NCBI GenBank assembly: GCA_947473305.1
Contig: CANJCB010000018.1
Span: 1-64,000, forward strand
DNA length: 64,000 nucleotides
Source: Rhodospirillales bacterium
GTDB taxonomy: Bacteria; Pseudomonadota; Alphaproteobacteria; ATCC43930; CGMCC-115725
Reading direction: 5' to 3'
The notes beneath the pieces are model-generated. The model was not told the origin of the DNA, did no database searches, and worked only from the letters and a program-made list of their open reading frames with translations. Shown piece after piece: positions 1-64,000 of this stretch. Made by a program: the position numbers and the translations under genes. Each line of letters begins with the position of its first letter. Positions within the stretch are counted from its first letter, which is position 1.

Positions 1-284
1 CGCACCAACAAGTAAAGCTCCACGGGCTTCATGCTCCCGCCCCTCGTCCCAAATCGGAAACGATGGGCTTACCACTGGCAGACTTTTACGCCGCCATCAG
101 CACCACTGCGGCGCCGATCCGTGGCCTACAATCGCACCGCCGCTCTCACGTTAGAAGGCGCTGGCCCGAAGGCTTCGCGTCCCTGGTTGAATCAGGATCG
201 CAGCGATCCGCCAGCCTCCAAGGCTTCGCGGATGGTCCGGCTGTCGTTATACGCCTGTAGCTGGCGCTCCGACCCCTCCGGGGA
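1..284. other. No gene recognised at the left edge
   Basis: I see no convincing start codon, ribosome binding site or family signature here on either strand. The one oddity is that the minus-strand frame of the neighbouring small lipoprotein stays open for about 29 more codons past its TGA and reads like ordinary protein (it includes REALEAGGS) before a second stop near 204. This may be a decayed C-terminal extension or chance. Confidence 0.4.
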
Positions 285-497
285 TCAATGCTTTCCGGGC
301 GTCGCATATTCTGCCGGAGGGCGGCAGTCGGGATCCTGTTTGAGCGACCATTCGTCGAGCAGGGGCAGCGTGCTGCCGCCGGCTACCATTTTGCACCCGA
401 TAACCGCGCCCGTTCCGCGATCGTAGAAAACGGCACGCTGGGAAGAAACACAGCCGGAAAGCAACGTGACGAAGCCGATAATCAAAAGTACTCGCAT
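285..497 (-). CDS. Small predicted lipoprotein (70 aa), function unknown
   Basis: The protein opens with a short lipoprotein signal peptide: two positively compatible residues, a hydrophobic stretch and the lipobox LLSGC, so lipidation would fall on Cys16. The remaining roughly 54 residues are polar, with one further Cys pair (in GCKM and PDCRP) that could form a disulfide in the periplasm. The ATG at 497 is preceded by an AAAAGGG element. It is divergent from the next lipoprotein gene. No known domain is recognised; identity as a lipoprotein is read from the sequence, a cell-envelope role is inferred. Confidence 0.6.
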   Translation of the reverse strand: MRVLLIIGFVTLLSGCVSSQRAVFYDRGTGAVIGCKMVAGGSTLPLLDEWSLKQDPDCRPPAEYATPGKH

Positions 498-729
498 TGG
501 GCTAACCCTTTTCTTCGCTTGAGAAAGCCTTGAAACGATCGCGCTGAACTGTCGGCGACCCGCGCCAAAGCCATCAAAATTGGCCGAAAATGTAATGTAT
601 TTAAGGCCGTGTCGTATAGAGGCGATGTGCCTTGGCGCCCGATATCTTTGCTATTTCAGATCGGCCGCGCGCCATTACGGCTGGCGCCGGCGAGTTTCTG
701 TCTCGGTCGCGGGATTTTCGGGCGCCCAG

Positions 730-754
730 GGAACGGAAGCGCCCGAGTTCAGTT
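730..754 (+). promoter_or_regulatory. EcfG-like promoter, one mismatch (GGAAC-N16-AGTT)
   Basis: GGAAC at 730-734 and AGTT at 751-754 are 16 bases apart, 28 bases before the start codon of the lipoprotein gene at 782. The alphaproteobacterial EcfG consensus is GGAAC-N16/17-CGTT, so the -10 half has one mismatch. On its own this is weak; the three exact copies elsewhere in the window make it worth listing. Confidence 0.4.
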
Positions 755-781
755 GTTCTCTTGTCCTGGAGGACGACCATC

Positions 782-1000
782 ATGTGTAAAATTTTTGCCA
801 TTGCCTGTGCCGCCCTGTCGCTCGGGGCATGTACCCTGGGACCTGGGGGATACGACGGCGACAATCACAGCTACAGGCATTTCGCTTCCGATGAAGCCTA
901 TAGCCATATTGCGGGCTATGACGGCACGCTGGCCCAGGAGCGGGGCCTGGCCGCGCTGATCCTGATCGGCAGCGCGGCGCCCGATAGCGGCGGGATCTGA
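782..1000 (+). CDS. Small predicted lipoprotein (72 aa), function unknown
   Basis: I start this gene at the ATG at 782 rather than an upstream in-frame start, because GGAGGACG lies just before it and the protein then opens with a proper signal peptide ending in the lipobox LSLGAC (Cys17 lipidated). The mature part is about 55 residues, rich in Gly, Asp, Tyr and His (YDGDNHSYRHF), with no family I recognise. A GGAAC element 48 bases upstream may drive it under envelope or general stress. Lipoprotein nature is seen; role is unknown. Confidence 0.65.
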   Translation: MCKIFAIACAALSLGACTLGPGGYDGDNHSYRHFASDEAYSHIAGYDGTLAQERGLAALILIGSAAPDSGGI

Positions 1001-1021
1001 ACCCGCCTCCGGCGCTATCGG
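981..1021. terminator. Stem-loop over the lipoprotein stop codon, no U-tract
   Basis: CCGATAGCG (981-989) pairs exactly with CGCTATCGG (1013-1021), with an inner GCGGG/CCCGC arm. The hairpin spans the stop codon of the preceding gene and lacks a run of T, so it may be a processing or stability element rather than a terminator. Confidence 0.35.
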
Positions 1022-1061
1022 CTTCCGAGGGTTGAACGCTTCCCCGACATCTGAGTTGTAG

Positions 1062-1439
<378 letters not shown>

Positions 1440-1497
1440 AAACAATAAGTTGAGCCGTTTTCCTCGGTGGAAATCGCCGAGATTGCGGATCTGGGAT

Positions 1498-1523
1498 GGA
1501 ACCAGCCCGCCCCTATCGCCGTT
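1498..1523 (+). promoter_or_regulatory. EcfG-type general stress promoter (GGAAC-N17-CGTT)
   Basis: GGAAC at 1498-1502 and CGTT at 1520-1523 are separated by 17 bases, an exact match to the EcfG consensus. It lies 75 bases before the ATG of the Thr-rich exported protein at 1598, correctly oriented and in non-coding DNA. Promoter activity is inferred. Confidence 0.6.
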
Positions 1524-1597
1524 AACAGCCCTGATCGCGATGGCTACCGGATGTAGCCGAGCACGTTGCTCGTACCTTGTTTCTAAGGAGAATTTAT

Positions 1598-1987
1598 ATG
1601 ACGCGATATCTGCTTACCGGCGCCGCGGCGCTGGCCCTTATGACCGGCGCCGCGATGGCGCAATTCGCTTCGTCGAGCACGACCACGACGACCCAGTCCG
1701 TTGCGCCGAGCGTGGTTCCGCTGCCGCCGCTGGCTCCCGCGGTGCCCTCCGCAGGCACGATCACCAGCACCAGCCACAACGAGCGGACGGTGAACGAGAA
1801 CGGCGTGGTGGTCGAGAAGAGCCAGTCCTACAAGAACGACGGCTTGAACGCGAGTTCCACCAGCCATGTGGAAACCCGCGCACCCGATGGCTCGGAGGTG
1901 ACGACCACCCGTAAGGAATGGTCGCAGGCCCCGACGAGCGTCACGACGTCGACTTCCCGCCGCAGCGTGACGACAACCGAAGAATAA
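1598..1987 (+). CDS. Exported Thr/Ser-rich protein (129 aa), function unknown
   Basis: The start is the ATG at 1598, which has a clear AAGGAG eight bases upstream; an upstream TTG in frame is less likely. Residues 1-22 are a Sec signal peptide ending in AMA before Gln. The mature protein is low-complexity: runs such as SSTTTTTTQS, a proline-rich stretch (VVPLPPLAPAVP) and many Thr and Ser residues, with no Cys. It resembles no enzyme family. An exact EcfG-type promoter lies 75 bases upstream, suggesting expression in stationary phase or stress. The next gene is also Thr-rich and only 67 bases away, so the two may be transcribed together. Confidence 0.7.
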   Translation: MTRYLLTGAAALALMTGAAMAQFASSSTTTTTQSVAPSVVPLPPLAPAVPSAGTITSTSHNERTVNENGVVVEKSQSYKNDGLNASSTSHVETRAPDGSEVTTTRKEWSQAPTSVTTSTSRRSVTTTEE

Positions 1988-2054
1988 TCCTGCCTAAATC
2001 CCGGGCGCGGCGAGGCCCCTCACCTTGCCGCTGCCCGACATCGGAGTGACTGTC

Positions 2055-2252
2055 ATGAAGCATCTGACCTCGCGTCTCCCGATGGTGGCCGCCTTCGCCG
2101 CTATCGGTCTCACCACCCTTCTTGCCGGCTGCGGCGATGATCCGGTGACCCGGACCACGACCACCGAGCAGACCACGACCCGCGCCGTGGCGCCGGCCCC
2201 CATGCCCATGGGCACCACGACGACGACGACCACCACGCGTCAGGTTCAGTAG
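2055..2252 (+). CDS. Thr-rich predicted lipoprotein (65 aa)
   Basis: The ATG at 2055 gives a signal peptide with lipobox TLLAGC (Cys26). The short mature part, about 40 residues, is dominated by threonine (TRTTTTEQTTTR near the start and a run of eight Thr before RQVQ at the end), encoded by ACC/ACG repeats. It follows the other Thr-rich exported protein by 67 bases and is followed by a strong hairpin, consistent with the pair forming one transcript. Such a tail could be an extended linker in the periplasm, which is a guess. Function unknown. Confidence 0.6.
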   Translation: MKHLTSRLPMVAAFAAIGLTTLLAGCGDDPVTRTTTTEQTTTRAVAPAPMPMGTTTTTTTTRQVQ

Positions 2253-2275
2253 TCACCCCGACGCGGGTATCGAAG

Positions 2276-2307
2276 CGGGCCGGTCTGGCGCAAGCCAGGC
2301 CGGCCCG
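2276..2307 (+). terminator. Strong hairpin with GCAA tetraloop after the Thr-rich genes
   Basis: A 14-bp stem (one G-T pair) closed by GCAA spans 2276-2307, starting 24 bases after the stop codon of the Thr-rich lipoprotein. No U-tract follows, but position and stability fit a terminator. Confidence 0.6.
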
Positions 2308-2404
2308 AAGCATGCCCGGATATTGCTGACGATTGACACATTGGTCGCTTCTGGCCAGTCTCTGGATGTATGTTTCATAAGCGTTCAGGGCATTTCGAAG
2401 GCCA

Positions 2405-2914
2405 ATGGTTCCGGAGTCATCAGATCGTTCCGCCCTGGGCGTTTTGCCGCCGGATTGCGCGCCGCAGCTTTTGAAGCTTTACGATCATTGGCAGTCGCTC
2501 CGCCCCGCACCCGATCTTTTGCCGGGACGTCAGCATTTCGATCCGGCCGCGGTGCCAAGGCTTCTCCCCTGGATTTTCCTGCTCGACGCGATGCGCGATC
2601 CCTGGCGCTTCAAGTACCGGATCTTCGGCACCGAGATGGTGAGGGCGGCGGGACTGGATCTCACCGGCCATTTCCTCGGAGAACCGCATCCCGATTTCCA
2701 ATCGCTCCCTCATCTGCGCCAATATGTGACGGCGGCCGAGGAAAAGGTGATCGCCTATCACGCGGGCGCACCGGTGGTTTACAAGGATCGGAACTTCCTG
2801 CACCTGGAACGGCTCGTGCTGCCGCTTGCCCGGGACGGGAAGACGGTCGATATGCTGCTCGGGATCATGTCTTTCAAGCTGCGCTGGCCGTCAGTTGGCA
2901 GCAGGGCTGTCTGA
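2405..2914 (+). CDS. PAS-domain protein of the PAS_5 type (169 aa)
   Basis: The protein matches the small stand-alone PAS_5 family common in Rhodospirillales: LYDHWQSLRP at the start, then FDPAAVPRLLPWIFLLDAM, FKYRIFGTEMVRAAG, LTGHFLG and a final strand region with MLLGIMSF. Residues of roughly 19-150 form the PAS fold; no output domain is attached. Family members are thought to sense a small ligand or redox state, but none has an established target. It is monocistronic, between a hairpin and the metallo-hydrolase gene 53 bases downstream. Family assignment is from recognised motifs; ligand unknown. Confidence 0.75.
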   Translation: MVPESSDRSALGVLPPDCAPQLLKLYDHWQSLRPAPDLLPGRQHFDPAAVPRLLPWIFLLDAMRDPWRFKYRIFGTEMVRAAGLDLTGHFLGEPHPDFQSLPHLRQYVTAAEEKVIAYHAGAPVVYKDRNFLHLERLVLPLARDGKTVDMLLGIMSFKLRWPSVGSRAV

Positions 2915-2967
2915 TCCTGGACGGGGATCCCGGATCCCGACACAATCCGGCGCATCAATTATAGGAA

Positions 2968-3639
2968 ATGGATCCGGTGGCTGACGAACCCTTGCTCCAA
3001 TGCGTGATCGTGCCGGTCACGCCCTTCCAACAGAATGCCTCGGTCGCCTGGTGCACGCGCACGAAGCGGGGCGTGTTCGTCGATCCGGGGGGAGAGGTCG
3101 ATCGTCTCCTGGAGGCAGCGAAGGCCAACGATGTCACCATCGAGAAAATCCTCATCACCCATGGTCATTCGGACCATGCCGGCGGGGCCGCTGAGCTGGC
3201 CGAGCGGCTCGGCATCCCCATCGAGGGACCGCAGCGGGAGGACCAGTTCTGGATCGACCGCATCGAAGAGAGCGGCCGCAAATATGGCATGACCGGCGCC
3301 AGGGGCTTCGTGCCGACCCGCTGGCTGGAGGATGGCGATCAGGTCACGATCGGTGAGCAGACCCTGGATGTGATCCACTGCCCCGGCCATACGCCCGGTC
3401 ATGTGGTCTTCCATCATCCCGCTATGGGGATCGCCTTTGTGGGCGATGTGCTGTTCCAGGGATCCATCGGCCGCACCGATTTCCCCCGGGGCGATCATGC
3501 GGCGCTGATCGATGCCATCACCCGGAAGCTTTGGCCTCTGGGCGATGTGGTTTTCGTGCCGGGGCATGGGCCGGTATCGAGCTTCGCGCAGGAACGCCGT
3601 TCGAATCCCTATGTCGGGGACCGCGCCCTGGGCGGTTGA
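2968..3639 (+). CDS. Metallo-beta-lactamase-fold hydrolase, glyoxalase II-like (223 aa)
   Basis: This is a single-domain MBL-fold metal hydrolase. The metal-binding motif THGHSDH supplies His65, His67, Asp69 and His70, and His141, Asp160 and His200 (in CPGHTPGH, FVGD and PGHGP) complete the two-metal site. The length and FQGSIGRTDFPRG segment match the YcbL/glyoxalase-II-like group, which hydrolyses thioesters such as S-lactoylglutathione in some members. It lacks the C-terminal helical domain of classical GloB. The substrate here is not known. The gene ends convergently with the acetoacetate decarboxylase operon, separated by a shared hairpin. Confidence 0.85.
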   Translation: MDPVADEPLLQCVIVPVTPFQQNASVAWCTRTKRGVFVDPGGEVDRLLEAAKANDVTIEKILITHGHSDHAGGAAELAERLGIPIEGPQREDQFWIDRIEESGRKYGMTGARGFVPTRWLEDGDQVTIGEQTLDVIHCPGHTPGHVVFHHPAMGIAFVGDVLFQGSIGRTDFPRGDHAALIDAITRKLWPLGDVVFVPGHGPVSSFAQERRSNPYVGDRALGG

Positions 3640-3652
3640 TGCCCCAAAAGAA

Positions 3653-3679
3653 ATGAGGCCCGGACTGGCCGGGCCTCAT
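3653..3679. terminator. Bidirectional terminator between converging genes
   Basis: ATGAGGCCCGG (3653-3663) pairs perfectly with CCGGGCCTCAT (3669-3679) around a five-base loop. It lies between the stops of the MBL hydrolase (+) and acetoacetate decarboxylase (-). On the minus strand it is followed by TTTCTTTT, so it is best as terminator of the minus-strand operon. Confidence 0.75.
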
Positions 3680-3703
3680 CGCAAGATCGGCTTTGGAAGC
3701 CGA

Positions 3704-4453
3704 TTACTTCTGCTTCAGGTAATCGTGAGCCACGTGGCCGTAGGGCAGCGTGAGATCGGCGATGAAGTGCCGGCCGCCGGTCACGCGCTTCACCGGAAGA
3801 TCGGCGACGGGTGCGTTGACATGCGGGATCAGGTGGAGCCGCGCTGGACCCGTCCAGGAACCCTTAACCTTCACATGGGTGAGGTTATAGGTCACGAGCT
3901 GGGCGATGGCGGGCTTGCCGTCGACGCCGGGGATCAGCTTCAGATTGCTCTGCTGCTTGGTGAGCGCCTCGACCGTCTTGTTGATGTCGCGGACATGGGG
4001 CTCGTGCTTATAGGCCATGGTCCCCATGGCGACCATCTGGCCGGCGTAGTAGAGCGTGCCGGTCAGCGTGTCCTTGGCGACTTCGAGCTTGGGGTCCGCG
4101 TGCTTCTTGGGGAAGCCCCAGATCTCGCGGCCGGCGGCGATCGGCGGCTCGTCGTCGAGATACATCTGGGCGGTGAAGTTGCAGGGCTTGCCGTCGAGCA
4201 TGCAGGGGATGACCACGCCGCTCTCGGTGTAATCGCCGAAGCCCGAGCTGTCGGGCATACGGATCCACTCGTAATAGACGAGGTTGCCGTCGGCCGGGAC
4301 CAGGGGCTCCGGAACCGCGGCGCGGATCGCGTCGGGATCGCTTTCGTAGACGATGATGAAATATTCGCGGTCGATGAAACGGAAGGGCCCATGCGGATAG
4401 CTCGGGCTGGCCGGCGGCATCGAGGGTAGGTTAAGGATCTGGTCGACGTTCAT
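3704..4453 (-). CDS. adc: Acetoacetate decarboxylase (249 aa)
   Basis: Acetoacetate decarboxylase converts acetoacetate to acetone and CO2 through a Schiff base on lysine. The family signature is visible: WGFPKK, with adjacent Lys116 and Lys117 as the catalytic pair, preceded by the AAGREIW segment. Length is normal for the family. It is the last gene of a minus-strand unit bdhA, patatin-like hydrolase, adc, with 48 bases between it and the patatin gene, and ends at a strong hairpin. Together with BdhA, which makes acetoacetate, the context points to 3-hydroxybutyrate or ketone-body breakdown. Family certain; physiological use of acetone formation is inferred. Confidence 0.9.
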   Translation of the reverse strand: MNVDQILNLPSMPPASPSYPHGPFRFIDREYFIIVYESDPDAIRAAVPEPLVPADGNLVYYEWIRMPDSSGFGDYTESGVVIPCMLDGKPCNFTAQMYLDDEPPIAAGREIWGFPKKHADPKLEVAKDTLTGTLYYAGQMVAMGTMAYKHEPHVRDINKTVEALTKQQSNLKLIPGVDGKPAIAQLVTYNLTHVKVKGSWTGPARLHLIPHVNAPVADLPVKRVTGGRHFIADLTLPYGHVAHDYLKQK

Positions 4454-4501
4454 GTCCGTGACTCCAGTCGGAATTTAGGATTTCGTCCTTATTGGTCTAG
4501 C

Positions 4502-5572
4502 TCAGAGATATTGCTTCTCGATGTCGACGGTCGATTCGAGGCCGATCATGTCGTAGTTCTTCTCGACCCAGGCGTTGCAGGACTTGTATCCGGCATCGTG
4601 AAGATGGGTGAGGAAGCCCCAATCGGCGTTGAGCTTGCTCGCGACGCCAAGCTTGGTCATCACCTCGTCTTCGGAGATCGCATGGATCAGCATGCGCTTC
4701 ATGCCGTCGAGCTTGCCCTTGTCGATCATATGGGTAACGAAACTGATCGCCCGCATTTCACGCATCAGCGACGAATTGAAGCTGATCTCGTTGATGCGGT
4801 TGAGGATATCCGTCGCCGTCTTCGGCAGGTCCCGGCGTTCGAGGGGATTGATGTGAACGACCAGGATGTCCGCGCTATCGCAATGATAGATCAGCGGGAA
4901 GAGGGCAGGGTTGCCCATGTAGCCGCCGTCCCAGTAATGCTCCCCGTCGATCTCCACCGCCTGGAAAAGGAAAGGAAGACAGGCCGAAGCCAGGACCTGG
5001 TCCGGACCGATCTCATGCCGCTCGAAAAGCTTTACCTTGCCGGTCCGCACGTTGGTGGCCGACAGATAGAGCTTCATCGGGTTGTCGTTGTGACGCAGCA
5101 CGTCGAAATCGACGCTGGCGTTCAGTACGTCCCGCAGCGGGTTCTTGTTCATCGGGTTGAACTCGTAGGGCGAGGACACCCGTGACATCAGATCGAGCAT
5201 CAGGAACGCGGGCGAATGCGTCAGCTCGTAATTCTTGGTCATCTTGTCGTACCAGCTCGGCTTCAGCGGACCTGTTTCCGCTGCGTGGCTGATCCGGCGC
5301 CAGAAGCCCTCGAGCGCCTTCTTGGCGCCTTCCCGGCCGCCGACGGTCCAGCCATAGGCGAAGACCGAGGCGTTCATGGCCCCGGCGCTCGTCGCGCTGA
5401 TCCCGTCGAAAGTAAAGCGCTCGTCGTCCAGCAGACTATCGAGCACCCCCCAGGTGAAGGCGCCATGGGCGCCTCCGCCCTGGAGGGCTAGGTTGATGTG
5501 CTTGGCGCCATCACTCTTGGCGCCAGTTGAACGAGCCCGGCGAGCCGGAGCCGCTGACTTTTCTTCTGCCAT
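4502..5572 (-). CDS. Patatin-like hydrolase, PHB-linked type (356 aa)
   Basis: A patatin-fold serine hydrolase with Ser-Asp dyad. The oxyanion loop is QGGGAHGAF (31-39), the nucleophile is Ser62 in ATSAGAMN, and the catalytic Asp is Asp215 in WDGGYMGN. The usual G-x-S-x-G is A-T-S-A-G here. There is no signal peptide, so it acts in the cytoplasm; the first 24 residues are a basic, disordered-looking tail. It lies 24 bases after bdhA and before adc. Patatin-like proteins beside bdhA (as in the bdhA-patD pair of Legionella) are connected with polyhydroxybutyrate metabolism, so PHB or lipid ester hydrolysis is the likely role. The substrate is not proven. Confidence 0.85.
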   Translation of the reverse strand: MAEEKSAAPARRARSTGAKSDGAKHINLALQGGGAHGAFTWGVLDSLLDDERFTFDGISATSAGAMNASVFAYGWTVGGREGAKKALEGFWRRISHAAETGPLKPSWYDKMTKNYELTHSPAFLMLDLMSRVSSPYEFNPMNKNPLRDVLNASVDFDVLRHNDNPMKLYLSATNVRTGKVKLFERHEIGPDQVLASACLPFLFQAVEIDGEHYWDGGYMGNPALFPLIYHCDSADILVVHINPLERRDLPKTATDILNRINEISFNSSLMREMRAISFVTHMIDKGKLDGMKRMLIHAISEDEVMTKLGVASKLNADWGFLTHLHDAGYKSCNAWVEKNYDMIGLESTVDIEKQYL

Positions 5573-5596
5573 TGCCTGACCCCCCGGTTGGGCTGC

Positions 5597-6400
5597 TTAA
5601 TGGGCCGTCCAGCCGCCATCGACCGGGATCGCGGTGCCGGTCATGAGAGCCGCGCTGTCGCTGCACAGGAACGCGGCCAGGGCGCCCATCTGCTCGACGG
5701 TGGCAAAGCTCTTGATCGCGTGCTGGGCGAGCAGCACGTCGCTGATGACCTTTTCCTTCGGCATGTTGTGGGCCTTCGCCTGTTCGTCGATCTGCTTCTC
5801 GACGAGCGGGGTCCAGACATAACCGGGGCAGATCGAGTTACAGGTGATGCCGAACTCGGCGCCTTCGAGGCCGACGACCTTGGTCAGGCCGATGATGCCG
5901 TGCTTGGCCGCGACATAGGCGGACTTGAAGGGCGAGGCGACGATGCCATGGGCGGAGGCGATGTTGATGATCCGGCCCCACTTGCGCTTCTTCATGCCCG
6001 GAAAGGCGGCGCGGGTTGCGTGGAAAGCGGCGCTCAGGTTCAGCGAGATGATGGCATCCCACTTGGCGGCCGGGAAGTCTTCGATCGGCGAGACGAACTG
6101 GATGCCGGCGTTGTTGACGACGATGTCGACCTGCCCGAGGTTCTTCTCAGCGCTGGTGATGAGGCCAACGACCGCGTCGGTCTTCATCAGGTCGGCGCCG
6201 TCATAGAGCACCTTGACGCCCGTCTCGGCAGCGAGGGCCGCGCGAATCTTTTCGATTTCGCCTGCGTCGCCGAAGCCGTTGAGAACGATATTGGCGCCGT
6301 GGTTGGCGAGAACCTTGGCGATCCCGAGACCGATACCGCTGGTCGAGCCCGTGACGATCGCGACGCGACCCGCGAGGTCGCGCGTAGTGCTGCTAGCCAT
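5597..6400 (-). CDS. bdhA: 3-hydroxybutyrate dehydrogenase, SDR family (267 aa)
   Basis: This NAD-dependent enzyme interconverts (R)-3-hydroxybutyrate and acetoacetate. It is a classical SDR: TGSTSGIG near residues 17-24 binds the cofactor, NNAG at 96-99, and the catalytic set is Asn121, Ser149, Tyr162 and Lys166 (YVAAK). AHGIVASPFKSAY and the PGYVWTPLVEKQI segment are typical of BdhA rather than other SDRs. I start at 6400, where GAGGGGG precedes the ATG; the frame is open a further 43 codons upstream but those residues do not resemble the family. It leads a three-gene operon with a patatin-like hydrolase and acetoacetate decarboxylase, divergent from the ATP-grasp gene. Confidence 0.9.
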   Translation of the reverse strand: MASSTTRDLAGRVAIVTGSTSGIGLGIAKVLANHGANIVLNGFGDAGEIEKIRAALAAETGVKVLYDGADLMKTDAVVGLITSAEKNLGQVDIVVNNAGIQFVSPIEDFPAAKWDAIISLNLSAAFHATRAAFPGMKKRKWGRIINIASAHGIVASPFKSAYVAAKHGIIGLTKVVGLEGAEFGITCNSICPGYVWTPLVEKQIDEQAKAHNMPKEKVISDVLLAQHAIKSFATVEQMGALAAFLCSDSAALMTGTAIPVDGGWTAH

Positions 6401-6527
6401 CTTAAAAACCCCCTCAGAGTTGGAACTATCATAGGCGACCGCGGGCGAACTCGGCTTCCCCCTTGTCGTCAAAGCTATCCTAGCTCCCGCATCATAAACA
6501 GAAGTTGGGAGATTCGCATAGTTTTTC

Positions 6528-7898
6528 ATGCATTATGAAATCATCCGGCGCTGGCTCGACGAGACGCCGACCACCGCCTTGTCGGTAAAGCGGCGCGAGG
6601 CGGAGTTCCTCTTCCGTCGGACTGGGGTCACTTTTTCCGTCTATGCGGAGGGCGGCGACCGCGAGCGGCTTATCCCGTTCGACATCATCCCCCGCGTCCT
6701 GGACTTTGCCGAATGGCAGCAGCTGTCCCGCGGCTTGAAACAGCGGGTCCGCGCAATCAACGAATTCATCCGGGACGTCTATCATTCGCGGCAGATTCTG
6801 CGGGCCGGGCATATCCCGCCGGAACTCGTCCTCCACAACGAGGCCTTCTGCGCCGAGATGCAGGGCTTCGATCCCCCCCAGGGCGTTTATGTGCATATCG
6901 CGGGCATCGATATCGTCCGCACGGGTCCTGGCGGATTCGTGGTGCTGGAGGATAATTGCCGAACGCCCTCAGGGGTTTCCTACATGCTGGAGAACCGGGA
7001 GGCCATGATGCGGCTCTTCCCGGATCTCTTCGCGCGGCATCGGATCGCGCCGGTCTCCCACTATCCCGAGGACCTGCTCGATACCCTGAAGTCCGTGGCG
7101 CCCCCCAATTGCAAGAGCGATCCGGTGGTGGCGCTGCTGACCCCCGGCTCCTTCAACAGCGCCTATTACGAGCACTCCTTCCTGGCCGACGAAATGGGCG
7201 TTGAATTGGTCGAAGGGCCCGATCTCTTCGTCGACGACAATGTGGTCTTCACCCGCACCACGAAGGGACCCAAGCGCGTCGACGTGATCTATCGGCGGAT
7301 CGACGACGGCTATCTCGACCCGCTGACCTTCCGGCCCGATTCTGCCATCGGCACGCCGGGCCTGTTCAACGCCTATCGCGCCGGCAATCTCACGCTCGCG
7401 AACGGTGTCGGGACGGGGATCGCCGACGACAAGTCGATCTATCCCTACGTGCCTCGGATGATCCGCTTCTATCTGGGCGAGGAACCGATCCTCGAAAACG
7501 TGCAGACTTGGTGCTGCTGGGATGGGGATGACCTTGCCTATGTGCTCGACCGGCTGCCGGAACTGGTGGTCAAGGAGGCGAGGGGTTCGGGAGGTTACGG
7601 CATGCTGATCGGCCCACAGGCGACCAAGACCGAATTGGCCGATTTCGCGGCCAGGCTCCGCGCCCGGCCCGGCGATTATATCGCGCAACCGACCTTGGCG
7701 CTTTCCACCTGTCCAACCCTGGTTGACGCGGGAATCGCTCCGCGCCACGTGGACCTGCGGCCCTTCGTGCTCTCCGGCGGGAAGGAAATCCGGATCGTGC
7801 CGGGCGGTTTAACGCGGGTGGCCTTGCGCGAGGGCTCCCTGGTCGTCAATTCGAGCCAGGGCGGCGGCACAAAGGATACCTGGGTGCTGGAAGGCTGA
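6528..7898 (+). CDS. Circularly permuted ATP-grasp protein (456 aa)
   Basis: This belongs to the circularly permuted ATP-grasp type 2 family (formerly DUF404/DUF407). Hallmarks are EAEFLFRRTGVTF and RLIPFDIIPR near the N-terminus, VLEDNCRTPSGVSYMLENR around 139-157, KEARGSGGYGM near 350 and the C-terminal VNSSQGGGTKDTWVL. ATP-grasp enzymes of this type are predicted to join an amino acid or peptide to a carboxylate. A stop codon lies two codons before the ATG, so this start is forced; the protein is slightly shorter at the N-terminus than many relatives. Only 4 bases separate it from the alpha-E gene. It opens the Anbu gene cluster. Substrates are unknown. Confidence 0.88.
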   Translation: MHYEIIRRWLDETPTTALSVKRREAEFLFRRTGVTFSVYAEGGDRERLIPFDIIPRVLDFAEWQQLSRGLKQRVRAINEFIRDVYHSRQILRAGHIPPELVLHNEAFCAEMQGFDPPQGVYVHIAGIDIVRTGPGGFVVLEDNCRTPSGVSYMLENREAMMRLFPDLFARHRIAPVSHYPEDLLDTLKSVAPPNCKSDPVVALLTPGSFNSAYYEHSFLADEMGVELVEGPDLFVDDNVVFTRTTKGPKRVDVIYRRIDDGYLDPLTFRPDSAIGTPGLFNAYRAGNLTLANGVGTGIADDKSIYPYVPRMIRFYLGEEPILENVQTWCCWDGDDLAYVLDRLPELVVKEARGSGGYGMLIGPQATKTELADFAARLRARPGDYIAQPTLALSTCPTLVDAGIAPRHVDLRPFVLSGGKEIRIVPGGLTRVALREGSLVVNSSQGGGTKDTWVLEG

Positions 7899-7902
7899 TG
7901 CG

Positions 7903-8847
7903 ATGCTGAGCCGGACCGCCGACAACCTTTATTGGCTGGCGCGCTATGTCGAGCGGGCGGAGAATATCGCTCGCATCGTCACCGTGGGCAATCGCATGGC
8001 GAGCATGGCCCTGTCGCTGGGCAATCCCGGCAACGAGTGGGAATCGACCTTGATCGCCACCGGCTCGGAGGAAGGTTTCTTCGCCAAATACGAGGCGGCG
8101 ACTGGCCCGGACGTCATCCATTATCTCGTCCGTGACCGCGACAATCCCTCCAGCATTCTCTCGTGCCTCGAAACGGCCCGCCGCAACGCGCGCGCCGTCC
8201 GCACCGCCCTGACCGTCGACATGTGGGAGGCGCTGAACGGCACCTGGCTCAAGATGTACGAGGCGGAGGAGGCGCTCTCCGCGCCCGAGCGCCTGCTCGA
8301 TTTCCTGGAATGGGTCAAAGAGCGCTCGCTGCTCTTCAGCGGTGCCTATAACAACACGATGCTCCGCGACGACGCCTTCCATTTCACCCGGGTCGGCACC
8401 CTGATGGAGCGAGCGGATAACACGGCCCGCATCCTCGACGTCAAATACCACGTGCTGCTGCCTGGGGACGAAGGCGTGGGCGGTGCAACGGACTATTACC
8501 ATTGGCAGGCGATCCTGCGGTCGGTCTCGGCGCTGCGGAGCTATTTCTGGGTCTACAACGACCGGCTGAAGCCCTGGCTGGTCAGCGAGCTTCTGATGCT
8601 GCGGCCGGAAATGCCGCGCTCTCTGGTCAGCTGCTATGACGGCATCGTCCGGCATTTGGACGCGCTGGCGGAGAGCGGGGGCGGGCAACGCGGCGAATGC
8701 CACCGCATCGCCGGAGAGCTTTACGCGCGCCTTCGCTATGGCCGCATTCAGGATATATTTGAGGCGGGCCTCCATGAGTTCCTGACCGATTTCACCGAGC
8801 GCTCGGCCCTTCTGGGTGACGAGATCAGCAGCTTTTACCTGATTTAG
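7903..8847 (+). CDS. Alpha-E domain protein (DUF403), 314 aa
   Basis: The opening MLSRTADNLYWLARYVERAEN is diagnostic of the alpha-E family, an all-helical domain of about 310 residues that nearly always accompanies the circularly permuted ATP-grasp and transglutaminase-like proteins. Further conserved-looking pieces are RDNPSSILSCLETARRNAR and DRLKPWLVSELLML. No enzymatic residues are known. It follows the ATP-grasp gene by 4 bases and precedes the transglutaminase gene by 13. In published predictions the alpha-E protein is a partner in a peptide-ligation or tagging system; that role remains inference. Confidence 0.9.
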   Translation: MLSRTADNLYWLARYVERAENIARIVTVGNRMASMALSLGNPGNEWESTLIATGSEEGFFAKYEAATGPDVIHYLVRDRDNPSSILSCLETARRNARAVRTALTVDMWEALNGTWLKMYEAEEALSAPERLLDFLEWVKERSLLFSGAYNNTMLRDDAFHFTRVGTLMERADNTARILDVKYHVLLPGDEGVGGATDYYHWQAILRSVSALRSYFWVYNDRLKPWLVSELLMLRPEMPRSLVSCYDGIVRHLDALAESGGGQRGECHRIAGELYARLRYGRIQDIFEAGLHEFLTDFTERSALLGDEISSFYLI

Positions 8848-8860
8848 CGATAAAGCATTC

Positions 8861-9676
8861 ATGCGCCTCATCGTTCGGCATCGGACCACCTACAGCTATG
8901 CGTCGCCGGTTTTCGCGGCGATCCAGACGCTTCGGCTGACGCCGCGCAGCTACGAGGCGCTGGCGGTGCATCGCTGGTCGGTGCGCAGCGACCAGCGGCG
9001 GCCGCTTCCGAGTTTCACGGACGGTTTCGGCAACATCACCCATTGTCACTCGGTGGTGCAGGCGCATACCGAAGCGACGATCTTCGTCGAGGGGGAGGTC
9101 GAAACGACCAATACCTTCGGCATCGTCCGGGGCGCGACGGAGCCCTTGCCGCCCATGTTCTACCTGCGCCGCACGCCGCTCACCGAGGCCGACGAGGCGA
9201 TCCAGGCGATGGCGGGCGAGATCGTGTCGGAGCGGTCGCCTTTGAAGCGCCTCCATGCCCTGCTTAATCTCGTGCGGGAGCGCGTCGACTATCGGATCGG
9301 CGCCACCGATCCCTCGACGACCGCCGCGCAGGCGCTGGCTGAGGGGGCGGGGGTTTGCCAGGATCACGCCCATCTTTTCATAGCGGCCGCGCGACATCTC
9401 GGGGTGCCGGCGCGTTATCTGGGCGGTTACCTCTGGACAGGCGTCGAGTCGCAAGATTATCAAGCCTCTCATGCCTGGGCGGAGGCTTTCGTGCCGGACC
9501 TGGGCTGGGTTGGTTTCGATGCCGCCAACCGCATCTGCACGACGGAGGCCTACATCCGCACGAGCATTGGATTAGATTATTGGTCGGCTTCCCCGGTCCG
9601 GGGTGTCCGGCGGGGTGCGGCCGACGAGACGCTGGCGGTGCGGGTCCAGGTCGAACAGGCCGGGCAGGAGCAATGA
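8861..9676 (+). CDS. Transglutaminase-like cysteine protease (271 aa)
   Basis: A bacterial transglutaminase-like protein with the N-terminal beta domain typical of this family (about 1-85) and a papain-like core. The catalytic triad is intact: Cys166 in GVCQDHAH, His204 in ASHAWAEAF and Asp220 in GFDAANR. There is no signal peptide or membrane segment, so it is cytoplasmic. Members of this family next to alpha-E and ATP-grasp genes are thought to act as peptidases or amidases rather than protein cross-linkers. Its TGA overlaps a possible upstream ATG of the Anbu gene (ATGA), indicating tight coupling in the cluster. Confidence 0.9.
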   Translation: MRLIVRHRTTYSYASPVFAAIQTLRLTPRSYEALAVHRWSVRSDQRRPLPSFTDGFGNITHCHSVVQAHTEATIFVEGEVETTNTFGIVRGATEPLPPMFYLRRTPLTEADEAIQAMAGEIVSERSPLKRLHALLNLVRERVDYRIGATDPSTTAAQALAEGAGVCQDHAHLFIAAARHLGVPARYLGGYLWTGVESQDYQASHAWAEAFVPDLGWVGFDAANRICTTEAYIRTSIGLDYWSASPVRGVRRGAADETLAVRVQVEQAGQEQ

Positions 9677-9702
9677 CCGCCCGGATCACCAAGGGTGGGA
9701 AA

Positions 9703-10458
9703 ATGACCTATTGTGTGGGGCTCGATCTGAAAGACGGGCTCGTTATGCTGTCCGACACGCGCACCAATGCGGGCGTCGACAACATCTCGATCTTCTCGAA
9801 GATGCATGTCTTCGAGGTGCCGGGGCAGCGGGTCCTGATCCTGTTGGCGGCCGGCAACCTGGCGATCACCCAGTCTGTCGTGAACCTTCTGAACGAAGGG
9901 ATCGAGATCGACGGTGAGGTCGAAACCCCCCTGACGGTACGCAGCATGTTTCGCGGCGCCCAACTCGTGGGCGAGGCCGTGCGCCGGGTCTATCGGACGG
10001 ACGGGCCTGCGCTGGCGGCGCAAAACGTCAACTTCGAGGCTTCCTTCCTGCTGGGCGGCCAGATCAAGGACCGCAACATGCGGCTCTTCCAGATCTATTC
10101 CGCCGGCAATTTTATCGAGGCCACGCCGGATACGCCCTTTCTACAGATCGGCGAGCACAAATACGGCAAGCCGATCCTCGACCGCGCCGCCCGCCACGAC
10201 ACCGATCTCTACGACGGGGTGAAGCTGGCGCTCGTTTCGATGGATTCGACCTTGCGAAGCAATCTGACCGTCGGCTTGCCGATCGACCTGCTGGTCTATC
10301 GGCGCGATGCCCTGCACGTGGAGTTGCGACGCCGCCTCACCGAGGACGACGACTATTTCCGGATGATCCGCGACCGCTGGTCGGAGGCGTTGCGCGAAGC
10401 CTATCGAACGATCCCGCGTCCCGAATGGGCCGTTGCGGCGCCAGGAGCTGCCGAATGA
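9703..10458 (+). CDS. Proteasome-like peptidase Anbu (251 aa)
   Basis: This is Anbu (also called bacterial proteasome homologue), an Ntn hydrolase related to proteasome beta subunits. After Met removal, Thr1 of TYCVGLDL becomes the nucleophile; Asp17 in LSDTRTNAG and Lys32 in IFSKMHVF complete the expected Thr-Asp-Lys set. I prefer the ATG at 9703 because it places Thr directly after Met; another in-frame ATG at 9673, overlapping the transglutaminase stop, would add ten residues and bury Thr unless processed. Length agrees with the family (about 240-250). Family members assemble into open ring-like oligomers and have no confirmed substrate. The stop overlaps the next start as ATGA. Confidence 0.9.
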   Translation: MTYCVGLDLKDGLVMLSDTRTNAGVDNISIFSKMHVFEVPGQRVLILLAAGNLAITQSVVNLLNEGIEIDGEVETPLTVRSMFRGAQLVGEAVRRVYRTDGPALAAQNVNFEASFLLGGQIKDRNMRLFQIYSAGNFIEATPDTPFLQIGEHKYGKPILDRAARHDTDLYDGVKLALVSMDSTLRSNLTVGLPIDLLVYRRDALHVELRRRLTEDDDYFRMIRDRWSEALREAYRTIPRPEWAVAAPGAAE

Positions 10459-10907
10459 GTGCCGCCCACGCCCTTCACGTGCTCGCCGCCGTCCTTTGGG
10501 TGGGCGGCATGTTCTTCGCCTATATGATCCTGCGCCCCTCGGCGGGGCCGCTGGAGCCGCCGGATCGCCTCTCGCTCTGGGCGCGGGTGTTCCAGCGCTT
10601 TTTCGGCTGGGTCTGGGGCAGCATCCTCGTTCTGCTGGTGAGCGGCTACGGGATGATCCACCTGGAGTTCGGCGGCTTCGCCCATCTGCCGATCTACATC
10701 AACGTGATGCAGGGGCTGGGCTGGATCATGGTGCTGATGTTTCTGCACCTTTTCTTCGCGCCCTGGAAACGCTTCCGCCGGCTCGTGGCGGCAGGTGATT
10801 TTCCCGCCGCGAAGGACCAGCTCGAACAGATCCGCATGATCGTGAAGATCAATCTGGGGATCGGGCTGGTCGTCGTCCTCGTGGCGGGCAGCGGGCGCTA
10901 TTGGTGA
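10455..10907 (+). CDS. CopD-type integral membrane protein (150 aa)
   Basis: A small membrane protein with about four predicted helices (near residues 4-24, 51-71, 80-100 and 127-147) and the CopD-family opening HVLAAVLWVGGMFFAYMIL. His and Met residues in the helices (HALH, HLEFGGF, HLFFAPW) could bind haem or copper, as proposed for relatives, but nothing here proves it. The ATG overlaps the Anbu stop (ATGA), so translation is probably coupled. A membrane component is not a standard part of the Anbu neighbourhood as I know it, so it may be either a functional addition or a passenger. Confidence 0.78.
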   Translation: MSAAHALHVLAAVLWVGGMFFAYMILRPSAGPLEPPDRLSLWARVFQRFFGWVWGSILVLLVSGYGMIHLEFGGFAHLPIYINVMQGLGWIMVLMFLHLFFAPWKRFRRLVAAGDFPAAKDQLEQIRMIVKINLGIGLVVVLVAGSGRYW

Positions 10908-10920
10908 GGGGCGGCGCCGC

Positions 10921-12651
10921 TCACTTGTGATCCATAATCCAGACGCCGTCCCAATTGGGGCGCGGCGGCTGGGTCGAGAGAACCTCGATCCGATGAAGGA
11001 AGGTGACTGACGGACCGTCGCCGGGCTTGATCTCTAGGCAGGCGTCGAAAGCGTCCTTGGCCTTGTCCCATTCCTGCGCCCGATAGGCCGCAAGTCCTTC
11101 GGCGAAGTGCTCCTTCAGCTTCTCCTGCGCCGGCGTCAAGGCGCCCTTGCGGGCCATGACCTCGAAAACCTCCTGAGGTTCGGTCTTGCCCACCACCACC
11201 AGGCGGTCGATCTCCCGCGTCTCGATATAGGAGGATGCAAGGGCCGCCGTCGCGCCCGAGATCAGCACGCGGTTCTGATAGGCCTTGTTGGCGCTTTCGA
11301 GGCGCGAGGCGAAATTGACCGTGTCGCCCATGACGGTGTAGCTCATCATGAAGTCGGAGCCGATGTTGCCTACCAGCGCGTCGCCCGTGGCGATCCCGAC
11401 CCGCATGTCGATCTTCGGGATGCCCGTCCGCATCCCGAGGAGATCCATCACCTCGGCATGGAGCGGCTCCAGGCGCTCCAGCATTTCGAGCGCCGCGAGA
11501 CAGGCCAACCCGGCCTGCTCCCCCTCGGAGACGAAGGGAGGCCCCCAATAGGCCATGATGGCGTCGCCGATATATTTGTCGATCACGCCGCGCTGGTTGC
11601 GGATCGGCTCAGACATGGTGGTGAGATAGCGGTTCATGACCTTGACCAGGCCCTGCGGCGTCATGCCCTCGCTGAAGGCCGTGAAACCCTTCATGTCGCA
11701 GAAGAGGATCGTCATGACGCGGCGCTGCCCCTCGCCTTGGGCGATGGCGGGGTGATCGATGATGCCTTCCACCACGCGCGGATCGATATAGCGGCCGAAG
11801 GTTTCACGGATCCGCTCCTTGATCCGAAGCTGCTCCGTCATGCGGTTAAACGATTCGGTAAGCCGGCCGACCTCGTCGTGGCTATGGACGGGCACGACGA
11901 TGTCGAGATGGCCGTCCTCGATCGCCTTGGTGCCCTCCAATAGCCGTCGCATTGGCCGCGCCACGCCGCCGCCGATCAATGTCGCGCTGCCGAGACCCAG
12001 AAGCGCGGCGAGGCCCGTTAGCACGGCGCCGATCACCACCACCCTGCTCTGGTCTTTGCGGGTTGCGGCCGTCGCCTCGCGCAACAGGCCCTGCATGTCG
12101 TGACGGATGTTTTCCACGCGCAGGTTGATTTCGTCGCGCATGGTCTCGATCCGCCGCATCTCGTCGGCGCGTTCCATCGCATTGCCGGTGGCGAGGGCGC
12201 GCAGGAGCCGGGCGGCCTCGTCCATGTAGTGGCGCTGCTCGTCCTCCAGCAAGGCGAGGATCCTGGTGTCCATGCGGGCCAGTGCCACGGGATCGGCGAA
12301 GGCGTTGCCGCTGGCGATCTCGGCGTTGATGACCGTCCGGGCAGCCTGCAGCTCCTCGGCGAATTCCATGCCTTTCTTGTCGAACATGGTGCGGTCGGTG
12401 GCCACTGTCTGCTCGTCCATCGGGGACACCCCCGCGGCGATGAGCAAGCGTCGCAGCGCCAGTGCCTGTTCGAGTGAGCGGACATTGGCCCGGGCCAGGT
12501 TGGAGTAAGCCGGGATATAGTCGCTGGTGAGCCGGTCGATGCGGGATCCCACCTCGTTAGCCATGTAAAACGACAGGGAAGAGGCAAGCGCCATAAGCGC
12601 GACCAGCCCCATGGCAGTCGCGAGGATCTTGCGTGCGATCGACATCTTCAT
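10921..12651 (-). CDS. Membrane class III adenylate/guanylate cyclase with HAMP (576 aa)
   Basis: Domains in order: membrane helix about 9-30, a periplasmic helical sensor of about 170 residues, second membrane helix 204-228, HAMP about 229-281, and a class III cyclase catalytic domain about 308-490. Metal-binding aspartates are Asp319 (FCDMKGF) and Asp363 (IGDAIMA); the later VMGDTVNFASRLE segment is canonical. A TPR-like C-terminal segment (residues from about 505) is common in these proteins. I start at 12651, where GAGGGGG lies upstream. It should make cAMP or cGMP in response to a periplasmic signal. It converges with the CopD gene and diverges from a CheY-like gene. Confidence 0.88.
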   Translation of the reverse strand: MKMSIARKILATAMGLVALMALASSLSFYMANEVGSRIDRLTSDYIPAYSNLARANVRSLEQALALRRLLIAAGVSPMDEQTVATDRTMFDKKGMEFAEELQAARTVINAEIASGNAFADPVALARMDTRILALLEDEQRHYMDEAARLLRALATGNAMERADEMRRIETMRDEINLRVENIRHDMQGLLREATAATRKDQSRVVVIGAVLTGLAALLGLGSATLIGGGVARPMRRLLEGTKAIEDGHLDIVVPVHSHDEVGRLTESFNRMTEQLRIKERIRETFGRYIDPRVVEGIIDHPAIAQGEGQRRVMTILFCDMKGFTAFSEGMTPQGLVKVMNRYLTTMSEPIRNQRGVIDKYIGDAIMAYWGPPFVSEGEQAGLACLAALEMLERLEPLHAEVMDLLGMRTGIPKIDMRVGIATGDALVGNIGSDFMMSYTVMGDTVNFASRLESANKAYQNRVLISGATAALASSYIETREIDRLVVVGKTEPQEVFEVMARKGALTPAQEKLKEHFAEGLAAYRAQEWDKAKDAFDACLEIKPGDGPSVTFLHRIEVLSTQPPRPNWDGVWIMDHK

Positions 12652-12802
12652 GTGCTGGAGCCCCCTCGTATTCCCTCGCCACTCTGCCAGTAAAATCACG
12701 CTTATCTTGCGAATTGTTTGTTAAGATCGATTTTCTATCTGGGAGACATATATTCCAAGATATGCGATTTATTAGCGTAACCGGTGCTGGCGGAGAGGAA
12801 AC

Positions 12803-13171
12803 ATGGCCCTGGTACTGGTTGTCGAGGACGAGCAGAAAATGCGCCGGATGGTGGCCCGTGTTCTCGCGGGGCGCGGCCATTTGGTGCTTGAGGCAGAAAA
12901 CGGGAACGAGGCGTTGGCGCTCCTCGCCAAGGGCCCGCCGGATCTGGTGATCACCGATCTCTTCATGCCGGATAAGGAAGGGATCGAAACCATCCGGGCG
13001 ATCCGCCAGGATCATCCCGATCTGCCGATCATCGCCATGACCGGAGGCGGGTATCACAACAATCTAGAACTGCTCGCCATGGCGGAAAAATTCGGCGCCA
13101 ATGCTCGCCTGGCCAAACCCTTTCGATCCGAAGAGCTGCTGGCCGTCGTCGCGAAGGTACTGGGGACCTAG
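12803..13171 (+). CDS. Stand-alone response regulator receiver protein (122 aa)
   Basis: A single CheY-like receiver domain without an output domain. The acidic pair is Glu8-Asp9 (VVEDE), the phosphoacceptor is Asp52 (VITDLFMPD), Thr80 (AMTGG) is the switch residue and Lys105 (LAKPF) the conserved lysine. GGAGAGGAA precedes the ATG. It would be phosphorylated by a histidine kinase not present in this window. It diverges from the cyclase gene across an AT-rich 151-base region, so shared regulation is possible. Output unknown. Confidence 0.88.
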   Translation: MALVLVVEDEQKMRRMVARVLAGRGHLVLEAENGNEALALLAKGPPDLVITDLFMPDKEGIETIRAIRQDHPDLPIIAMTGGGYHNNLELLAMAEKFGANARLAKPFRSEELLAVVAKVLGT

Positions 13172-13257
13172 GGCGCCGCTCATCGGTTCGGACGCTCGGC
13201 GAGGAGATCGTCGAGGCGATTTGACCTTCCGACGATCCGGCGGCAGTATCGCCGCCC

Positions 13258-13635
13258 ATGAAACTGCTTCTATCGACCGCTCTTGTCGCGAGCCTGGCTT
13301 TCCCCGTTCTCGCCGCCGATCCGCGTGCGGAAAGCAAGGTGGTGATCACCGGCTGGGGAACCCAGAGCTGCGCCACCTTCAACGCCAATGAAGGCGCGCG
13401 AAGCGGAGCGGCCGATTGGGTGATGGGTTTCCTCTCGGGCGTCAATTGGGAAGATCCCAAGAACCGCAACCGGGGGGAGGATACCACCAATGCGGGCATC
13501 GTCGGCTGGCTCGGCAACTACTGTCGAGCCCACCCGGACGATTACATCATGCAAGCGGCGATGACGCTCACCATGTCCTTCGAGAAGACGGTTCCCGAAA
13601 AGCCCCCATCGCCTCCCGCCAAGCGCGGTAAATAA
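13258..13635 (+). CDS. Exported small protein with a Cys pair (125 aa)
   Basis: Residues 1-19 are a Sec signal peptide ending ALA-type before DPRAESK. The mature domain of about 105 residues has two cysteines, in QSCATFN and GNYCRAHP, well placed to form one disulfide in the periplasm, and a hydrophobic WVMGFLSGVNW segment between them. The pattern is loosely like small HdeA- or Rap1a-type periplasmic proteins, but I cannot assign a family. The C-terminus is proline- and lysine-rich. It ends 11 bases from the stop of the converging 81-residue gene. Function unknown. Confidence 0.7.
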   Translation: MKLLLSTALVASLAFPVLAADPRAESKVVITGWGTQSCATFNANEGARSGAADWVMGFLSGVNWEDPKNRNRGEDTTNAGIVGWLGNYCRAHPDDYIMQAAMTLTMSFEKTVPEKPPSPPAKRGK

Positions 13636-13646
13636 CCCGCTTCCCG

Positions 13647-13892
13647 TTATCCGATCCAGGCGATATCGCGGTAGTCGATCGCGGTCCGCAGGGGCATGCC
13701 GTCATATTCGACTTCGATCTCGATGCCGTCATGGTCGGAGTCCGAGCCGGTAACCTTGCCGACGATCTCTCCGATGATGCGCTCGCCGTCCTTCATTTCG
13801 ATGATGACCTTGGAGTGCCCGATGAAGGCGGCGATATCCGCGGTTTGGCGGATGCGGGCAAGGTCCGGGGGATCGATGATGTAAGTGGCCAT
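13647..13892 (-). CDS. Conserved-looking small cytoplasmic protein (81 aa), unknown
   Basis: The ATG at 13892 is chosen because AAAGGAG lies just upstream; the frame is open ten codons further. The protein is acidic, has no signal peptide or membrane segment, and looks like a compact beta-rich domain (KVIIEMKDGERIIGEIVGKVTG reads like strands joined by turns, reminiscent of SH3- or Sm-like barrels). An exact EcfG-type promoter lies 22 to 46 bases upstream of the start codon, so expression under general stress is likely. No family is recognised. Confidence 0.65.
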   Translation of the reverse strand: MATYIIDPPDLARIRQTADIAAFIGHSKVIIEMKDGERIIGEIVGKVTGSDSDHDGIEIEVEYDGMPLRTAIDYRDIAWIG

Positions 13893-13913
13893 GTCAAACT
13901 CCTTTGAGTTCGA

Positions 13914-13938
13914 AACGGCCAATTCCCTAGGAGGTTCC
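13914..13938 (-). promoter_or_regulatory. EcfG-type general stress promoter (GGAAC-N16-CGTT, minus strand)
   Basis: Read on the minus strand, GGAAC (13938-13934) and CGTT (13917-13914) are 16 bases apart, an exact consensus match, just upstream of the 81-residue gene starting at 13892. Function inferred from sequence alone. Confidence 0.6.
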
Positions 13939-13996
13939 GGGACTTGTGCGCTATCTCACACTTGTCCCGTGAGTGTCCCGGATAGCACGACGGGAC
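13938..13996. promoter_or_regulatory. Array of four CGGGAC half-sites in a divergent promoter region
   Basis: CGGGAC occurs at 13938-13943 and 13991-13996 and its reverse, GTCCCG, at 13964-13969 and 13975-13980. They form two dyads, CGGGAC-N20-GTCCCG and GTCCCG-N10-CGGGAC. Nested inside the first is TGTGC-N6-TCACA (13945-13960), one mismatch from a CRP-type site. The region lies between the divergent genes at 13892 and 14139, so an operator is plausible. The binding protein is unknown. Confidence 0.45.
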
Positions 13997-14070
13997 GGGG
14001 TTTAATCCCATTAAGGATCGTCTGACCCTTTCGGCGGCGGCGACTCCGGAAAATCGTAAATCTTCTGTTC

Positions 14071-14095
14071 GGAACCCTCCCCGCGGGGGCCGGTT
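14071..14095 (+). promoter_or_regulatory. EcfG-like promoter, one mismatch (GGAAC-N16-GGTT)
   Basis: GGAAC at 14071-14075 and GGTT at 14092-14095 are 16 bases apart, 44 bases before the start codon of the small lipoprotein gene at 14139. One base of the -10 half differs from CGTT. Confidence 0.4.
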
Positions 14096-14138
14096 GACCG
14101 GTGGCGATCCCGCCGAAATCAATCGACTGGAGGAGAAG

Positions 14139-14321
14139 ATGAAAAAATCTCTTATTGTGGCCAGCCTGCTCATCGGGGCGTCCGGGCTGCTGCTCGGCGC
14201 CTGCGACAACTCTCCAGACCAGCGGGCAGCCTATCAAAGGAACTTCGACGCCGGGGTCACGCCCTCCGGCGACGTCTTGCCCACAGCCGAAAAGCCGATG
14301 ACCGGCGCACCGGGGCGTTGA
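14139..14321 (+). CDS. Small predicted lipoprotein (60 aa)
   Basis: A GGAGGAGAAG ribosome binding site precedes the ATG at 14139. The protein is a signal peptide with lipobox LLLGAC (Cys22) plus only about 38 mature residues (DNSPDQRAAYQRN), polar and without recognisable fold. Short entericidin-like lipoproteins have this layout, but there is no specific similarity I can vouch for. A GGAAC-type stress promoter may drive it. It is followed by the converging tRNA-His gene. Confidence 0.65.
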   Translation: MKKSLIVASLLIGASGLLLGACDNSPDQRAAYQRNFDAGVTPSGDVLPTAEKPMTGAPGR

Positions 14322-14390
14322 GGAAGCGGCAATCTCTTCCGCAGCGCCATGCGCTAAGTGGACAGGCTGCTGTCTGGGATATGAAGGGAA

Positions 14391-14468
14391 TGGGGCGAGT
14401 GACCGGAATTGAACCGGCGACATCCAGAATCACAATCTGGCGCTCTAACCAACTGAGCTACACCCGCC
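14391..14468 (-). tRNA. tRNA-His (GTG), CCA encoded
   Basis: The minus strand folds as a tRNA: seven-pair acceptor stem (one G-T pair), D arm AGCTCAGTTGGTTAGAGC, anticodon loop TTGTGAT giving anticodon GTG, and T arm with GGTTCAATTCC. The extra 5' G at 14468 opposite discriminator C is the identity feature of tRNA-His. The 3' CCA is encoded at 14393-14391. Confidence 0.95.
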
Positions 14469-14479
14469 ACCGCGGCGAG

Positions 14480-14508
14480 ATCCTAGCGCGTTCAGGCTGG
14501 GGCGTCAA
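14480..14508 (-). promoter_or_regulatory. Sigma-70-type promoter of tRNA-His
   Basis: On the minus strand TTGACG (14508-14503), a 17-base spacer and TAGGAT (14485-14480) precede the tRNA by 11 bases, with a GC-rich discriminator typical of stable-RNA promoters. Confidence 0.7.
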
Positions 14509-14521
14509 GCAAATGACCTGC

Positions 14522-15304
14522 CTAAACCACCGGTGACATGCCGCCATCGACGTTGAGCGCGGTGCCGGTGATATAGGATCCGGCGTCCGATGCGAGGAAG
14601 CAGGCGATATTGGCGAATTCCTCGGGTCGACCCATGCGGCCCAGCGGGATCTTTTCGCCGCGCATCTTGACATAATCCTCGAATTTCATGTCCGGGGCGC
14701 GGCTTCGATGGCCGCGCACGACCTGATCGGACACGATCGATCCGACCAGCAGCGCATTGACCAGAACCCCGTGTGGCGCTCCTTCGCCCGCGACCACCTT
14801 GGTCAGGGCCATGCCGGCGGCGCGTGTCACCTCGGTCGGCGCGCCGCCACCCACCTGCGCCTTGGCGGCGATGCTCAGCACATTGATGATCCGGCCCCAT
14901 TTGCGCTCTTTCATTGCCGGAAAGGCCAGGCGGATGAAACGGATGGCTCCGAAGAACTTCACGTCGAGATCGTCCTGCCACATCTGGTCGGTGACATCCT
15001 CGATCCTGCCCCGGATTGACCCACCGGCGTTATTAACGAGGATATCGATCTTGCCGAGTTCCGCATTGACCTTTGCCCAAGCCCCGGCGATATCCTCAGC
15101 TTTTCCGACATCGCAAGGATAGGCGACGACGCGGCCCTTCGCCGTCGCGGCAACGGACGCGCGGGCGGCCTCCAATGTCTTGGGGTCGCGGGCCAGAATC
15201 GCCACATCGGCGCCGGACCTCGCGAATTCGGTGGCCATCGCCAGCCCGAGGCCCTTGCTGCCTCCCGTTACCAGCGCCGAACGCCCATCGAGCCTGATTT
15301 CCAT
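14522..15304 (-). CDS. SDR-family protein with degenerate catalytic tetrad (260 aa)
   Basis: The fold is a short-chain dehydrogenase: cofactor loop TGGSKGLG (13-20), CDV near 64-66, NNAGG at 91-95 and a C-terminal GTALNVDGGM. GGAGGAA precedes the ATG at 15304; upstream in-frame starts are less likely. Aligning the tetrad to BdhA in this window, Ser144 is kept but Asn becomes Lys116, Tyr becomes Thr157 (PTEVTR in place of YxxxK) and Lys becomes Arg161. Cofactor binding is probably intact, but classical proton-relay chemistry is not possible. It may be an inactive or differently acting SDR. It stands alone, upstream of tRNA-His. Confidence 0.85.
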   Translation of the reverse strand: MEIRLDGRSALVTGGSKGLGLAMATEFARSGADVAILARDPKTLEAARASVAATAKGRVVAYPCDVGKAEDIAGAWAKVNAELGKIDILVNNAGGSIRGRIEDVTDQMWQDDLDVKFFGAIRFIRLAFPAMKERKWGRIINVLSIAAKAQVGGGAPTEVTRAAGMALTKVVAGEGAPHGVLVNALLVGSIVSDQVVRGHRSRAPDMKFEDYVKMRGEKIPLGRMGRPEEFANIACFLASDAGSYITGTALNVDGGMSPVV

Positions 15305-15444
15305 GAGTTCCTCCGCGAATTTCAACTTTTCTAGCGGCTGCGGCGCCAAAGGGCGATTTGAAATCGTTGGATTGTTGAAACCGACCCTTTTTAATGGGGC
15401 TCGCGGGGATGACCGGTCCGTCGAGATGGATTAGAGTATCGGTT

Positions 15445-16929
15445 ATGACTTCGAATCTTCTTCTGACGCCAGCCGAGATGGTCCATGCCGAACGGCTTGC
15501 CATATCGCGCGGCATCTCCGGCCTCTCGCTCATGGAAGCGGCAGGCCGTTCTGTCGCGGCTTCTGTCAAGCGTCGTTGGGCACGGCGCCCCGTCACGGTC
15601 CTCTGCGGGCCGGGCAACAACGGCGGAGACGGTTTCGTCGCGGCGCGACGGCTGAAGGACGCGGGCTGGTCGGTCCGGCTGGCGCTCCTGGGATCCCGCG
15701 ACGCCTTAAAGGGCGATGCGGCGCGCGTGGCGGCGGGATGGGACGGCGAGGTCGAGCCTCTTCATCCCAAGGTGCTGGATGGCGCGGAACTGGTCATCGA
15801 TGCGCTTTTCGGCGCCGGGCTCTCGCGCCCCATCCAAGGTGTTGTGGAGGAGGTCCTCGAAGATCTCATCTCGATGAAGCTGCCGGTGCTGGCGGTCGAC
15901 GTGCCGAGCGGGCTCGACGGGGCGACGGGCGCGGTCAGGGGTATCGCCGCCCCTGCGGCCGTCACGGTTACCTTCTCGCGCAAGAAACCCGGCCATCTCC
16001 TGCTGCCTGGGCGGACGCTCTGCGGCGAGGTTGAAGTCGCCGATATCGGCCTGCCTGACGGAGCGATTCTCGAGATCGGATCCCAGGTCCAGGAAAACGG
16101 TACGGATATCTGGCTGCCCAGTTTTCCCTGGCCGCAGGCTGATACGCATAAATACAAGCGCGGCCAGGCCATGGTTGTCGGCGGCGCGGTCATGACCGGT
16201 GCTACCCGTCTCGCCGTCCGGGCCGCGGGCAGGGCAGGGGCGGGGCTCGTCACCGTCGCGGTGCCGCCGGCCGCCTGGCCGATCTATGCCGCCGCCCTGA
16301 CGAGCGCCATCGTGCAGCCTTTCACCGACGATATGGAGTTTGCGGCGATACTTTCCGATCCGCGCCGCAACGCGATTCTGATCGGGCCGGGCGCGGGCGT
16401 CGGGCCGGCGCTCCAAAGACTGGTCGCGGCGGCCTTGGCCACCGGACGGGCCGTGGTTCTCGACGCTGACGCATTGACCGCCTTCGGCGGGTCGCGCGGC
16501 GAATTCTTCGGTGCTGTTCACGGTGACTGCGTGCTGACGCCGCATGCTGGCGAGTTCGCCCGGCTTTTCGATATCCGGGGCGACAAGCTCTCCATGGCGC
16601 GGCACGCTGCCGTCGAGAGCGGGACGGTCGTCCTGCTTAAGGGGGCGGATACGGTCATCGCGGCCCCCGACGGGCGCGCCGCGATCAACACCAACGCCCC
16701 TCCTGATCTCGCCACCGCGGGCAGCGGCGACGTGCTGTCGGGTATCATCGTCGGCCTGCTGGCCCAGGGGCTCGGACCTTTCCGCGCGGCCTGCGCCGCG
16801 GCTTGGCTACATGGGGAGGCGGCTAAGGAATTCGGGCCAGGGCTGTTGTCGGAGGATCTGATCGACACGCTGCCCAAGGTGCTGCGCCGGCTCAAGGAAT
16901 TGAGCCGGGAGATCCCCGACCTCCGTTGA
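15445..16929 (+). CDS. nnr: Bifunctional NAD(P)HX epimerase/dehydratase (494 aa)
   Basis: Nnr repairs hydrated NADH and NADPH. The N-terminal epimerase (YjeF_N, about 1-215) shows GPGNNGGDGFVAARRL and VDVPSGLDGATG; the C-terminal ADP-dependent dehydratase (ribokinase-like, about 225-490) shows GAVMTGATRLAVRAAGRAG, DADAL, LTPHAGEFARL and the anion-hole motif AGSGDVLSG. Both halves look complete. The ATG at 15445 starts the TPAEM segment typical of the family; a longer frame upstream lacks support. It is followed 15 bases later by malonyl-CoA decarboxylase, so both may be cotranscribed. Confidence 0.93.
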   Translation: MTSNLLLTPAEMVHAERLAISRGISGLSLMEAAGRSVAASVKRRWARRPVTVLCGPGNNGGDGFVAARRLKDAGWSVRLALLGSRDALKGDAARVAAGWDGEVEPLHPKVLDGAELVIDALFGAGLSRPIQGVVEEVLEDLISMKLPVLAVDVPSGLDGATGAVRGIAAPAAVTVTFSRKKPGHLLLPGRTLCGEVEVADIGLPDGAILEIGSQVQENGTDIWLPSFPWPQADTHKYKRGQAMVVGGAVMTGATRLAVRAAGRAGAGLVTVAVPPAAWPIYAAALTSAIVQPFTDDMEFAAILSDPRRNAILIGPGAGVGPALQRLVAAALATGRAVVLDADALTAFGGSRGEFFGAVHGDCVLTPHAGEFARLFDIRGDKLSMARHAAVESGTVVLLKGADTVIAAPDGRAAINTNAPPDLATAGSGDVLSGIIVGLLAQGLGPFRAACAAAWLHGEAAKEFGPGLLSEDLIDTLPKVLRRLKELSREIPDLR

Positions 16930-16944
16930 TTTTTTGTTTCGGTC

Positions 16945-18375
16945 ATGAGCGATTCAAGCAATGGCTTTCTGGATGGGGTCCTCGACCGGACGCTGAGCAA
17001 CCTGCGGTCGGCGTGGCGGGACATCTCCTCCTCCGCGCGTGGCTTCCTCGGGACGGCCACGTCGAGCCCGGAACTGCCGCCTGACGATGCGGAGCGGCTT
17101 CTCGTCCAGATGCGGGAATGCCTGGAGGCCAGGGGCGGTGAAGTTTCGGCCAGGGCCAGGGCCGCGGATCTCGGACGGTCCTATCTCGCGCTGAACGCCA
17201 CGGGCCGGGAGCGTTTCCTGCGCCTTCTCGCCGATGAGTTCGAGGTCGATGTGGCGGCGGTGGATCAGGCTTGCGCACGTCTCGCCGAAATCCCGCCGGG
17301 ACCCGAACGCCGCCCCCTGGAGCGGGCGTTGCGCGATGCGCTCGAAGCGCCCAGGGTCCGTCTGCTGACCCAATTCAACGGGCTGCGCGAAGGGGTCAAG
17401 TTCCTCGTCGACATGCGGGGCGAACTCATGGGGCTCGCCAAGGGGGACGTGGCGCTCACCGCGCTCGATGAGGACCTCAGGCGGCTGCTTTCGGGCTGGT
17501 TCGATATCGGCTTTCTGGAACTGCGGCGGATCACTTGGGACGCGCCGGCGGCACTTCTGGAAAAGCTTATCGTCTACGAGGCGGTTCACGAGATCCGCAG
17601 TTGGACCGATCTCAAGAACCGGCTGGAGGCCGACCGGCGGTGCTTTGCCTTCTTTCACCCGCGTATGCCCGACGAACCCCTGATCTTCGTCGAGGTGGCG
17701 CTGGTGCGCGGCATGGCGGGAAGCGTGCAGAAGCTGCTCGACGAGGCCGCGCCTGTGGAAGACCCCGGTGCGGCCGATACCGCGATCTTCTATTCGATCT
17801 CCAATTGCCAGAAGGGCCTGGCCGGGATCAGCTTCGGCAATTTCCTGATCAAGCGGGTGGTAGACCTGCTCGCCGCCGAGCTGCCGGACATCAAGACCTA
17901 TGCCACGCTCTCGCCGATGCCGGGTTTCCGGGCCTGGCTCGACAAGCGCATGAGGGAAGATCCTCAGGATATCCTCCTGCCCGCGGAAAAGCGCGCGATC
18001 GAAGGCCTGCCGCCGGATCTCGCCCTCCTCGACTTGCCCGAACTGCTGGCGATCGAAGGCTGGCAGGATCGTCCGGATCTGGCCGAGGCGGTAAAAACGC
18101 CGCTGATGCGCCTTGCGGCTCACTACCTTACGCGCGAGAAGGGACGGAACGGTCGCGCTCGCGATCCGGTGGCCCATTTCCATCTGGCGAACGGCGCGCG
18201 GGTGGAGCGGCTCGACTGGCTGGGCGACATATCGGCCAAGGGAATCGAGCAGTCGGCGGGGCTGATGATCAACTATCTCTACCGGCTCTCCGAGATCGAG
18301 GACAACCACGAGGCCTATAGCGGGGAAGGGAAGGTCGCGATTTCCTCAAGCGTTCGCGCCCTTCTCAAGGCTTGA
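16945..18375 (+). CDS. Malonyl-CoA decarboxylase (476 aa)
   Basis: Malonyl-CoA decarboxylase converts malonyl-CoA to acetyl-CoA. The protein has the N-terminal helical oligomerisation domain (about 1-170) and the GNAT-like catalytic domain with FFHPRMPDEPLIFVEVAL, the serine segment YSISNCQKGLAGISFGNFLIKRV region near 280-302, and the C-terminal DPVAHFHLANGA that carries the catalytic His, then SAGLMINYLYRL. Length is normal for bacterial members. No malonyl-CoA synthetase or malonate transporter is nearby, so a role in removing excess malonyl-CoA rather than malonate use is possible. It lies 15 bases after nnr. Confidence 0.92.
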   Translation: MSDSSNGFLDGVLDRTLSNLRSAWRDISSSARGFLGTATSSPELPPDDAERLLVQMRECLEARGGEVSARARAADLGRSYLALNATGRERFLRLLADEFEVDVAAVDQACARLAEIPPGPERRPLERALRDALEAPRVRLLTQFNGLREGVKFLVDMRGELMGLAKGDVALTALDEDLRRLLSGWFDIGFLELRRITWDAPAALLEKLIVYEAVHEIRSWTDLKNRLEADRRCFAFFHPRMPDEPLIFVEVALVRGMAGSVQKLLDEAAPVEDPGAADTAIFYSISNCQKGLAGISFGNFLIKRVVDLLAAELPDIKTYATLSPMPGFRAWLDKRMREDPQDILLPAEKRAIEGLPPDLALLDLPELLAIEGWQDRPDLAEAVKTPLMRLAAHYLTREKGRNGRARDPVAHFHLANGARVERLDWLGDISAKGIEQSAGLMINYLYRLSEIEDNHEAYSGEGKVAISSSVRALLKA

Positions 18376-18519
18376 GGCCGAATTTGATCGCCGCAGGCCC
18401 AGATCTACCCCTGATCGGATAAGCCCTCCGATCGGCTGTTCCGCTTCGGGGAGCTTATGTGCTATTAACCCGCCTTTGCCGCCGCAGGGTCAAGGTTTCT
18501 GCGGCTGGCGGAGCGAGCA

Positions 18520-18605
18520 AGCGGGCGTGGCGGAATTGGTAGACGCACTGGATTTAGGTTCCAGCGCCGCGAGGCATGGGGGTTCGAGTCCCTTCGCCCG
18601 CACCA
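18520..18605 (+). tRNA. tRNA-Leu (TAG), CCA encoded
   Basis: GCGGGCG at 18520 pairs with CGCCCGC before an encoded CCA ending at 18605. The anticodon loop TTTAGGT gives TAG, a long variable arm follows, and the T arm contains GGTTCGAGTCC. A weak promoter-like pair, TTCCGC (18440) and TATTAA (18464), lies upstream. Confidence 0.95.
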
Positions 18606-18668
18606 GGCTCGCCCGCCTTCTCTAGGACGTCCGGGCGCCGTAATGGCGCCCGCTTTGGATAGGCACCC

Positions 18669-20165
18669 ATGCAGATCACAGAAACGAACACCGACGGCCT
18701 GAAGCGTGAATTCAAGGTCGTGATCGCCTCCAGCGACATCGAAGCCAACGTTCAGTCGCGGCTCACCGAAATTGGCAAAACCGTGCGCCTCCCGGGGTTT
18801 CGTCCCGGAAAGGTGCCGATGCCGGTCCTGAAGCAACGCTTCGGCGCCTCGGTCATGGGCGAGGTCCTGGAGAAGACGGTCAGCGACACCTCCAGCGAGG
18901 CGATGCGCGAGCGCAACCTCAGGCCCGCGCTGCAGCCGAACATCGAGATCCTGTCCTTCAACGAGGGCCAGGACCTGGAATATAAGCTCGCTGTCGAGGT
19001 GCTGCCCGATATCGGCACGCCGAGTTTCGCGGATGTCGAGATCGAGCGGCTGCTGCCGGAGATCCCGAACGAGGATATCGATGCGGCCCTGGAGCGTCTC
19101 GCCCAGCAGCGCCGCAAGTCCGAGCCGGTCGATCGTCCCGCCGCCAAGGGCGACATCACGGTGATCGACTTCTTGGGCTCCATCGATGGGACGCCCTTTG
19201 CGGGCGGCGCCGCGAGCGATTTCTCGCTCGAACTCGGGTCGGGCAGCTTCATTCCCGGCTTCGAGGACCAGCTCGTCGGCGCGGCCAAGGGCGAGAAGCG
19301 CACCGTCAAGGTCGCTTTCCCCGCCGATTACGGCAATGAGGATCTTGCCGGCAAGGACGCGGAATTCGCCGTAGAGATCAAGGACGTCAAGGAACAGAAG
19401 CCTCAGGCTATCGACGAGTCGCTTGCCGAAGCGGTCGGGATGGAAAATCTCGAAGCTCTTCGCGACGCGGTGCGCAGCCAGATCGAGCGCGACTACAACG
19501 GCATCGCCCGCCAGCGGCTGAAGCGCGAACTTCTCGACGTGCTGGCCGAGCGCCATCATTTTGACGTGCCCCAGGGCATGGTCGATCTGGAGTTCGACGC
19601 GATCTGGAAGCAGTACGAGGCGGAGAAGGAACGGCTCAAGGAAGCCAACAAGGACGCCCCCGAAGCGGCAACCGACTCGGAGGCCAAAAGCGACGACGAG
19701 GTGAAGGCCGAATACCGCGCTATCGCCGAGCGCCGGGTTCGTTTGGGCCTCCTCTTGTCGGAGGTGGGTCGCAACAACAATATAACGGTCACGCAGGACG
19801 AACTTAACCGCGCGCTCTCCGAGGAAGCGCGCCGCTACCCCGGCAACGAACGTCAGGTCCTAGACTTCTATCGCGAACATCCGGAAGCGCTCGGCAACCT
19901 CCGCGCGCCGATCTTCGAGGACAAGGTCATCGACTTTATCCTGGAGATCGCCAAGGTCACGGATCGCAAGATCCCGGCCAAGGAGCTGATCGCGGCGGAA
20001 GAAGAGGGCGAGGCGGAAGAAGAGGCCAAACCCGCCAAGAAGGCTGCGAAGAAGAAGCCGGCGGCCGAGAAGAAGGCCGCAGCCGAAACGCCCGCCGAAG
20101 ACAAGGCTGAAAAGCCGAAGCGGGCCGCTAAGAAAAAGGCCGATGGCGAGGGTGCTGGCGAATAG
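18669..20165 (+). CDS. tig: Trigger factor with long charged C-terminal tail (498 aa)
   Basis: Trigger factor binds nascent chains at the ribosome exit tunnel. The ribosome-binding signature GFRPGKVP is at about 40-47 ([19 protein letters not shown]), followed by the FKBP-type prolyl isomerase domain around 150-245 ([21 protein letters not shown]) and the C-terminal chaperone arms. The last 55 or so residues are an unusual Lys/Ala/Glu-rich tail resembling histone H1-type sequence ([15 protein letters not shown]). Some alphaproteobacterial trigger factors carry such tails; it is likely disordered. It stands just upstream of clpP and clpX, the usual arrangement. Confidence 0.96.
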
Positions 20166-20208
20166 ATCGTCCGATGCGGTGCACGGAAAGAAAAGGCAGG
20201 CAGGACCG

Positions 20209-20868
20209 ATGAAGGACCCATTCGAGCAGTACATGAACACGCTGGTTCCGATGGTGGTCGAGCAGACCAACCGGGGCGAGCGGTCCTATGACATCTATTC
20301 GAGACTCCTGAAGGAACGGATCATCTTCCTGGTAGGGCCGGTGAACGATGCGGTGTCGAGCCTCATCTGCGCCCAGCTTCTGTTCCTGGAAGCGGATAAT
20401 CCGAACAAGGATATCTCCTTCTATATCAACTCGCCGGGCGGCGTGGTGACCTCGGGTCTCGCGATCTACGACACCATGCAATACATTCGTCCGCCGGTGG
20501 CGACGGTCTGTGTGGGCCAGGCGGCCTCCATGGGCTCGCTGCTGCTGACGGCCGGAGCCAAGGGCAAGCGCTTCTCGCTGCCGAGTTCTCGGATCATGGT
20601 CCATCAGCCCTCGGGCGGGGCCCAGGGTCAGGCGACCGACATCGAGATCCAGGCGCGTGAAATCCTGGCGCTTCGGGCGCGGCTCAACGACATGTATGTG
20701 AAGCATACCGGTCAGCCGTTGAACGTCATCAGCGATGCCATGGAACGCGACAAGTTCATGTCTCCCGTCGAGGCCAAGGAGTTCGGCCTCATCGACGAGG
20801 TGGTTTCGAACCGCCCGCCGAAGGAAGAAGAGAACAAGGGCAAACCCACGGAAACCAAGCTCGCTTAG
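20209..20868 (+). CDS. clpP: ATP-dependent Clp protease proteolytic subunit (219 aa)
   Basis: ClpP forms the tetradecameric barrel that degrades substrates fed by ClpX or ClpA. The catalytic triad is Ser107 (GQAASMGS), His132 (MVHQPSGG) and Asp181 (ERDKFMS). The N-terminal [24 protein letters not shown] is typical; the ATG at 20209 gives a short propeptide before it. The C-terminal [17 protein letters not shown] is longer and more charged than in E. coli. It follows tig by 43 bases and precedes clpX by 205 bases containing alternative hairpins. Confidence 0.97.
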
Positions 20869-20877
20869 GCCCTTGGA

Positions 20878-20917
20878 AGGGGATGTAACCCCTGGTTAAT
20901 CAGTTATTGATCAGGGG
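20878..20917 (+). promoter_or_regulatory. Mutually exclusive hairpins between clpP and clpX
   Basis: AGGGG (20878-20882) can pair with CCCCT (20889-20893), but CCCCTG (20889-20894) can instead pair with CAGGGG (20912-20917). Because both share the CCCC element, only one can form. No U-tract follows. It could be a clpP terminator or a regulatory switch for read-through into clpX; no evidence beyond pairing. Confidence 0.35.
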
Positions 20918-21073
20918 TGACATATATTGTTCAATCATGGCTTGGTCGGCGGGTTGGCCGGACCGTAGCCGTGCCGACGGCTCCTGGGGGATCGCTGCCC
21001 CCGTGGAACGCCGGGGGGCGGCACCGGTATCGCATGCTTTTCGAGGGGCGCCTCGAGTGTCTACGGAGTGCCT

Positions 21074-22339
21074 ATGACTAAATCCAGCGGCAGCGACTCG
21101 AAGAACACGCTCTATTGCTCGTTCTGCGGCAAGAGCCAACACGAGGTCCGCAAGCTGATCGCCGGCCCGACCGTGTTCATCTGCGATGAATGCGTCGAGC
21201 TTTGCATGGACATCATCCGGGAAGAGCACAAGACGACGCTCGTTAAGTCGCGCGACGGCGTGCCCAGCCCGAAGGATATCTGCAAGGTCCTGGACGATTA
21301 CGTGATCGGCCAGAGCCACGCGAAGCGCGTCCTCTCGGTGGCGGTCCACAACCATTACAAGCGGCTGGCCCACGGCGCGAAGAACAACGACGTCGAATTG
21401 GCCAAGTCGAACATCCTGCTCGTCGGCCCCACGGGCTCGGGCAAGACGCTGCTCGCCCAGACCCTGGCGCGGATCATCGACGTCCCTTTCACTATGGCGG
21501 ACGCGACGACCCTGACCGAGGCGGGCTATGTCGGCGAGGATGTGGAAAACATCATCCTGAAGCTGCTGCAGGCCGCCGACTACAACGTCGAAAGGGCGCA
21601 GCGCGGCATCGTCTATATCGACGAGGTCGACAAGATCAGCCGCAAGTCGGACAATCCCTCGATCACCCGCGACGTGTCGGGCGAGGGCGTCCAGCAGGCG
21701 CTTCTGAAGATCATGGAAGGCACGATCGCCAGTGTGCCGCCTCAGGGCGGGCGCAAGCATCCGCAGCAGGAATTCCTCCAGGTCGATACGACCAATATCC
21801 TGTTCATCTGCGGCGGCGCCTTTGCCGGCCTCGAGAAGATCATCGCCCAGCGGCGCCAGGGTACCTCGATCGGCTTCGGCGCCGAGGTGCGGGGACCTGA
21901 CGAGCGCAAGACCGGTGAGATCCTCAAGGATCTGGAGCCCGAGGATTTGCTCAAGTTCGGCCTCATCCCCGAATTCGTCGGCCGGCTGCCCGTGGTGGCG
22001 ACGCTCGACGATCTCGACGAGGGCGCGCTGGTCGACATCCTGACCAAGCCCAAGAACGCGCTCGTGAAGCAATACCAGCGGCTCTTCGAGATGGAAGACG
22101 TCCATCTGGAGTTCAACGAGGAAGCGCTCCGCGCGATCTCGCATAAGGCCATCGCCCGAAAGACGGGCGCGCGCGGCCTGCGCTCGATCATGGAGTCGAT
22201 CCTTCTGGAGCCGATGTTCGAGTTGCCGGGCCTCGATGGGGTCACCGGCATCGTCATCAACCGCGAAGTCGTGGAAGGGCGGGCAATCCCCCTCTACATC
22301 TATTCCGACCGCCGCGGAGACGTGGGAGCGGGCGCCTAA
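21074..22339 (+). CDS. clpX: ATP-dependent Clp protease ATP-binding subunit ClpX (421 aa)
   Basis: ClpX is the AAA+ unfoldase for ClpP. The N-terminal zinc domain has Cys15, Cys18, Cys37 and Cys40 (CSFCGK and CDEC). Walker A is GPTGSGKT at 118-125, with the Walker B DEVDK segment about 60 residues later, the [18 protein letters not shown] pore/sensor region and the conserved [11 protein letters not shown]. Length is standard. It lies between clpP and lon, as in most alphaproteobacteria. Confidence 0.97.
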
Positions 22340-22355
22340 GCCCGTTCCCCTTCCG

Positions 22356-22372
22356 CCCCTGACCCTCAGGGG
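22356..22372 (+). terminator. Short hairpin after clpX
   Basis: CCCCTGA (22356-22362) pairs with TCAGGGG (22366-22372) around CCC, 17 bases after the clpX stop. No U-tract follows, so it may only weaken transcription into lon. Confidence 0.4.
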
Positions 22373-22495
22373 TCGGTCGAGCGTTTACCCACTCTTGAAC
22401 GCTTGACGGGCGGGGCCACCTAAGGAAGCATTCACTATTGTGCCGGGTCGATGACAGGGGTTTCACCCCGGTCGCTCCGGCCGGAAAGAGGGCTC

Positions 22496-24901
22496 ATGGT
22501 CGAAAGTTCTAGCGGCACTCTCTACCCCGTCCTGCCGCTCCGCGACATCGTTGTGTTTCCGCACATGATCGTGCCGCTTTTCGTCGGTCGCGATAAGTCC
22601 GTGCGCGCGCTCGAAGACGTGATGAAGGAGGATAAGCAGATCCTCCTGGTCACTCAGAAGAACGCCGCCCAGGACGATCCCTCCACTTCCGACATCTACA
22701 CCGTCGGCACCATCGGCACCGTGCTGCAGCTTCTGAAGCTGCCAGACAACACGGTGAAGGTGCTGGTCGAGGGCGGACAGCGCGCCCGGATCGAGCGTTT
22801 CGCCGACAACGAGGCCTTCTTCCAGGCCTATGCCGAGCCGATCCCGGAAAAGCCCGGCGATCAGCAGGAAATCGAGGCGCTTGCCCGCACCGCCGTCGCG
22901 CAGTTCGAGCAATACATCAAGCTCAACAAGAAGATCCCGCCCGAGGTCCTGGTCTCGATCAACCAGATCGAGGACCCCGGCAAGCTTGCCGATACGATCG
23001 CTTCCCATCTCGCGCTCAAGATCCCCGAAAAGCAGGAGCTGCTGGAGATCGAGACCATCTCCGAGCGACTCGAGAGGGTCTTCGGTTACATGGAGAGCGA
23101 AATCGGCGTCCTCCAGGTCGAAAAGCGCATCCGCAGCCGCGTGAAGCGGCAGATGGAGAAGACCCAGCGCGAGTACTATCTGAACGAGCAGCTCAAGGCG
23201 ATCCAGAAGGAGCTTGGCGAAGGCGAGGAGGGCAAGGACGAGCTTGCCGAACTCGAAGAGCGTATTGCCAAGACCAAGTTCACCAAGGAAGCCCGCGACA
23301 AGGCCGTGACCGAGGCGAAGAAGCTTCGCACCATGAGCCCGATGTCTGCCGAAGCCACGGTGGTCCGGAACTACCTCGACTGGATGCTGTCCATTCCCTG
23401 GGAGGTCCGCACCAAGGTCCGCCGCGACATCAAGGCGGCCGAGAAGGTGCTGAACACCGACCATTTCGGGCTCGAAAAGGTCAAGGAGCGCATCCTCGAA
23501 TACCTCGCGGTGCAGCAGCGCATGCGCAAGGTGAAGGGTCCGATCCTCTGCCTCGTCGGTCCGCCCGGCGTTGGCAAGACCTCGCTGGGCAAGTCGATCG
23601 CCAAGGCCACCGGCCGGAATTTCGTGCGCATGTCCCTGGGCGGCGTGCGGGACGAGGCCGAGGTGCGCGGCCATCGCCGGACCTATATCGGCTCGATGCC
23701 CGGCAAGGTCATCCAGGGCATGAAGAAGGCGAAGTCCTCGAACCCGCTCTTCCTTTTGGACGAGGTGGATAAGCTTGGTTCCGACTGGCGGGGCGATCCG
23801 TCATCGGCTCTGCTTGAGGTCCTGGATCCCGAGCAGAACTCGACCTTCAGCGATCATTATCTTGAGGTCGATTACGACCTTTCGGATGTGATGTTCGTGA
23901 CGACGGCCAATACGCTGCGCATGCCGCAGCCTTTGCTCGACCGCATGGAGATCATCCGCATCCCCGGCTACACCGAGGATGAGAAGGTCGAGATCGCGCG
24001 TCGCCACCTGATCGACAAGCAGGTCGAGGCGAATGGCCTGAAGAAGACCGAGTGGTCGATCACCGACGACGCCCTGCGCGACCTGATCCGCTACTACACC
24101 CGCGAGGCGGGCGTGCGGAACCTGGAGCGCGAGATTGCCAACCTGACCCGGAAGGCGATCAAGGACATCCTGATGAAGAAGCTTCCGAAGGTGACGGTCT
24201 CGCGCCGGAACCTGGAGAAGTACGCGGGCATCCATCGCTTCCGCTTCGGCGAAGTGGAGGAAAACGATCTGGTGGGTGTCACCACAGGCCTCGCCTGGAC
24301 GGAAGTCGGCGGCGAGCTTCTGTCGATCGAGGCGGTGACCGTGCCGGGCAAGGGCAAGGTGACGGCGACCGGCAAACTCGGTGACGTGATGCGGGAGTCG
24401 GTCCAGGCCGCCGAGAGCTATGTCAAGTCGCGCTCGGGCGTTTTCGGGATCAAGCCCATCATCTTCGAGCGCAAGGATATCCACGTCCATGTGCCGGAGG
24501 GCGCCACGCCGAAGGACGGTCCATCCGCGGGTGTTGCCATGGTGACATCCATTGTCTCGGTGCTTTCGGGTATCGCGGTCCGCAAGGATATCGCCATGAC
24601 CGGCGAGATCACCCTGCGTGGCCGAGTCCTGCCGATCGGTGGTCTCAAGGAAAAGCTGCTCGCGGCGCTTCGCGGTGGTCTCAAGACCGTCCTGATTCCC
24701 AAGGACAACGCCAAGGATCTGGCTGAGATCCCGGATAACGTGAAAAAGGGGCTTACCATCATCCCCGTAGGCACGGTCGACGAGCTTCTGAAACACGCGC
24801 TGGTCTCCCCTCTGGTTCCGGTCGAATGGAGCGAGGAGGAAGAGGCTGCTCGTCTGGTTCCGGGACCGGGAACAGGTGAGCGTCCGGGCGTAACCCACTA
24901 A
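22496..24901 (+). CDS. lon: ATP-dependent protease Lon (801 aa)
   Basis: Lon removes damaged and regulatory proteins. The LonN substrate domain opens with [23 protein letters not shown]; Walker A is GPPGVGKT at 355-362; the C-terminal protease carries the Ser677-Lys720 dyad ([11 protein letters not shown] and [11 protein letters not shown]). The ATG at 22496 is preceded by AAAGAGGG. The length is normal for LonA. It is the last gene of the clpP-clpX-lon series and ends at a strong terminator. Confidence 0.97.
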
Positions 24902-24923
24902 AATCGTTTATTGTAGGACAATG

Positions 24924-24955
24924 GAGGCCCGATCCGGGAAACCGGGTCGGGCCTC
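24924..24955 (+). terminator. Terminator of lon
   Basis: A 14-bp stem with one T-G pair and a GAAA tetraloop spans 24924-24955, 23 bases after the lon stop, followed by TTCATATT. A GNRA-capped long stem makes this a strong intrinsic terminator. Confidence 0.8.
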
Positions 24956-25049
24956 TTCATATTGCGACGCACCATCGAGTCGCATTTCGGAATGGGGTGG
25001 AATCCGCGAAAAACCTAGGGAGAACTTACGATTCAGTCGCGGTCTTCGA

Positions 25050-25079
25050 TTGACGTTCGTCGAAAGACCGATCTAAACT
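25050..25079 (+). promoter_or_regulatory. Sigma-70-type promoter of hupB
   Basis: TTGACG (25050-25055) and TAAACT (25074-25079) are 18 bases apart, 67 bases before the hupB start. An imperfect inverted repeat, GGTCTTCGA with TCGAAAGACC, overlaps the -35 element and could be an operator. Confidence 0.55.
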
Positions 25080-25145
25080 CCGCCCCGACACAGAGAGCGT
25101 CAATTTCCCAACATTCCCAGTCTTCGTAAGGAGGGGGGCCGACAA

Positions 25146-25418
25146 TTGAATAAGAATGAACTCGTCGATGCTGTCGCGACGGCAGCCAGTCTGAAGAAGT
25201 CCGATGCATCCAAGGCCGTGGATGCGGTCTTAGATTCGATCAGCGGCGCGCTAAAGAAGGGCGCTGAAGTCCGTCTCGTCGGTTTCGGCACGTTCAGCGT
25301 CACTGCGCGCGCAGCCTCCGAAGGACGTAATCCCCGTACCGGCGCGAAGATCAAGATCGCCGCTTCCAAGCTGCCGAAGTTCAAGGCAGGCAAGGGCTTG
25401 AAGGACGCGGTGAACTAG
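25146..25418 (+). CDS. hupB: DNA-binding protein HU, TTG start (90 aa)
   Basis: HU is a nucleoid protein that bends and compacts DNA as a dimer. The sequence is canonical: MNKNELVDAVA start, GAEVRLVGFGTFSV core, and the beta-arm motif GRNPRTGAKIKI around 60-72. The start codon is TTG at 25146; AAGGAGGGGG lies 10-15 bases upstream and the family N-terminus leaves no alternative. Length is exactly family standard. It is monocistronic, with its own promoter and terminator, downstream of lon as in many proteobacteria. Confidence 0.96.
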   Translation: MNKNELVDAVATAASLKKSDASKAVDAVLDSISGALKKGAEVRLVGFGTFSVTARAASEGRNPRTGAKIKIAASKLPKFKAGKGLKDAVN

Positions 25419-25458
25419 TCTTTAGGGAAGACTACTTACCGTTTCTAAGAATTCCTAA

Positions 25459-25498
25459 GAGGGCCGGCCCACCGCGAGGTGGACCGGCCCTCGGTTTT
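25459..25498 (+). terminator. Terminator of hupB
   Basis: A 15-position stem with one C-A mismatch and a GCGA loop (25459-25492) is followed by GGTTTTT, a classical intrinsic terminator. Confidence 0.85.
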
Positions 25499-25522
25499 TC
25501 GATAAAGATTCTGCAGGATTAT

Positions 25523-25597
25523 GGGCGATTAGCTCAGCGGTAGAGCGTCTCGTTTACACCGAGAGGGTCGGCGGTTCGAAACCGTCATCGCCCACCA
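25523..25597 (+). tRNA. tRNA-Val (TAC), CCA encoded
   Basis: GGGCGAT at 25523 pairs with ATCGCCC before A and an encoded CCA ending at 25597. The anticodon loop TTTACAC gives TAC. D arm AGCTCAGCGGTAGAGC and T arm GGTTCGAAACC are standard. It lies 25 bases after the hupB terminator. Confidence 0.95.
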
Positions 25598-25812
25598 TAA
25601 AATCAATGCCTTAAATCGGAAAGCGACAACCAAAAATTGGCCCGGTTGCAGTTCGGGTAACGATACGGCGGACAGGGTGACCTGGATCTCGGCGGGCCGA
25701 GGCTCAAATCGCACAGGCGCTCGGGCACATGCTGCACCGGCACACTTTTCCGCCTCAGATCATGCTGGATAAAAATCACGCCAGGGTATGCCTGGGGCGA
25801 CCGGCCTGTCCA
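25598..25812 (+). other. Non-coding stretch after tRNA-Val
   Basis: No open frame with a plausible start, and no hairpin with a U-tract, is visible. The sequence could hold remains of an insertion next to the tRNA, but I see no repeat of the tRNA 3' end that would mark an attachment site. Confidence 0.4.
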
Positions 25813-26586
25813 TTAGGCTGAGACAAGCTGCGGCTGCTCGGAAAGCAGGGTTGCCAGGAAGAAAGCGCGTCGATGTTCGGACATCACCTCGAAGCGCGGA
25901 CAGTCAGAGAACGATCGGTGGATATTGCGCGACACTTTCGAATCTGGGTCGGCGGAAAAAAAGAAGTGATTGGCCAACAGGCAGATGCCTCCGGGGCTGA
26001 GCAAATCGGCTATGCGGCGGACGACAGATTTCAAAACCTGCTCGTCCAGTGGCGAGAGGTAATAGAGAACATCCGCGACCACAACGAGGTCGAACTTTCC
26101 GTTGAGGGTAGGCGGAAGGTTCAAGATGTCGCCGCGTTCAAATTCCAGATTGGGGAAAGCGGCGCTGCTCCGGCGGGCACGGTCGATTGCCGCCGTCGCG
26201 ATATCCAATCCCAACACATGCTCAGCGCGCTTGGCCAACTTCTGGGACAGCAGGCCGAGACCGCACCCGAGATCAAGCGCGTTGTCGAACCGCCGTCGCG
26301 GAAGGAGGGCGATCATTCTGTCGTATTTCAAGCTTTGATAGCGATAGTGGTGGGAGGCTGATGCCCAAGGATCGGCAGATTCGGAATACACCGCCTCGAA
26401 TGCTGCGCGGGCGCCATCGTTCCGGCGCAAGCGTGTGATTCTCGCGTCAGTTCGCGCACTTTTAAGAAAAAGGCCGATATCGCGAGGGAGCATGAATAGC
26501 CAAGGTAGGCGCGGCTGAGACAGATCGCGGCGCGGCATAAATTTTCTGCGTACGGCAAGAACCCATCCCAATAACGGTGCAAACAT
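25813..26586 (-). CDS. NodS-like SAM-dependent methyltransferase (257 aa)
   Basis: A class I methyltransferase. The glycine motif is ALDLGCGLGLLSQKLA (about 103-118), motif II ends in GLDIATAAI, motif III region is GDILNLP and motif IV DLVVVADVLYYL. The segment FEAVYSESADPWASASHHYRYQSLKYDRM is characteristic of NodS-type proteins, which N-methylate chitooligosaccharide backbones in rhizobia and have many non-symbiotic relatives. There are no nod genes or glycosyltransferases nearby. The first 45 residues, with hydrophobic and basic character, are atypical and may be an incorrectly long start. Substrate unknown. Confidence 0.8.
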   Translation of the reverse strand: MFAPLLGWVLAVRRKFMPRRDLSQPRLPWLFMLPRDIGLFLKSARTDARITRLRRNDGARAAFEAVYSESADPWASASHHYRYQSLKYDRMIALLPRRRFDNALDLGCGLGLLSQKLAKRAEHVLGLDIATAAIDRARRSSAAFPNLEFERGDILNLPPTLNGKFDLVVVADVLYYLSPLDEQVLKSVVRRIADLLSPGGICLLANHFFFSADPDSKVSRNIHRSFSDCPRFEVMSEHRRAFFLATLLSEQPQLVSA

Positions 26587-26790
26587 CTAACGCCCCCCAA
26601 TTATTTATATCCGCTATACACCGGATCCCCTGATATTTTGGCCCGGATACGCTTCATCGCGCCCATTTATTGTTTTGCGGATTTTGGCTTGTCCATTCGA
26701 ACCGATCTTGGGCAGGTCCGACAGAAATATTTTGAGCGAGGCTATCTGGCGCAACTTATGTCACGCTTATCGCGGCGGCGGAGACAAAGA

Positions 26791-26820
26791 AGAAGCCCCG
26801 CCGTTGAGGGCGGGGCTTCT
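26791..26820 (-). terminator. Perfect 12-bp hairpin, terminator of the 96-aa gene
   Basis: AGAAGCCCCGCC (26791-26802) pairs perfectly with GGCGGGGCTTCT (26809-26820) around GTTGAG. It lies 24 bases after the stop of the minus-strand gene at 26844, with a short T-rich stretch (TCTTTGTCTC) after it on that strand. Confidence 0.75.
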
Positions 26821-26843
26821 GTTGAGAGGCCTTTGGGGGGAGC

Positions 26844-27134
26844 CTAGCGGCGTTCCCAATATCGGTTGTCGTCGCGCCAGCCCCAACCGTTGACTTCGTC
26901 GTGGCGACGGTCGACGTGATACTGGGGATTTTGTTGGCGGAAGCGGTCTTGCTCCTGGCGGTCCTGCCACCCATGCCACTGCCTATTCCGGTCCCAATAT
27001 CCATCGCTGTAGCTGAAGGCCACGGTGGGGCCGACGGCAACCGGTCCACCGTTGGACGGAACCGCCACGCAAGCTCCGAGCGCGCCGGTAGCGAGAGTCA
27101 GCGCGACGAGCGCCCCCTTGAATCCACTTTTCAT
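26844..27134 (-). CDS. Exported aromatic-rich protein, single-repeat relative of its neighbour (96 aa)
   Basis: A signal peptide ends in ATGALGAC, which could be a lipobox (Cys21). The mature region holds one copy of a unit of about 59 residues, beginning VAFSYSDGYWD and continuing WHGWQDRQEQDRFRQQ to DDNRYWERR. The same unit occurs twice in the next gene upstream. It is rich in Trp, Tyr, Asp and Arg and has no recognised enzymatic residues; a distant resemblance in style to small DUF2502-type periplasmic proteins is possible but unproven. GAAGGGAT precedes the ATG. An EcfG-like element lies 57 to 81 bases upstream. Confidence 0.7.
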   Translation of the reverse strand: MKSGFKGALVALTLATGALGACVAVPSNGGPVAVGPTVAFSYSDGYWDRNRQWHGWQDRQEQDRFRQQNPQYHVDRRHDEVNGWGWRDDNRYWERR

Positions 27135-27190
27135 TTTTCTGATCCCTTCGATGCGATATCGCCGTGGTGCGGGATTTATCGCTTAGGGGT

Positions 27191-27215
27191 AACTCCGAAG
27201 GCCGGGTAAGGTTCC
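27191..27215 (-). promoter_or_regulatory. EcfG-like promoter, one mismatch (minus strand)
   Basis: On the minus strand GGAAC (27215-27211) and AGTT (27194-27191) are 16 bases apart, upstream of the 96-residue gene and downstream of the previous gene's terminator. The -10 half has one mismatch to CGTT, the same AGTT seen at 751. Confidence 0.4.
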
Positions 27216-27227
27216 CCCGCATGAAAA

Positions 27228-27251
27228 AGCCCCACCGTTTCCGGTGGGGCT
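27228..27251 (-). terminator. Terminator of the repeat-protein gene
   Basis: AGCCCCACCG (27228-27237) pairs with CGGTGGGGCT (27242-27251) around TTTC. On the minus strand it is followed by TTTT, 23 bases after the stop of the 158-residue gene. Confidence 0.8.
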
Positions 27252-27273
27252 CCTGCACCTTAGACTTGGCGGT

Positions 27274-27750
27274 TCAGCGGCGATCCCACCACTTGTCGTC
27301 TTCCCGCACGCCGTCCCTGCGGTCGCGGGTCTGCGGGCGATCGAAATATTTATCCCTGTGTTCCGCGCTGAATTGGCGGGCAGCCTGCTGATTTTGCCAT
27401 TTGTGCCAGCGGCCCTCGTTGTCCCAGTAGCCATTGCTGTAGCCAAAGGCGATGCCGCCGCGATCCCACCACTTGTCATCCTCCCGCAGGCCGTCCCGGC
27501 GGTCGCGAGTTTGCGGGCGATCGAAATAACGGTCCTGGTGCTCCGATTTGAACCGTTCGAAGGCTCGCCTGTTTTCCCAGCGATGCCAGCGCCGGCTGCT
27601 ATCCCAATAGCCGTCGGTATATCCGAACACGATCCCCGCCGGTCCGATCCCCACGGTGATGTTATCGACGGCCTGCGCCGGAATACTTGCGGTGAAGGTG
27701 CCGCAAGCGAGTGTCACGGCGACAAGCGCCGCTTTGGTTAGGCTTCTCAT
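27274..27750 (-). CDS. Exported protein with two tandem 60-residue repeats (158 aa)
   Basis: A Sec signal peptide (1-27, ending PAQA) is followed by two near-identical units, residues 39-97 and 99-157. Each runs GYxDGYWD or GYSNGYWD, WHRWEN or WHKWQN, a charged helix-like stretch, YFDRPQTRDRRDG and REDDKWWDR. The DNA copies are also very similar, pointing to recent duplication. The next gene downstream has one divergent copy. The unit is packed with Trp, Tyr, Arg and Asp and has no Cys. AAAGGAAC precedes the ATG. A surface, stress or metal-binding role is possible; none is shown. Confidence 0.72.
   Translation of the reverse strand: MRSLTKAALVAVTLACGTFTASIPAQAVDNITVGIGPAGIVFGYTDGYWDSSRRWHRWENRRAFERFKSEHQDRYFDRPQTRDRRDGLREDDKWWDRGGIAFGYSNGYWDNEGRWHKWQNQQAARQFSAEHRDKYFDRPQTRDRRDGVREDDKWWDRR
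27277..27636 (-). repeat. Two tandem 180-bp in-frame repeats
   Basis: Repeat 1 covers 27636-27457 and repeat 2 covers 27456-27277 within the exported repeat-protein gene. Each encodes 60 residues; the second half of each copy is almost identical at the DNA level, so unequal crossing-over could change copy number. Confidence 0.8.
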
Positions 27751-27940
27751 GTGCTGTGTTCCTTTCCGTGGAGGCCCTTCTTGCGAAGATACCTCCTTTT
27801 ACAATGGCTCGGGACCCCAACCGTGCCGGGCGCAGAAAGGTCCATGCCGTAATGAATAAGCTCTGCGCGGGTGAGGGCGCGGGAGTTGGTCCGAGACCTT
27901 CATCCGCGCTACGCCAGCTCGTAAGCGTCTCTTATGGGGA

Positions 27941-28039
27941 TCAGGGGCGTTGCAACACGACATACACCAGGGCAATGGCTGCCAGGACGAGCACCGTCAC
28001 GGCTACAGTCGAGAGATGGCGCGTAAACGGTCCATCCAT
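27941..28039 (-). CDS. Predicted 32-residue single-pass membrane protein
   Basis: This short frame starts at the ATG at 28039, with GAGGGAG 8-14 bases upstream. It encodes eight polar residues, one hydrophobic helix of about 20 residues (VAVTVLVLAAIALVYVVL) and a QRP tail, ending at TGA. The clean N-polar, membrane helix, C-basic layout plus the ribosome binding site argue that it is a real small membrane protein, though short frames can arise by chance. It lies upstream of the repeat-protein gene on the same strand, and an EcfG-like element is found 110 bases upstream. Function unknown. Confidence 0.5.
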   Translation of the reverse strand: MDGPFTRHLSTVAVTVLVLAAIALVYVVLQRP

Positions 28040-28240
28040 GATCAGCTCTCCCTCTTTGCGCTCGTTCGGATGCAGCGCTGCCGTGTTGGCTACGATCTCG
28101 CTGTGGTTATACACGCATCCCGCACGGCGATTGCGGTTTCTCCATGTCAGAACGTTATTGCGACAAATAGGTTCAGCGCCTTCCCCCCCTCCCGAATCGG
28201 CGGCGAAATGACACGGTTCGGCTCGTTTTCCGCCAAACGG
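28040..28240. other. Non-coding stretch in the accessory region
   Basis: Apart from the possible ribosome binding site of the 32-residue gene and one EcfG-like element (minus strand, TGAAC-N16-CGTT, 28175-28151), I see no gene or strong structure here. Frames on the plus strand lack coding character. Confidence 0.4.
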
Positions 28241-28265
28241 GGAACCAATCTCGAGGCCATGCGTT
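28241..28265 (+). promoter_or_regulatory. EcfG-type general stress promoter (GGAAC-N16-CGTT)
   Basis: GGAAC (28241-28245) and CGTT (28262-28265) are 16 bases apart, an exact consensus match, 33 bases before the lipoprotein start at 28299 and ideally placed to drive it. Confidence 0.65.
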
Positions 28266-28298
28266 GAATGTAGCTACAGTTGATTGAGGAGGCTGGCC

Positions 28299-28544
28299 AT
28301 GCGCGGCTTTCCAAACCCACTCGCGATCATCGCTTTAGCTTTGTTGTTAGTTGCCTGCGATGAACCGGCAGACCCGCAGGTCGTCGCGGGAGCCGGCAGT
28401 CAGCCATACCAGGCGTCCACGCGAGTCGGTGGAACGTCTAGCGCTCAACAGCCACATAGTGATCTTGCCGTGGTTTTTTTGCTGGCGGTGACCTCAGGCG
28501 CTTCGGCTGCGCGAACCCGTCGACGCGGCGAGCCGCCTCTATAG
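28299..28544 (+). CDS. Predicted small lipoprotein (81 aa)
   Basis: TTGAGGAGG lies just before the ATG at 28299. The signal peptide ends in the lipobox LLLVAC (Cys20), followed by Asp (DEPADP); an Asp after the lipidated Cys is the classical inner-membrane retention signal in enterobacteria, so inner-membrane location is possible. The rest is Gly/Ser/Gln-rich with a second hydrophobic patch (LAVVFLLAVTSGASA, about 55-70) that could be a membrane helix. An exact EcfG-type promoter lies directly upstream. Function unknown. Confidence 0.62.
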   Translation: MRGFPNPLAIIALALLLVACDEPADPQVVAGAGSQPYQASTRVGGTSSAQQPHSDLAVVFLLAVTSGASAARTRRRGEPPL

Positions 28545-28554
28545 GCGCAAAAAA

Positions 28555-28576
28555 TCCCCGCCGTTGAGGGCGGGGA
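28555..28576 (-). terminator. Orphan hairpin sharing its core with the one at 26791
   Basis: TCCCCGCC (28555-28562) and GGCGGGGA (28569-28576) pair around GTTGAG. On the minus strand it is followed by TTTTTTG, a good U-tract, yet no minus-strand gene ends here. The 20-base core is identical to that of the terminator at 26791-26820. It may end a small RNA made from 28577-28671, act as a second terminator for the pilin-like gene, or be a spread element. Confidence 0.6.
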
Positions 28577-28671
28577 AGTTGAGGAGGAATGAGATCGGAG
28601 ATCTCAGGAGCGAATATCCCCGCCCTCGATTAGCTCAGAATTATCCCTGATCGATTTTCCCCCATCGTCAA

Positions 28672-28696
28672 AAAGCCCCTCTCGGGGAGGGGCTTT
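28672..28696 (-). terminator. Terminator of the pilin-like gene
   Basis: AAAGCCCCTC (28672-28681) pairs with GAGGGGCTTT (28687-28696) around a five-base loop, 49 bases after the stop of the minus-strand gene at 28746, with TTTT from the lower stem on that strand. Confidence 0.75.
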
Positions 28697-28745
28697 CAGG
28701 TTGCGGTCCCGACGCGGGGAACCGCAGGAGGAACCCGAGGAAAAC

Positions 28746-29240
28746 TCAGTTCGCCGTCATGGTCAGGGTCAGGGTATCCGTATAGGTGTCGGCATTGAGC
28801 GCGCTATTGCCCGTGTAGGAGATGGCGAGTGTCTTCGCGACCCCGCCTGGAGCGGTGCGGGCGGCCGCGGTGGTGATCTGCGAGGAACTGGCGGCGAAGG
28901 TCTTCGCGGCGCCGTTATAAGTGACGGTATAGGCCAGAGTATCGGTGTTGCCCGACGGACCTTTGAAGAGGCCGGTGGTGGTACCGTTGGTCGTAACAAG
29001 GGTCACATTGTACCCGAGTTTATCATTGCAGGCCTCAGTAACCGTGGTGACCGAAGTCGCCGTGGCGGTGTTGGCCAGGTTAAGGCCTGTATTCCCCGAA
29101 GCGGAGACGGTGAGATTGCAGCTTTGGCCAATTGAGCCCGAGAGGTTGACGGATCCGGTGGTCGCTGCCTGCGCGCCTCCAGCAACCGCGACGACAGCGG
29201 CGGCGAAGTAGAGGGCGGAGCGAAGCGTGCGGTACATCAT
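28746..29240 (-). CDS. Exported pilin/spore-coat-U-like protein (164 aa)
   Basis: A signal peptide (about 1-25, ending AQA) precedes a Thr/Ala/Asn-rich beta domain with two cysteines (IGQSCNLTV and TEACNDKLGY), a spacing like that of chaperone-usher pilins or spore-coat-U-domain proteins. The C-terminus, YTDTLTLTMTAN, is a typical alternating final strand. AAGGGGA precedes the ATG at 29240. No chaperone or usher gene is nearby, so it is a solitary subunit. A perfect CRP-type palindrome lies 94 bases upstream in an AT-rich region, suggesting cAMP control. Family placement is tentative. Confidence 0.7.
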   Translation of the reverse strand: MMYRTLRSALYFAAAVVAVAGGAQAATTGSVNLSGSIGQSCNLTVSASGNTGLNLANTATATSVTTVTEACNDKLGYNVTLVTTNGTTTGLFKGPSGNTDTLAYTVTYNGAAKTFAASSSQITTAAARTAPGGVAKTLAISYTGNSALNADTYTDTLTLTMTAN

Positions 29241-29333
29241 GGTCCCCTTGATCACGGTTATTCATAAACTTGATTATTAATTTATCGCAAATTTTAGATA
29301 AATCAATATAGAAGGTTACCGAGAGATTAATTT

Positions 29334-29349
29334 TGTGATCGAGATCACA
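29334..29349. promoter_or_regulatory. Perfect CRP-type palindrome (TGTGA-N6-TCACA)
   Basis: TGTGATCGAGATCACA spans 29334-29349 and is a perfect inverted repeat matching the CRP consensus. It sits in an AT-rich stretch 94 bases upstream of the pilin-like gene (minus strand). The nearest plus-strand gene is tRNA-Asp, more than 150 bases away, so the pilin-like gene is the likelier target. Confidence 0.6.
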
Positions 29350-29452
29350 GGACGCGGCCCAAAAGGCGAGGGCGATGTCTCGGGAAAATCGCTATCCGAA
29401 ACACGCGCATCAGGCTTGTCGTGCAACCCGCTGATTTCGTGGTGGGGATTGC

Positions 29453-29481
29453 TTGACACCCCTGGTTGGCAGGGGTAGTAG
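29453..29481 (+). promoter_or_regulatory. Sigma-70-type promoter of tRNA-Asp
   Basis: TTGACA (29453-29458) and TAGTAG (29476-29481) are exactly 17 bases apart, 26 bases before the tRNA, with a GC-rich discriminator. The spacer itself holds a CCCCTG/CAGGGG inverted repeat that could be an operator. Confidence 0.7.
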
Positions 29482-29507
29482 TCCCGCCACTCCGAGCGAG
29501 GGCTCGT

Positions 29508-29584
<77 letters not shown>

Positions 29585-29738
29585 TCTCGCGCGGATTTTG
29601 TTCTTTTGCTGCAATCGTTCTCCATTAGAGTGACGTCGGGAGCGGCATCGGATCGTGGGGATTGATCCGGCGCCACGAGGGACCGCCAAAGTCCCGAAGC
29701 TCCAAGGCTGAAGCAAGAATGACGAGGAGCTCCGTGCG

Positions 29739-30104
29739 ATGGATGCGCTGCTGCGCGAATATCTGCCGATCCTGATCTTCGTCGGTATCGCCGTCGGACT
29801 GTCGGCGATCATGGTCTTGGCGTCCTATGTCATTGCCCGCCAGAACCCGGACTCGGAAAAGCTGTCGCCCTATGAATGCGGTTTCGATCCCTTCGAGAAC
29901 GCGCGGGGCCGCTTTGATGTCCGCTATTACCTGGTCGCGATCCTCTTCATCATTTTCGACCTGGAAGTGGCCTTTCTCTTCCCCTGGGCTGTGACCTTCG
30001 GGACGCTGGGGCTCTTCGGTTTCTGGTCGATGATGGTGTTCCTGGGCGTGCTGACCATCGGCTTCATCTACGAATGGAAGAAGGGAGCGCTCGAATGGGA
30101 GTGA
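29739..30104 (+). CDS. nuoA: NADH-quinone oxidoreductase subunit A (121 aa)
   Basis: NuoA is a small membrane subunit of complex I, near the quinone-channel junction. Three predicted helices (about 8-29, 63-83, 90-112) and the conserved loop [14 protein letters not shown] with its Cys are present, as is [27 protein letters not shown] lies upstream of the ATG. It opens the 14-gene nuo operon and overlaps nuoB by 10 bases. Confidence 0.97.
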
Positions 30105-30628
30105 GCCCCGCGCCGCTGCCGCCGGGCGCCGAGCAGGATCTCCTGCTGCGCCGCGCCACCGACGAGATGCAGGACAAGGGTTTCGTCGTCGCGAAGCTCG
30201 ATTCACTGGTCAATTGGGCCCGGACGGGATCGCTCTGGCCGATGACCTTCGGGCTCGCCTGCTGCGCCGTCGAGATGATGCATACCGCGGCGAGTCGCTA
30301 CGATTTGGATCGTTTCGGGATCGTTTTCCGCCCGAGCCCGCGCCAGTCCGACGTGATGATCGTCGCCGGCACCCTGACCAACAAGATGGCTCCGGCACTC
30401 CGCAAGGTTTACGACCAGATGGCCGAGCCGCGCTGGGTGATCTCCATGGGCTCCTGCGCCAACGGCGGCGGCTATTATCACTACAGCTACTCGGTCGTGC
30501 GTGGCTGCGACCGCATCGTGCCGGTCGATATCTATGTGCCGGGCTGCCCGCCGACGGCGGAAGCGCTGCTTTACGGCGTTCTGCAGCTCCAGAAGAAGAT
30601 CAGACGCTCGCGCGTCTTTGCGCGGTGA
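30095..30628 (+). CDS. nuoB: NADH-quinone oxidoreductase subunit B (177 aa)
   Basis: NuoB carries iron-sulfur cluster N2, the last electron carrier before quinone. The cluster motifs are visible: adjacent cysteines in LACCAVEMM, Cys in GSCANGGG and Cys in [11 protein letters not shown]. The start at 30095 overlaps the end of nuoA; the frame is open seven codons earlier, without family support. Gap to nuoC is 10 bases. Confidence 0.97.
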
Positions 30629-30638
30629 TCGGCACGCC

Positions 30639-31280
30639 ATGACCCTTCCAACACCTGAAGCCCTGAAGGAATTCGGCGACCAGATCATGGCGGCTCTGCC
30701 CCAGGATGCGGATCGAATCGAGATCATCCATGGCGAGTTGATCCTTTGGGTCAAGCGCGAGGCGATTGTTCGGGTCTCGACCTATCTGCGCGATGACCCG
30801 TCCTGCCTCTTCAAGATCATGCTGGACATCTGCGGCGCGGATTATCCCGACCGGCCGCAGCGTTTCGAGATCGTCTATAATTTCCTGAGCATGAAGCACA
30901 ACCGGCGCATCCGGGTGAAGCTCGCCACAGACGAGGACAGCGCGGTGCCGTCGATCACCGGCGTCTTCAGCGCCGCCGGCTGGTGCGAGCGCGAGACCTG
31001 GGATCTTTACGGTGTCTATTTCAGCGACAATCCGGATCTCCGCCGCATCCTCACCGACTATGGGTTCGAGGGGCATCCGATGCGCAAGGACTTCCCGCTC
31101 ACGGGCTATGTGGAAGTGCGCTACGAGGAAAAGGAAAAGCGCGTCGTCTACGAGCCGGTGAAGCTGAAGCAGGAATTCCGGAGCTTTGACTTCCTGTCGC
31201 CCTGGGAAGGAATGAACTCCGTTCTGCCCGGCGACGAGAAGGCCCTGCAGCCCAAAGGCCCGGAAGGGAAACCGTCATGA
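30639..31280 (+). CDS. nuoC: NADH-quinone oxidoreductase subunit C (213 aa)
   Basis: NuoC is the 30-kDa subunit of the peripheral arm, without cofactors. Conserved pieces are [50 protein letters not shown] region and [16 protein letters not shown]. It is separate from nuoD, unlike the fused nuoCD of enterobacteria. Its stop overlaps the nuoD start (ATGA). Confidence 0.97.
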
Positions 31281-32479
31281 CCGATATCGTCACCGACGGC
31301 GAAGTCGAAGCCAAGATCAAGAACTTCACCATGAACTTCGGGCCGCAACATCCGGCGGCCCATGGCGTCTTGCGCCTTGTGGTCGAGATGGACGGCGAGA
31401 TCGTGGAACGGGCCGATCCGCATATCGGCCTCCTCCATCGCGGCACCGAGAAGCTCATCGAATACAAGACCTACCTCCAGGCGGTCCCTTATTTCGACCG
31501 GCTCGATTACGTCTCGCCCATGTGCCAGGAGCATGCCTATGCCCTGGCCGTGGAGAAGCTCCTGGGCATTACCCCGCCACCCCGCGCGCAATATATCCGG
31601 GTCGTCTTCTCCGAGATCACCCGGATCCTGAACCATCTCCTGAACATCACCGCCTTCGCCTTGGATGTCGGCGCGATCACGCCGCTGCTCTGGGGCTTCG
31701 AAGAGCGCGAGAAACTCATGGAGTTCTATGAGCGGGTTTCGGGCGCGCGCCTCCATGCCGCCTATTTCCGTCCGGGCGGGGTGCATCAGGATTTCCCGGC
31801 GGGGCTGGGCGACGACATCCTGGCTTTCTGCGAGGCTTTCCCGAAGACCATCGCTAACCTGGAGCGCCTCGTTACCGAGAACCGCATCTTCAAGCAGCGT
31901 ACGGTCGATGTGGGGATCGTCAGCGCCGAAGATGCGATGGATTGGGGCTTTTCGGGACCCATGCTGCGCGGATCGGGCGTCGCCTGGGATCTGCGCCGGT
32001 CGCAGCCCTATGACGCCTACGACCAGATCGATTTCGACGTGCCCATCGGGAAGAACGGCGACTGCTGGGACCGCTATCTCGTCCGCATGGAGGAGATGAA
32101 GCAGTCGCTCCGCATCATCAAGCAGGCCATGGCCCAGATGCCGACGGGGCCGATCAAGGTCAACGACCGCAAGGTGGCGCCGCCCCCGCGTGGGGAGATG
32201 AAGCAGTCGATGGAAGCGCTGATCCATCACTTCAAGCTCTATACCGAGGGCTATCACGTGCCCGCGGGCGAGACCTATACGGCGGTCGAGGCGCCCAAGG
32301 GCGAGTTCGCGGTCTATCTCGTTTCCGACGGATCGAACCGGCCCTATCGCTGCCACATCCGCGCGCCGGGCTTTGCTTTCCTGCAGGCGACCGATTTCAT
32401 GTCACGGGGCCATATGCTGGCCGACATGGTGGCGATCGTGGGATCCATGGACATTGTTTTCGGCGAGATCGACCGATGA
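31277..32479 (+). CDS. nuoD: NADH-quinone oxidoreductase subunit D (400 aa)
   Basis: NuoD (49-kDa) forms the quinone-binding pocket with NuoB. The signature [17 protein letters not shown] opens the domain (HPAAHG), followed by [24 protein letters not shown]-like [17 protein letters not shown] and the C-terminal [17 protein letters not shown]. Length is normal. It overlaps nuoC and nuoE by 4 bases each, so translation is coupled. Confidence 0.97.
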
Positions 32480-33135
32480 GCGAAGCTGTCGAAGGCCTCC
32501 CGTTCGAGCAGCCGGCGAGCTTCGCCTTCACGCCCGAATATCTCGCCAAGGCCCAGGCCCAAATCGCGAAATATCCCGAGGGCCGGCAGGCGAGTGCGGT
32601 GCTGCCCTTGCTGGATCTAGCCCAACGGCAGAACGACAATTGGCTGCCGCGCGCGGCCATGGACCATGTGGCGCATCTCCTCGGCATGGCCCCGATCCGG
32701 GTCTACGAGGTCGCGACATTCTATACGATGTTCAACCTGCGGCCTGTGGGACAGCATCTCTTCCAGATCTGTACCACCACGCCCTGCTGGCTCAGGGGCT
32801 CGGACCAGGTGGTCGAGGCCTGCCGCAAAAAGCTCGGCGTCGGCATCGGCCAGACGACGCCGGACGGCAAGTTCAGCCTGATGGAGGTCGAATGCCTCGG
32901 CGCCTGCGTCAATGCGCCGATCATTCAGGTCAACGACGATTTCTACGAGGATCTCGACGGTCCTTCGACCGAGGCGCTGATCGACGCGCTTTCGCGGGGC
33001 GAGAAACCGCCTATGGGTTCAGTCAAGGGACGTCAGACCTCCGCCCCCGAACACGCGCAGAAGACCTTGCTGGAAGTTCCCGAGCGGAGTGCCCCCGGAA
33101 CACAAGCCGGCGCGGGAGACCGCAATGCTGAGTGA
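32476..33135 (+). CDS. nuoE: NADH-quinone oxidoreductase subunit E (219 aa)
   Basis: NuoE (24-kDa) binds the [2Fe-2S] cluster N1a with Cys99, Cys104, Cys140 and Cys144 ([11 protein letters not shown] and [11 protein letters not shown]), exactly the C-x4-C and C-x3-C spacing. Family core ends near 185; the last 35 residues are a polar, Pro/Gly-rich tail longer than in many bacteria, as is usual in alphaproteobacteria. The end overlaps nuoF by 11 bases. Confidence 0.97.
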
Positions 33136-34408
33136 TAAAGACCGGATCTTCACGAACCTTTACGGCCAGCGCGACTGGCATTTGCCCGGAGCCCTGTCGC
33201 GGGGCGATTGGGACGGGACCAAGGAACTGGTCCTGAAAGGTCGCGACTGGATCATCAACGAGATGAAGAACTCGGGCCTGCGCGGGCGTGGCGGCGCGGG
33301 CTTCCCCACGGGCCTCAAGTGGTCCTTCATGCCGAAGGAAAGCAAGCAGCCCTGCTATCTGGTGGTGAACGCCGACGAGTCCGAGCCTGGCACCTGCAAG
33401 GACCGGGACATCATCCGCCACGACCCCCAGAAGCTCATCGAAGGTTGCCTTCTGGCGAGCGTCGCGATGGGCGCCCACACGGCCTATATCTACATCCGGG
33501 GCGAGTTCGTGAACGAGGCGCATCGGCTTAACGAAGCCGTGCAGGAAGCCTATGCGGCGGGCCTCATCGGCAAGAACGCCTGCGGGTCGGGCTATGATTT
33601 CGACCTCTACGTTCATCGGGGTGCTGGCGCCTATATCTGCGGCGAGGAAACCGCACTGCTCGAAAGCCTCGAAGGCCGCAAGGGCCAGCCGCGCCTGAAA
33701 CCGCCATTCCCGGCCAATTCCGGCCTCTATGGCTGTCCCACGACCGTCAATAATGTCGAGAGCATCGCCGTCGCGCCGACCATCCTGCGGCGCGGCGCTT
33801 CGTGGTTTGCCGGCATTGGCCGTCCGAAGAACGAAGGCACCAAGGTCTTCTGCATCTCGGGGCATGTGGAAAAGCCCTGCAATGTCGAAGAGGCCATGGG
33901 AATCCCCCTGCGCGAATTGATCGAGACCCACGCGGGCGGCGTGCGCGGCGGCTGGGACAATCTTCTCGCGATCATTCCTGGCGGCTCGTCGGTACCCTGC
34001 ATCCCAAAATCGATCTGCGACACGGTCCTGATGGATTTTGACGCGCTGCGCGAGGTGAAGAGCGGGCTCGGCACGGCGGCTGTCATCGTCATGGACAAGT
34101 CGACCGATATCATCAAGGCCATTGCCCGGCTGGCGAAATTCTACAAGCACGAGAGCTGCGGCCAATGTACCCCCTGCCGGGAAGGCACCGGCTGGATGTG
34201 GCGGGTGATGGAACGCATGGTGAAGGGCCACGCGACGGTCGAGGAGATCGACATGCTGCTGGAGGTCTCCTTCGAGATCGAGGGCCATACGATCTGCGCC
34301 CTGGGCGATGCCGCCGCCTGGCCGATCCAGGGATTGATCCGCCATTTCCGTCCGGAGATGGAAAAGCGGATCCTCGAATACCGCGCCTCGGCGCCACGAG
34401 CCGCTTGA
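33125..34408 (+). CDS. nuoF: NADH-quinone oxidoreductase subunit F (427 aa)
   Basis: NuoF (51-kDa) binds FMN and NADH and cluster N3. Visible motifs: [16 protein letters not shown] (NADH/FMN), [30 protein letters not shown] (FMN) and the cluster motif [15 protein letters not shown] plus a later Cys in TICALGD. The ATG at 33125 overlaps the nuoE end; the frame is open twelve codons upstream but that part is nuoE sequence. Gap to nuoG is 13 bases. Confidence 0.97.
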
Positions 34409-34421
34409 GGGGAGCCGACCA

Positions 34422-36479
34422 ATGCCGAAGCTCACCGTAAACGGGATCGAGGTCGAGACGCCGCCGGGCGCCACCGTGCTCCAGGCCTGCCAGATGGCCG
34501 GGGTCGAAGTCCCGCATTTCTGCTTCCACGAGCGGCTCGCCATCGCGGGCAACTGCCGCATGTGCCTCGTCGAGCAGGAAAAGGCGTCGAAGCCCGTTGC
34601 CTCCTGCGCCATGCCGGCGGCGGACGGAATGGTCATCCACACCGACAGCGATAAGGCCAAGAAGGCCCGCAAGGGGGTGATGGAGTTCCTGCTCATCAAC
34701 CACCCCTTGGACTGTCCGATCTGCGACCAGGGCGGCGAATGCGACCTGCAGGACCAGGCCATGGCCTATGGCTTCGATCGCGGCCGCTTCGAGGAGAACA
34801 AACGGGCGGTCAAGGACAAGGAACTGGGTCCCCTCGTCAAGACCAGCATGAATCGCTGTATCCATTGCACCCGCTGCATCCGCTTCGCGACCGAGATCGC
34901 GGGCGTCGAGGAGATGGGCGCCACCGGCCGCGGCGAGAGCATGGAGATCGGCACCTATGTGGAAAAGGCGCTGACCTCGGAGCTTTCCGGCAATCTGGTC
35001 GACGTCTGCCCGGTCGGTGCGCTGACCTCAAAGCCCTTCGCCTTCGTCGCCCGTCCCTGGGAGATGAAGAAGATCGAATCGGTGGATGCGCTCGACGCGG
35101 TCGGCAGCAACATCCGGATCGATGCGCGCGGGTCCCAGGTGCTGCGCGTGCTGCCGCGCCTCAACGAGGACATCAACGAGGAGTGGATCTCCGACAAGAC
35201 CCGTTTCGCCATCGATGGCCTGAGCCGTCGTCGTCTCGACCGTCCTTTCATCCGCAAGGACGGCAAGCTGGTAGAGGTGAGCTGGCAGGACGCGCTGGAA
35301 ACCGTCGCTTCCATGATGAAGCGGATCCCCGGTGAGCGCATGGCGGCCGTCGCGGGCGATCTCGTGGATGTCGAGGCCATGTATGCGCTGAAGGCGCTGA
35401 TGGGATCTTTCGGGTCCGGCAATATCGACTGTCGGCCGGTGGGCGTCGCGCTCGATCCTTCGGTGCGCGCGGGCTATCTCTTCAATACCACCATCGCCGG
35501 GATCGAGCAGGCGGATGCCTGTCTTCTGGTTGGGACCAATCCCCGCTATGAGGCGGCGCTGGTCAATGCGCGGATCCGCAAGCGCTACCTGAAGACCGGG
35601 TTCAAAGTAGCGGCGGTCGGGCCAAAGCTCGATGCGACTTTCCCGGTGGAGCAACTGGGCGAGGGGCCGGAGGCGATCGATCGCTGGACCGAGACCCTGA
35701 AGGCCGCCAAGAACCCGATGGTGATCATAGGGCAGGGGGCGCTTGCCCGACCCGATGGAGCGGCGATCCTGGCGCGGGTGCGGAAGCTCGCCGAAGAAAC
35801 CGGCATGATCCGTGAGGATTGGAATGGCTTCAACGTGCTCCATACCGCTGCCGCGCAGGTGGGTGGTCTGGACCTCGGTTTCGTGCCGGGCAAGGGCGGT
35901 CGCGATACGGCTGCAATCCTCAAGGGCTGCGAAGCGGGCGAGATTGAACTCGTCTATCTCCTGGGCGCCGACGAGATCGACACCTCGCGGCTCGGCAAGG
36001 CTTTCGTGGTCTATCAGGGCCATCATGGCGACGCCGGGGCAAAGCGCGCCGATGTGATCCTGCCCGGTGCCGCCTATACCGAAAAGGACGCCATCTACGT
36101 CAATACCGAGGGGCGGCCGCAACTGGCGCGTCGCGCGGTCTTCCCGCCGGGCGATGCGCGGGAGGATTGGAAGATCCTGCGTGCGCTCTCCGACATGGCC
36201 GGCAAGAAACTGCCCTTCGATTCGCTGCCGCAGCTTCGCAAGCAGATCGTCGAGGCCCATCCGGTTATCGGCGCTGTCGACGCGGTGACGCCGGCGGCTT
36301 GGGGTAACTTTGGCAAGGAAGGTCCGGTCGATCCGGCTGCCTTTGTCTATCCGATCGAGGATTTCTATCGTACCGATGCGATCGGCCGCGCTTCGCCCAC
36401 CATGGCGGAATGTGCAGCCGTGAAGGCGGGCGTTGCGCCAGGAACGCCGATGGGGGGAAAGACCGGCACCCATGGCTAA
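34422..36479 (+). CDS. nuoG: NADH-quinone oxidoreductase subunit G (685 aa)
   Basis: NuoG (75-kDa) holds [2Fe-2S] N1b and [4Fe-4S] N4 and N5. The N-terminal ferredoxin domain shows [33 protein letters not shown] and [16 protein letters not shown] give the further clusters, before a molybdopterin-type domain without molybdenum (from about 220). Length matches the alphaproteobacterial/mitochondrial form (about 690). nuoH starts 8 bases before its stop. Confidence 0.97.
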
Positions 36480-37506
36480 TCTCCTCAACAATTACCTTCT
36501 TCCGCTGATCATCATCGTCTTGGAGATCTTGGCGATTGTGGTGCCGCTGCTGGTGGCGGTCGCCTATCTGACCTATTTTGAGCGTAAGGTCCTGGCCGCC
36601 GCGCAGCTTCGCAAAGGCCCCAATGTCGTCGGTCCCTTCGGCCTTCTGCAGCCGCTGGCCGACGGTCTGAAGCTGATGATGAAGGAGACGGTGATCCCGA
36701 GCGGCGCCAACCGCGTCGTCTTCATCGCCGCGCCGATCCTGACCTTCACCCTGAGCCTCATCGCCTGGGCGGTGATCCCGATCCAGGCGGGTGTCGTGCT
36801 GGCCGATATCAACGTCGGGATCCTTTATCTCTTCGCGATCAGCTCGCTCGGCGTCTACGGCATCATCATGGCGGGTTGGTCCTCCAACTCGAAATACGCC
36901 TTCCTGGGCGCGCTTAGGTCTGCGGCGCAGATGGTGTCCTACGAAGTCTCCATGGGCTTCGTGATCGTGACCGTGCTGCTCTGTGCGGGTTCCCTGAACC
37001 TCAGCGCCATCGTCAATTCCCAGGCGGGGAGCTACGGGCTCCTGAACTGGTACTGGCTGCCGTTGCTGCCGATGTTTGTCGTCTTCTTCATCTCGGTGCT
37101 GGCGGAAACCAACCGCTCGCCCTTCGACCTGCCGGAAGGCGAATCGGAGCTGGTGGCCGGGTTCTTCGTCGAATATTCGGCCATGACCTTCGCGCTCTTT
37201 TTCCTGGGCGAATACGGCAACATGATCCTGATGAGCGCGATGACGAGCATCCTCTTCCTGGGAGGCTGGTTGTCACCGCTGCCGTTTGCGCCCTTCACCT
37301 GGATCCCGGGTTTCGTCTGGCTCTTCGCGAAGATCGCCTTCGTGCTCTTCTGCTTCCTCTGGGTGCGCGCGACCTTCCCAAGGTTCCGTTATGACCAGCT
37401 CATGCGCCTGGGCTGGAAGGTGTTCCTGCCGCTGTCCCTGGGATGGCTCGTGTTGACCGCCGGCGTTTTGACGGCTATCCGGACTTGGTCCGGGACGGGA
37501 GGCTGA
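36472..37506 (+). CDS. nuoH: NADH-quinone oxidoreductase subunit H (344 aa)
   Basis: NuoH is the membrane subunit that completes the quinone site. About eight helices are predicted. Conserved loops: [46 protein letters not shown] (with the conserved acidic residues) and [20 protein letters not shown]. The ATG at 36472 overlaps the nuoG end. nuoI follows after 2 bases. Confidence 0.97.
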
Positions 37507-37508
37507 GA

Positions 37509-37997
37509 ATGGCGTTCCTCGATCGCGGCGCGCGCAGCCTGCTGCTCTCCGAACTGGTCAGCGGTCTGGCCCTGACGTTCCGTCACATGTTCCGCCCGGC
37601 CGTGACGCTCAACTATCCCTACGAGAAGGGCCCGATCTCGCCGCGCTTCCGGGGTGAGCATGCCCTGCGCCGCTATGCCAGCGGCGAAGAGCGCTGCATC
37701 GCCTGCAAGCTCTGCGAGGCGGTCTGCCCGGCGCTCGCCATCACCATCGAGGCCGAGCCGCGCGACGACGGCAGCCGAAGGACCACGCGCTACGACATCG
37801 ACATGACGAAATGCATCTATTGCGGCTTCTGCCAGGAAGCCTGCCCGGTGGATGCCATCGTCGAAGGGCCGAATTTCGAATTCGCGACCGAGACCCGCGA
37901 GGAGCTGTTCTACAACAAGGACAAGCTCCTCTCGAACGGGGATCGCTGGGAAGCGGAGATCGCGAATAACCTCGCGCTCGACGCGCCTTATCGGTGA
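37509..37997 (+). CDS. nuoI: NADH-quinone oxidoreductase subunit I (162 aa)
   Basis: NuoI (TYKY) bears two [4Fe-4S] clusters, N6a and N6b, in two ferredoxin motifs: [16 protein letters not shown] and [16 protein letters not shown]. The N-terminal amphipathic region anchors it to the membrane arm. The start at 37509 follows the nuoH stop directly; the longer open frame upstream overlaps nuoH and is not family sequence. Confidence 0.97.
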
Positions 37998-38007
37998 GGC
38001 GCCCCGG

Positions 38008-38616
38008 ATGATTGCTCTCGCCTTCTGGCTCTTCGCGACACTCACCGTGGCTTCCGCCGTGATGGTCATTTCGGCGCGCAACACGGTCCATTCCGTGCTT
38101 TTTCTGATCTTCTGCTTCTTCAATGCGGCCGGGCTCTTCGTGCTGCTGGGCGCCGAATTCCTGGCGATGATTCTCGTGGTCGTCTATGTGGGCGCGGTCG
38201 CGGTGCTGTTCCTCTTCGTCGTGATGATGCTCGACATCGACTTTACGGAACTGCGGCAGGGTTTCCTGCGCTATCTGCCGGTCGGGATCGTGGTGGGCGT
38301 CGTCCTTTGCGTCGAGATCGTCTTCGTCTTCAAGACCTGGATCTTGAACCCGGACATGGCCACGGTCGCCGCCGCGGTGACACCGCCCCTCGATCAGATC
38401 AGCAATACCCAGGCCTTGGGCTCGCTGATCTATACCCATTATGTCTATGCCTTCCAGGCTTCGGGCCTGATCCTCCTGGTCGCCATGATCGGGGCGATCA
38501 TGCTGACCCATCGGGCGCGCGTGGGCGTGCGCAAGCAGACGATATCGACGCAGGTCGCGCGCAAACGCGAGGATGCGGTGACGGTCGTCAAAGTGCCGAC
38601 AGGCGAGGGGATCTGA
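38008..38616 (+). CDS. nuoJ: NADH-quinone oxidoreductase subunit J (202 aa)
   Basis: NuoJ is a five-helix membrane subunit with the important third helix, here [25 protein letters not shown], containing the pi-bulge region. The ATG at 38008 is ten bases after nuoI. The C-terminus (about 165-202) is a basic cytoplasmic tail. Confidence 0.96.
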
Positions 38617-38620
38617 CGCC

Positions 38621-38932
38621 ATGGCGGAAATCGGGCTCAACCATTATCTCGTCCTGGCGGCCATCGTCTTCACGCTGGGTATCTGCGGGATCTTCCTCAA
38701 CCGGAAGAATGTGATCGTCATCCTGATGTCGGTCGAGCTGATGCTGCTCGCCGTGAACATCAACTTCGTCGCCTTTTCGAGCTTCCTCCACGACATGGTC
38801 GGACAGGTCTTCACCATGTTCGTGCTGACCGTCGCAGCGGCCGAGGCGGCGATCGGGCTGGCGATCCTGATGGTCTATTTCCGCAATCGCGGGACCATCG
38901 CGGTCGAAGACATCAACATGATGAAGGGCTGA
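38621..38932 (+). CDS. nuoK: NADH-quinone oxidoreductase subunit K (103 aa)
   Basis: NuoK is a three-helix proton-path subunit related to MrpC. Glutamates in helices 2 and 3 that carry protons are present in [13 protein letters not shown] and [15 protein letters not shown]. Length is typical (about 100). nuoL follows after 4 bases. Confidence 0.97.
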
Positions 38933-38936
38933 TAAG

Positions 38937-40874
38937 GTGCAGGTCGCCGCCGTCTTCCTGCCCCTCCTCGGGGCCTTCATCGCGGGTCTCTTCGGCCGCC
39001 TGATCGGCGACCGGGCCTCGCAGCTCGTGACCTGCCTCTGCATGGCGGCTTCCGCCGTCTGCGGCGTGATCCTCTACCGCCAGGTGGCTTTCCTGGATCA
39101 AGGGAGCGTGACCAACCTCTTCACCTGGATGGACACGGGCGATCTGCAGGTCCAATGGGCGCTGCGTTTCGACACGATGAGCGCGTCGATGGTGGCCATG
39201 GTCACGGTGATCTCCACCCTCATCCATATCTATTCCGTCGGCTACATGTCGCACGACAAGTCGATCCCGCGCTTCATGTCCTACCTCAGCTTCTTCACCT
39301 ACTTCATGCTGATGCTGGTGACCTCGGACAACTTCGTGCAGTTGTTCTTCGGCTGGGAGGGCGTGGGGCTCTGCTCCTATCTGCTGGTCGGTTTCTGGTA
39401 CGACCGGCCTTCGGCTTGCGCCGCCGCGATCAAGGCCTTCGTGGTCAACCGCGTCGGCGATTTCGGCTTCGCGCTCGGCATCTTCGCGGTCTATCTCTGC
39501 TTCGGTTCCCTGCATTTCGAGACGGTCTTCGCTTCGGCCTCCGAGGTCGCCGGCAACACCATCGATTTCCTGGGCTTCCAGGTCGACGCCTTGACTGTCA
39601 CCTGCCTGCTGCTCTTCGTGGGCGCCATGGGGAAATCGGCGCAGCTCGGGCTCCATACCTGGCTGCCGGACGCCATGGAAGGCCCGACGCCCGTTTCCGC
39701 GCTAATCCATGCGGCGACCATGGTCACGGCTGGCGTCTTCATGGTGGTGCGCCTCTCGCCGCTCTTCGAATACGCGCCCGTGGCGCTGCAGGTCGTAACC
39801 GTGGTCGGCGCAACCACCGCCTTCTTCGCGGCGACGGTCGGCATGGTGCAGACCGACATCAAGCGGGTCATCGCCTATTCGACCTGTAGCCAGCTCGGCT
39901 ACATGTTCTTCGCGGCCGGAGTCTCGGCCTATCCCGCGGCCATGTTCCATCTGACGACCCATGCCTTCTTCAAGGCGCTCCTGTTCTTGAGCGCGGGATC
40001 CGTGATCCACGCGGTGTCCGGCGAGCAGGACATGCGCAAGATGGGCGGCCTCTGGCCCTATATCAAAATCACTGCCGTCATGATCTGGATCGGCAGCCTG
40101 GCGCTGGCCGGCATCCCGCCTTTCGCCGGATATTTCTCCAAGGACATGATCCTGGAAGCCGCCTGGGCGGCAGAGACGGGCGTCGGGCATTACGCCTTCT
40201 TCCTCGGTATCTTCGCGGCCTTCCTGACCGCCTTCTATTCCTGGCGCTTGATCCTCTTGACGTTCCACGGCAAGCCGCGCGCGGACGAAGAGGTCATGCA
40301 CCATGTACATGAATCGCCCCTGGTGATGCTCTTGCCGCTCTTGGTGCTGGCCATCGGCGCGGTCTTCGCGGGGTGGCTGGGCAAGGATTATTATATCGGC
40401 CATCACATGGCCGAGTTCTGGCGCGAGACGATCCTCGTCCTGCCCGAGCACAACAGCATTGAAGAGGCTGAGAAAGGCTTGCCGTTCCTGGTCCATTGGG
40501 CGCCGCTGATCGTCGGAATCCTCGGCATCGCGACGGCCTATGTCTGCTACTTCTTCCGGCCGGAGATTCCGGGCAAGCTCGCGACCCGCTTCCGGGGACT
40601 TTATCTGTTCCTCTTGAACAAGTGGTACTTCGACGAGCTCTATAACTTCGTCTTCGTGCGCGGCGCTTTCGGCCTGGGCCGGCTCCTGTGGCAGAAGGGG
40701 GATCGCGCGACCATCGACGGCCTCGGGCCCGACGGGATCGCCGCGACCACGCTCGGCGCATCGGGCCAGGTCAGCCGTCTTCAGTCCGGCTACGTCTATC
40801 ACTATGCCTTCGCGATCCTGATCGGCGTGGTGGCACTCGTGTCCTGGTATCTCCTTCAGCCGATCCTGTATTGA
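38937..40874 (+). CDS. nuoL: NADH-quinone oxidoreductase subunit L, GTG start (645 aa)
   Basis: NuoL is the distal antiporter-like proton pump subunit, with about 16 helices including a long lateral helix at the C-terminus. Signature segments: [39 protein letters not shown] and FSAGSVIHA-like [22 protein letters not shown]. The start is GTG at 38937, four bases after nuoK, with AAGG just upstream; no ATG fits better. Confidence 0.96.
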
Positions 40875-40885
40875 GCGTCGAACCC

Positions 40886-42409
40886 ATGCAGAACTGGCCC
40901 CTCCTGACGCTCATAACCTTCCTGCCGCTGGTCGGCGGCGCGTTGCTGCTTATCCTGCGGGGCGAGGCTGAGGCGGTTGCGCGCAACGCCCGCTGGATCG
41001 CGCTCTGGACCTCGACGATCACCTTCGTGATCTCATTGGCCTGCTGGGTCTATTTCGATCCCACCTCCGCCGACTTCCAGTTCCAGGAACGGGCGGAATG
41101 GGTCCCCAGCCTCAACATCGGCTACCACGTCGGGATCGATGGGATTTCACTGTTCTTCGTCCTGCTGTCGACCTTCCTGACCCCGATCTGCATCATCGCG
41201 AGCTGGACCTCGATCGAGAAGCGCGTGCGCGAATACATGTTCGCCTTCATGCTGCTCGAGACCTTGATGGTCGGCATGTTCTGCGCGCTGGATTTCCTGC
41301 TGTTCTATACCTTCTTCGAGGGCATCCTGGTCCCGATGTTCCTGATTATCGGCATCTGGGGCGGGCCGCGGCGGATCTACGCGACCTTCAAGTTCTTCCT
41401 CTATACCTTCCTCGGCTCCGTGCTGATGCTGCTCGCGATCATGGTGATCTTCTTCGAGCTCGGCACGACCGATATCCCGACGGCCATGACCTACAGCTTC
41501 CCGGTGAGCCTCCAAATCTGGCTCTGGCTCGGCTTCTTCGCGTCCTTCGCCGTGAAGATGCCGATGTGGCCGGTCCATACCTGGCTGCCCGACGCCCATG
41601 TGGAGGCACCGACCGCCGGGTCCGTCATCCTGGCCGGCGTGCTCTTGAAGATGGGCGGCTACGGCTTTCTGCGGTTCTCGCTGCCGATGTTCCCGGATGC
41701 CACCGCCTATTTCGCGGTGCCGGTCTTCGTGCTGAGCGTGGTGGCGATCATCTATACGTCGCTGGTCGCCCTGGTGCAGGACGACATGAAGAAGCTCATC
41801 GCCTATTCCTCGGTCGCCCATATGGGGATCGTGACCATGGGCATCTTCACCCTGACCTCCGAGGGGCTGCAGGGTGCGATCTTCCAGATGCTGAGCCATG
41901 GCGTCGTCTCGGCGGCGCTCTTCCTTTGCGTCGGCGTCGTCTACGACCGGCTCCACACCCGCGAGATCGCGCGCTATGGCGGCCTTGCGGACAACATGCC
42001 GAAATATGCCCTCGTTTTCATGGTTTTCATGCTGGCCTCCGTCGGTATGCCCGGGACCAGCGGCTTCGTCGGTGAGTTCCTGGCGTTGATGGGGGCCTTC
42101 CAGGTCAATACCTGGGTCGCGTTCCTGGCGACCTCCGGCGTCGTCCTGAGCGCCGCCTATATGCTCTACCTCTATCGCCGGGTGGTCTTCGGCACGATCA
42201 CTCGCGAGGATGTGCGCGCGATGCTCGACCTCACGCCGCGCGAGATCCTGGTCTTTGCCCCGATGATCGCCATCGTCCTCTGGATGGGGATCTATCCCAA
42301 TTCCTTCCTGAAGCCCATGCAACCTTCCGTCGCCAATCTGATCGAGCGGGTCCAGGTCTCCCTGGACCAGACCCGGGTCAAGAGCGACGGACAGGTCGCG
42401 CAGCGCTAG
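40886..42409 (+). CDS. nuoM: NADH-quinone oxidoreductase subunit M (507 aa)
   Basis: NuoM is the second antiporter-like proton pump subunit, about 14 helices. Conserved pieces: [21 protein letters not shown] (with the key Glu), [20 protein letters not shown] and [19 protein letters not shown]. The ATG at 40886 follows the nuoL stop by 11 bases. Confidence 0.97.
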
Positions 42410-42422
42410 CCGGTCGCCCCCC

Positions 42423-43871
42423 ATGCCCCTTCTCCTGCCCGATTTCACGCCGGCGCTTCCCGAGATCTTCCTGGCATGCGCGGCCATGGCGCTCCTGATG
42501 CTGGGTGTCTTCCAGGGCGAAAAATCCGCCAAGGAAGTCAGCTGGCTCTCGGTCGCGGCCCTCGTCATCGCCGGCGCCCTGGTCGCCAGCCGCGGCATGG
42601 AGCGCCGCACCGGCCTTGAGGACATGTTCATCGTCGACGGCTTCAGCATGTTCATGAAGCTCTTCGTGATCGCCGGAGCCTCGATCGCGCTGATTGCCGC
42701 GATCCGCTTTAATGCGCGCGAGAAGACCGAGCGTTTCGAGTTCCCGATCCTCATCCTGCTGGCAACCACCGGCATGATGATGATGATCTCGGCCAACGAT
42801 CTCATCTCGCTCTATCTGGGTTTGGAACTGCAGAGCCTCTCGCTCTACATCCTGACGAGCTACAACCGCGACGATGTCCGCTCGACCGAGGCGGGCCTCA
42901 AGTATTTCGTGCTGGGCGCGGTGTCTTCCGGGATGCTGCTCTACGGCTCCTCGATGGTCTATGGTTTCGCCGGCACGACTTCCTTCACCAGCCTGGCGGA
43001 AATCTTCGGCTCGACCGACAGCGGTTCCATCGGGATCATCATCGGGATCGTCTTCATCTCGGCGGGCCTTGCCTTCAAGGTCTCGGCCGTGCCCTTCCAC
43101 ATGTGGACGCCCGATGTCTATGAAGGCGCGCCGAGCCAGGTTACGTCCTTCCTCTCAGTCGCGCCCAAGATCGCCGCCATGGCGCTCTTCACGCGCATTC
43201 TCTACGACCCCTTCGGCCATCTGGTGGGCGAGTGGCGGCAGATCATCGCGACGATCTCTCTGCTCTCCATGGCTGTCGGAGCCCTGGGCGCGATCAGCCA
43301 GCGTAATTTCAAGCGGCTTATGGCCTATATTTCCATCGGCCACATGGGCTATGCGCTGGCCGCCTTCGCCGCCGGGACCGAGGACGGCGTGCGTGGCGTG
43401 CTGATCTATATGGCCATGTATGTCTTCATGGTCGGCGGCACCTTCGCGATCATCCTCTGCATGCGCCGCGACGGGAAGGCGGTGGAGCGGATCGACGATC
43501 TCGCCGGGCTCGCCCGAACGCAGCCCGCCCTGGCCGTGGCGCTGGCGATCTTCATGTTCTCGATGGCGGGCATCCCGCCACTCGCGGGCTTCTGGTCGAA
43601 GTTCTACGTCTTCTATGCGGCGATCAACGCGAACCTCTATACGCTCGCCATCCTCGGCATGGTGATCAGCGTGGTGGGCGCCTTCTATTACATCCGCATC
43701 GTCAAGATCATGTTCTTCGACGAGCCGGCGGGGGCCTTCGACACGCCGCTGGGGGCGGAACTTGCGGGCGTCATCTTCGTGACCGCGCTCGCCACGGTCC
43801 TTTTCGGCATCTTCCCGAGCCCGATCATCAGCGGTGCCGAAGCGGCGGCGGCGTCCTTCTTCGCCGGATGA
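42423..43871 (+). CDS. nuoN: NADH-quinone oxidoreductase subunit N (482 aa)
   Basis: NuoN is the third antiporter-like pump subunit, next to NuoK. Visible: LISLYLGLELQSLSLYIL (Glu), AFKVSAVPFHMWTPDVYEG and FSMAGIPPLAGFWSKFYVF. It ends the complex I genes, but its stop overlaps birA as ATGA, so the transcript evidently continues into coenzyme genes. Confidence 0.97.
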   Translation: MPLLLPDFTPALPEIFLACAAMALLMLGVFQGEKSAKEVSWLSVAALVIAGALVASRGMERRTGLEDMFIVDGFSMFMKLFVIAGASIALIAAIRFNAREKTERFEFPILILLATTGMMMMISANDLISLYLGLELQSLSLYILTSYNRDDVRSTEAGLKYFVLGAVSSGMLLYGSSMVYGFAGTTSFTSLAEIFGSTDSGSIGIIIGIVFISAGLAFKVSAVPFHMWTPDVYEGAPSQVTSFLSVAPKIAAMALFTRILYDPFGHLVGEWRQIIATISLLSMAVGALGAISQRNFKRLMAYISIGHMGYALAAFAAGTEDGVRGVLIYMAMYVFMVGGTFAIILCMRRDGKAVERIDDLAGLARTQPALAVALAIFMFSMAGIPPLAGFWSKFYVFYAAINANLYTLAILGMVISVVGAFYYIRIVKIMFFDEPAGAFDTPLGAELAGVIFVTALATVLFGIFPSPIISGAEAAAASFFAG

Positions 43872-44626
43872 CGGCATCCTTGCGGCTGCCGCCCGGCTAT
43901 CGGCTGCTGGATTACGACGAACTCGACAGCACGAATGATGAAGCCAAGCGCCTGGGCGCCGATGGCGCGCCGGCCGGCTGCGTGGTCTGGGCAAAATCAC
44001 AGCCGAACGGGCGGGGGCGGCGAGGGCGGCGCTGGGACGGGCCGCCAGGCAATCTCTATATGTCCTTGTTGTTGCGGCCGGCCCATAGCCCGGCAGCCGC
44101 CGCGCAACTCGGGTTCGTTGCCGCGCTTGCCGTAGGGGAGGCATGCGCGCCTTTCCTGCCCGAGGCGACCAAGCCGCGCTATAAATGGCCCAACGACGTG
44201 CTGGTCTCGGGCCGCAAGGTCTCGGGCATCCTGCTCGAATCGAGCGCCTTGCCCGATGGCATGTTGGATTGGCTGGTGGTCGGGATCGGCATCAATGTGG
44301 CGAGCCATCCAGCAGGGACCGAGTTTCCGGCAACCTCGCTCGCGGCTTCGGGCGGAACGGCGACGGTGACGCAGCTTCTAGAATCGACGGTCGCTCGATA
44401 CCATCATTGGATGGGGCGATGGGAGGCGGCGGGCTTCGAGGCGATACGCGAGGCCTGGCTGTCGAACGCCATCGGGGTCGGGGGAAAGGTAACGGTTCGG
44501 TTGGAGCGCCAGGTTTTGGAAGGCCGCTTCGCCGATCTCGATCGCGACGGGGCTCTCTTGCTGGAGACCGACGAAGGCAACCGGCGGGTTCTGGCCGGCG
44601 ACGTCTTCCCCGTCGCGGCGTCTTGA
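43868..44626 (+). CDS. birA: Biotin--[acetyl-CoA-carboxylase] ligase (252 aa)
   Basis: BirA attaches biotin to the biotin carboxyl carrier protein through biotinyl-AMP. The ligase signature GRGRRGRRWDGPPGNLYMS and KWPNDVLVSGRKVSGILLES are present, with DSTNDEAKRL near the N-terminus. At 252 residues it lacks the N-terminal DNA-binding domain of E. coli BirA, so it is a ligase only. It overlaps nuoN by 4 bases and precedes coaX by 11, a standard alphaproteobacterial order. Confidence 0.94.
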   Translation: MTASLRLPPGYRLLDYDELDSTNDEAKRLGADGAPAGCVVWAKSQPNGRGRRGRRWDGPPGNLYMSLLLRPAHSPAAAAQLGFVAALAVGEACAPFLPEATKPRYKWPNDVLVSGRKVSGILLESSALPDGMLDWLVVGIGINVASHPAGTEFPATSLAASGGTATVTQLLESTVARYHHWMGRWEAAGFEAIREAWLSNAIGVGGKVTVRLERQVLEGRFADLDRDGALLLETDEGNRRVLAGDVFPVAAS

Positions 44627-44637
44627 AAGGAAACGCG

Positions 44638-45411
44638 ATGCTGCTCGCGATCAATTGCAACAACACCAATACCGTCTTCTCGGTCTGGGAAGGCGATGCC
44701 ATACGCGGCTCCTGGCGCGCGGCCACCAATCCCGAGCGGACGGCGGACGAATATTACGTCTGGCTCGACCGGCTCATGGGACTGAAGGACGTCGCGATCC
44801 CCGCCATCACCGGCACGATCATCGCGAGCGTGGTGCCGGAGGCCATGTTCAACCTGACGACGCTTTGCACCCGCTATTTCGGCCGCGATCCGATGATCGT
44901 CGGCGATCCCGGTGTCGACCTGGGTGTCCGGGCCCTGGTTGACCGGCCGGAGGAGGTGGGCTCCGATCGTCTCGTTAATACCGTGGCTGCTCATGATCGT
45001 TACGAGGGGCCGCAGATCGTCGTCGATTTCGGTACGGCGACGACCTTCGACGTGGTGGACAAGGACGGCAATTATTGCGGCGGCGTCATCGCCCCGGGTC
45101 CGAATCTCTCGTTGCGGGCGCTTCATCTCGCCGCCGCCAAGCTGCCGAGCGTGCCGATCCGGCGCACCGAGCATGTTATCGGCAAATCGACCATCGACTG
45201 CATGCAGTCCGGGATTTTCTGGGGCTATGTCGGGATGATCGAGGGACTGGTGAGCCGCGTTCGCGCGGAATTCGGCCAGCCGATGGGAGTTGTCGCCACC
45301 GGTGGCCTGGCGCCGCTCTTCATCGGGGCGACCGACGCTATCGAAAAGATCGACGGGGATCTCCTGCTCTGGGGGCTCCGACTTATTTGGGAACGGAATC
45401 GCAAGGCATGA
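44638..45411 (+). CDS. coaX: Type III pantothenate kinase (257 aa)
   Basis: CoaX phosphorylates pantothenate, the first step of coenzyme A synthesis. VDFGTATTFDVVDKDG, GGVIAPG, the substrate-binding GSDRLVNTVAAHDRY and ATGGLAPLF fit the ASKHA-fold type III family. The phosphate-binding motif 1, normally DxGNT, reads NCNNT at 6-10 (Asn6 for Asp, Asn8 for Gly), which is unusual. The catalytic Asp of the second motif is kept. It overlaps rnj by 4 bases. Confidence 0.92.
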   Translation: MLLAINCNNTNTVFSVWEGDAIRGSWRAATNPERTADEYYVWLDRLMGLKDVAIPAITGTIIASVVPEAMFNLTTLCTRYFGRDPMIVGDPGVDLGVRALVDRPEEVGSDRLVNTVAAHDRYEGPQIVVDFGTATTFDVVDKDGNYCGGVIAPGPNLSLRALHLAAAKLPSVPIRRTEHVIGKSTIDCMQSGIFWGYVGMIEGLVSRVRAEFGQPMGVVATGGLAPLFIGATDAIEKIDGDLLLWGLRLIWERNRKA

Positions 45412-47081
45412 AGAATCTGGTGCGGCAGCTGGGAGAGCCCGATCCGCAGGATCTGGTCTTTGTCGCGTTGGGGGGCGTCGGCGAAATCGGGATGAACCTC
45501 AGCCTCTATGGCTATGGCGGCCGCTGGCTGATGGTGGATTGCGGGGTGACCTTCGCCGACGACACCATGCCGGGCCTCGACTTGATCATGCCCGACCCGA
45601 CCTTCATCGAGGAGCGGCGCGGGCAGTTGGCGGGCCTCGTCGCAACCCACGCCCATGAGGATCACATCGGGGCGATCCCGCATCTTTGGCGGCGATTCGG
45701 CGGGCCGATCTATGCGACGCCTTTCACCGCCAGCATGATCCGCCGCAAGCTGACCGAAGTCGGTTTGGCCACCGAGGCCAAGATCATCGAGATTCCGCTC
45801 TCCGGCCGTTTCTCGGTTGGCCCCTTCGATCTTGAATTCATCACCGTCACCCATTCGATCCCCGAGCCTAATGCCCTGGTGATCCGCACGCCTGCGGGAA
45901 CGGTCCTCCATACCGGCGACTGGAAGCTCGATCCCGATCCGCAGATCGGGCCAACCGCCGATGAAGACGCCTTGAGGCGGCTGGGCGACGAGGGCGTGCT
46001 GGCCATGGTCTGCGACTCGACCAATGCGACGCGCCCCGGCGATTCAGGCTCGGAGGGAGACGTGCGACGCTCTCTGATCGATCTCATCGCCCAATGCCCA
46101 AGGCGCGTGGCCGTGGCTTGCTTCGCCTCGAACCTCGCGCGGGTTGCTTCGATTGCCGAGGCGGGCATCGCCGCCGACCGGCAGACGGCACTGGTCGGGC
46201 GCTCGCTCCGCCGGATCGATGAAGTGGCGCGCGCGACGGGGTATCTCGGCGGCCTGCCGGCTTTCGTGACCGAGGACGAGTCGGGCTACCTGCCGCGTGA
46301 CAAGGCGCTTCTTATCTGCACCGGCAGTCAGGGCGAGCCACGCGCGGCCCTGGCCCGCATCGCCGCCAACGAACATCCTCATGTGACGCTCGAAGAGGGG
46401 GATACCGTGATTTTCTCCTCCCGGATCATCCCCGGTAACGAGCGCTCCATCGGCCGGCTGCAAAATCAGCTCGCACGGCTGGGCGTCGAGGTGCTGACCG
46501 AACAGGATCATTTCGTCCATGTCTCCGGCCATCCCGCCCAGGATGAGCTTCGTCGGATGTATGAATTGGTGCGACCTAGGATCGCTCTGCCAGTCCACGG
46601 CGAGATGCGCCATCTTCTCGCCCATGCGGCGCTCGCCGAGGAATGCGGGGTCGAACAGGCCCTGGTGATATCCGACGGCGAGATGGTGCGGCTTTCATCC
46701 GGCCGTGCGGTAGTCATCGACGAAGTCCCGGTCGGCAGGCTGGCGCTCGATGGACATCAGCTCTTGCCGCTGGGCGGCGAGACCCTGAAAAACCGCAGCC
46801 GCATGATCTTCAACGGCACAGCGGTCGCGACGGTCGTGCTCGACAGGAACGGCGAACGACTGGCGCCGCCCCAGGTCACCGTGCGAGGATTGGCCGAAGA
46901 CGACACCACGTCGATGGAGGTCCTGATGGAAGGCATCGACCGCGCCATCTCAGGGCTTTCCCCGACAGACAGGCGGAAGGACGAGGCCGTGGGCGATGCG
47001 GTGCGTGCGGCCATCCGGCGGGCGCTCCGGGCGCGGCACGGCAAGCGGCCGGTAACTGATGTCCATGTGGTGCGAATTTGA
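45408..47081 (+). CDS. rnj: Ribonuclease J (557 aa)
   Basis: RNase J is an MBL/beta-CASP enzyme with 5' exonuclease and endonuclease activity in RNA decay. The metal motif is THAHEDHIGA, with further metal ligands in HTGDWKLD and the CDSTNA motif; beta-CASP features include GSQGEPRAAL and HVSGHPAQDELRRMY, then PVHGEMRHLL. The C-terminal domain (about 460-557) is present. Presence of RNase J rather than full dependence on RNase E is usual in this class. The start overlaps coaX (ATGA); mce follows after 10 bases. Confidence 0.94.
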   Translation: MKNLVRQLGEPDPQDLVFVALGGVGEIGMNLSLYGYGGRWLMVDCGVTFADDTMPGLDLIMPDPTFIEERRGQLAGLVATHAHEDHIGAIPHLWRRFGGPIYATPFTASMIRRKLTEVGLATEAKIIEIPLSGRFSVGPFDLEFITVTHSIPEPNALVIRTPAGTVLHTGDWKLDPDPQIGPTADEDALRRLGDEGVLAMVCDSTNATRPGDSGSEGDVRRSLIDLIAQCPRRVAVACFASNLARVASIAEAGIAADRQTALVGRSLRRIDEVARATGYLGGLPAFVTEDESGYLPRDKALLICTGSQGEPRAALARIAANEHPHVTLEEGDTVIFSSRIIPGNERSIGRLQNQLARLGVEVLTEQDHFVHVSGHPAQDELRRMYELVRPRIALPVHGEMRHLLAHAALAEECGVEQALVISDGEMVRLSSGRAVVIDEVPVGRLALDGHQLLPLGGETLKNRSRMIFNGTAVATVVLDRNGERLAPPQVTVRGLAEDDTTSMEVLMEGIDRAISGLSPTDRRKDEAVGDAVRAAIRRALRARHGKRPVTDVHVVRI

Positions 47082-47091
47082 GGAGACGGGG

Positions 47092-47496
47092 ATGATCGGC
47101 AATCTCAATCACGTGGCCATCGCGGTGCCCGATCTGGAAAAGGCGACGGCCACCTATCGCGACGTGCTCGGCGCGGAAGTATCGGAACCCTTGGCGCTGC
47201 CAGAGCATGGGGTGACCGTTGTCTTCGTGAAACTCCCCAATACCAAGATCGAACTGCTGCATCCGCTCGGCGCGAATTCGCCGATCGCGCCCTTCCTGGA
47301 GCGCAACGCCGGCGGTGGCATGCATCACGTCTGCTATGAGGTCGAAGACATCCTCGCGGCCCGCGACAAGCTCAAGGCCGGCGGTGCCCGTGTGCTGGGC
47401 GACGGCGAGCCGAAGATCGGCGCGCATGGCAAGCCGGTGCTGTTCCTGCACCCCAAGGATTTCTTCGGGACGCTCGTGGAGCTGGAGCAGGTCTGA
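47092..47496 (+). CDS. mce: Methylmalonyl-CoA epimerase (134 aa)
   Basis: This VOC-fold enzyme converts (S)- to (R)-methylmalonyl-CoA in propionate catabolism. Metal ligands are in NHVAIAVPDLEKA (His7), MHHVCYEVEDI (His) and LVELEQV (Glu); KIELLHPLG gives another acidic residue. The ATG at 47092 starts the VOC domain; the earlier open frame is rnj sequence. Length is standard. No mutase genes are in the window. Confidence 0.9.
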   Translation: MIGNLNHVAIAVPDLEKATATYRDVLGAEVSEPLALPEHGVTVVFVKLPNTKIELLHPLGANSPIAPFLERNAGGGMHHVCYEVEDILAARDKLKAGGARVLGDGEPKIGAHGKPVLFLHPKDFFGTLVELEQV

Positions 47497-47498
47497 CC

Positions 47499-47747
47499 AT
47501 GGGATGGCTTACCGGCGGCGTCGTCTATGTGCTGATCTGGTGGCTCGTGATCTTCACGGTCCTGCCGATCGGCGTCAGGCCGTCTGGAACGAACGATCAG
47601 GGCCATGAACCCGGCGCTCCGACGAACCCGCGTCTCGTCTTCAAGGCGATGCTGACGACCGGGATCAGCGCGGTGCTTTGGGTCATCTTCTATCTCATCG
47701 TGACGTCCGACCTCATCTCCTTCAGAGGCTACAGCCCCCCGACATGA
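47499..47747 (+). CDS. DUF1467 family membrane protein (82 aa)
   Basis: Two predicted helices (about 5-24 and 51-70) flank a polar loop PSGTNDQGHEPGAPTNPRLVFK; this layout and the opening VYVLIWWLVIFTVLPIGVR match DUF1467, a small alphaproteobacterial membrane protein commonly found right after mce. Role unknown. The stop overlaps the tag start as ATGA. Confidence 0.85.
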   Translation: MGWLTGGVVYVLIWWLVIFTVLPIGVRPSGTNDQGHEPGAPTNPRLVFKAMLTTGISAVLWVIFYLIVTSDLISFRGYSPPT

Positions 47748-48295
47748 CCGCTTCCTACTGCGCCGCGGCGCCTGGGCATGAGTTCCACGGGCCCTATCAC
47801 GACACCGAATACGGATTTCCGGCGACCGACGACAACGTACTGTTCGAGCGGCTCGCCCTGGAGATCAATCAAGCCGGACTCTCCTGGCTGACCGTGCTGA
47901 AGAAGCGACAGGCGTTTTTCAACGCCTTCGCGGGCTTCGATATCGACAAGGTGGCGGCCTTCGGAACAGAAGATGTGGCGCGGCTGCTTAACGATGCGGG
48001 CATCATCCGCAATCGGCTCAAGGTCGACGCGGTGATCGACAATGCCCGCCGGATCATCGAGCTGCGCAAGACGCACGGTTCGTTCCACGCCTGGCTCGCC
48101 GCTCACCATCCGTTGAGCAAGGAAGAGTGGGTGAAGCTCTTCAAGAAGACCTTCCGCTTCACCGGGGGCGAGATCGTCGGCGAATTTCTCATGAGCCTGG
48201 GCTATCTGCCGGGCGCTCATGAACCGTCTTGCCCGGTCTACGACCGCATCGGAAAGCTTGCTCCTCCCTGGCGCGCGGCCTTGCCAAACCGCTGA
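47744..48295 (+). CDS. tag: DNA-3-methyladenine glycosylase I (183 aa)
   Basis: Tag removes 3-methyladenine from alkylated DNA. The family segments are visible: YHDTEYGFP (Glu in the base pocket), FERLALEINQAGLSWLTVLKKRQAF (Glu and Trp of the site) and AFRNF-like SFHAWL. Cys6 and His18 near the N-terminus with His and Cys in AHEPSCPVYDR can form the structural zinc site. It closes the 20-gene same-strand block. Confidence 0.92.
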   Translation: MTASYCAAAPGHEFHGPYHDTEYGFPATDDNVLFERLALEINQAGLSWLTVLKKRQAFFNAFAGFDIDKVAAFGTEDVARLLNDAGIIRNRLKVDAVIDNARRIIELRKTHGSFHAWLAAHHPLSKEEWVKLFKKTFRFTGGEIVGEFLMSLGYLPGAHEPSCPVYDRIGKLAPPWRAALPNR

Positions 48296-48379
48296 TCCAA
48301 AGACGACATCCGCGCTTGCGCTGATCGGTGATCGCGCCCAATCTAGCAGCTTGGGGCAGCACTTTCGGGCGGGGACAAG

Positions 48380-48727
48380 ATGGAATACCTGCATCATATA
48401 GGTCTGGTGATCGGCGTCATCGGCGTGGCCGTGATCGTCTGGGGCGTGGTGCTGGGCGTCTTTAAATTGGTCGCTCTGGAAATCCGCCGCATCCATAGCG
48501 ACAATCTGCGCGAACGCGAGGGCCTGCGGCATCATCTTGCCTATTACCTGCTGCTTGGCCTCGAATTCCTGGTGGCTGCGGATATCGTCGATACGATCAT
48601 CAATCCCAAGCTGGACGATCTCTATGTTCTGGGCGGCATCGTGTTGATCCGTACCGTGATCAGTTTCTCGATCAACTGGGAATTGGCGCAGTCCGCCAAG
48701 CTTTATTCGCAGGATCACGGCAAGTAG
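48380..48727 (+). CDS. DUF1622 family membrane protein (115 aa)
   Basis: Three hydrophobic segments (about 6-28, 48-66 and 79-95) and the sequence GLRHHLAYYLLLGLEFLVAADIVDTI match DUF1622, a small uncharacterised membrane family. It has its own gap of 84 bases after tag and ends at a strong hairpin, so it may be transcribed separately. Function unknown. Confidence 0.82.
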   Translation: MEYLHHIGLVIGVIGVAVIVWGVVLGVFKLVALEIRRIHSDNLREREGLRHHLAYYLLLGLEFLVAADIVDTIINPKLDDLYVLGGIVLIRTVISFSINWELAQSAKLYSQDHGK

Positions 48728-48749
48728 CCGCAGGGCGACGAGAAAAAAT

Positions 48750-48777
48750 AAGGCAGGATCGTTACCGATCCTGCCTT
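48750..48777. terminator. Perfect 12-bp hairpin between converging genes
   Basis: AAGGCAGGATCG (48750-48761) pairs perfectly with CGATCCTGCCTT (48766-48777) around TTAC, 22 bases after the DUF1622 stop. On the minus strand it is followed by TATTTTTT, so it can also end the permease transcript. Confidence 0.85.
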
Positions 48778-48975
48778 GCGAATTCTATTCATCTCCCTAT
48801 CCAGTCTAGTCGGCTTGTAGGCGCCAACCTGACCGGTTTCCCTCCCTAAACTTGGGCCTGGGCCGCCACTGTCGGGCAGTCCGTCACGCCGAAACGAAAT
48901 TTACGAAAGTTCAGGACGCTAGTCACGCAATTTCTGCATAGAACCATCCCGATCGGGCGCAAGGGTCGGTCTTTC

Positions 48976-50265
48976 TTAGAGAAACCAGAAACGCAGGAGG
49001 AAAAGCGCGGCGAGCACCAGCACCGCCGGTTTCGCCTCGCCGAACCGTCCGGACAGGATTTTCGCCCCCGCATAGGTGACGAAGCCAAGGGCGATCCCGT
49101 TGGCGATGGAGAAGGTGAGGGGCATGGTGATGGCCGTGACCACCGCCGGTGCATAGTCGGTCACATCCTCCCAATCGATCTCGGTCAAGCCGCGCGCCAT
49201 GAGGCAGGCGACGAAGAGCAGAGCCGGCGACGTGGCATAGCCAGGGACCGTTTTCGCCAGCGGCGAGAAGAAGAGGCTCAACAAAAAGAGCGCCGCAACG
49301 ACGACACTCACCAGACCGGTGCGGCCACCCGCGCGGACGCCCGCGGCGCTTTCGATATAGCTCGTCACCGTCGAGGTTCCGAGCAGGGATCCCGCCAGCG
49401 TCGCCGTGGAATCCGCGATGAAAACCCGCGAGAGCCGGGGGATCTTGCCATCCGCGCCGACAAGGCCCGCGCGATGGGCGACACCCACCAGCGTGCCGGT
49501 GTTGTCGAAGAGATCGACAAAGAAGAAGGCGAAGACGATGGTCAGGAGGCCGATGTTCAGCGCCCCCTTGATATCGAGCGCCAGGAAGGTCGGGGCCAGG
49601 CTCGGCGGCATCGCGACGATACCTCCCGGCTGCGAGACACCCAGCAGGATGCCGAGGACGGTCGTGCCCAGGATGGCGATGATGATCGATCCCGTCACGC
49701 GGCGCGAATCGAGCGCGATCATCGCGAGGAAACAGAGCGCGGCGAGCAGGGCCGGTGCGGCCTTCACATCGCCCAGGGTGACGAAGGTCTCCGACGAGGC
49801 GGCGACGATGCCGGCGTTCTTGAGCGCGATGATCGCCAGAAACAAACCGATGCCGGCGGAAATCGCCATTTTCTGCGAGCGCGGGATCGCATCGACGATC
49901 CATTCACGGACCCGCGTGAGGCTGAGGGCCAGGAAAAGGATGCCCGAGAGGAAGACGGCTCCCAAGGCCACCTCCCAGGAATAATGCATCCCCTTGACGA
50001 CGCCATAGGTGAAGTAGGCGTTGAGCCCCATGCCCGGCGCCAGGGCCAGCGGGTAATTGGCGTAAAGGCCCATGATCAGCGTGCCGATCGCCGAGGCGAT
50101 GCAGGTGGCCACGAAGACCGCGCCGATATCCATGCCGGCATCTGCCAGGATCAGCGGGTTGACCAGCATGATATAGGCCATGGTCAGAAAGGTCGTGACG
50201 CCTGCGATCACTTCGATGCGCAGGGTCGTCCCGTTCGCCCTCAACCCGAAAAAGCGCTCCAGCAT
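48976..50265 (-). CDS. NCS2-family purine permease, AzgA type (429 aa)
   Basis: An inner-membrane proton symporter for purines (hypoxanthine, guanine or adenine in AzgA-type relatives). About 12-14 helices are predicted. The family opening LERFFGLRANGTTLRIEVIAGVTTFLTMAYI, APGMGLNAYFTY and the FVDLFDNTGTLVG and TSTVTSYIESAAGVRAGGRTG motifs are all present. I start at 50265, where AAGGGGGG sits five bases upstream; the frame is open further but without family sequence. It is downstream of an HTH gene on the same strand, gap about 80 bases. Confidence 0.9.
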   Translation of the reverse strand: MLERFFGLRANGTTLRIEVIAGVTTFLTMAYIMLVNPLILADAGMDIGAVFVATCIASAIGTLIMGLYANYPLALAPGMGLNAYFTYGVVKGMHYSWEVALGAVFLSGILFLALSLTRVREWIVDAIPRSQKMAISAGIGLFLAIIALKNAGIVAASSETFVTLGDVKAAPALLAALCFLAMIALDSRRVTGSIIIAILGTTVLGILLGVSQPGGIVAMPPSLAPTFLALDIKGALNIGLLTIVFAFFFVDLFDNTGTLVGVAHRAGLVGADGKIPRLSRVFIADSTATLAGSLLGTSTVTSYIESAAGVRAGGRTGLVSVVVAALFLLSLFFSPLAKTVPGYATSPALLFVACLMARGLTEIDWEDVTDYAPAVVTAITMPLTFSIANGIALGFVTYAGAKILSGRFGEAKPAVLVLAALFLLRFWFL

Positions 50266-50347
50266 GACCCCCCTTGGCTCTCGAGATTTCGCCATTGTGG
50301 CGCGGGCTCGGGTCAAGAGCCAAAGGGGAAATGCCAGGAAGAAGGGG

Positions 50348-50785
50348 TCAGTCGCGCTTGATAGCGGGATCGTTCGCGGGCAGTGAGAGGGGAAGGTCTT
50401 CCGGCACCGGCAGTCGCGCGGCATGCTTCAGGAGTTGGATGACCGCGCGGCGAAACTGGGGATCGGTAACGGCGGAAAAGGCCCCGAGCAACTCATGGGC
50501 TTCGCGGTCGAGGGTAAGTTTCCCCTGGGATTGGTCGGATGATGCCTGTCCCTGCTGGTGGCGTACTTGGAGGCCTTCGAAAAAGTGATAGATCGGAATT
50601 CCCAGCACTTCCGCGATTTGATAGAGGCGGGAGGCGCTGATGCGGGTCTCGCCGCGCTCGTATTTCTGAATCGCCTGGAAGGTAAGCCCTAGTTTTTCCG
50701 CAACCTCGGTCTGGCTTAGACCCTGGAGTCCCCGCTGGATACGCAGGCGGGATCCAACGTGAGTGTCGACTGGGTCGCGGTCCAT
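50348..50785 (-). CDS. XRE-family HTH transcriptional regulator (145 aa)
   Basis: The DNA-binding helix-turn-helix is LSQTEVAEKLGLTFQAIQKYERG (about residues 23-45), followed by ISASRLYQIAEVLGIPIYHFFEG. This matches the small Rhodospirillales regulators that begin DPVDxHVGSRLR. I use the ATG at 50785 for that reason; in-frame ATGs at 50845 and 50857 would add a poorly conserved tail, and no start has a strong ribosome binding site. The C-terminal 60 residues are a helical region of unknown use. Target genes are not known; the adjacent permease is a candidate. Confidence 0.85.
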   Translation of the reverse strand: MDRDPVDTHVGSRLRIQRGLQGLSQTEVAEKLGLTFQAIQKYERGETRISASRLYQIAEVLGIPIYHFFEGLQVRHQQGQASSDQSQGKLTLDREAHELLGAFSAVTDPQFRRAVIQLLKHAARLPVPEDLPLSLPANDPAIKRD

Positions 50786-51015
50786 GGGCTGTCCCACGCC
50801 CAAGTTCCGCTGCTCCTTCCGCTCGCGGGCAGGCTTCGCGATCATCTGGAACTCCATCCCCCGAAGTCCGCGCCACGTCGCCCCGGTAGCCCCGAACACG
50901 ACTTGTGCTACTTATGTGTGTGACGGGAACGCTAATCTAAAAACTTAATTTGCCAATCTGTTATGCGACTAAATCTCAATTGCGTAATAAATGCCGGCAT
51001 CTGCGGAGAAGAGAC

Positions 51016-51459
51016 ATGCGCACCACGTTTTTTCTGATGATCGCCCTGGCTATGACCTCGATTTCCGCCCTGGCGGCGACCGATCCGGGCAGGGGCCGCG
51101 CGATTGTTTCGAACGATGGGACCGTTGTGGTGGCGGCGGATGTCTGTGCCCAGGTCCGGGGCGTCCCTCCGGTCGCAGGTGCGGCCTATGTTCCAGGCGT
51201 CGATGCGGAGGGGAAGGCCGTGGCTCCGGCGGACCTGCCGTCCCCGGCGCCGGATATGAAGCTCGAAAATCTCCCCGTCGAGATCAATATCAATCTGCAA
51301 CGGCGCTTCGGCATCCCGGCGGATGCGCGGCTTTTCACGCCAAAGGCCCAGGCCGGGGTCGTCACGGTGCGCGACGGGGTCGCTTATTTCAACGGGCAGC
51401 CTCTGGTCCCGGCCGAACAAGCGGCCCTTCAAGCCGGCTGCGCGCCTGCAAAGCGCTGA
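51016..51459 (+). CDS. Exported protein of unknown function (147 aa)
   Basis: A Sec signal peptide (about 1-20, ending ALA) precedes a mature domain with two cysteines (DVCAQVRG and AGCAPAKR) that could form a disulfide linking its two ends. Segments such as MKLENLPVEININLQRRFGIPADARLFTPKAQ look like a small beta domain. GGAGAAGAG precedes the ATG at 51016; the frame is open upstream without a signal-peptide fit. It sits alone between the regulator and proS. No family recognised. Confidence 0.75.
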   Translation: MRTTFFLMIALAMTSISALAATDPGRGRAIVSNDGTVVVAADVCAQVRGVPPVAGAAYVPGVDAEGKAVAPADLPSPAPDMKLENLPVEININLQRRFGIPADARLFTPKAQAGVVTVRDGVAYFNGQPLVPAEQAALQAGCAPAKR

Positions 51460-51542
51460 GATCGCTCCGGCGCCGATAGACTTCCGCGAGCCTCCTGCCT
51501 AGATTGCTCGCACTCTTTTCCCTGCATTGCCGGTGAGGCCTG

Positions 51543-52856
51543 ATGCGTCTGTCCGCTTATTTCCTGCCCCTCCTGCGCGAAAACCCCACCGAAGCGCAGA
51601 TCGTCTCGCATCGGCTGATGCTGCGCGCGGGCATGGTCCGGCAGTCGAGCGCCGGGATCTATTCCTGGTTGCCCCTGGGTTTTCGCGTGCTTCAGAAGGT
51701 CGAACAGATCGTTCGCGAGGAGCAGGACGCGGCCGGCGCGCTCGAAGTCCTGATGCCGACGATCCAGCCCGCCGAGCTTTGGCGCGAAAGCGGGCGCTAT
51801 GAGGATTACGGCAAGGAGATGCTGCGCATCACCGACCGGCACGAGCGCGAGATGCTCTATGGGCCGACGAACGAGGAACTGATCACCGATATCTTCCGGG
51901 GGGCGGTGAAGAGCTACCGCGACCTGCCGCGCAACCTCTATCACATCCAGTGGAAATTCCGGGACGAGGTGCGCCCCCGTTTCGGCGTGATGCGCGGCCG
52001 CGAGTTCCTGATGAAGGACGCCTATTCCTTCGATCTCGACGCCAAGGGCGCCAAGCATTCCTACAACAAGATGTTCGTGGCCTATCTTCGGACTTTCGCC
52101 CGGATGGGGTTGAAGGCGATCCCGATGCGCGCCGACACGGGTCCCATCGGCGGCGACCTTAGCCACGAATTCATCATCCTGGCCGAAACCGGCGAATCGG
52201 CGGTCTTCTGCGACAAGGCTTGGCTTCAGACGGACGTTCTCGGAACCGATGTCGATTTCAACGGCGACCTCGAACCCTTCTTCAAGAAGTGGACGAGCCT
52301 TTATGCCGCGACGGAAGAGATGCACGACCCCAAGGCCTGTCCGGTGCCGGAAGATCAGCTTGTCTCCGCACGCGGGATCGAGGTCGGTCATATCTTCAAT
52401 TTCGGCACGAAATATTCGAAGCCTATGAAGGCCGTGGTGAGCGGTCCCGACGGCGCCGAGATCGCGGTGGAGATGGGCAGCTACGGGATCGGCGTCTCGC
52501 GGCTCGTGGGCGCGATCATCGAGGCCTGCCACGACGACGCAGGCATCGTCTGGCCGGAGAGCGTGGCGCCCTTCAAGGTCGGTCTGATCAATCTCCGCGC
52601 CGGCGACGAGAAATGCCGGACCGCTGCCGACGATTTCTACAAGAAGCTTAATGCCGCGGGTGTCGAGGTTCTCTACGACGACCGCGATGAATCGCCGGGG
52701 GTGAAATTCTCCGCCATGGACCTGATCGGTCTGCCTTATCAGGTCGTGATCGGGCCGCGCGGTCTCGACAAGGGTGTCGTGGAGTTCAAGTCGCGCCGTG
52801 ACGGCAAGCGCGAGGAAATGAGCCCCGAAGCCGCCCTCAACCGGCTGTCCACATAA
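51543..52856 (+). CDS. proS: Proline--tRNA ligase, short type (437 aa)
   Basis: Class II synthetase charging tRNA-Pro. Motif 1 region [27 protein letters not shown], motif 2 with [29 protein letters not shown], and motif 3 [16 protein letters not shown] are present, with the anticodon domain at the C-terminus ([10 protein letters not shown] onward). At 437 residues it is the alphaproteobacterial form that lacks the large inserted editing domain of E. coli ProRS. The stop overlaps the lolC start by one base. Confidence 0.95.
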
Positions 52857-54100
52857 TGATCTATGGCCCCTTCGAACGGATGGTGGCTTTCCGCTACCTC
52901 CGCGCCCGCCGGCAGGAGGGCTTCATCTCGGTCATCGCGATCTTCTCGCTCCTGGGGATCGCGCTCGGGGTGGCGACGCTCATCATCACGATGTCGGTGA
53001 TGAACGGTTTTCGCGCGGAACTTCTAGGAAGGATCCTGGGCTTTAATGGCCATCTCGGGGTCTATTCGATCCAGGGGCCGCTACCCGACTACGATCAGGT
53101 CGCACAACGGATCAAGGGCGTGCCCGGCGTGGTCATGACCACGCCCATCGTCGAAGGCCAAGTACTGGCCTCGGCGCGGGGAAATTCCGCCGGCGTCATG
53201 GTGCGCGCCATGCGGAAGGAGGATGTCGGCAGCCAGCCGCTGCTGGGATCGAGCATCCGACCGGAGGCCCTGCAGCAATTCGGCGACGACAATGTGCTGC
53301 TCGGCGACAAGCTGGCCGCCAAATTAGGGTTACGGACCGGTGACGAGATCACGCTTCTATCGCCCAACGGCAATGTGACGGCGCTGGGCACGGTGCCCCG
53401 GATCAAGACCTATAGGGTCGCGGGCCTCTTCTCGCTTGGCATGTACGAATACGACAGCGGCATCGTCATCATGCCGCTGGATGCGGCCCAGACCTATTTC
53501 AGGGTCCCCAATGCGGCCACCAGCCTCGAAGTCTTCGTCGATGATCCGGATGAGGCGACCGCGATCGGCCGGGCCATCGCGACGCAGCTTGGTGCGGGCG
53601 TTAACGTGATCGATTGGCAGCGCCGCAATTCGAGCTTCTTCGATGCGGTGAAGGTCGAGCGGAACGTCATGTTCCTGATCCTCACCCTCATCATCCTGGT
53701 CGCGGCCTTCAACATCATTTCCAGCATGATCATGCTGGTGAAGGACAAGGGAAGGGATATCGCGATCCTGCGGACCATGGGGGCGACGCGGGGGATGATC
53801 ATGCGCATCTTCGTGCTGAGCGGGGCCAGCATCGGGGTCGTGGGGACTGTCGCGGGCTTCGCCTTGGGGGTTTCGTTCGCCACCAATATCGAGGCGATCC
53901 GGCGGGGGATCGAGAGCATCATCGGAACCGATCTCTTTCATGCCGAGATCTATTTCCTGACCCAGATCCCGGCCCGCGTCTATGCGAGCGACGTGATTAC
54001 CGTCGTGTCGATGGCCTTCATCCTCTCGTTCCTGGCGACGCTCTATCCCTCCTGGCGGGCGGCGCGGCTCGATCCGGTCGAGGCGCTGCGCTATGAGTGA
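52856..54100 (+). CDS. lolC: Lipoprotein-releasing ABC transporter permease LolC/E (414 aa)
   Basis: Inner-membrane permease that, with LolD, releases mature lipoproteins to LolA for transport to the outer membrane. An N-terminal helix (about 22-48, within [23 protein letters not shown]) is followed by a periplasmic domain of about 210 residues, then three helices ([22 protein letters not shown] near 265, one near 320, one near 375). Alphaproteobacteria often use one such permease in place of LolC plus LolE. It overlaps lolD by 8 bases. Confidence 0.93.
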
Positions 54101-54779
54101 CGCGGTTCCCGGCCTCGAACTCCGCCAGGTCGTTCGCACCTATAAGCAGGCGGGTCAGGCACTGCCGGTTCTCAAGGGCGCGTCCCTGGCGCTGAAACCG
54201 GGCGAGATCGTCGCCCTCGTCGGGCCTTCGGGCGCGGGCAAGTCGACCTTGCTGCATGTTGCCGGCCTGTTGGAACGGCCCGACGGCGGAACTGTGCTGA
54301 TCTCGGGCAAGGATTGCGATGGACTGTCGGACGACGAGAGGACGGCGTTGCGCCGCGCCTCCCTGGGGTTCGTCTATCAGTTCCATCACCTGCTGCCCGA
54401 ATTCTCCGCCATCGAGAACGTCATGCTGCCGCAGATGATCGCTGGAAAATCCCGCGGCGAGGCGAGGGCGCGTGCCTCGGAGCTTTTGGCGATGGTGGGA
54501 CTGGGGCCGCGAGAGGAGCACCGTCCGGCCCGTCTCTCGGGCGGCGAGCAGCAGCGCGTCGCCATCGTGCGCGCGCTCGCCAACCGCCCGCGCGTGCTGC
54601 TGGGCGACGAGCCCACGGGCAATCTCGATCAAGCCACCGCCGACGAGGTGACGGGGTCGCTCGTCCGCATCATTCGCGAAACCGGCGTTGCGGCGCTGAT
54701 TGCAACCCACAACATGGATCTGGCACGGCGGATGGACCGCATGGTCTCGCTGGACGGCGGATTTCTGGTCGAACGCTAA
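54093..54779 (+). CDS. lolD: Lipoprotein-releasing ABC transporter ATPase LolD (228 aa)
   Basis: ATPase of the Lol system. Walker [12 protein letters not shown] (about 44-54), Q-loop [21 protein letters not shown], signature LSGGEQQR, Walker [13 protein letters not shown] and the H-loop in ATHNMD are intact. HHLLPEF is typical of LolD. It overlaps lolC and converges with a lipoprotein gene 12 bases away. Confidence 0.95.
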
Positions 54780-54791
54780 GCCGTCCGCAAT

Positions 54792-55262
54792 CTAGGGTGC
54801 GCTTCCGCCGTAGAACCATTGTTCGGCGGCTTCCTTGGCGCCCCGTTGGGGATTGACCAGCGTCACGAAGAAAGTGTCGCCTGGATCCGACTGGAATTCA
54901 GCGGTGCGCGTAATGCCGATGATGGGGTCGATCCTGATGAAGCGACGCTCGCCGACCTGGACCAGAATCGTCTTGAACTGGTCGGGATAGGTCTCCCGGC
55001 TGTCCACCGTGATCTTATATTGGCCGGGCGCCAGATCCCGGTAAAAGACGCCATGGGGATAAGCGACGCCCGTCATCTGTCCGTTGAGATAGACCCTGGT
55101 GCTGGCCACGGAATCGTTGACGTTGGCCTCGCGGTAAAAATAAAGCCGTGCGGCGCCGGAAGCGGGGGGCGGCAAATCCACGGTTCCGAGGAGCGGCGGC
55201 TCCTTGACGCAGCCTGCCAGCATGACAAGAGATAGGCCGAGTAACAGGAAAGATCGGATCAT
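54792..55262 (-). CDS. Predicted lipoprotein, DUF2846-like (156 aa)
   Basis: The ATG at 55262 gives a signal peptide with lipobox VMLAGC (Cys18). The mature domain has the DUF2846-like pattern ARLYFYREANVNDSVASTRVYLNG followed by YPHGVFYRDLAPGQYKITVD, a small beta-sandwich often seen in envelope lipoproteins. The last third, with FQSDPGDTFFVTLVNP, completes the fold. GAGGCGAC lies upstream. It is next to lolCD by position but on the other strand. Function unknown. Confidence 0.8.
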   Translation of the reverse strand: MIRSFLLLGLSLVMLAGCVKEPPLLGTVDLPPPASGAARLYFYREANVNDSVASTRVYLNGQMTGVAYPHGVFYRDLAPGQYKITVDSRETYPDQFKTILVQVGERRFIRIDPIIGITRTAEFQSDPGDTFFVTLVNPQRGAKEAAEQWFYGGSAP

Positions 55263-55401
55263 GTCGCCTCGCGATGTCTGCCTGATTATATGGCCATCGT
55301 TGCTGCGCCGGAAGGTCCCGATAAAGAGCGGGCGATCTTCCTGTTCCCCTGACATCCCGAGAGGGATATGCGATGGTGGTTGACCAGCTTCGGGACCGCT
55401 C

Positions 55402-58400
55402 ATGCCGCTTGCAGATTTCATTCATCTCCGGGTCCATTCCGCCTATTCGCTCTCGGCCGGGGCGATCAAGGTCAAGCAGCTTGTAACTCTTTGCAAACAA
55501 CACAAGATGCCCGCGGTGGCGATCACCGACACGGGTAATCTTTTCGGGGCTCTCGAGTTCGCAATTGCGGCGAGCGATGCCGGAATCCAGCCGATCATCG
55601 GTTGCGAATTCTCGGTCCGCCGGGGCGACTCGGTCGATGGAGCGCGCGGCCTGCGGAGCGGAGTCACGCCGCCGCCGGACCGGATCGTGCTGCTGGTGCA
55701 GAACGAGACCGGCTACGACAATCTGATGAAGCTGGTGAGCCGCGCTTTCCTGGAGAGCGATGGCGGGGAAGAGCCCCAGCTCGACTTGACCGAGTTGGAG
55801 GAGCTTTCGCAGGGATTGCTGCTGCTTACCGGGGGACCGACGGGACCCGTGGGGCGGCTCCTGACCGAGGGCCAGGATGCGGCCGAATCCATGCTGCTCC
55901 GCCTTGCCGGGATGTTCCCCGGTCGAATCTACATCGAGCTGATGCGCCATGGCGTCGATGCCGAGGATCGCATCGAAGCGGCCTTGATCGATCTCGCCTA
56001 TAAGCACGATATCCCGCTGGTTGCGACCAACGACGCCTATTTCCCGGATCCTGGCTATTACGAGGCGCATGACGCGCTGCTGTGCATCGCGGAAGGCGCG
56101 GTGCTGGGCCAGCCCAACCGCCGGCGTCTGACCCAGGATCATCACTTCAAGTCGGCCGCGGACATGCGCGCGCTTTTTGCCGATCTGCCGGAGGCTTGCG
56201 ACAACACCCTGGCCATCGCCCGCCGTTGCGCCTTCATGCCCCAGTTCCGGAAGCCCATCCTGCCGCCTTTCGGCGCGGAAGGGGTCGACGAGAAGGCAGA
56301 GCTTCGCCGGATGGCCGCCGAAGGATTGGAGCGGCGTCTCGCGACGCAGGTCTACCGCCCCGATATGACGCCGGCGGAATTCGAAGAGGCTGCCAAGCCC
56401 TATCACGAACGGTTGGAGTTCGAGCTCGGTACCATCCTCAACATGGGCTTCAGCGGCTATTTCCTGATCGTCGCCGAATTCATCCAATGGGCCAAAGCCC
56501 ATGACATCCCGGTGGGACCGGGGCGCGGTTCCGGCGCGGGATCGGTGGTCGCCTGGGCGCTCACCATCACGGACCTCGACCCCTTGCGTTTCGGCTTGCT
56601 CTTCGAGCGGTTCCTGAACCCCGAACGTGTCAGCATGCCGGACTTCGATATCGACTTCTGCCAGGACCGGCGGGACGAGGTGATCCGCCACGTCCAGGAA
56701 AAATACGGCCGCGACCGGGTGGCCCAGATCATCACCTTCGGAAAGCTCCAGGCCCGGGCGGTGTTGCGCGACGTGGGACGGGTCATGGAGATGCCCTATT
56801 CGCAGGTGGACCGCATCTGCAAGCTGGTGCCGAACAACCCCGCCAATCCGGTGACACTCCAGCAGGCCATCGACGGGGAACCGGCGCTCCAGGGCATGCG
56901 GGACAATGACGAGACAGTCGCAAGGCTGATGCTGACGGCCTTGAAGCTCGAAGGCCTCTATCGCCATGCCTCGACCCATGCGGCGGGCGTGGTGATCGGC
57001 GACCGGCCGCTCGACCGGCTGGTGCCGCTCTACCGCGACCCGCGTTCGGACATGCCGGTCACCCAGTTCAACATGAAATATGTGGAGACGGCGGGGCTCG
57101 TTAAGTTCGACTTCCTGGGACTGAAGACGCTCACCGTTCTGGCCCGCGCACTCGATCTTCTGAAGGCAAGGGGCGTCGAGCTCGACCTCACCAACCTGCC
57201 CTTCGACGACGGGCCGAGCTTCGAGCTTCTGGGGCGCGGTGATACGGTCGGCGTGTTCCAGCTCGAAGGCGCGGGCATGCGCGACATGCTGAAGAAGCTG
57301 CGCCCCGACCGCTTCGAGGACATCATCGCCGTGGTGTCGCTCTACCGGCCGGGTCCGATGGAGAACATCCCGCGCTATATCGCGATCAAGCATGGCGATG
57401 AGAAGCCCGACTACCTGCATCCGTCCCTTGAGGAGATCCTCAAGGAAACCCACGGGATCATGATCTACCAGGAACAGGTGATGCAGATCGCCCAGGTACT
57501 CAGCGGCTATACGCTGGGCGGGGCCGATCTTCTGCGTCGCGCCATGGGCAAGAAGATCAAGGAGGAGATGCAGGCCCAGCGGAGGCTTTTTGTCGACGGT
57601 GCCAAGAAGCGCGGCGTCAAGGAAGCGACGGCGGACCATATCTTCGACCAGGTCGCGAAATTCGCGGGCTACGGCTTCAACAAATCCCATGCGGCGGCCT
57701 ATGCGCTGGTCGCCTATCAGACGGCCTACCTCAAGGCGAACCATCCGGTCGAGTTCATGGCCGCCTCCATGACCCTCGATCTTGGCAATACCGACAAGCT
57801 GAACGTTTTCCGCCAGGAATGCGCGCGGTTGAACATCAAGCTGCTGCCCCCGGACATCAACAAATCGGAAGTCACCTTCGGCGTGGAGGAGACGCCACAG
57901 GGCACCGCGATCCGCTATGCCTTGGCGGCGGTCAAGGGTGTCGGCGCGGAGGCGATGAAACTGCTGGTCGCCGAGCGCAAGGCGAAGGGTCGCTTCAAGG
58001 ACCTTTTCGATCTGGCCCGGCGCCTCGACGTGAAGAGCTTCAACAAGCGGCAGTTCGAATCGCTGGCCAAGGCCGGAGCCTTCGAATCCCTGAACCCCAA
58101 CCGCGCCCAGACCCTGGCCGCGGGCGAAATGCTGCTGCGCCATGCGAGCGTCGCGGCGGACGAGCGGGGCAGCCAGCAGGTCAGCCTCTTCGGCGGCGCC
58201 GATCAGCCGCTGCGCAATCCGGCATTGCCGCCAATCCCGGACTGGCCCTCGATCGAGAAGCTGCAATACGAGTTCGATGCCATCGGCTTCTATCTCTCGA
58301 GCCACCCGCTCGATGCTTATGGGAAGAGCCTGGAGCGGGTGGGAGTCGTGCGTTTCGCCGACCTGCCGGCCCGCATGTCCGTGGGCGGGCCGACCCGCCA

Positions 58401-58875
58401 CAAACTCGCCGGCATCGTCGTCGGCAAGAAGGAGCGGACCTCGGCGCGGGGCAACCGCTTCGCCTTCGTCCAGATGTCGGATTCGAGCGGGCTTTTCGAG
58501 GTCACCGTCTTCTCCGATATCTTGAGCCAATCGCGTGAAGCACTTGATTCCGGACAACCTTTAGTCGTCACCGTGGATATCCGGGCGGAAGAGGAAAACT
58601 TGCGTCTCACCGCCCAGCGGATCGAACCGCTGGACGGTGTCGTTGCTCATGCGGCCGCGGGCCTCAGGGTCTTCCTGGGCGGGCAGGAAGCAGTCTCGCC
58701 GCTTCAGGCCCTCATTTCCCGCGAGGGGGTTGGGCGGGGCCGTGTCACTGTCGTAATCCCTCTGCCGCCTTCCCGCGAAGTGGAGATTGCCTTGCCCGGC
58801 GGCTTCCGGATCAGCCCAAAGATCCGGGCCGCCGTGAAGTCGCTCCCGGGCATCGTGGACGTTCACGACATCTGA
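55402..58875 (+). CDS. dnaE: DNA polymerase III subunit alpha (1157 aa)
   Basis: Replicative polymerase of the C family. Domains: PHP (about 1-270; HLRVHSAYSLSAGAI at the start), palm with the catalytic aspartates in MPDFDIDFCQDRRDEVI (about 413-428) and a third further on, fingers with GPGRGSGAGSVVAW, the beta-clamp/HhH region (GYGFNKSHAAAYALVAYQTAY) and a C-terminal OB fold (HKLAGIVVGKKER, FVQMSDSSGLFEVTVF). Length is normal for DnaE1. It stands alone, divergent from the lipoprotein gene. Confidence 0.97.
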   Translation: MPLADFIHLRVHSAYSLSAGAIKVKQLVTLCKQHKMPAVAITDTGNLFGALEFAIAASDAGIQPIIGCEFSVRRGDSVDGARGLRSGVTPPPDRIVLLVQNETGYDNLMKLVSRAFLESDGGEEPQLDLTELEELSQGLLLLTGGPTGPVGRLLTEGQDAAESMLLRLAGMFPGRIYIELMRHGVDAEDRIEAALIDLAYKHDIPLVATNDAYFPDPGYYEAHDALLCIAEGAVLGQPNRRRLTQDHHFKSAADMRALFADLPEACDNTLAIARRCAFMPQFRKPILPPFGAEGVDEKAELRRMAAEGLERRLATQVYRPDMTPAEFEEAAKPYHERLEFELGTILNMGFSGYFLIVAEFIQWAKAHDIPVGPGRGSGAGSVVAWALTITDLDPLRFGLLFERFLNPERVSMPDFDIDFCQDRRDEVIRHVQEKYGRDRVAQIITFGKLQARAVLRDVGRVMEMPYSQVDRICKLVPNNPANPVTLQQAIDGEPALQGMRDNDETVARLMLTALKLEGLYRHASTHAAGVVIGDRPLDRLVPLYRDPRSDMPVTQFNMKYVETAGLVKFDFLGLKTLTVLARALDLLKARGVELDLTNLPFDDGPSFELLGRGDTVGVFQLEGAGMRDMLKKLRPDRFEDIIAVVSLYRPGPMENIPRYIAIKHGDEKPDYLHPSLEEILKETHGIMIYQEQVMQIAQVLSGYTLGGADLLRRAMGKKIKEEMQAQRRLFVDGAKKRGVKEATADHIFDQVAKFAGYGFNKSHAAAYALVAYQTAYLKANHPVEFMAASMTLDLGNTDKLNVFRQECARLNIKLLPPDINKSEVTFGVEETPQGTAIRYALAAVKGVGAEAMKLLVAERKAKGRFKDLFDLARRLDVKSFNKRQFESLAKAGAFESLNPNRAQTLAAGEMLLRHASVAADERGSQQVSLFGGADQPLRNPALPPIPDWPSIEKLQYEFDAIGFYLSSHPLDAYGKSLERVGVVRFADLPARMSVGGPTRHKLAGIVVGKKERTSARGNRFAFVQMSDSSGLFEVTVFSDILSQSREALDSGQPLVVTVDIRAEEENLRLTAQRIEPLDGVVAHAAAGLRVFLGGQEAVSPLQALISREGVGRGRVTVVIPLPPSREVEIALPGGFRISPKIRAAVKSLPGIVDVHDI

Positions 58876-58976
58876 CCGGCCAGAGCCTCGTCGCTAAGCC
58901 CTGGCGAGTCTTCGCAACTCTGTAGTAATAATCGAGAAACGGGACCGGGACGGTTTTCGTGCGGAGGAGTGAGGGA

Positions 58977-60338
58977 ATGATCTATCAGGCCGAGACCGGG
59001 AACGCCCGGATGCTGTTCTGCGGCGAGACCATGCTCGCGCGGGGACTGACGCCCTTCAAGGAACCGGATTATCTGGCGCTGGTGGAATTGACCCGGAACG
59101 CCGATCTCGCCTTCACCAATCTCGAAACGACTGTCCGCAACCGGGACGAGGGCTATGCCACGGCGACCAAGGGGACGCCCATGACGACCCCGCCGGAATT
59201 GCTGGAGGACTTGAAGTGGATGGGGTTCAACCTGGTCTCCACCTCGAACAATCACGCACTGGACTATGGCCCCGGCGGCGTGCTGGCCATGTGCAAGCAC
59301 CTCCAGCAGGCGCGGCTCGCCTATTCCGGCAGCGGCGCCAATCTCGGCGAATCGCGGATGCCGGGCTATGTGGATACCGCGGCGGGGCGCGTCGGCCTCG
59401 TTTCCGCGACCTCGACCTTCAAGCCGGGCGAGCAGGCCGGCGAGCAGCGGCCGGACACCTATGGCCGCCCTGGCTGCAATCCGCTGCGCTACACGAGCAA
59501 CTACACCGTCGACAGCCAGGCCTTCGATGCGCTGATGCGGATTTCCGATCAGCTTGCCTTTTCGACGGATATGGCCCGTCTGCGTGCTTCCTTCTATGCG
59601 GCGAGCGAGGCCCCTGAGGACACCGCCGAAGCGACGACCTTCCTCGGCAGCAAATTCCAGCGCGGCAAGGAATTCCGGATCTCGACGACGGTCGATGCCT
59701 CGGATGCCGATGCCAACCTAAGGGCGATCCGTGAGGCCAAGCGGCAGGCCGATTGGGTCGTCTTCTCCTTCCACAATCACGAATACGGCGAGACGGGGCG
59801 GCGCACGACGCCGACCCGCGTCGATCTGGAAGTTCCGGCCGACTTCATGATCGAGTTCTCGCGGGCGGCGATCGACGCGGGCGCCGACGCCGTGGTGGGT
59901 CACGGCCTCCATGTGACCCTGGGGATCGAGGTCTATAAGAACCGGCCGATCTTCTACAGCCTGGGGAATCACATCTTCCAGAACGATTCGGTCCAGGTTT
60001 TCCCCTCGGAAGCCTATACCCGCTTCGGGCTCGATCATGCCGCCACGCCCGGCGATTTCCTCGATGCGCGCAACGGCAACGGCACCCGCAGCTTCCCGGC
60101 CTTCAAGGAATATTGGGAGAGCTATGCCGCCATGTGCGAATTCCGGGGACGCGAGCTGGTTGGCATCCGCCTCCATCCGGTCGATCTTGGCCACAAGCGG
60201 TCCCGCGCCCAGATGGGACGCCCGGTGATCGCCCATGGCGAGGTCGCGGCCCGGGTTCTCGACCGTGTGACGCGCTTCTCCCGTCACTATGGAACGGAGA
60301 TCGTGACCGAAGGCGAGACGGGCTACATCCGGCTTTAG
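58977..60338 (+). CDS. CapA-family protein, metallophosphatase-like (453 aa)
   Basis: The CapA/PGA_cap domain covers most of the protein: MLFCGETMLARG at the start, NLETTVRN, STSNNHALDYGPGGVL, FSFHNHEYGE and VGHGLHVTLGIEVYKNRPIFYSLGNHIFQN are the expected motifs with Asn/His metal ligands. Relatives take part in poly-gamma-glutamate capsule assembly, but most genomic copies without capB/capC have unknown roles. No signal peptide is seen. GGAGGAG precedes the ATG at 58977. Confidence 0.87.
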   Translation: MIYQAETGNARMLFCGETMLARGLTPFKEPDYLALVELTRNADLAFTNLETTVRNRDEGYATATKGTPMTTPPELLEDLKWMGFNLVSTSNNHALDYGPGGVLAMCKHLQQARLAYSGSGANLGESRMPGYVDTAAGRVGLVSATSTFKPGEQAGEQRPDTYGRPGCNPLRYTSNYTVDSQAFDALMRISDQLAFSTDMARLRASFYAASEAPEDTAEATTFLGSKFQRGKEFRISTTVDASDADANLRAIREAKRQADWVVFSFHNHEYGETGRRTTPTRVDLEVPADFMIEFSRAAIDAGADAVVGHGLHVTLGIEVYKNRPIFYSLGNHIFQNDSVQVFPSEAYTRFGLDHAATPGDFLDARNGNGTRSFPAFKEYWESYAAMCEFRGRELVGIRLHPVDLGHKRSRAQMGRPVIAHGEVAARVLDRVTRFSRHYGTEIVTEGETGYIRL

Positions 60339-60346
60339 GAAAGGCT

Positions 60347-60832
60347 TTAGACCACGGCGGGGCGAGGGCGGGATGCTCTCGCTGCCGCGATGCCTAGGAT
60401 GATGAAGACGATGAGCGCCGCGATCTGCGCGATGGCGAAGGCGGGCTCGGTCTGCGTCGGCGCCAGGGCGTGCAGCGCGGGCACTTTCAGGAAAGCCTGG
60501 GCGATCAGCACGAAGACCAGCAGATAGAGGCCGATGATCGATCCCATCAGGTAGATCGAGCGCCCCAGGGCGGATTGCCCAAAGACATAATGCCCTAGAA
60601 TCGCCAATCCCAGCACCACGAGCGAGATAACGCCGACCCAATGGGACGGCAGGAAATGATCGAAGGGGAAGCCGAAGCCCGTGACGCTCGTCGCCACCGC
60701 CGATGCGAGAAAAGCCGCGATCCAGGAAGGCGAGGCCTGTCGGCGCTGCATGCCGATCACCACGACGAAGCCCGCGACGATCGCGCCGAGGCTCAGGACC
60801 GTATGGATCCAGGTGAAGGTCGAAAGGTTCAT
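60347..60832 (-). CDS. Multi-pass membrane protein, unknown (161 aa)
   Basis: Five hydrophobic segments are predicted (about 5-27, 34-52, 66-84, 91-111, 134-154), with no large loops. Family is not recognised; layout is like small DUF2306-type or CopD-type proteins. GGAGGGAACC precedes the ATG at 60832. It follows the solute-binding-protein gene on the same strand by 33 bases, so they may be cotranscribed. Confidence 0.72.
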   Translation of the reverse strand: MNLSTFTWIHTVLSLGAIVAGFVVVIGMQRRQASPSWIAAFLASAVATSVTGFGFPFDHFLPSHWVGVISLVVLGLAILGHYVFGQSALGRSIYLMGSIIGLYLLVFVLIAQAFLKVPALHALAPTQTEPAFAIAQIAALIVFIILGIAAARASRPRPAVV

Positions 60833-60865
60833 GGTTCCCTCCAAGAATAGCGAGCGAAGCCCGCG

Positions 60866-62446
60866 TTATTTGGCCAGCCAGGCGTTCGCCCAGGTCCCCG
60901 TTCCCTGGATTCCCCATAGCCCTTTCAGATGGGCGGTCGCGGCGTCGAGGTTGGCGGTCTCGCGCAGGCTCAGCACTGGGAGATCGTCGGCAAGGATCGC
61001 CTGGGCCTCCTGATAGGCCTTGGCGCGGTCGGCCAGGTTGCTGCCCGCTTCGGCCTGCTCGAAAAGCTGATCGACCTTGGGGTTTGAATAGTGCGATGCG
61101 TTGCCGAATTGCTTGCCCGCGGTTGCGGTCACGAAGATCCGCGCCACGCCCAGGGCAGGATCGGCATAGCTGTTGTAGACCTGGAAGGAGATATCGAAAT
61201 CGCGATCGTCGAAGACCTTTTTCACAAGGCTTGCCCGTTCCATCGCATCGATCACGACCTCGACGCCGACCTGCTGCCACATGCTCTTGAGCGCGACTGC
61301 GACCTGCTGGAATTCGGGATAATCGGCGGTATAGATGATGACATGGGTGGTGAAGCGCTTGCCGTCGGCCCCGCGTTTCACACCGGCCTCGTCAAGCAGC
61401 GCATTCGCCCTCGCGGCGTCGTAGGGATACATCTTCCGGTAGTCGATGTTCGGGTTGACGGTCCATTTGATCTGCTTCGTCCAAGGAGCGGTCGCGACGC
61501 CGCCGACCTCGAAATAGGCGTTCTTGAAGATGTAGTCGCGATCGGTCGCCATCATCAGCGCCTGGCGCACCCGCTTGTCATCCAGAGGTTTGCGGGCCAC
61601 GTTGAAGAAGGCGAAAGTGGTGCCCGGCACGAAATCGCTCAGTTCCAGTTTGAGTTTCGGATCGGCGCGCACGGCCGCCATATCACTGACCTGGATAGAC
61701 TGGACCACATCGACCTCGCCGGCCTTGAGCGCCTGGAGGCGCGCGGCGGACTGGGTGATGATCTTGGCGATCACGGTGTCGAGGTAGGGCTTGCCCGGCT
61801 CGAAGTAATTGGGGTTCCGGTCGAGCTTCAGATAATCCCCATGTTTCCACTCGGAGAGCTTGAAGGCGCCAGTGCCTACGGGAGCGGTCGAACTGATCGG
61901 ATTTGTCCGGGGATCCGTGCCGCGCAGCAGATGGGCAGGCAGGATGGCACCGCCCTGCTGGCAGGTCAGGGAAACGAGGAAGGGGCCGGAAGGCTGCTTG
62001 AGCTTGATCGTCACCTTGTCCGGGGCGGGCGTCTCGATGCTCTCGATGCCCTTGCCCGTGGCGACGAAGACGGGGGAATATTTTATGCTGACCTCGGCCA
62101 GCGAATATTTGACGTCTTCGGAGGAGAGGGGCTTGCCGTCCTGCCAGTTCGCCTTCACGAGATCGAAGCTATAGGTGAGCCCGTCGGGCGACACGGTCCA
62201 GGATTTGGCCAGCAGCGGCTTGATCTCAAAGTCCGTCGTGACCTGGAGAAGCCCCTGATAGATCGTGCAACCGACCTGCTTGTCCGGCACGCCGTTGGAC
62301 GTATCGGGATTGACCGTGGGCGGCTCCTGGTTCAGCACGTAGACGGCAGTGCCCCCCCGCTGAGGCGTCGTTTGGGCTGGCGAAGGCGTTGCCGCGAGCG
62401 CCAGGGCGAGGGTCGCAAGGCCGGAGGCCCAAATCATCCGCTTCAT
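60866..62446 (-). CDS. ABC transporter solute-binding protein, family 5 (526 aa)
   Basis: A periplasmic binding protein of the peptide/nickel/oligosaccharide type (SBP_bac_5). Signal peptide 1-25 ends SPAQ; the domain shows EPPTVNPDTSNGVPDKQVGCTIYQGLL at the start, AKSWTVSPDGLTYSFDL, and the hallmark PLDDKRVRQALMMATDRDYI and NALLDEAG. Length is standard. No permease or ATPase genes are adjacent, so its partner transporter lies elsewhere or is beyond this strand. The ATG at 62446 has GAGGGGG upstream. Confidence 0.9.
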   Translation of the reverse strand: MKRMIWASGLATLALALAATPSPAQTTPQRGGTAVYVLNQEPPTVNPDTSNGVPDKQVGCTIYQGLLQVTTDFEIKPLLAKSWTVSPDGLTYSFDLVKANWQDGKPLSSEDVKYSLAEVSIKYSPVFVATGKGIESIETPAPDKVTIKLKQPSGPFLVSLTCQQGGAILPAHLLRGTDPRTNPISSTAPVGTGAFKLSEWKHGDYLKLDRNPNYFEPGKPYLDTVIAKIITQSAARLQALKAGEVDVVQSIQVSDMAAVRADPKLKLELSDFVPGTTFAFFNVARKPLDDKRVRQALMMATDRDYIFKNAYFEVGGVATAPWTKQIKWTVNPNIDYRKMYPYDAARANALLDEAGVKRGADGKRFTTHVIIYTADYPEFQQVAVALKSMWQQVGVEVVIDAMERASLVKKVFDDRDFDISFQVYNSYADPALGVARIFVTATAGKQFGNASHYSNPKVDQLFEQAEAGSNLADRAKAYQEAQAILADDLPVLSLRETANLDAATAHLKGLWGIQGTGTWANAWLAK

Positions 62447-62471
62447 CTCCAAGCCCCCTCTGATCGTTTGC

Positions 62472-62939
62472 TCAGCCCCGGAGCGCGCGTCGGCGCTCCA
62501 GGCTTTCAGGCTTCCATTGCGTCTTCATGTCATAGAACACGTCGAAGGCGGGCTGGTCTTCCGGCAAGCGGACCCAGGGGAGCTTCGAGCGGGTGAAGAT
62601 ATGGGCCTCGGGCGGCAGTTTCCCCGGGTCGTCCAAGGTGCCGACGCGCAGGAAGCGCAATCCCGGCCGGCGGCCGTAGTCGCTCCAGAGAGCCGTCTGG
62701 CAGCTCGGGCATCGGTAGATATCATGCGGCTTTCCGCTGTCCGTCGGGACCGGCACCCCTTCAGGTTCGCCCGATAAAATCTCTATCCGGTCGGTCTCGA
62801 TCAGCGCGTTTATGACGAAGGCGGTGCCCGTCTGCCGCTGGCAATCGTGGCAGTGGCAGCAATTGACGAACATCGGCGCGGACTTGAGGCGATACCTGAT
62901 CGCCCCGCACGCGCAGCCGCCTTCAAGCCCCTCGCTCAT
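62472..62939 (-). CDS. GFA family zinc protein (155 aa)
   Basis: This matches the glutathione-dependent formaldehyde-activating (Gfa) or CENP-V fold. Zinc-binding cysteines are in GGCACGAIRY, NCCHCHDCQRQTG and RCPSCQTALWSD. Gfa itself speeds the reaction of glutathione with formaldehyde, but most family members have no tested activity. It ends 26 bases upstream of the solute-binding-protein gene on the same strand, and is divergent from a glutathione transferase gene. Confidence 0.9.
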   Translation of the reverse strand: MSEGLEGGCACGAIRYRLKSAPMFVNCCHCHDCQRQTGTAFVINALIETDRIEILSGEPEGVPVPTDSGKPHDIYRCPSCQTALWSDYGRRPGLRFLRVGTLDDPGKLPPEAHIFTRSKLPWVRLPEDQPAFDVFYDMKTQWKPESLERRRALRG

Positions 62940-63033
62940 GACACCCTCCGCCGCTGGTTGAAGCTTAGATCACTCCCGCTGCGGTTGCGAGCGTCGAACG
63001 ATCCCCGCAAGATGGAGGCAGGAGGATGCCTCG

Positions 63034-63660
63034 ATGATCCTGATCGGCCAATATGATTCGCCTTTCGTGCGGCGCGTGGCAATCGCCTGTCGCCTCTACG
63101 GTATCGACTTCGAACACCAGCCCTGGTCGGTCTTCGGCGATGCCGCCCGCATCGAGCCCTATAATCCTCTGAAGCGCGTGCCGACCCTGGTGCTTGACAC
63201 CGGCGAGAGCCTGATCGAAAGCGCCGCCATCCTCGACCATCTCGACGAGCTTGCCGGCCCTGAAAAGGCGATGATCCCGGAACGGGGAGTGGAGCGCCGC
63301 GCGACTCTGAAGGTCTGCGCGCTCGCCACCGGCATGGCGGATAAGGCGGTGAGCCTCGTCTACGAGCGGGTTCTGCATAGCGAGAAGTCTCCGGTCTGGG
63401 TCGAACGTTGCAATTCCCAGGTCTCAGGCGTCTTGGGGGCTCTCGACAAGGATCGCGCCACCCGCAGCGGAGCCTTCTGGTTCGGTGGCAAGCTCAGTCA
63501 CGCCGATATCGCGGTCGCCTGCGCGCTCCGCTTCACGCGGGAGGCGCTGCCCGGCTTTTTCGACGACCAACGCTGGCCGGCGCTGGCGGCTCACGGGGAA
63601 CGCTGCGAAGGGCTGGACGTCTTCCGCGAGATCAGCCAGCCTCTGAACGTTCCAAGCTGA
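63034..63660 (+). CDS. Glutathione S-transferase family protein (208 aa)
   Basis: A two-domain GST. The thioredoxin-like N-terminal domain shows SPFVRRVAIACRLYGIDFEHQPW, the cis-Pro in RVPTLVL and ESAAILDHLDE (glutathione gamma-glutamyl contact); the helical C-terminal domain follows from about 90, with GKLSHADIAVACALRFT. Ser9 is the candidate active-site residue. GGAGGATG precedes the ATG. The following gene, 20 bases on, is a solute-binding-like protein; they may share a transcript. Confidence 0.88.
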   Translation: MILIGQYDSPFVRRVAIACRLYGIDFEHQPWSVFGDAARIEPYNPLKRVPTLVLDTGESLIESAAILDHLDELAGPEKAMIPERGVERRATLKVCALATGMADKAVSLVYERVLHSEKSPVWVERCNSQVSGVLGALDKDRATRSGAFWFGGKLSHADIAVACALRFTREALPGFFDDQRWPALAAHGERCEGLDVFREISQPLNVPS

Positions 63661-63680
63661 AATAGAGAGAGGATCGATCG

Positions 63681-64000
63681 ATGGGGGATTTGCGCCTGAC
63701 CTTGGCCTGCGGGCCTTACGACCGCACCCAGGCCTTGCGGGACGGCTCCATCAAGCCCGAGGGGATCGATCTCACCTATGTGACGATCCAGCCCGCCGAG
63801 ATTTTCTGGCGCATGCTCCAATATAAGGAGTTCGACGTCGCGGAGATGTCGCTCTCCAACTATTCGACCCTGGTGAATGCGGGCGACCCGCCCTTCATCG
63901 CCATCCCGGCCTTTCCGTCCCGGGTGTTCCGCCACGGGTTCTTCTTCATCAACACCGACAAGGGCATCAAGACCCCGGCCGACCTCAAGGGCAAGCGGGG
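63681..64000 (+). CDS. Substrate-binding-like protein, 4,5-dihydroxyphthalate decarboxylase type (partial)
   Basis: The first 106 codons are present before the window ends. The sequence (LRLTLACGPYDRTQALRDG, PEGIDLTYVTIQPAEIFWRML, FDVAEMSLSNYSTL) matches the PBP-like family often named 4,5-dihydroxyphthalate decarboxylase, most members of which are of unproven function. AGAGAGGATCG precedes the ATG. No signal peptide is seen, which argues for a cytoplasmic enzyme rather than a periplasmic binder. Confidence 0.82.
   Translation, partial: MGDLRLTLACGPYDRTQALRDGSIKPEGIDLTYVTIQPAEIFWRMLQYKEFDVAEMSLSNYSTLVNAGDPPFIAIPAFPSRVFRHGFFFINTDKGIKTPADLKGKR

Follow-up and report, generated by a model that had tools for sequence, protein, structure and literature searches.

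Two adjacent genes, orfA and orfB, in the window (the whole 64,000-nucleotide stretch of Rhodospirillales DNA analyzed here) encode putative members of an undescribed family of small exported alphaproteobacterial proteins. The proteins are built from a 60-residue unit that is predicted to form a compact domain and that occurs in one to four copies per gene. The family probably belongs to the EcfG stress regulon, and we give about even chances to the broader reading that this undescribed exported family supplies the general stress response with effectors at the cell envelope.

The orfA and orfB genes and their surroundings

The first-pass annotation of this DNA described exported proteins made of a duplicating unit. 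Both ORFs were confirmed on the minus strand where that annotation had placed them, with one unit in orfA and two in orfB (Table 1). Export is likewise credible from the translations, as both N termini are charged, hydrophobic, and of export type, and orfB passes the crude signal rule. The signal sequence of orfA closes with a lipobox-like LGAC, which makes the protein a possible lipoprotein. Mature orfB contains 7.6% W, 4.5% Y, 17.4% R, and 13.6% D, and the richness in Trp, Tyr, Arg, and Asp that had been claimed is evident in the units of both proteins. The hairpin after orfB and the perfect 12-bp terminator stem after orfA suggest that the two genes are separate transcripts; an orfA-orfB operon was considered and rejected because the terminator-like hairpin stands between them.

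Table 1. Features in and around the orfA-orfB region of the window.
Feature	Position	Strand	Basis
orfB, exported-type protein, 158 aa, two tandem units	27274..27750	-	ORF; own-genome best match
orfB putative Sec signal peptide, aa 1-27, C-end PAQA	27670..27750	-	Translation; crude signal rule
orfB unit 1, 60 aa	27457..27636	-	Repeat comparison, alignment, AlphaFold
orfB unit 2, 60 aa	27277..27456	-	Repeat comparison, alignment, AlphaFold
Terminator-like hairpin 3' of orfB, 9-bp stem and T run	27224..27252	-	Read in sequence; not returned by terminator scanner
orfA EcfG-type promoter-like site GGAAC-N16-AGTT, 81 bases 5' of ATG	27191..27215	-	One mismatch to GGAAC-N16-CGTT
orfA, exported-type protein, 96 aa, one unit, signal C-end LGAC	26844..27134	-	ORF
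orfA unit, 60 residues	26847..27026	-	Alignment, sequence comparison
Intrinsic terminator 3' of orfA, 12-bp perfect stem and T-rich tail	26791..26820	-	Terminator scan
Perfect EcfG motif GGAAC-N16-CGTT, 58 bases 5' of small lipoprotein-like gene	28241..28265	+	Motif scan
Small lipoprotein-like gene, 81 aa, signal C-end VAC, outside the unit family	28299..28544	+	Sequence

The gene content of the window is that expected of an alphaproteobacterial chromosome: by sequence, clpX and lon lie to one side, and Pfam assigns an HU-type DNA-binding protein, a methyltransferase, and a nuoA-type gene. The small lipoprotein-like gene and its perfect EcfG motif are divergent to orfB, and a Pfam search up to E 0.01 gave nothing for its product. 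The same holds for an exported 169-aa protein encoded at 28749-29255 on the minus strand, which by eye resembles the pilus or spore-coat-U type.

Sequence and predicted fold of the unit

The unit had been said to match no recognized family, and the searches agree. A clear match to a characterized domain was looked for in Pfam, NCBIfam, and PDB sequences, and none was found. Neither orfA nor orfB matched a Pfam model up to E 10, their best NCBIfam hit had an E of 0.71 (10.4 bits versus a cut-off of 119 bits), and the best match of orfB to PDB sequences, at E 1.9, was not significant. Against the same PDB sequences, profile A2 gave no match and profile A4 reached E 0.97 at best, with a His-tag-like stretch of HexA. 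The limited literature search made returned nothing on the unit family.

Among 34 family members compared with Pfam, weak matches were obtained to Ala_racemase_C (three members, best E 0.0087, ∼15-28 residues), HTH_10 (one, E 2e-5), NPBW (one), and Lectin_L-type (one). The HTH_10 match, in L062, was rejected because it is a 15-residue fragment and no stretch passed alone when ten members were re-examined. The Ala_racemase_C and NPBW matches were also rejected as fragments, and all three are treated as composition effects. NCBIfam returned throspo3_MtsC in three members, BamM in three, and six weaker families. Matches to the thrombospondin type 3 repeat (TSP_3, PF02412) in 3 of the 34 members, with an E of 2.3e-6 in L053, read as real tails. 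Aspartate-rich tails of this kind, with calcium loops, occur in L009, L010, L012, and part of the members from f6, a family of the same class, and by pattern they were counted in 13 of 49 members. In L053 (1417-1953) the order is unit, tail, unit, tail, a duplication of the unit together with its tail.

The unit core has the consensus VAFGYxDGYWDxxHRWHxWRN...YR...Y, and unit positions Y15, D17, G18, Y19, D21, W26, H27, and W29 are invariant or nearly so. In AlphaFold models made with the family alignment, the unit has three short strands followed by a helix and a closing short strand, and it is thus predicted to be a compact small beta-beta-beta-alpha-beta domain. In the orfB model, the core of unit 1 has a pLDDT of 91-95 in three of four blocks (residues 41-80) and that of unit 2 has a pLDDT of 90-92 (residues 101-140); the mean is 72.8, with low values in the signal and linkers, and a lone unit gave 74.4. 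A Foldseek comparison of the unit model with the PDB returned nothing at E 0.001 or better (best E 3.8). The best VIA-align match of the unit, to the tick evasin 8skk_B (Z 3.0, 45 residues, rmsd 2.5), is unconvincing, and the two-unit model reached a Z of 2.9. These values neither establish a new fold nor argue against one.

Age of the duplication in orfB

The tandem repeat of orfB has a period of exactly 60 residues (180 bp), in keeping with the duplicating unit first described. Its two units are identical at 41/60 residues and 128/180 bases, the latter divided into 53/90 in the first half and 75/90 in the second. Since 2000 codon shuffles gave a mean of 55.9 identical bases and a maximum of 77, the repeat is not due to chance. 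At about 70% likeness, "near-identical," the wording of the first-pass annotation, overstates the resemblance. Its proposal of a recent tandem duplication stands in part. The duplication is real, and units 1 and 2 are each other's closest relatives in the unit tree (SH-aLRT 98; 71 columns, with most forks weak), which argues that it is lineage-specific. Its recency is not upheld, because NG86 dS between the units is about 1.7 (0.65 in the second half), and we read the event as lineage-specific and not young. The orfA unit, with 21-22/60 ungapped identities to the orfB units (37% to unit 2 in alignment A2), is evidently their divergent paralog, as the description of a divergent single unit in the neighboring gene had it. 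The window's genus had no other genome among those in the searches of relatives or of the order.

Distribution and copy number of the unit family

The window's own genome carries four unit-bearing genes with five units, namely orfA, orfB, one gene on contig C3, and one on contig C21. A scan of the genome_contigs collection with orfB alone gave no match, and a second scan, with profile A2, returned six loci. The unit was present in 4/43 genomes of the order-level search, own genome counted, and in 35/96 genomes of f6 (67 match rows). Samples of the class and the phylum gave at least 3/385 and at least 2/398 genomes, respectively, one of the latter matches being weak and with stops; both tallies are lower bounds, as the 15-16 best first-look candidates were scored per larger genome. 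The sole match of the phylum search outside the own genome (E 9.4e-4) has two internal stops and was not counted as a member. A tblastn search of plasmids and phages with orfB gave no match at E 0.1.

From the family searches, 50 distinct ORFs with 66 units were read. The number of units per gene varies from one to four between species: 40 of the 50 ORFs have a single unit and 10 have two or more, including three-unit ORFs (L049 and L062) and four-unit ORFs (L050 and L052). The latter two come from two genomes of one genus, and their units 1, 3, and 4 pair by position in the tree, which suggests that the array is older than the split of the genomes. In L062, units 2 and 3 pair with each other. 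Related gene pairs had dN of 0.08-0.21 versus dS of 0.50-1.16 in all six compared, and selection on the coding sequence of the unit family is evidently purifying. The crude signal rule was passed by 41 of 49 members, Cys is absent from the first unit onward in all 49, and net charge has a median of +3 (range -6 to +10). Two divergent relatives, L121 and L122, have a shortened motif (DGYTGTDGQFHAW), which suggests that the family reaches beyond the profile used.

The paralogs in the own genome adjoin genes that by eye are unrelated. A fixed gene neighborhood was therefore rejected, the stress-locus setting described below being seen in three genomes only. Two members, L010 and L012, come from metagenome-assembled genomes labeled (Candidatus) Marinimicrobia that also hold NepR and EcfG-like promoters. 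As these genomes contain NepR and PMC3892343 describes EcfG as restricted to Alphaproteobacteria, the labels may be wrong.

EcfG-type promoter-like sites upstream of family genes

The conventional general stress promoter motif, as given in PMC7083833, is GGAAC-N16-CGTT. According to that source, the -35 box is most often GGAAC or GCAAC, and common variants of the -10 box include TGTT, CATT, and GGTT; a similar motif is given in PMC6599016. We first noticed the motif in one family member, the own-genome paralog L004, which has GGAAC-N16-CGTT upstream. The 250 bases upstream of each family gene were scanned. The controls were genes no shorter than 200 codons, taken from the loci of the family genes and from the window; the family genes are related, thus their counts are non-independent. 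The 49-gene set contains six corrected starts and one, that of L062, which is one codon off, and the truncated L010 ORF was left out of the 50. At a spacing of 16-17, a site within one mismatch was found in 30/49 family genes versus 12/121 controls (Fisher p 1.8e-11), and a perfect site in 6/49 versus 3/121. With the spacing widened to 15-18, 33/47 family genes had sites versus a shuffle mean of 4.45 and a maximum of 12 (200 shuffles), in a set that includes seven genes whose start is not a start codon.

The enrichment was also recovered with the box set fixed by publication, which scored 16/49 family genes versus 7/122 controls (p 1.3e-5). Shuffles of the family sequences gave a mean of 0.5 and a maximum of 4 (500 shuffles), reversed strings scored 2/49, and the opposite strand scored 6/49. 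In a dyad count made without a preset motif, GGAA-N18-GTTT and GAAC-N17-GTTT ranked first, in 10/48 sequences; across 20 shuffles, no dyad occurred in more than 6 sequences. Fourteen held-out family genes, which include the most divergent members and one (L129, 19 bits) lacking a proper start, gave 4/14 within one mismatch (shuffle mean 0.72, maximum 4, 1000 shuffles) and 3/14 with the published boxes (shuffle mean 0.14, maximum 3, 1000 shuffles). The enrichment of EcfG-like sites thus persists in held-out genes at half the first-set rate. For the family as a whole, the EcfG promoter is a statistical enrichment and not a property of every gene.

Within the own genome the picture is mixed. The AGTT -10 variant upstream of orfA recurs in five f6 genes. 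For orfB, no site within one mismatch was found in the 250 bases upstream, where the best have two mismatches, and neither gene scores with the published box set. In L002, the gene from this genome lacks a site at N16-17 and shows one with a single mismatch at N18 only. Membership in the EcfG stress regulon could go either way for orfA and is somewhat doubtful for orfB. The genome holds 49 perfect motifs versus 107 for the reversed pattern, so that single perfect sites prove little. Further perfect GGAAC-N16/17-CGTT sites in the window lie at 13914-13938 (minus strand) and 1498-1523 (plus strand).

NepR and the phyR-nepR-ecfG locus in carrier genomes

NepR (PF18557) scored over the cut-off in 33/43 carrier genomes, the window's own included, and was not found in the remaining 10, which include G007, G016, and G022, all three of the further carriers in the window's own family. 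The NepR of the own genome, on contig C53 with an ECF sigma gene adjoining, is barely above the cut-off (27.3 versus 25.7 bits), and divergent copies may therefore be missed.

In three genomes from two genera, the phyR-nepR-ecfG region includes a family gene at a distance of 0.1-3 kb from nepR. Two of these genomes, G873 and G865, are related to each other, and in both the end of a four-unit gene is under 0.1 kb from a nepR paralog (29.9 and 25.8 bits). This second NepR-like gene (L111:4203-4481 and L112:4292-4489) adjoins the four-unit gene apart from the main cluster; the ecfG-like gene, nepR, and phyR lie about 8-12 kb from the four-unit gene with HWE-type kinases between. Also between the array gene and phyR-nepR-ecfG in G873 are genes for a YflT-domain stress protein and an AI-2E transporter. 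The third genome, G804, has phyR, nepR, ecfG, and a histidine kinase in a row, and a one-unit family gene with a perfect EcfG site at -92 lies ∼3.0 kb after nepR.

Discussion

Our proposal for the family is as follows. Under general stress, PhyR would free EcfG from NepR, the family proteins would be made, and they would be secreted to the periplasm or, in the case of orfA, possibly lipid-anchored. A conserved aromatic/His/Asp face would then bind an envelope polymer (peptidoglycan or polysaccharide) passively, tandem unit copies would add avidity, and the fused thrombospondin-3-like tail of some relatives would add calcium binding. That the proteins bind an envelope polymer is a guess, and a rather doubtful one. 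With more, though still less than even, confidence, we suggest that the undescribed beta-beta-beta-alpha-beta domain is a dedicated exported stress effector, its dose and avidity tuned by tandem units and paralogs, and that an array gene and a nepR paralog joined the phyR-nepR-ecfG locus in some genomes.

The link to EcfG could be artefactual, arising from common ancestry or from a search that began with a motif first seen in one member, the genes being constitutive or under another sigma factor. The lower held-out rate (4/14 versus 30/49), the lack of a site within one mismatch at orfB, and the 10/43 carriers in which NepR was not found speak for this explanation. It is nevertheless improbable in our view, as the preset-free dyad count recovers the motif, boxes fixed in a separate publication are still enriched, and nepR-adjacent family genes occur in two genera. 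A somewhat less probable explanation is that the proteins are metal-binding envelope proteins, in which the conserved Asp, His, and Tyr residues would hold Ca2+ or a transition metal and buffer or sense it, the stress regulon being incidental. The TSP_3 matches and tail patterns in relatives and the near-invariance of the eight core positions from Y15 to W29 are consistent with such a role. Against it, orfA and orfB have no such tail, the unit matches no metal-binding family, the conserved D-G sits at a predicted tight turn, and the aromatic residues may make up the core.

A secreted adhesion or biofilm-matrix protein, in which tandem sugar-binding units would set the strength of adhesion by their number, would account for the one to four tandem copies, the aromatic-rich and exported character, and the sporadic distribution. 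Single-unit members are the majority, however (40/50 ORFs), and neither a surface anchor nor a secretion partner was noticed beside the genes read, and we regard this reading as unlikely. Finally, small size, export, and abundance of Trp and Arg would fit a secreted antibacterial peptide or toxin, but the modest net charge, the predicted fold, which is not that of an amphipathic peptide, the lack of an immunity gene seen beside orfA and orfB in the window, and the scattering of as many as four paralogous genes over one genome make this very improbable. An exported stress effector is the reading we prefer. Alphaproteobacterial general stress regulons contain many exported proteins of undefined function, and this modular domain would be a concrete candidate effector among them, with the varying number of units offering a natural series of avidity variants.

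Three known systems come closest to the family. The WXXGXW/YXWGXW repeat, RcnB, and BA14K families are small, exported, and rich in Trp, Tyr, His, and Arg, as is the unit family, yet orfA and orfB match no Pfam model, theirs included, up to E 10. The thrombospondin type 3 repeat is matched by the tails of some relatives, whereas the unit, orfA, and orfB give no match to it over the same range. With respect to the EcfG/PhyR/NepR regulon, orfB differs in having no clear site, the regulation of the family is putative, and no described member of the regulon known to us contains this unit. The family nevertheless resembles that regulon in its GGAAC/GCAAC-N16/17-CGTT promoter-like sites and, in some genomes, in having nepR, ecfG, phyR, an HWE kinase, and a YflT-domain protein as neighbors, and published EcfG regulons (PMC6599016) list small secreted and hypothetical proteins.
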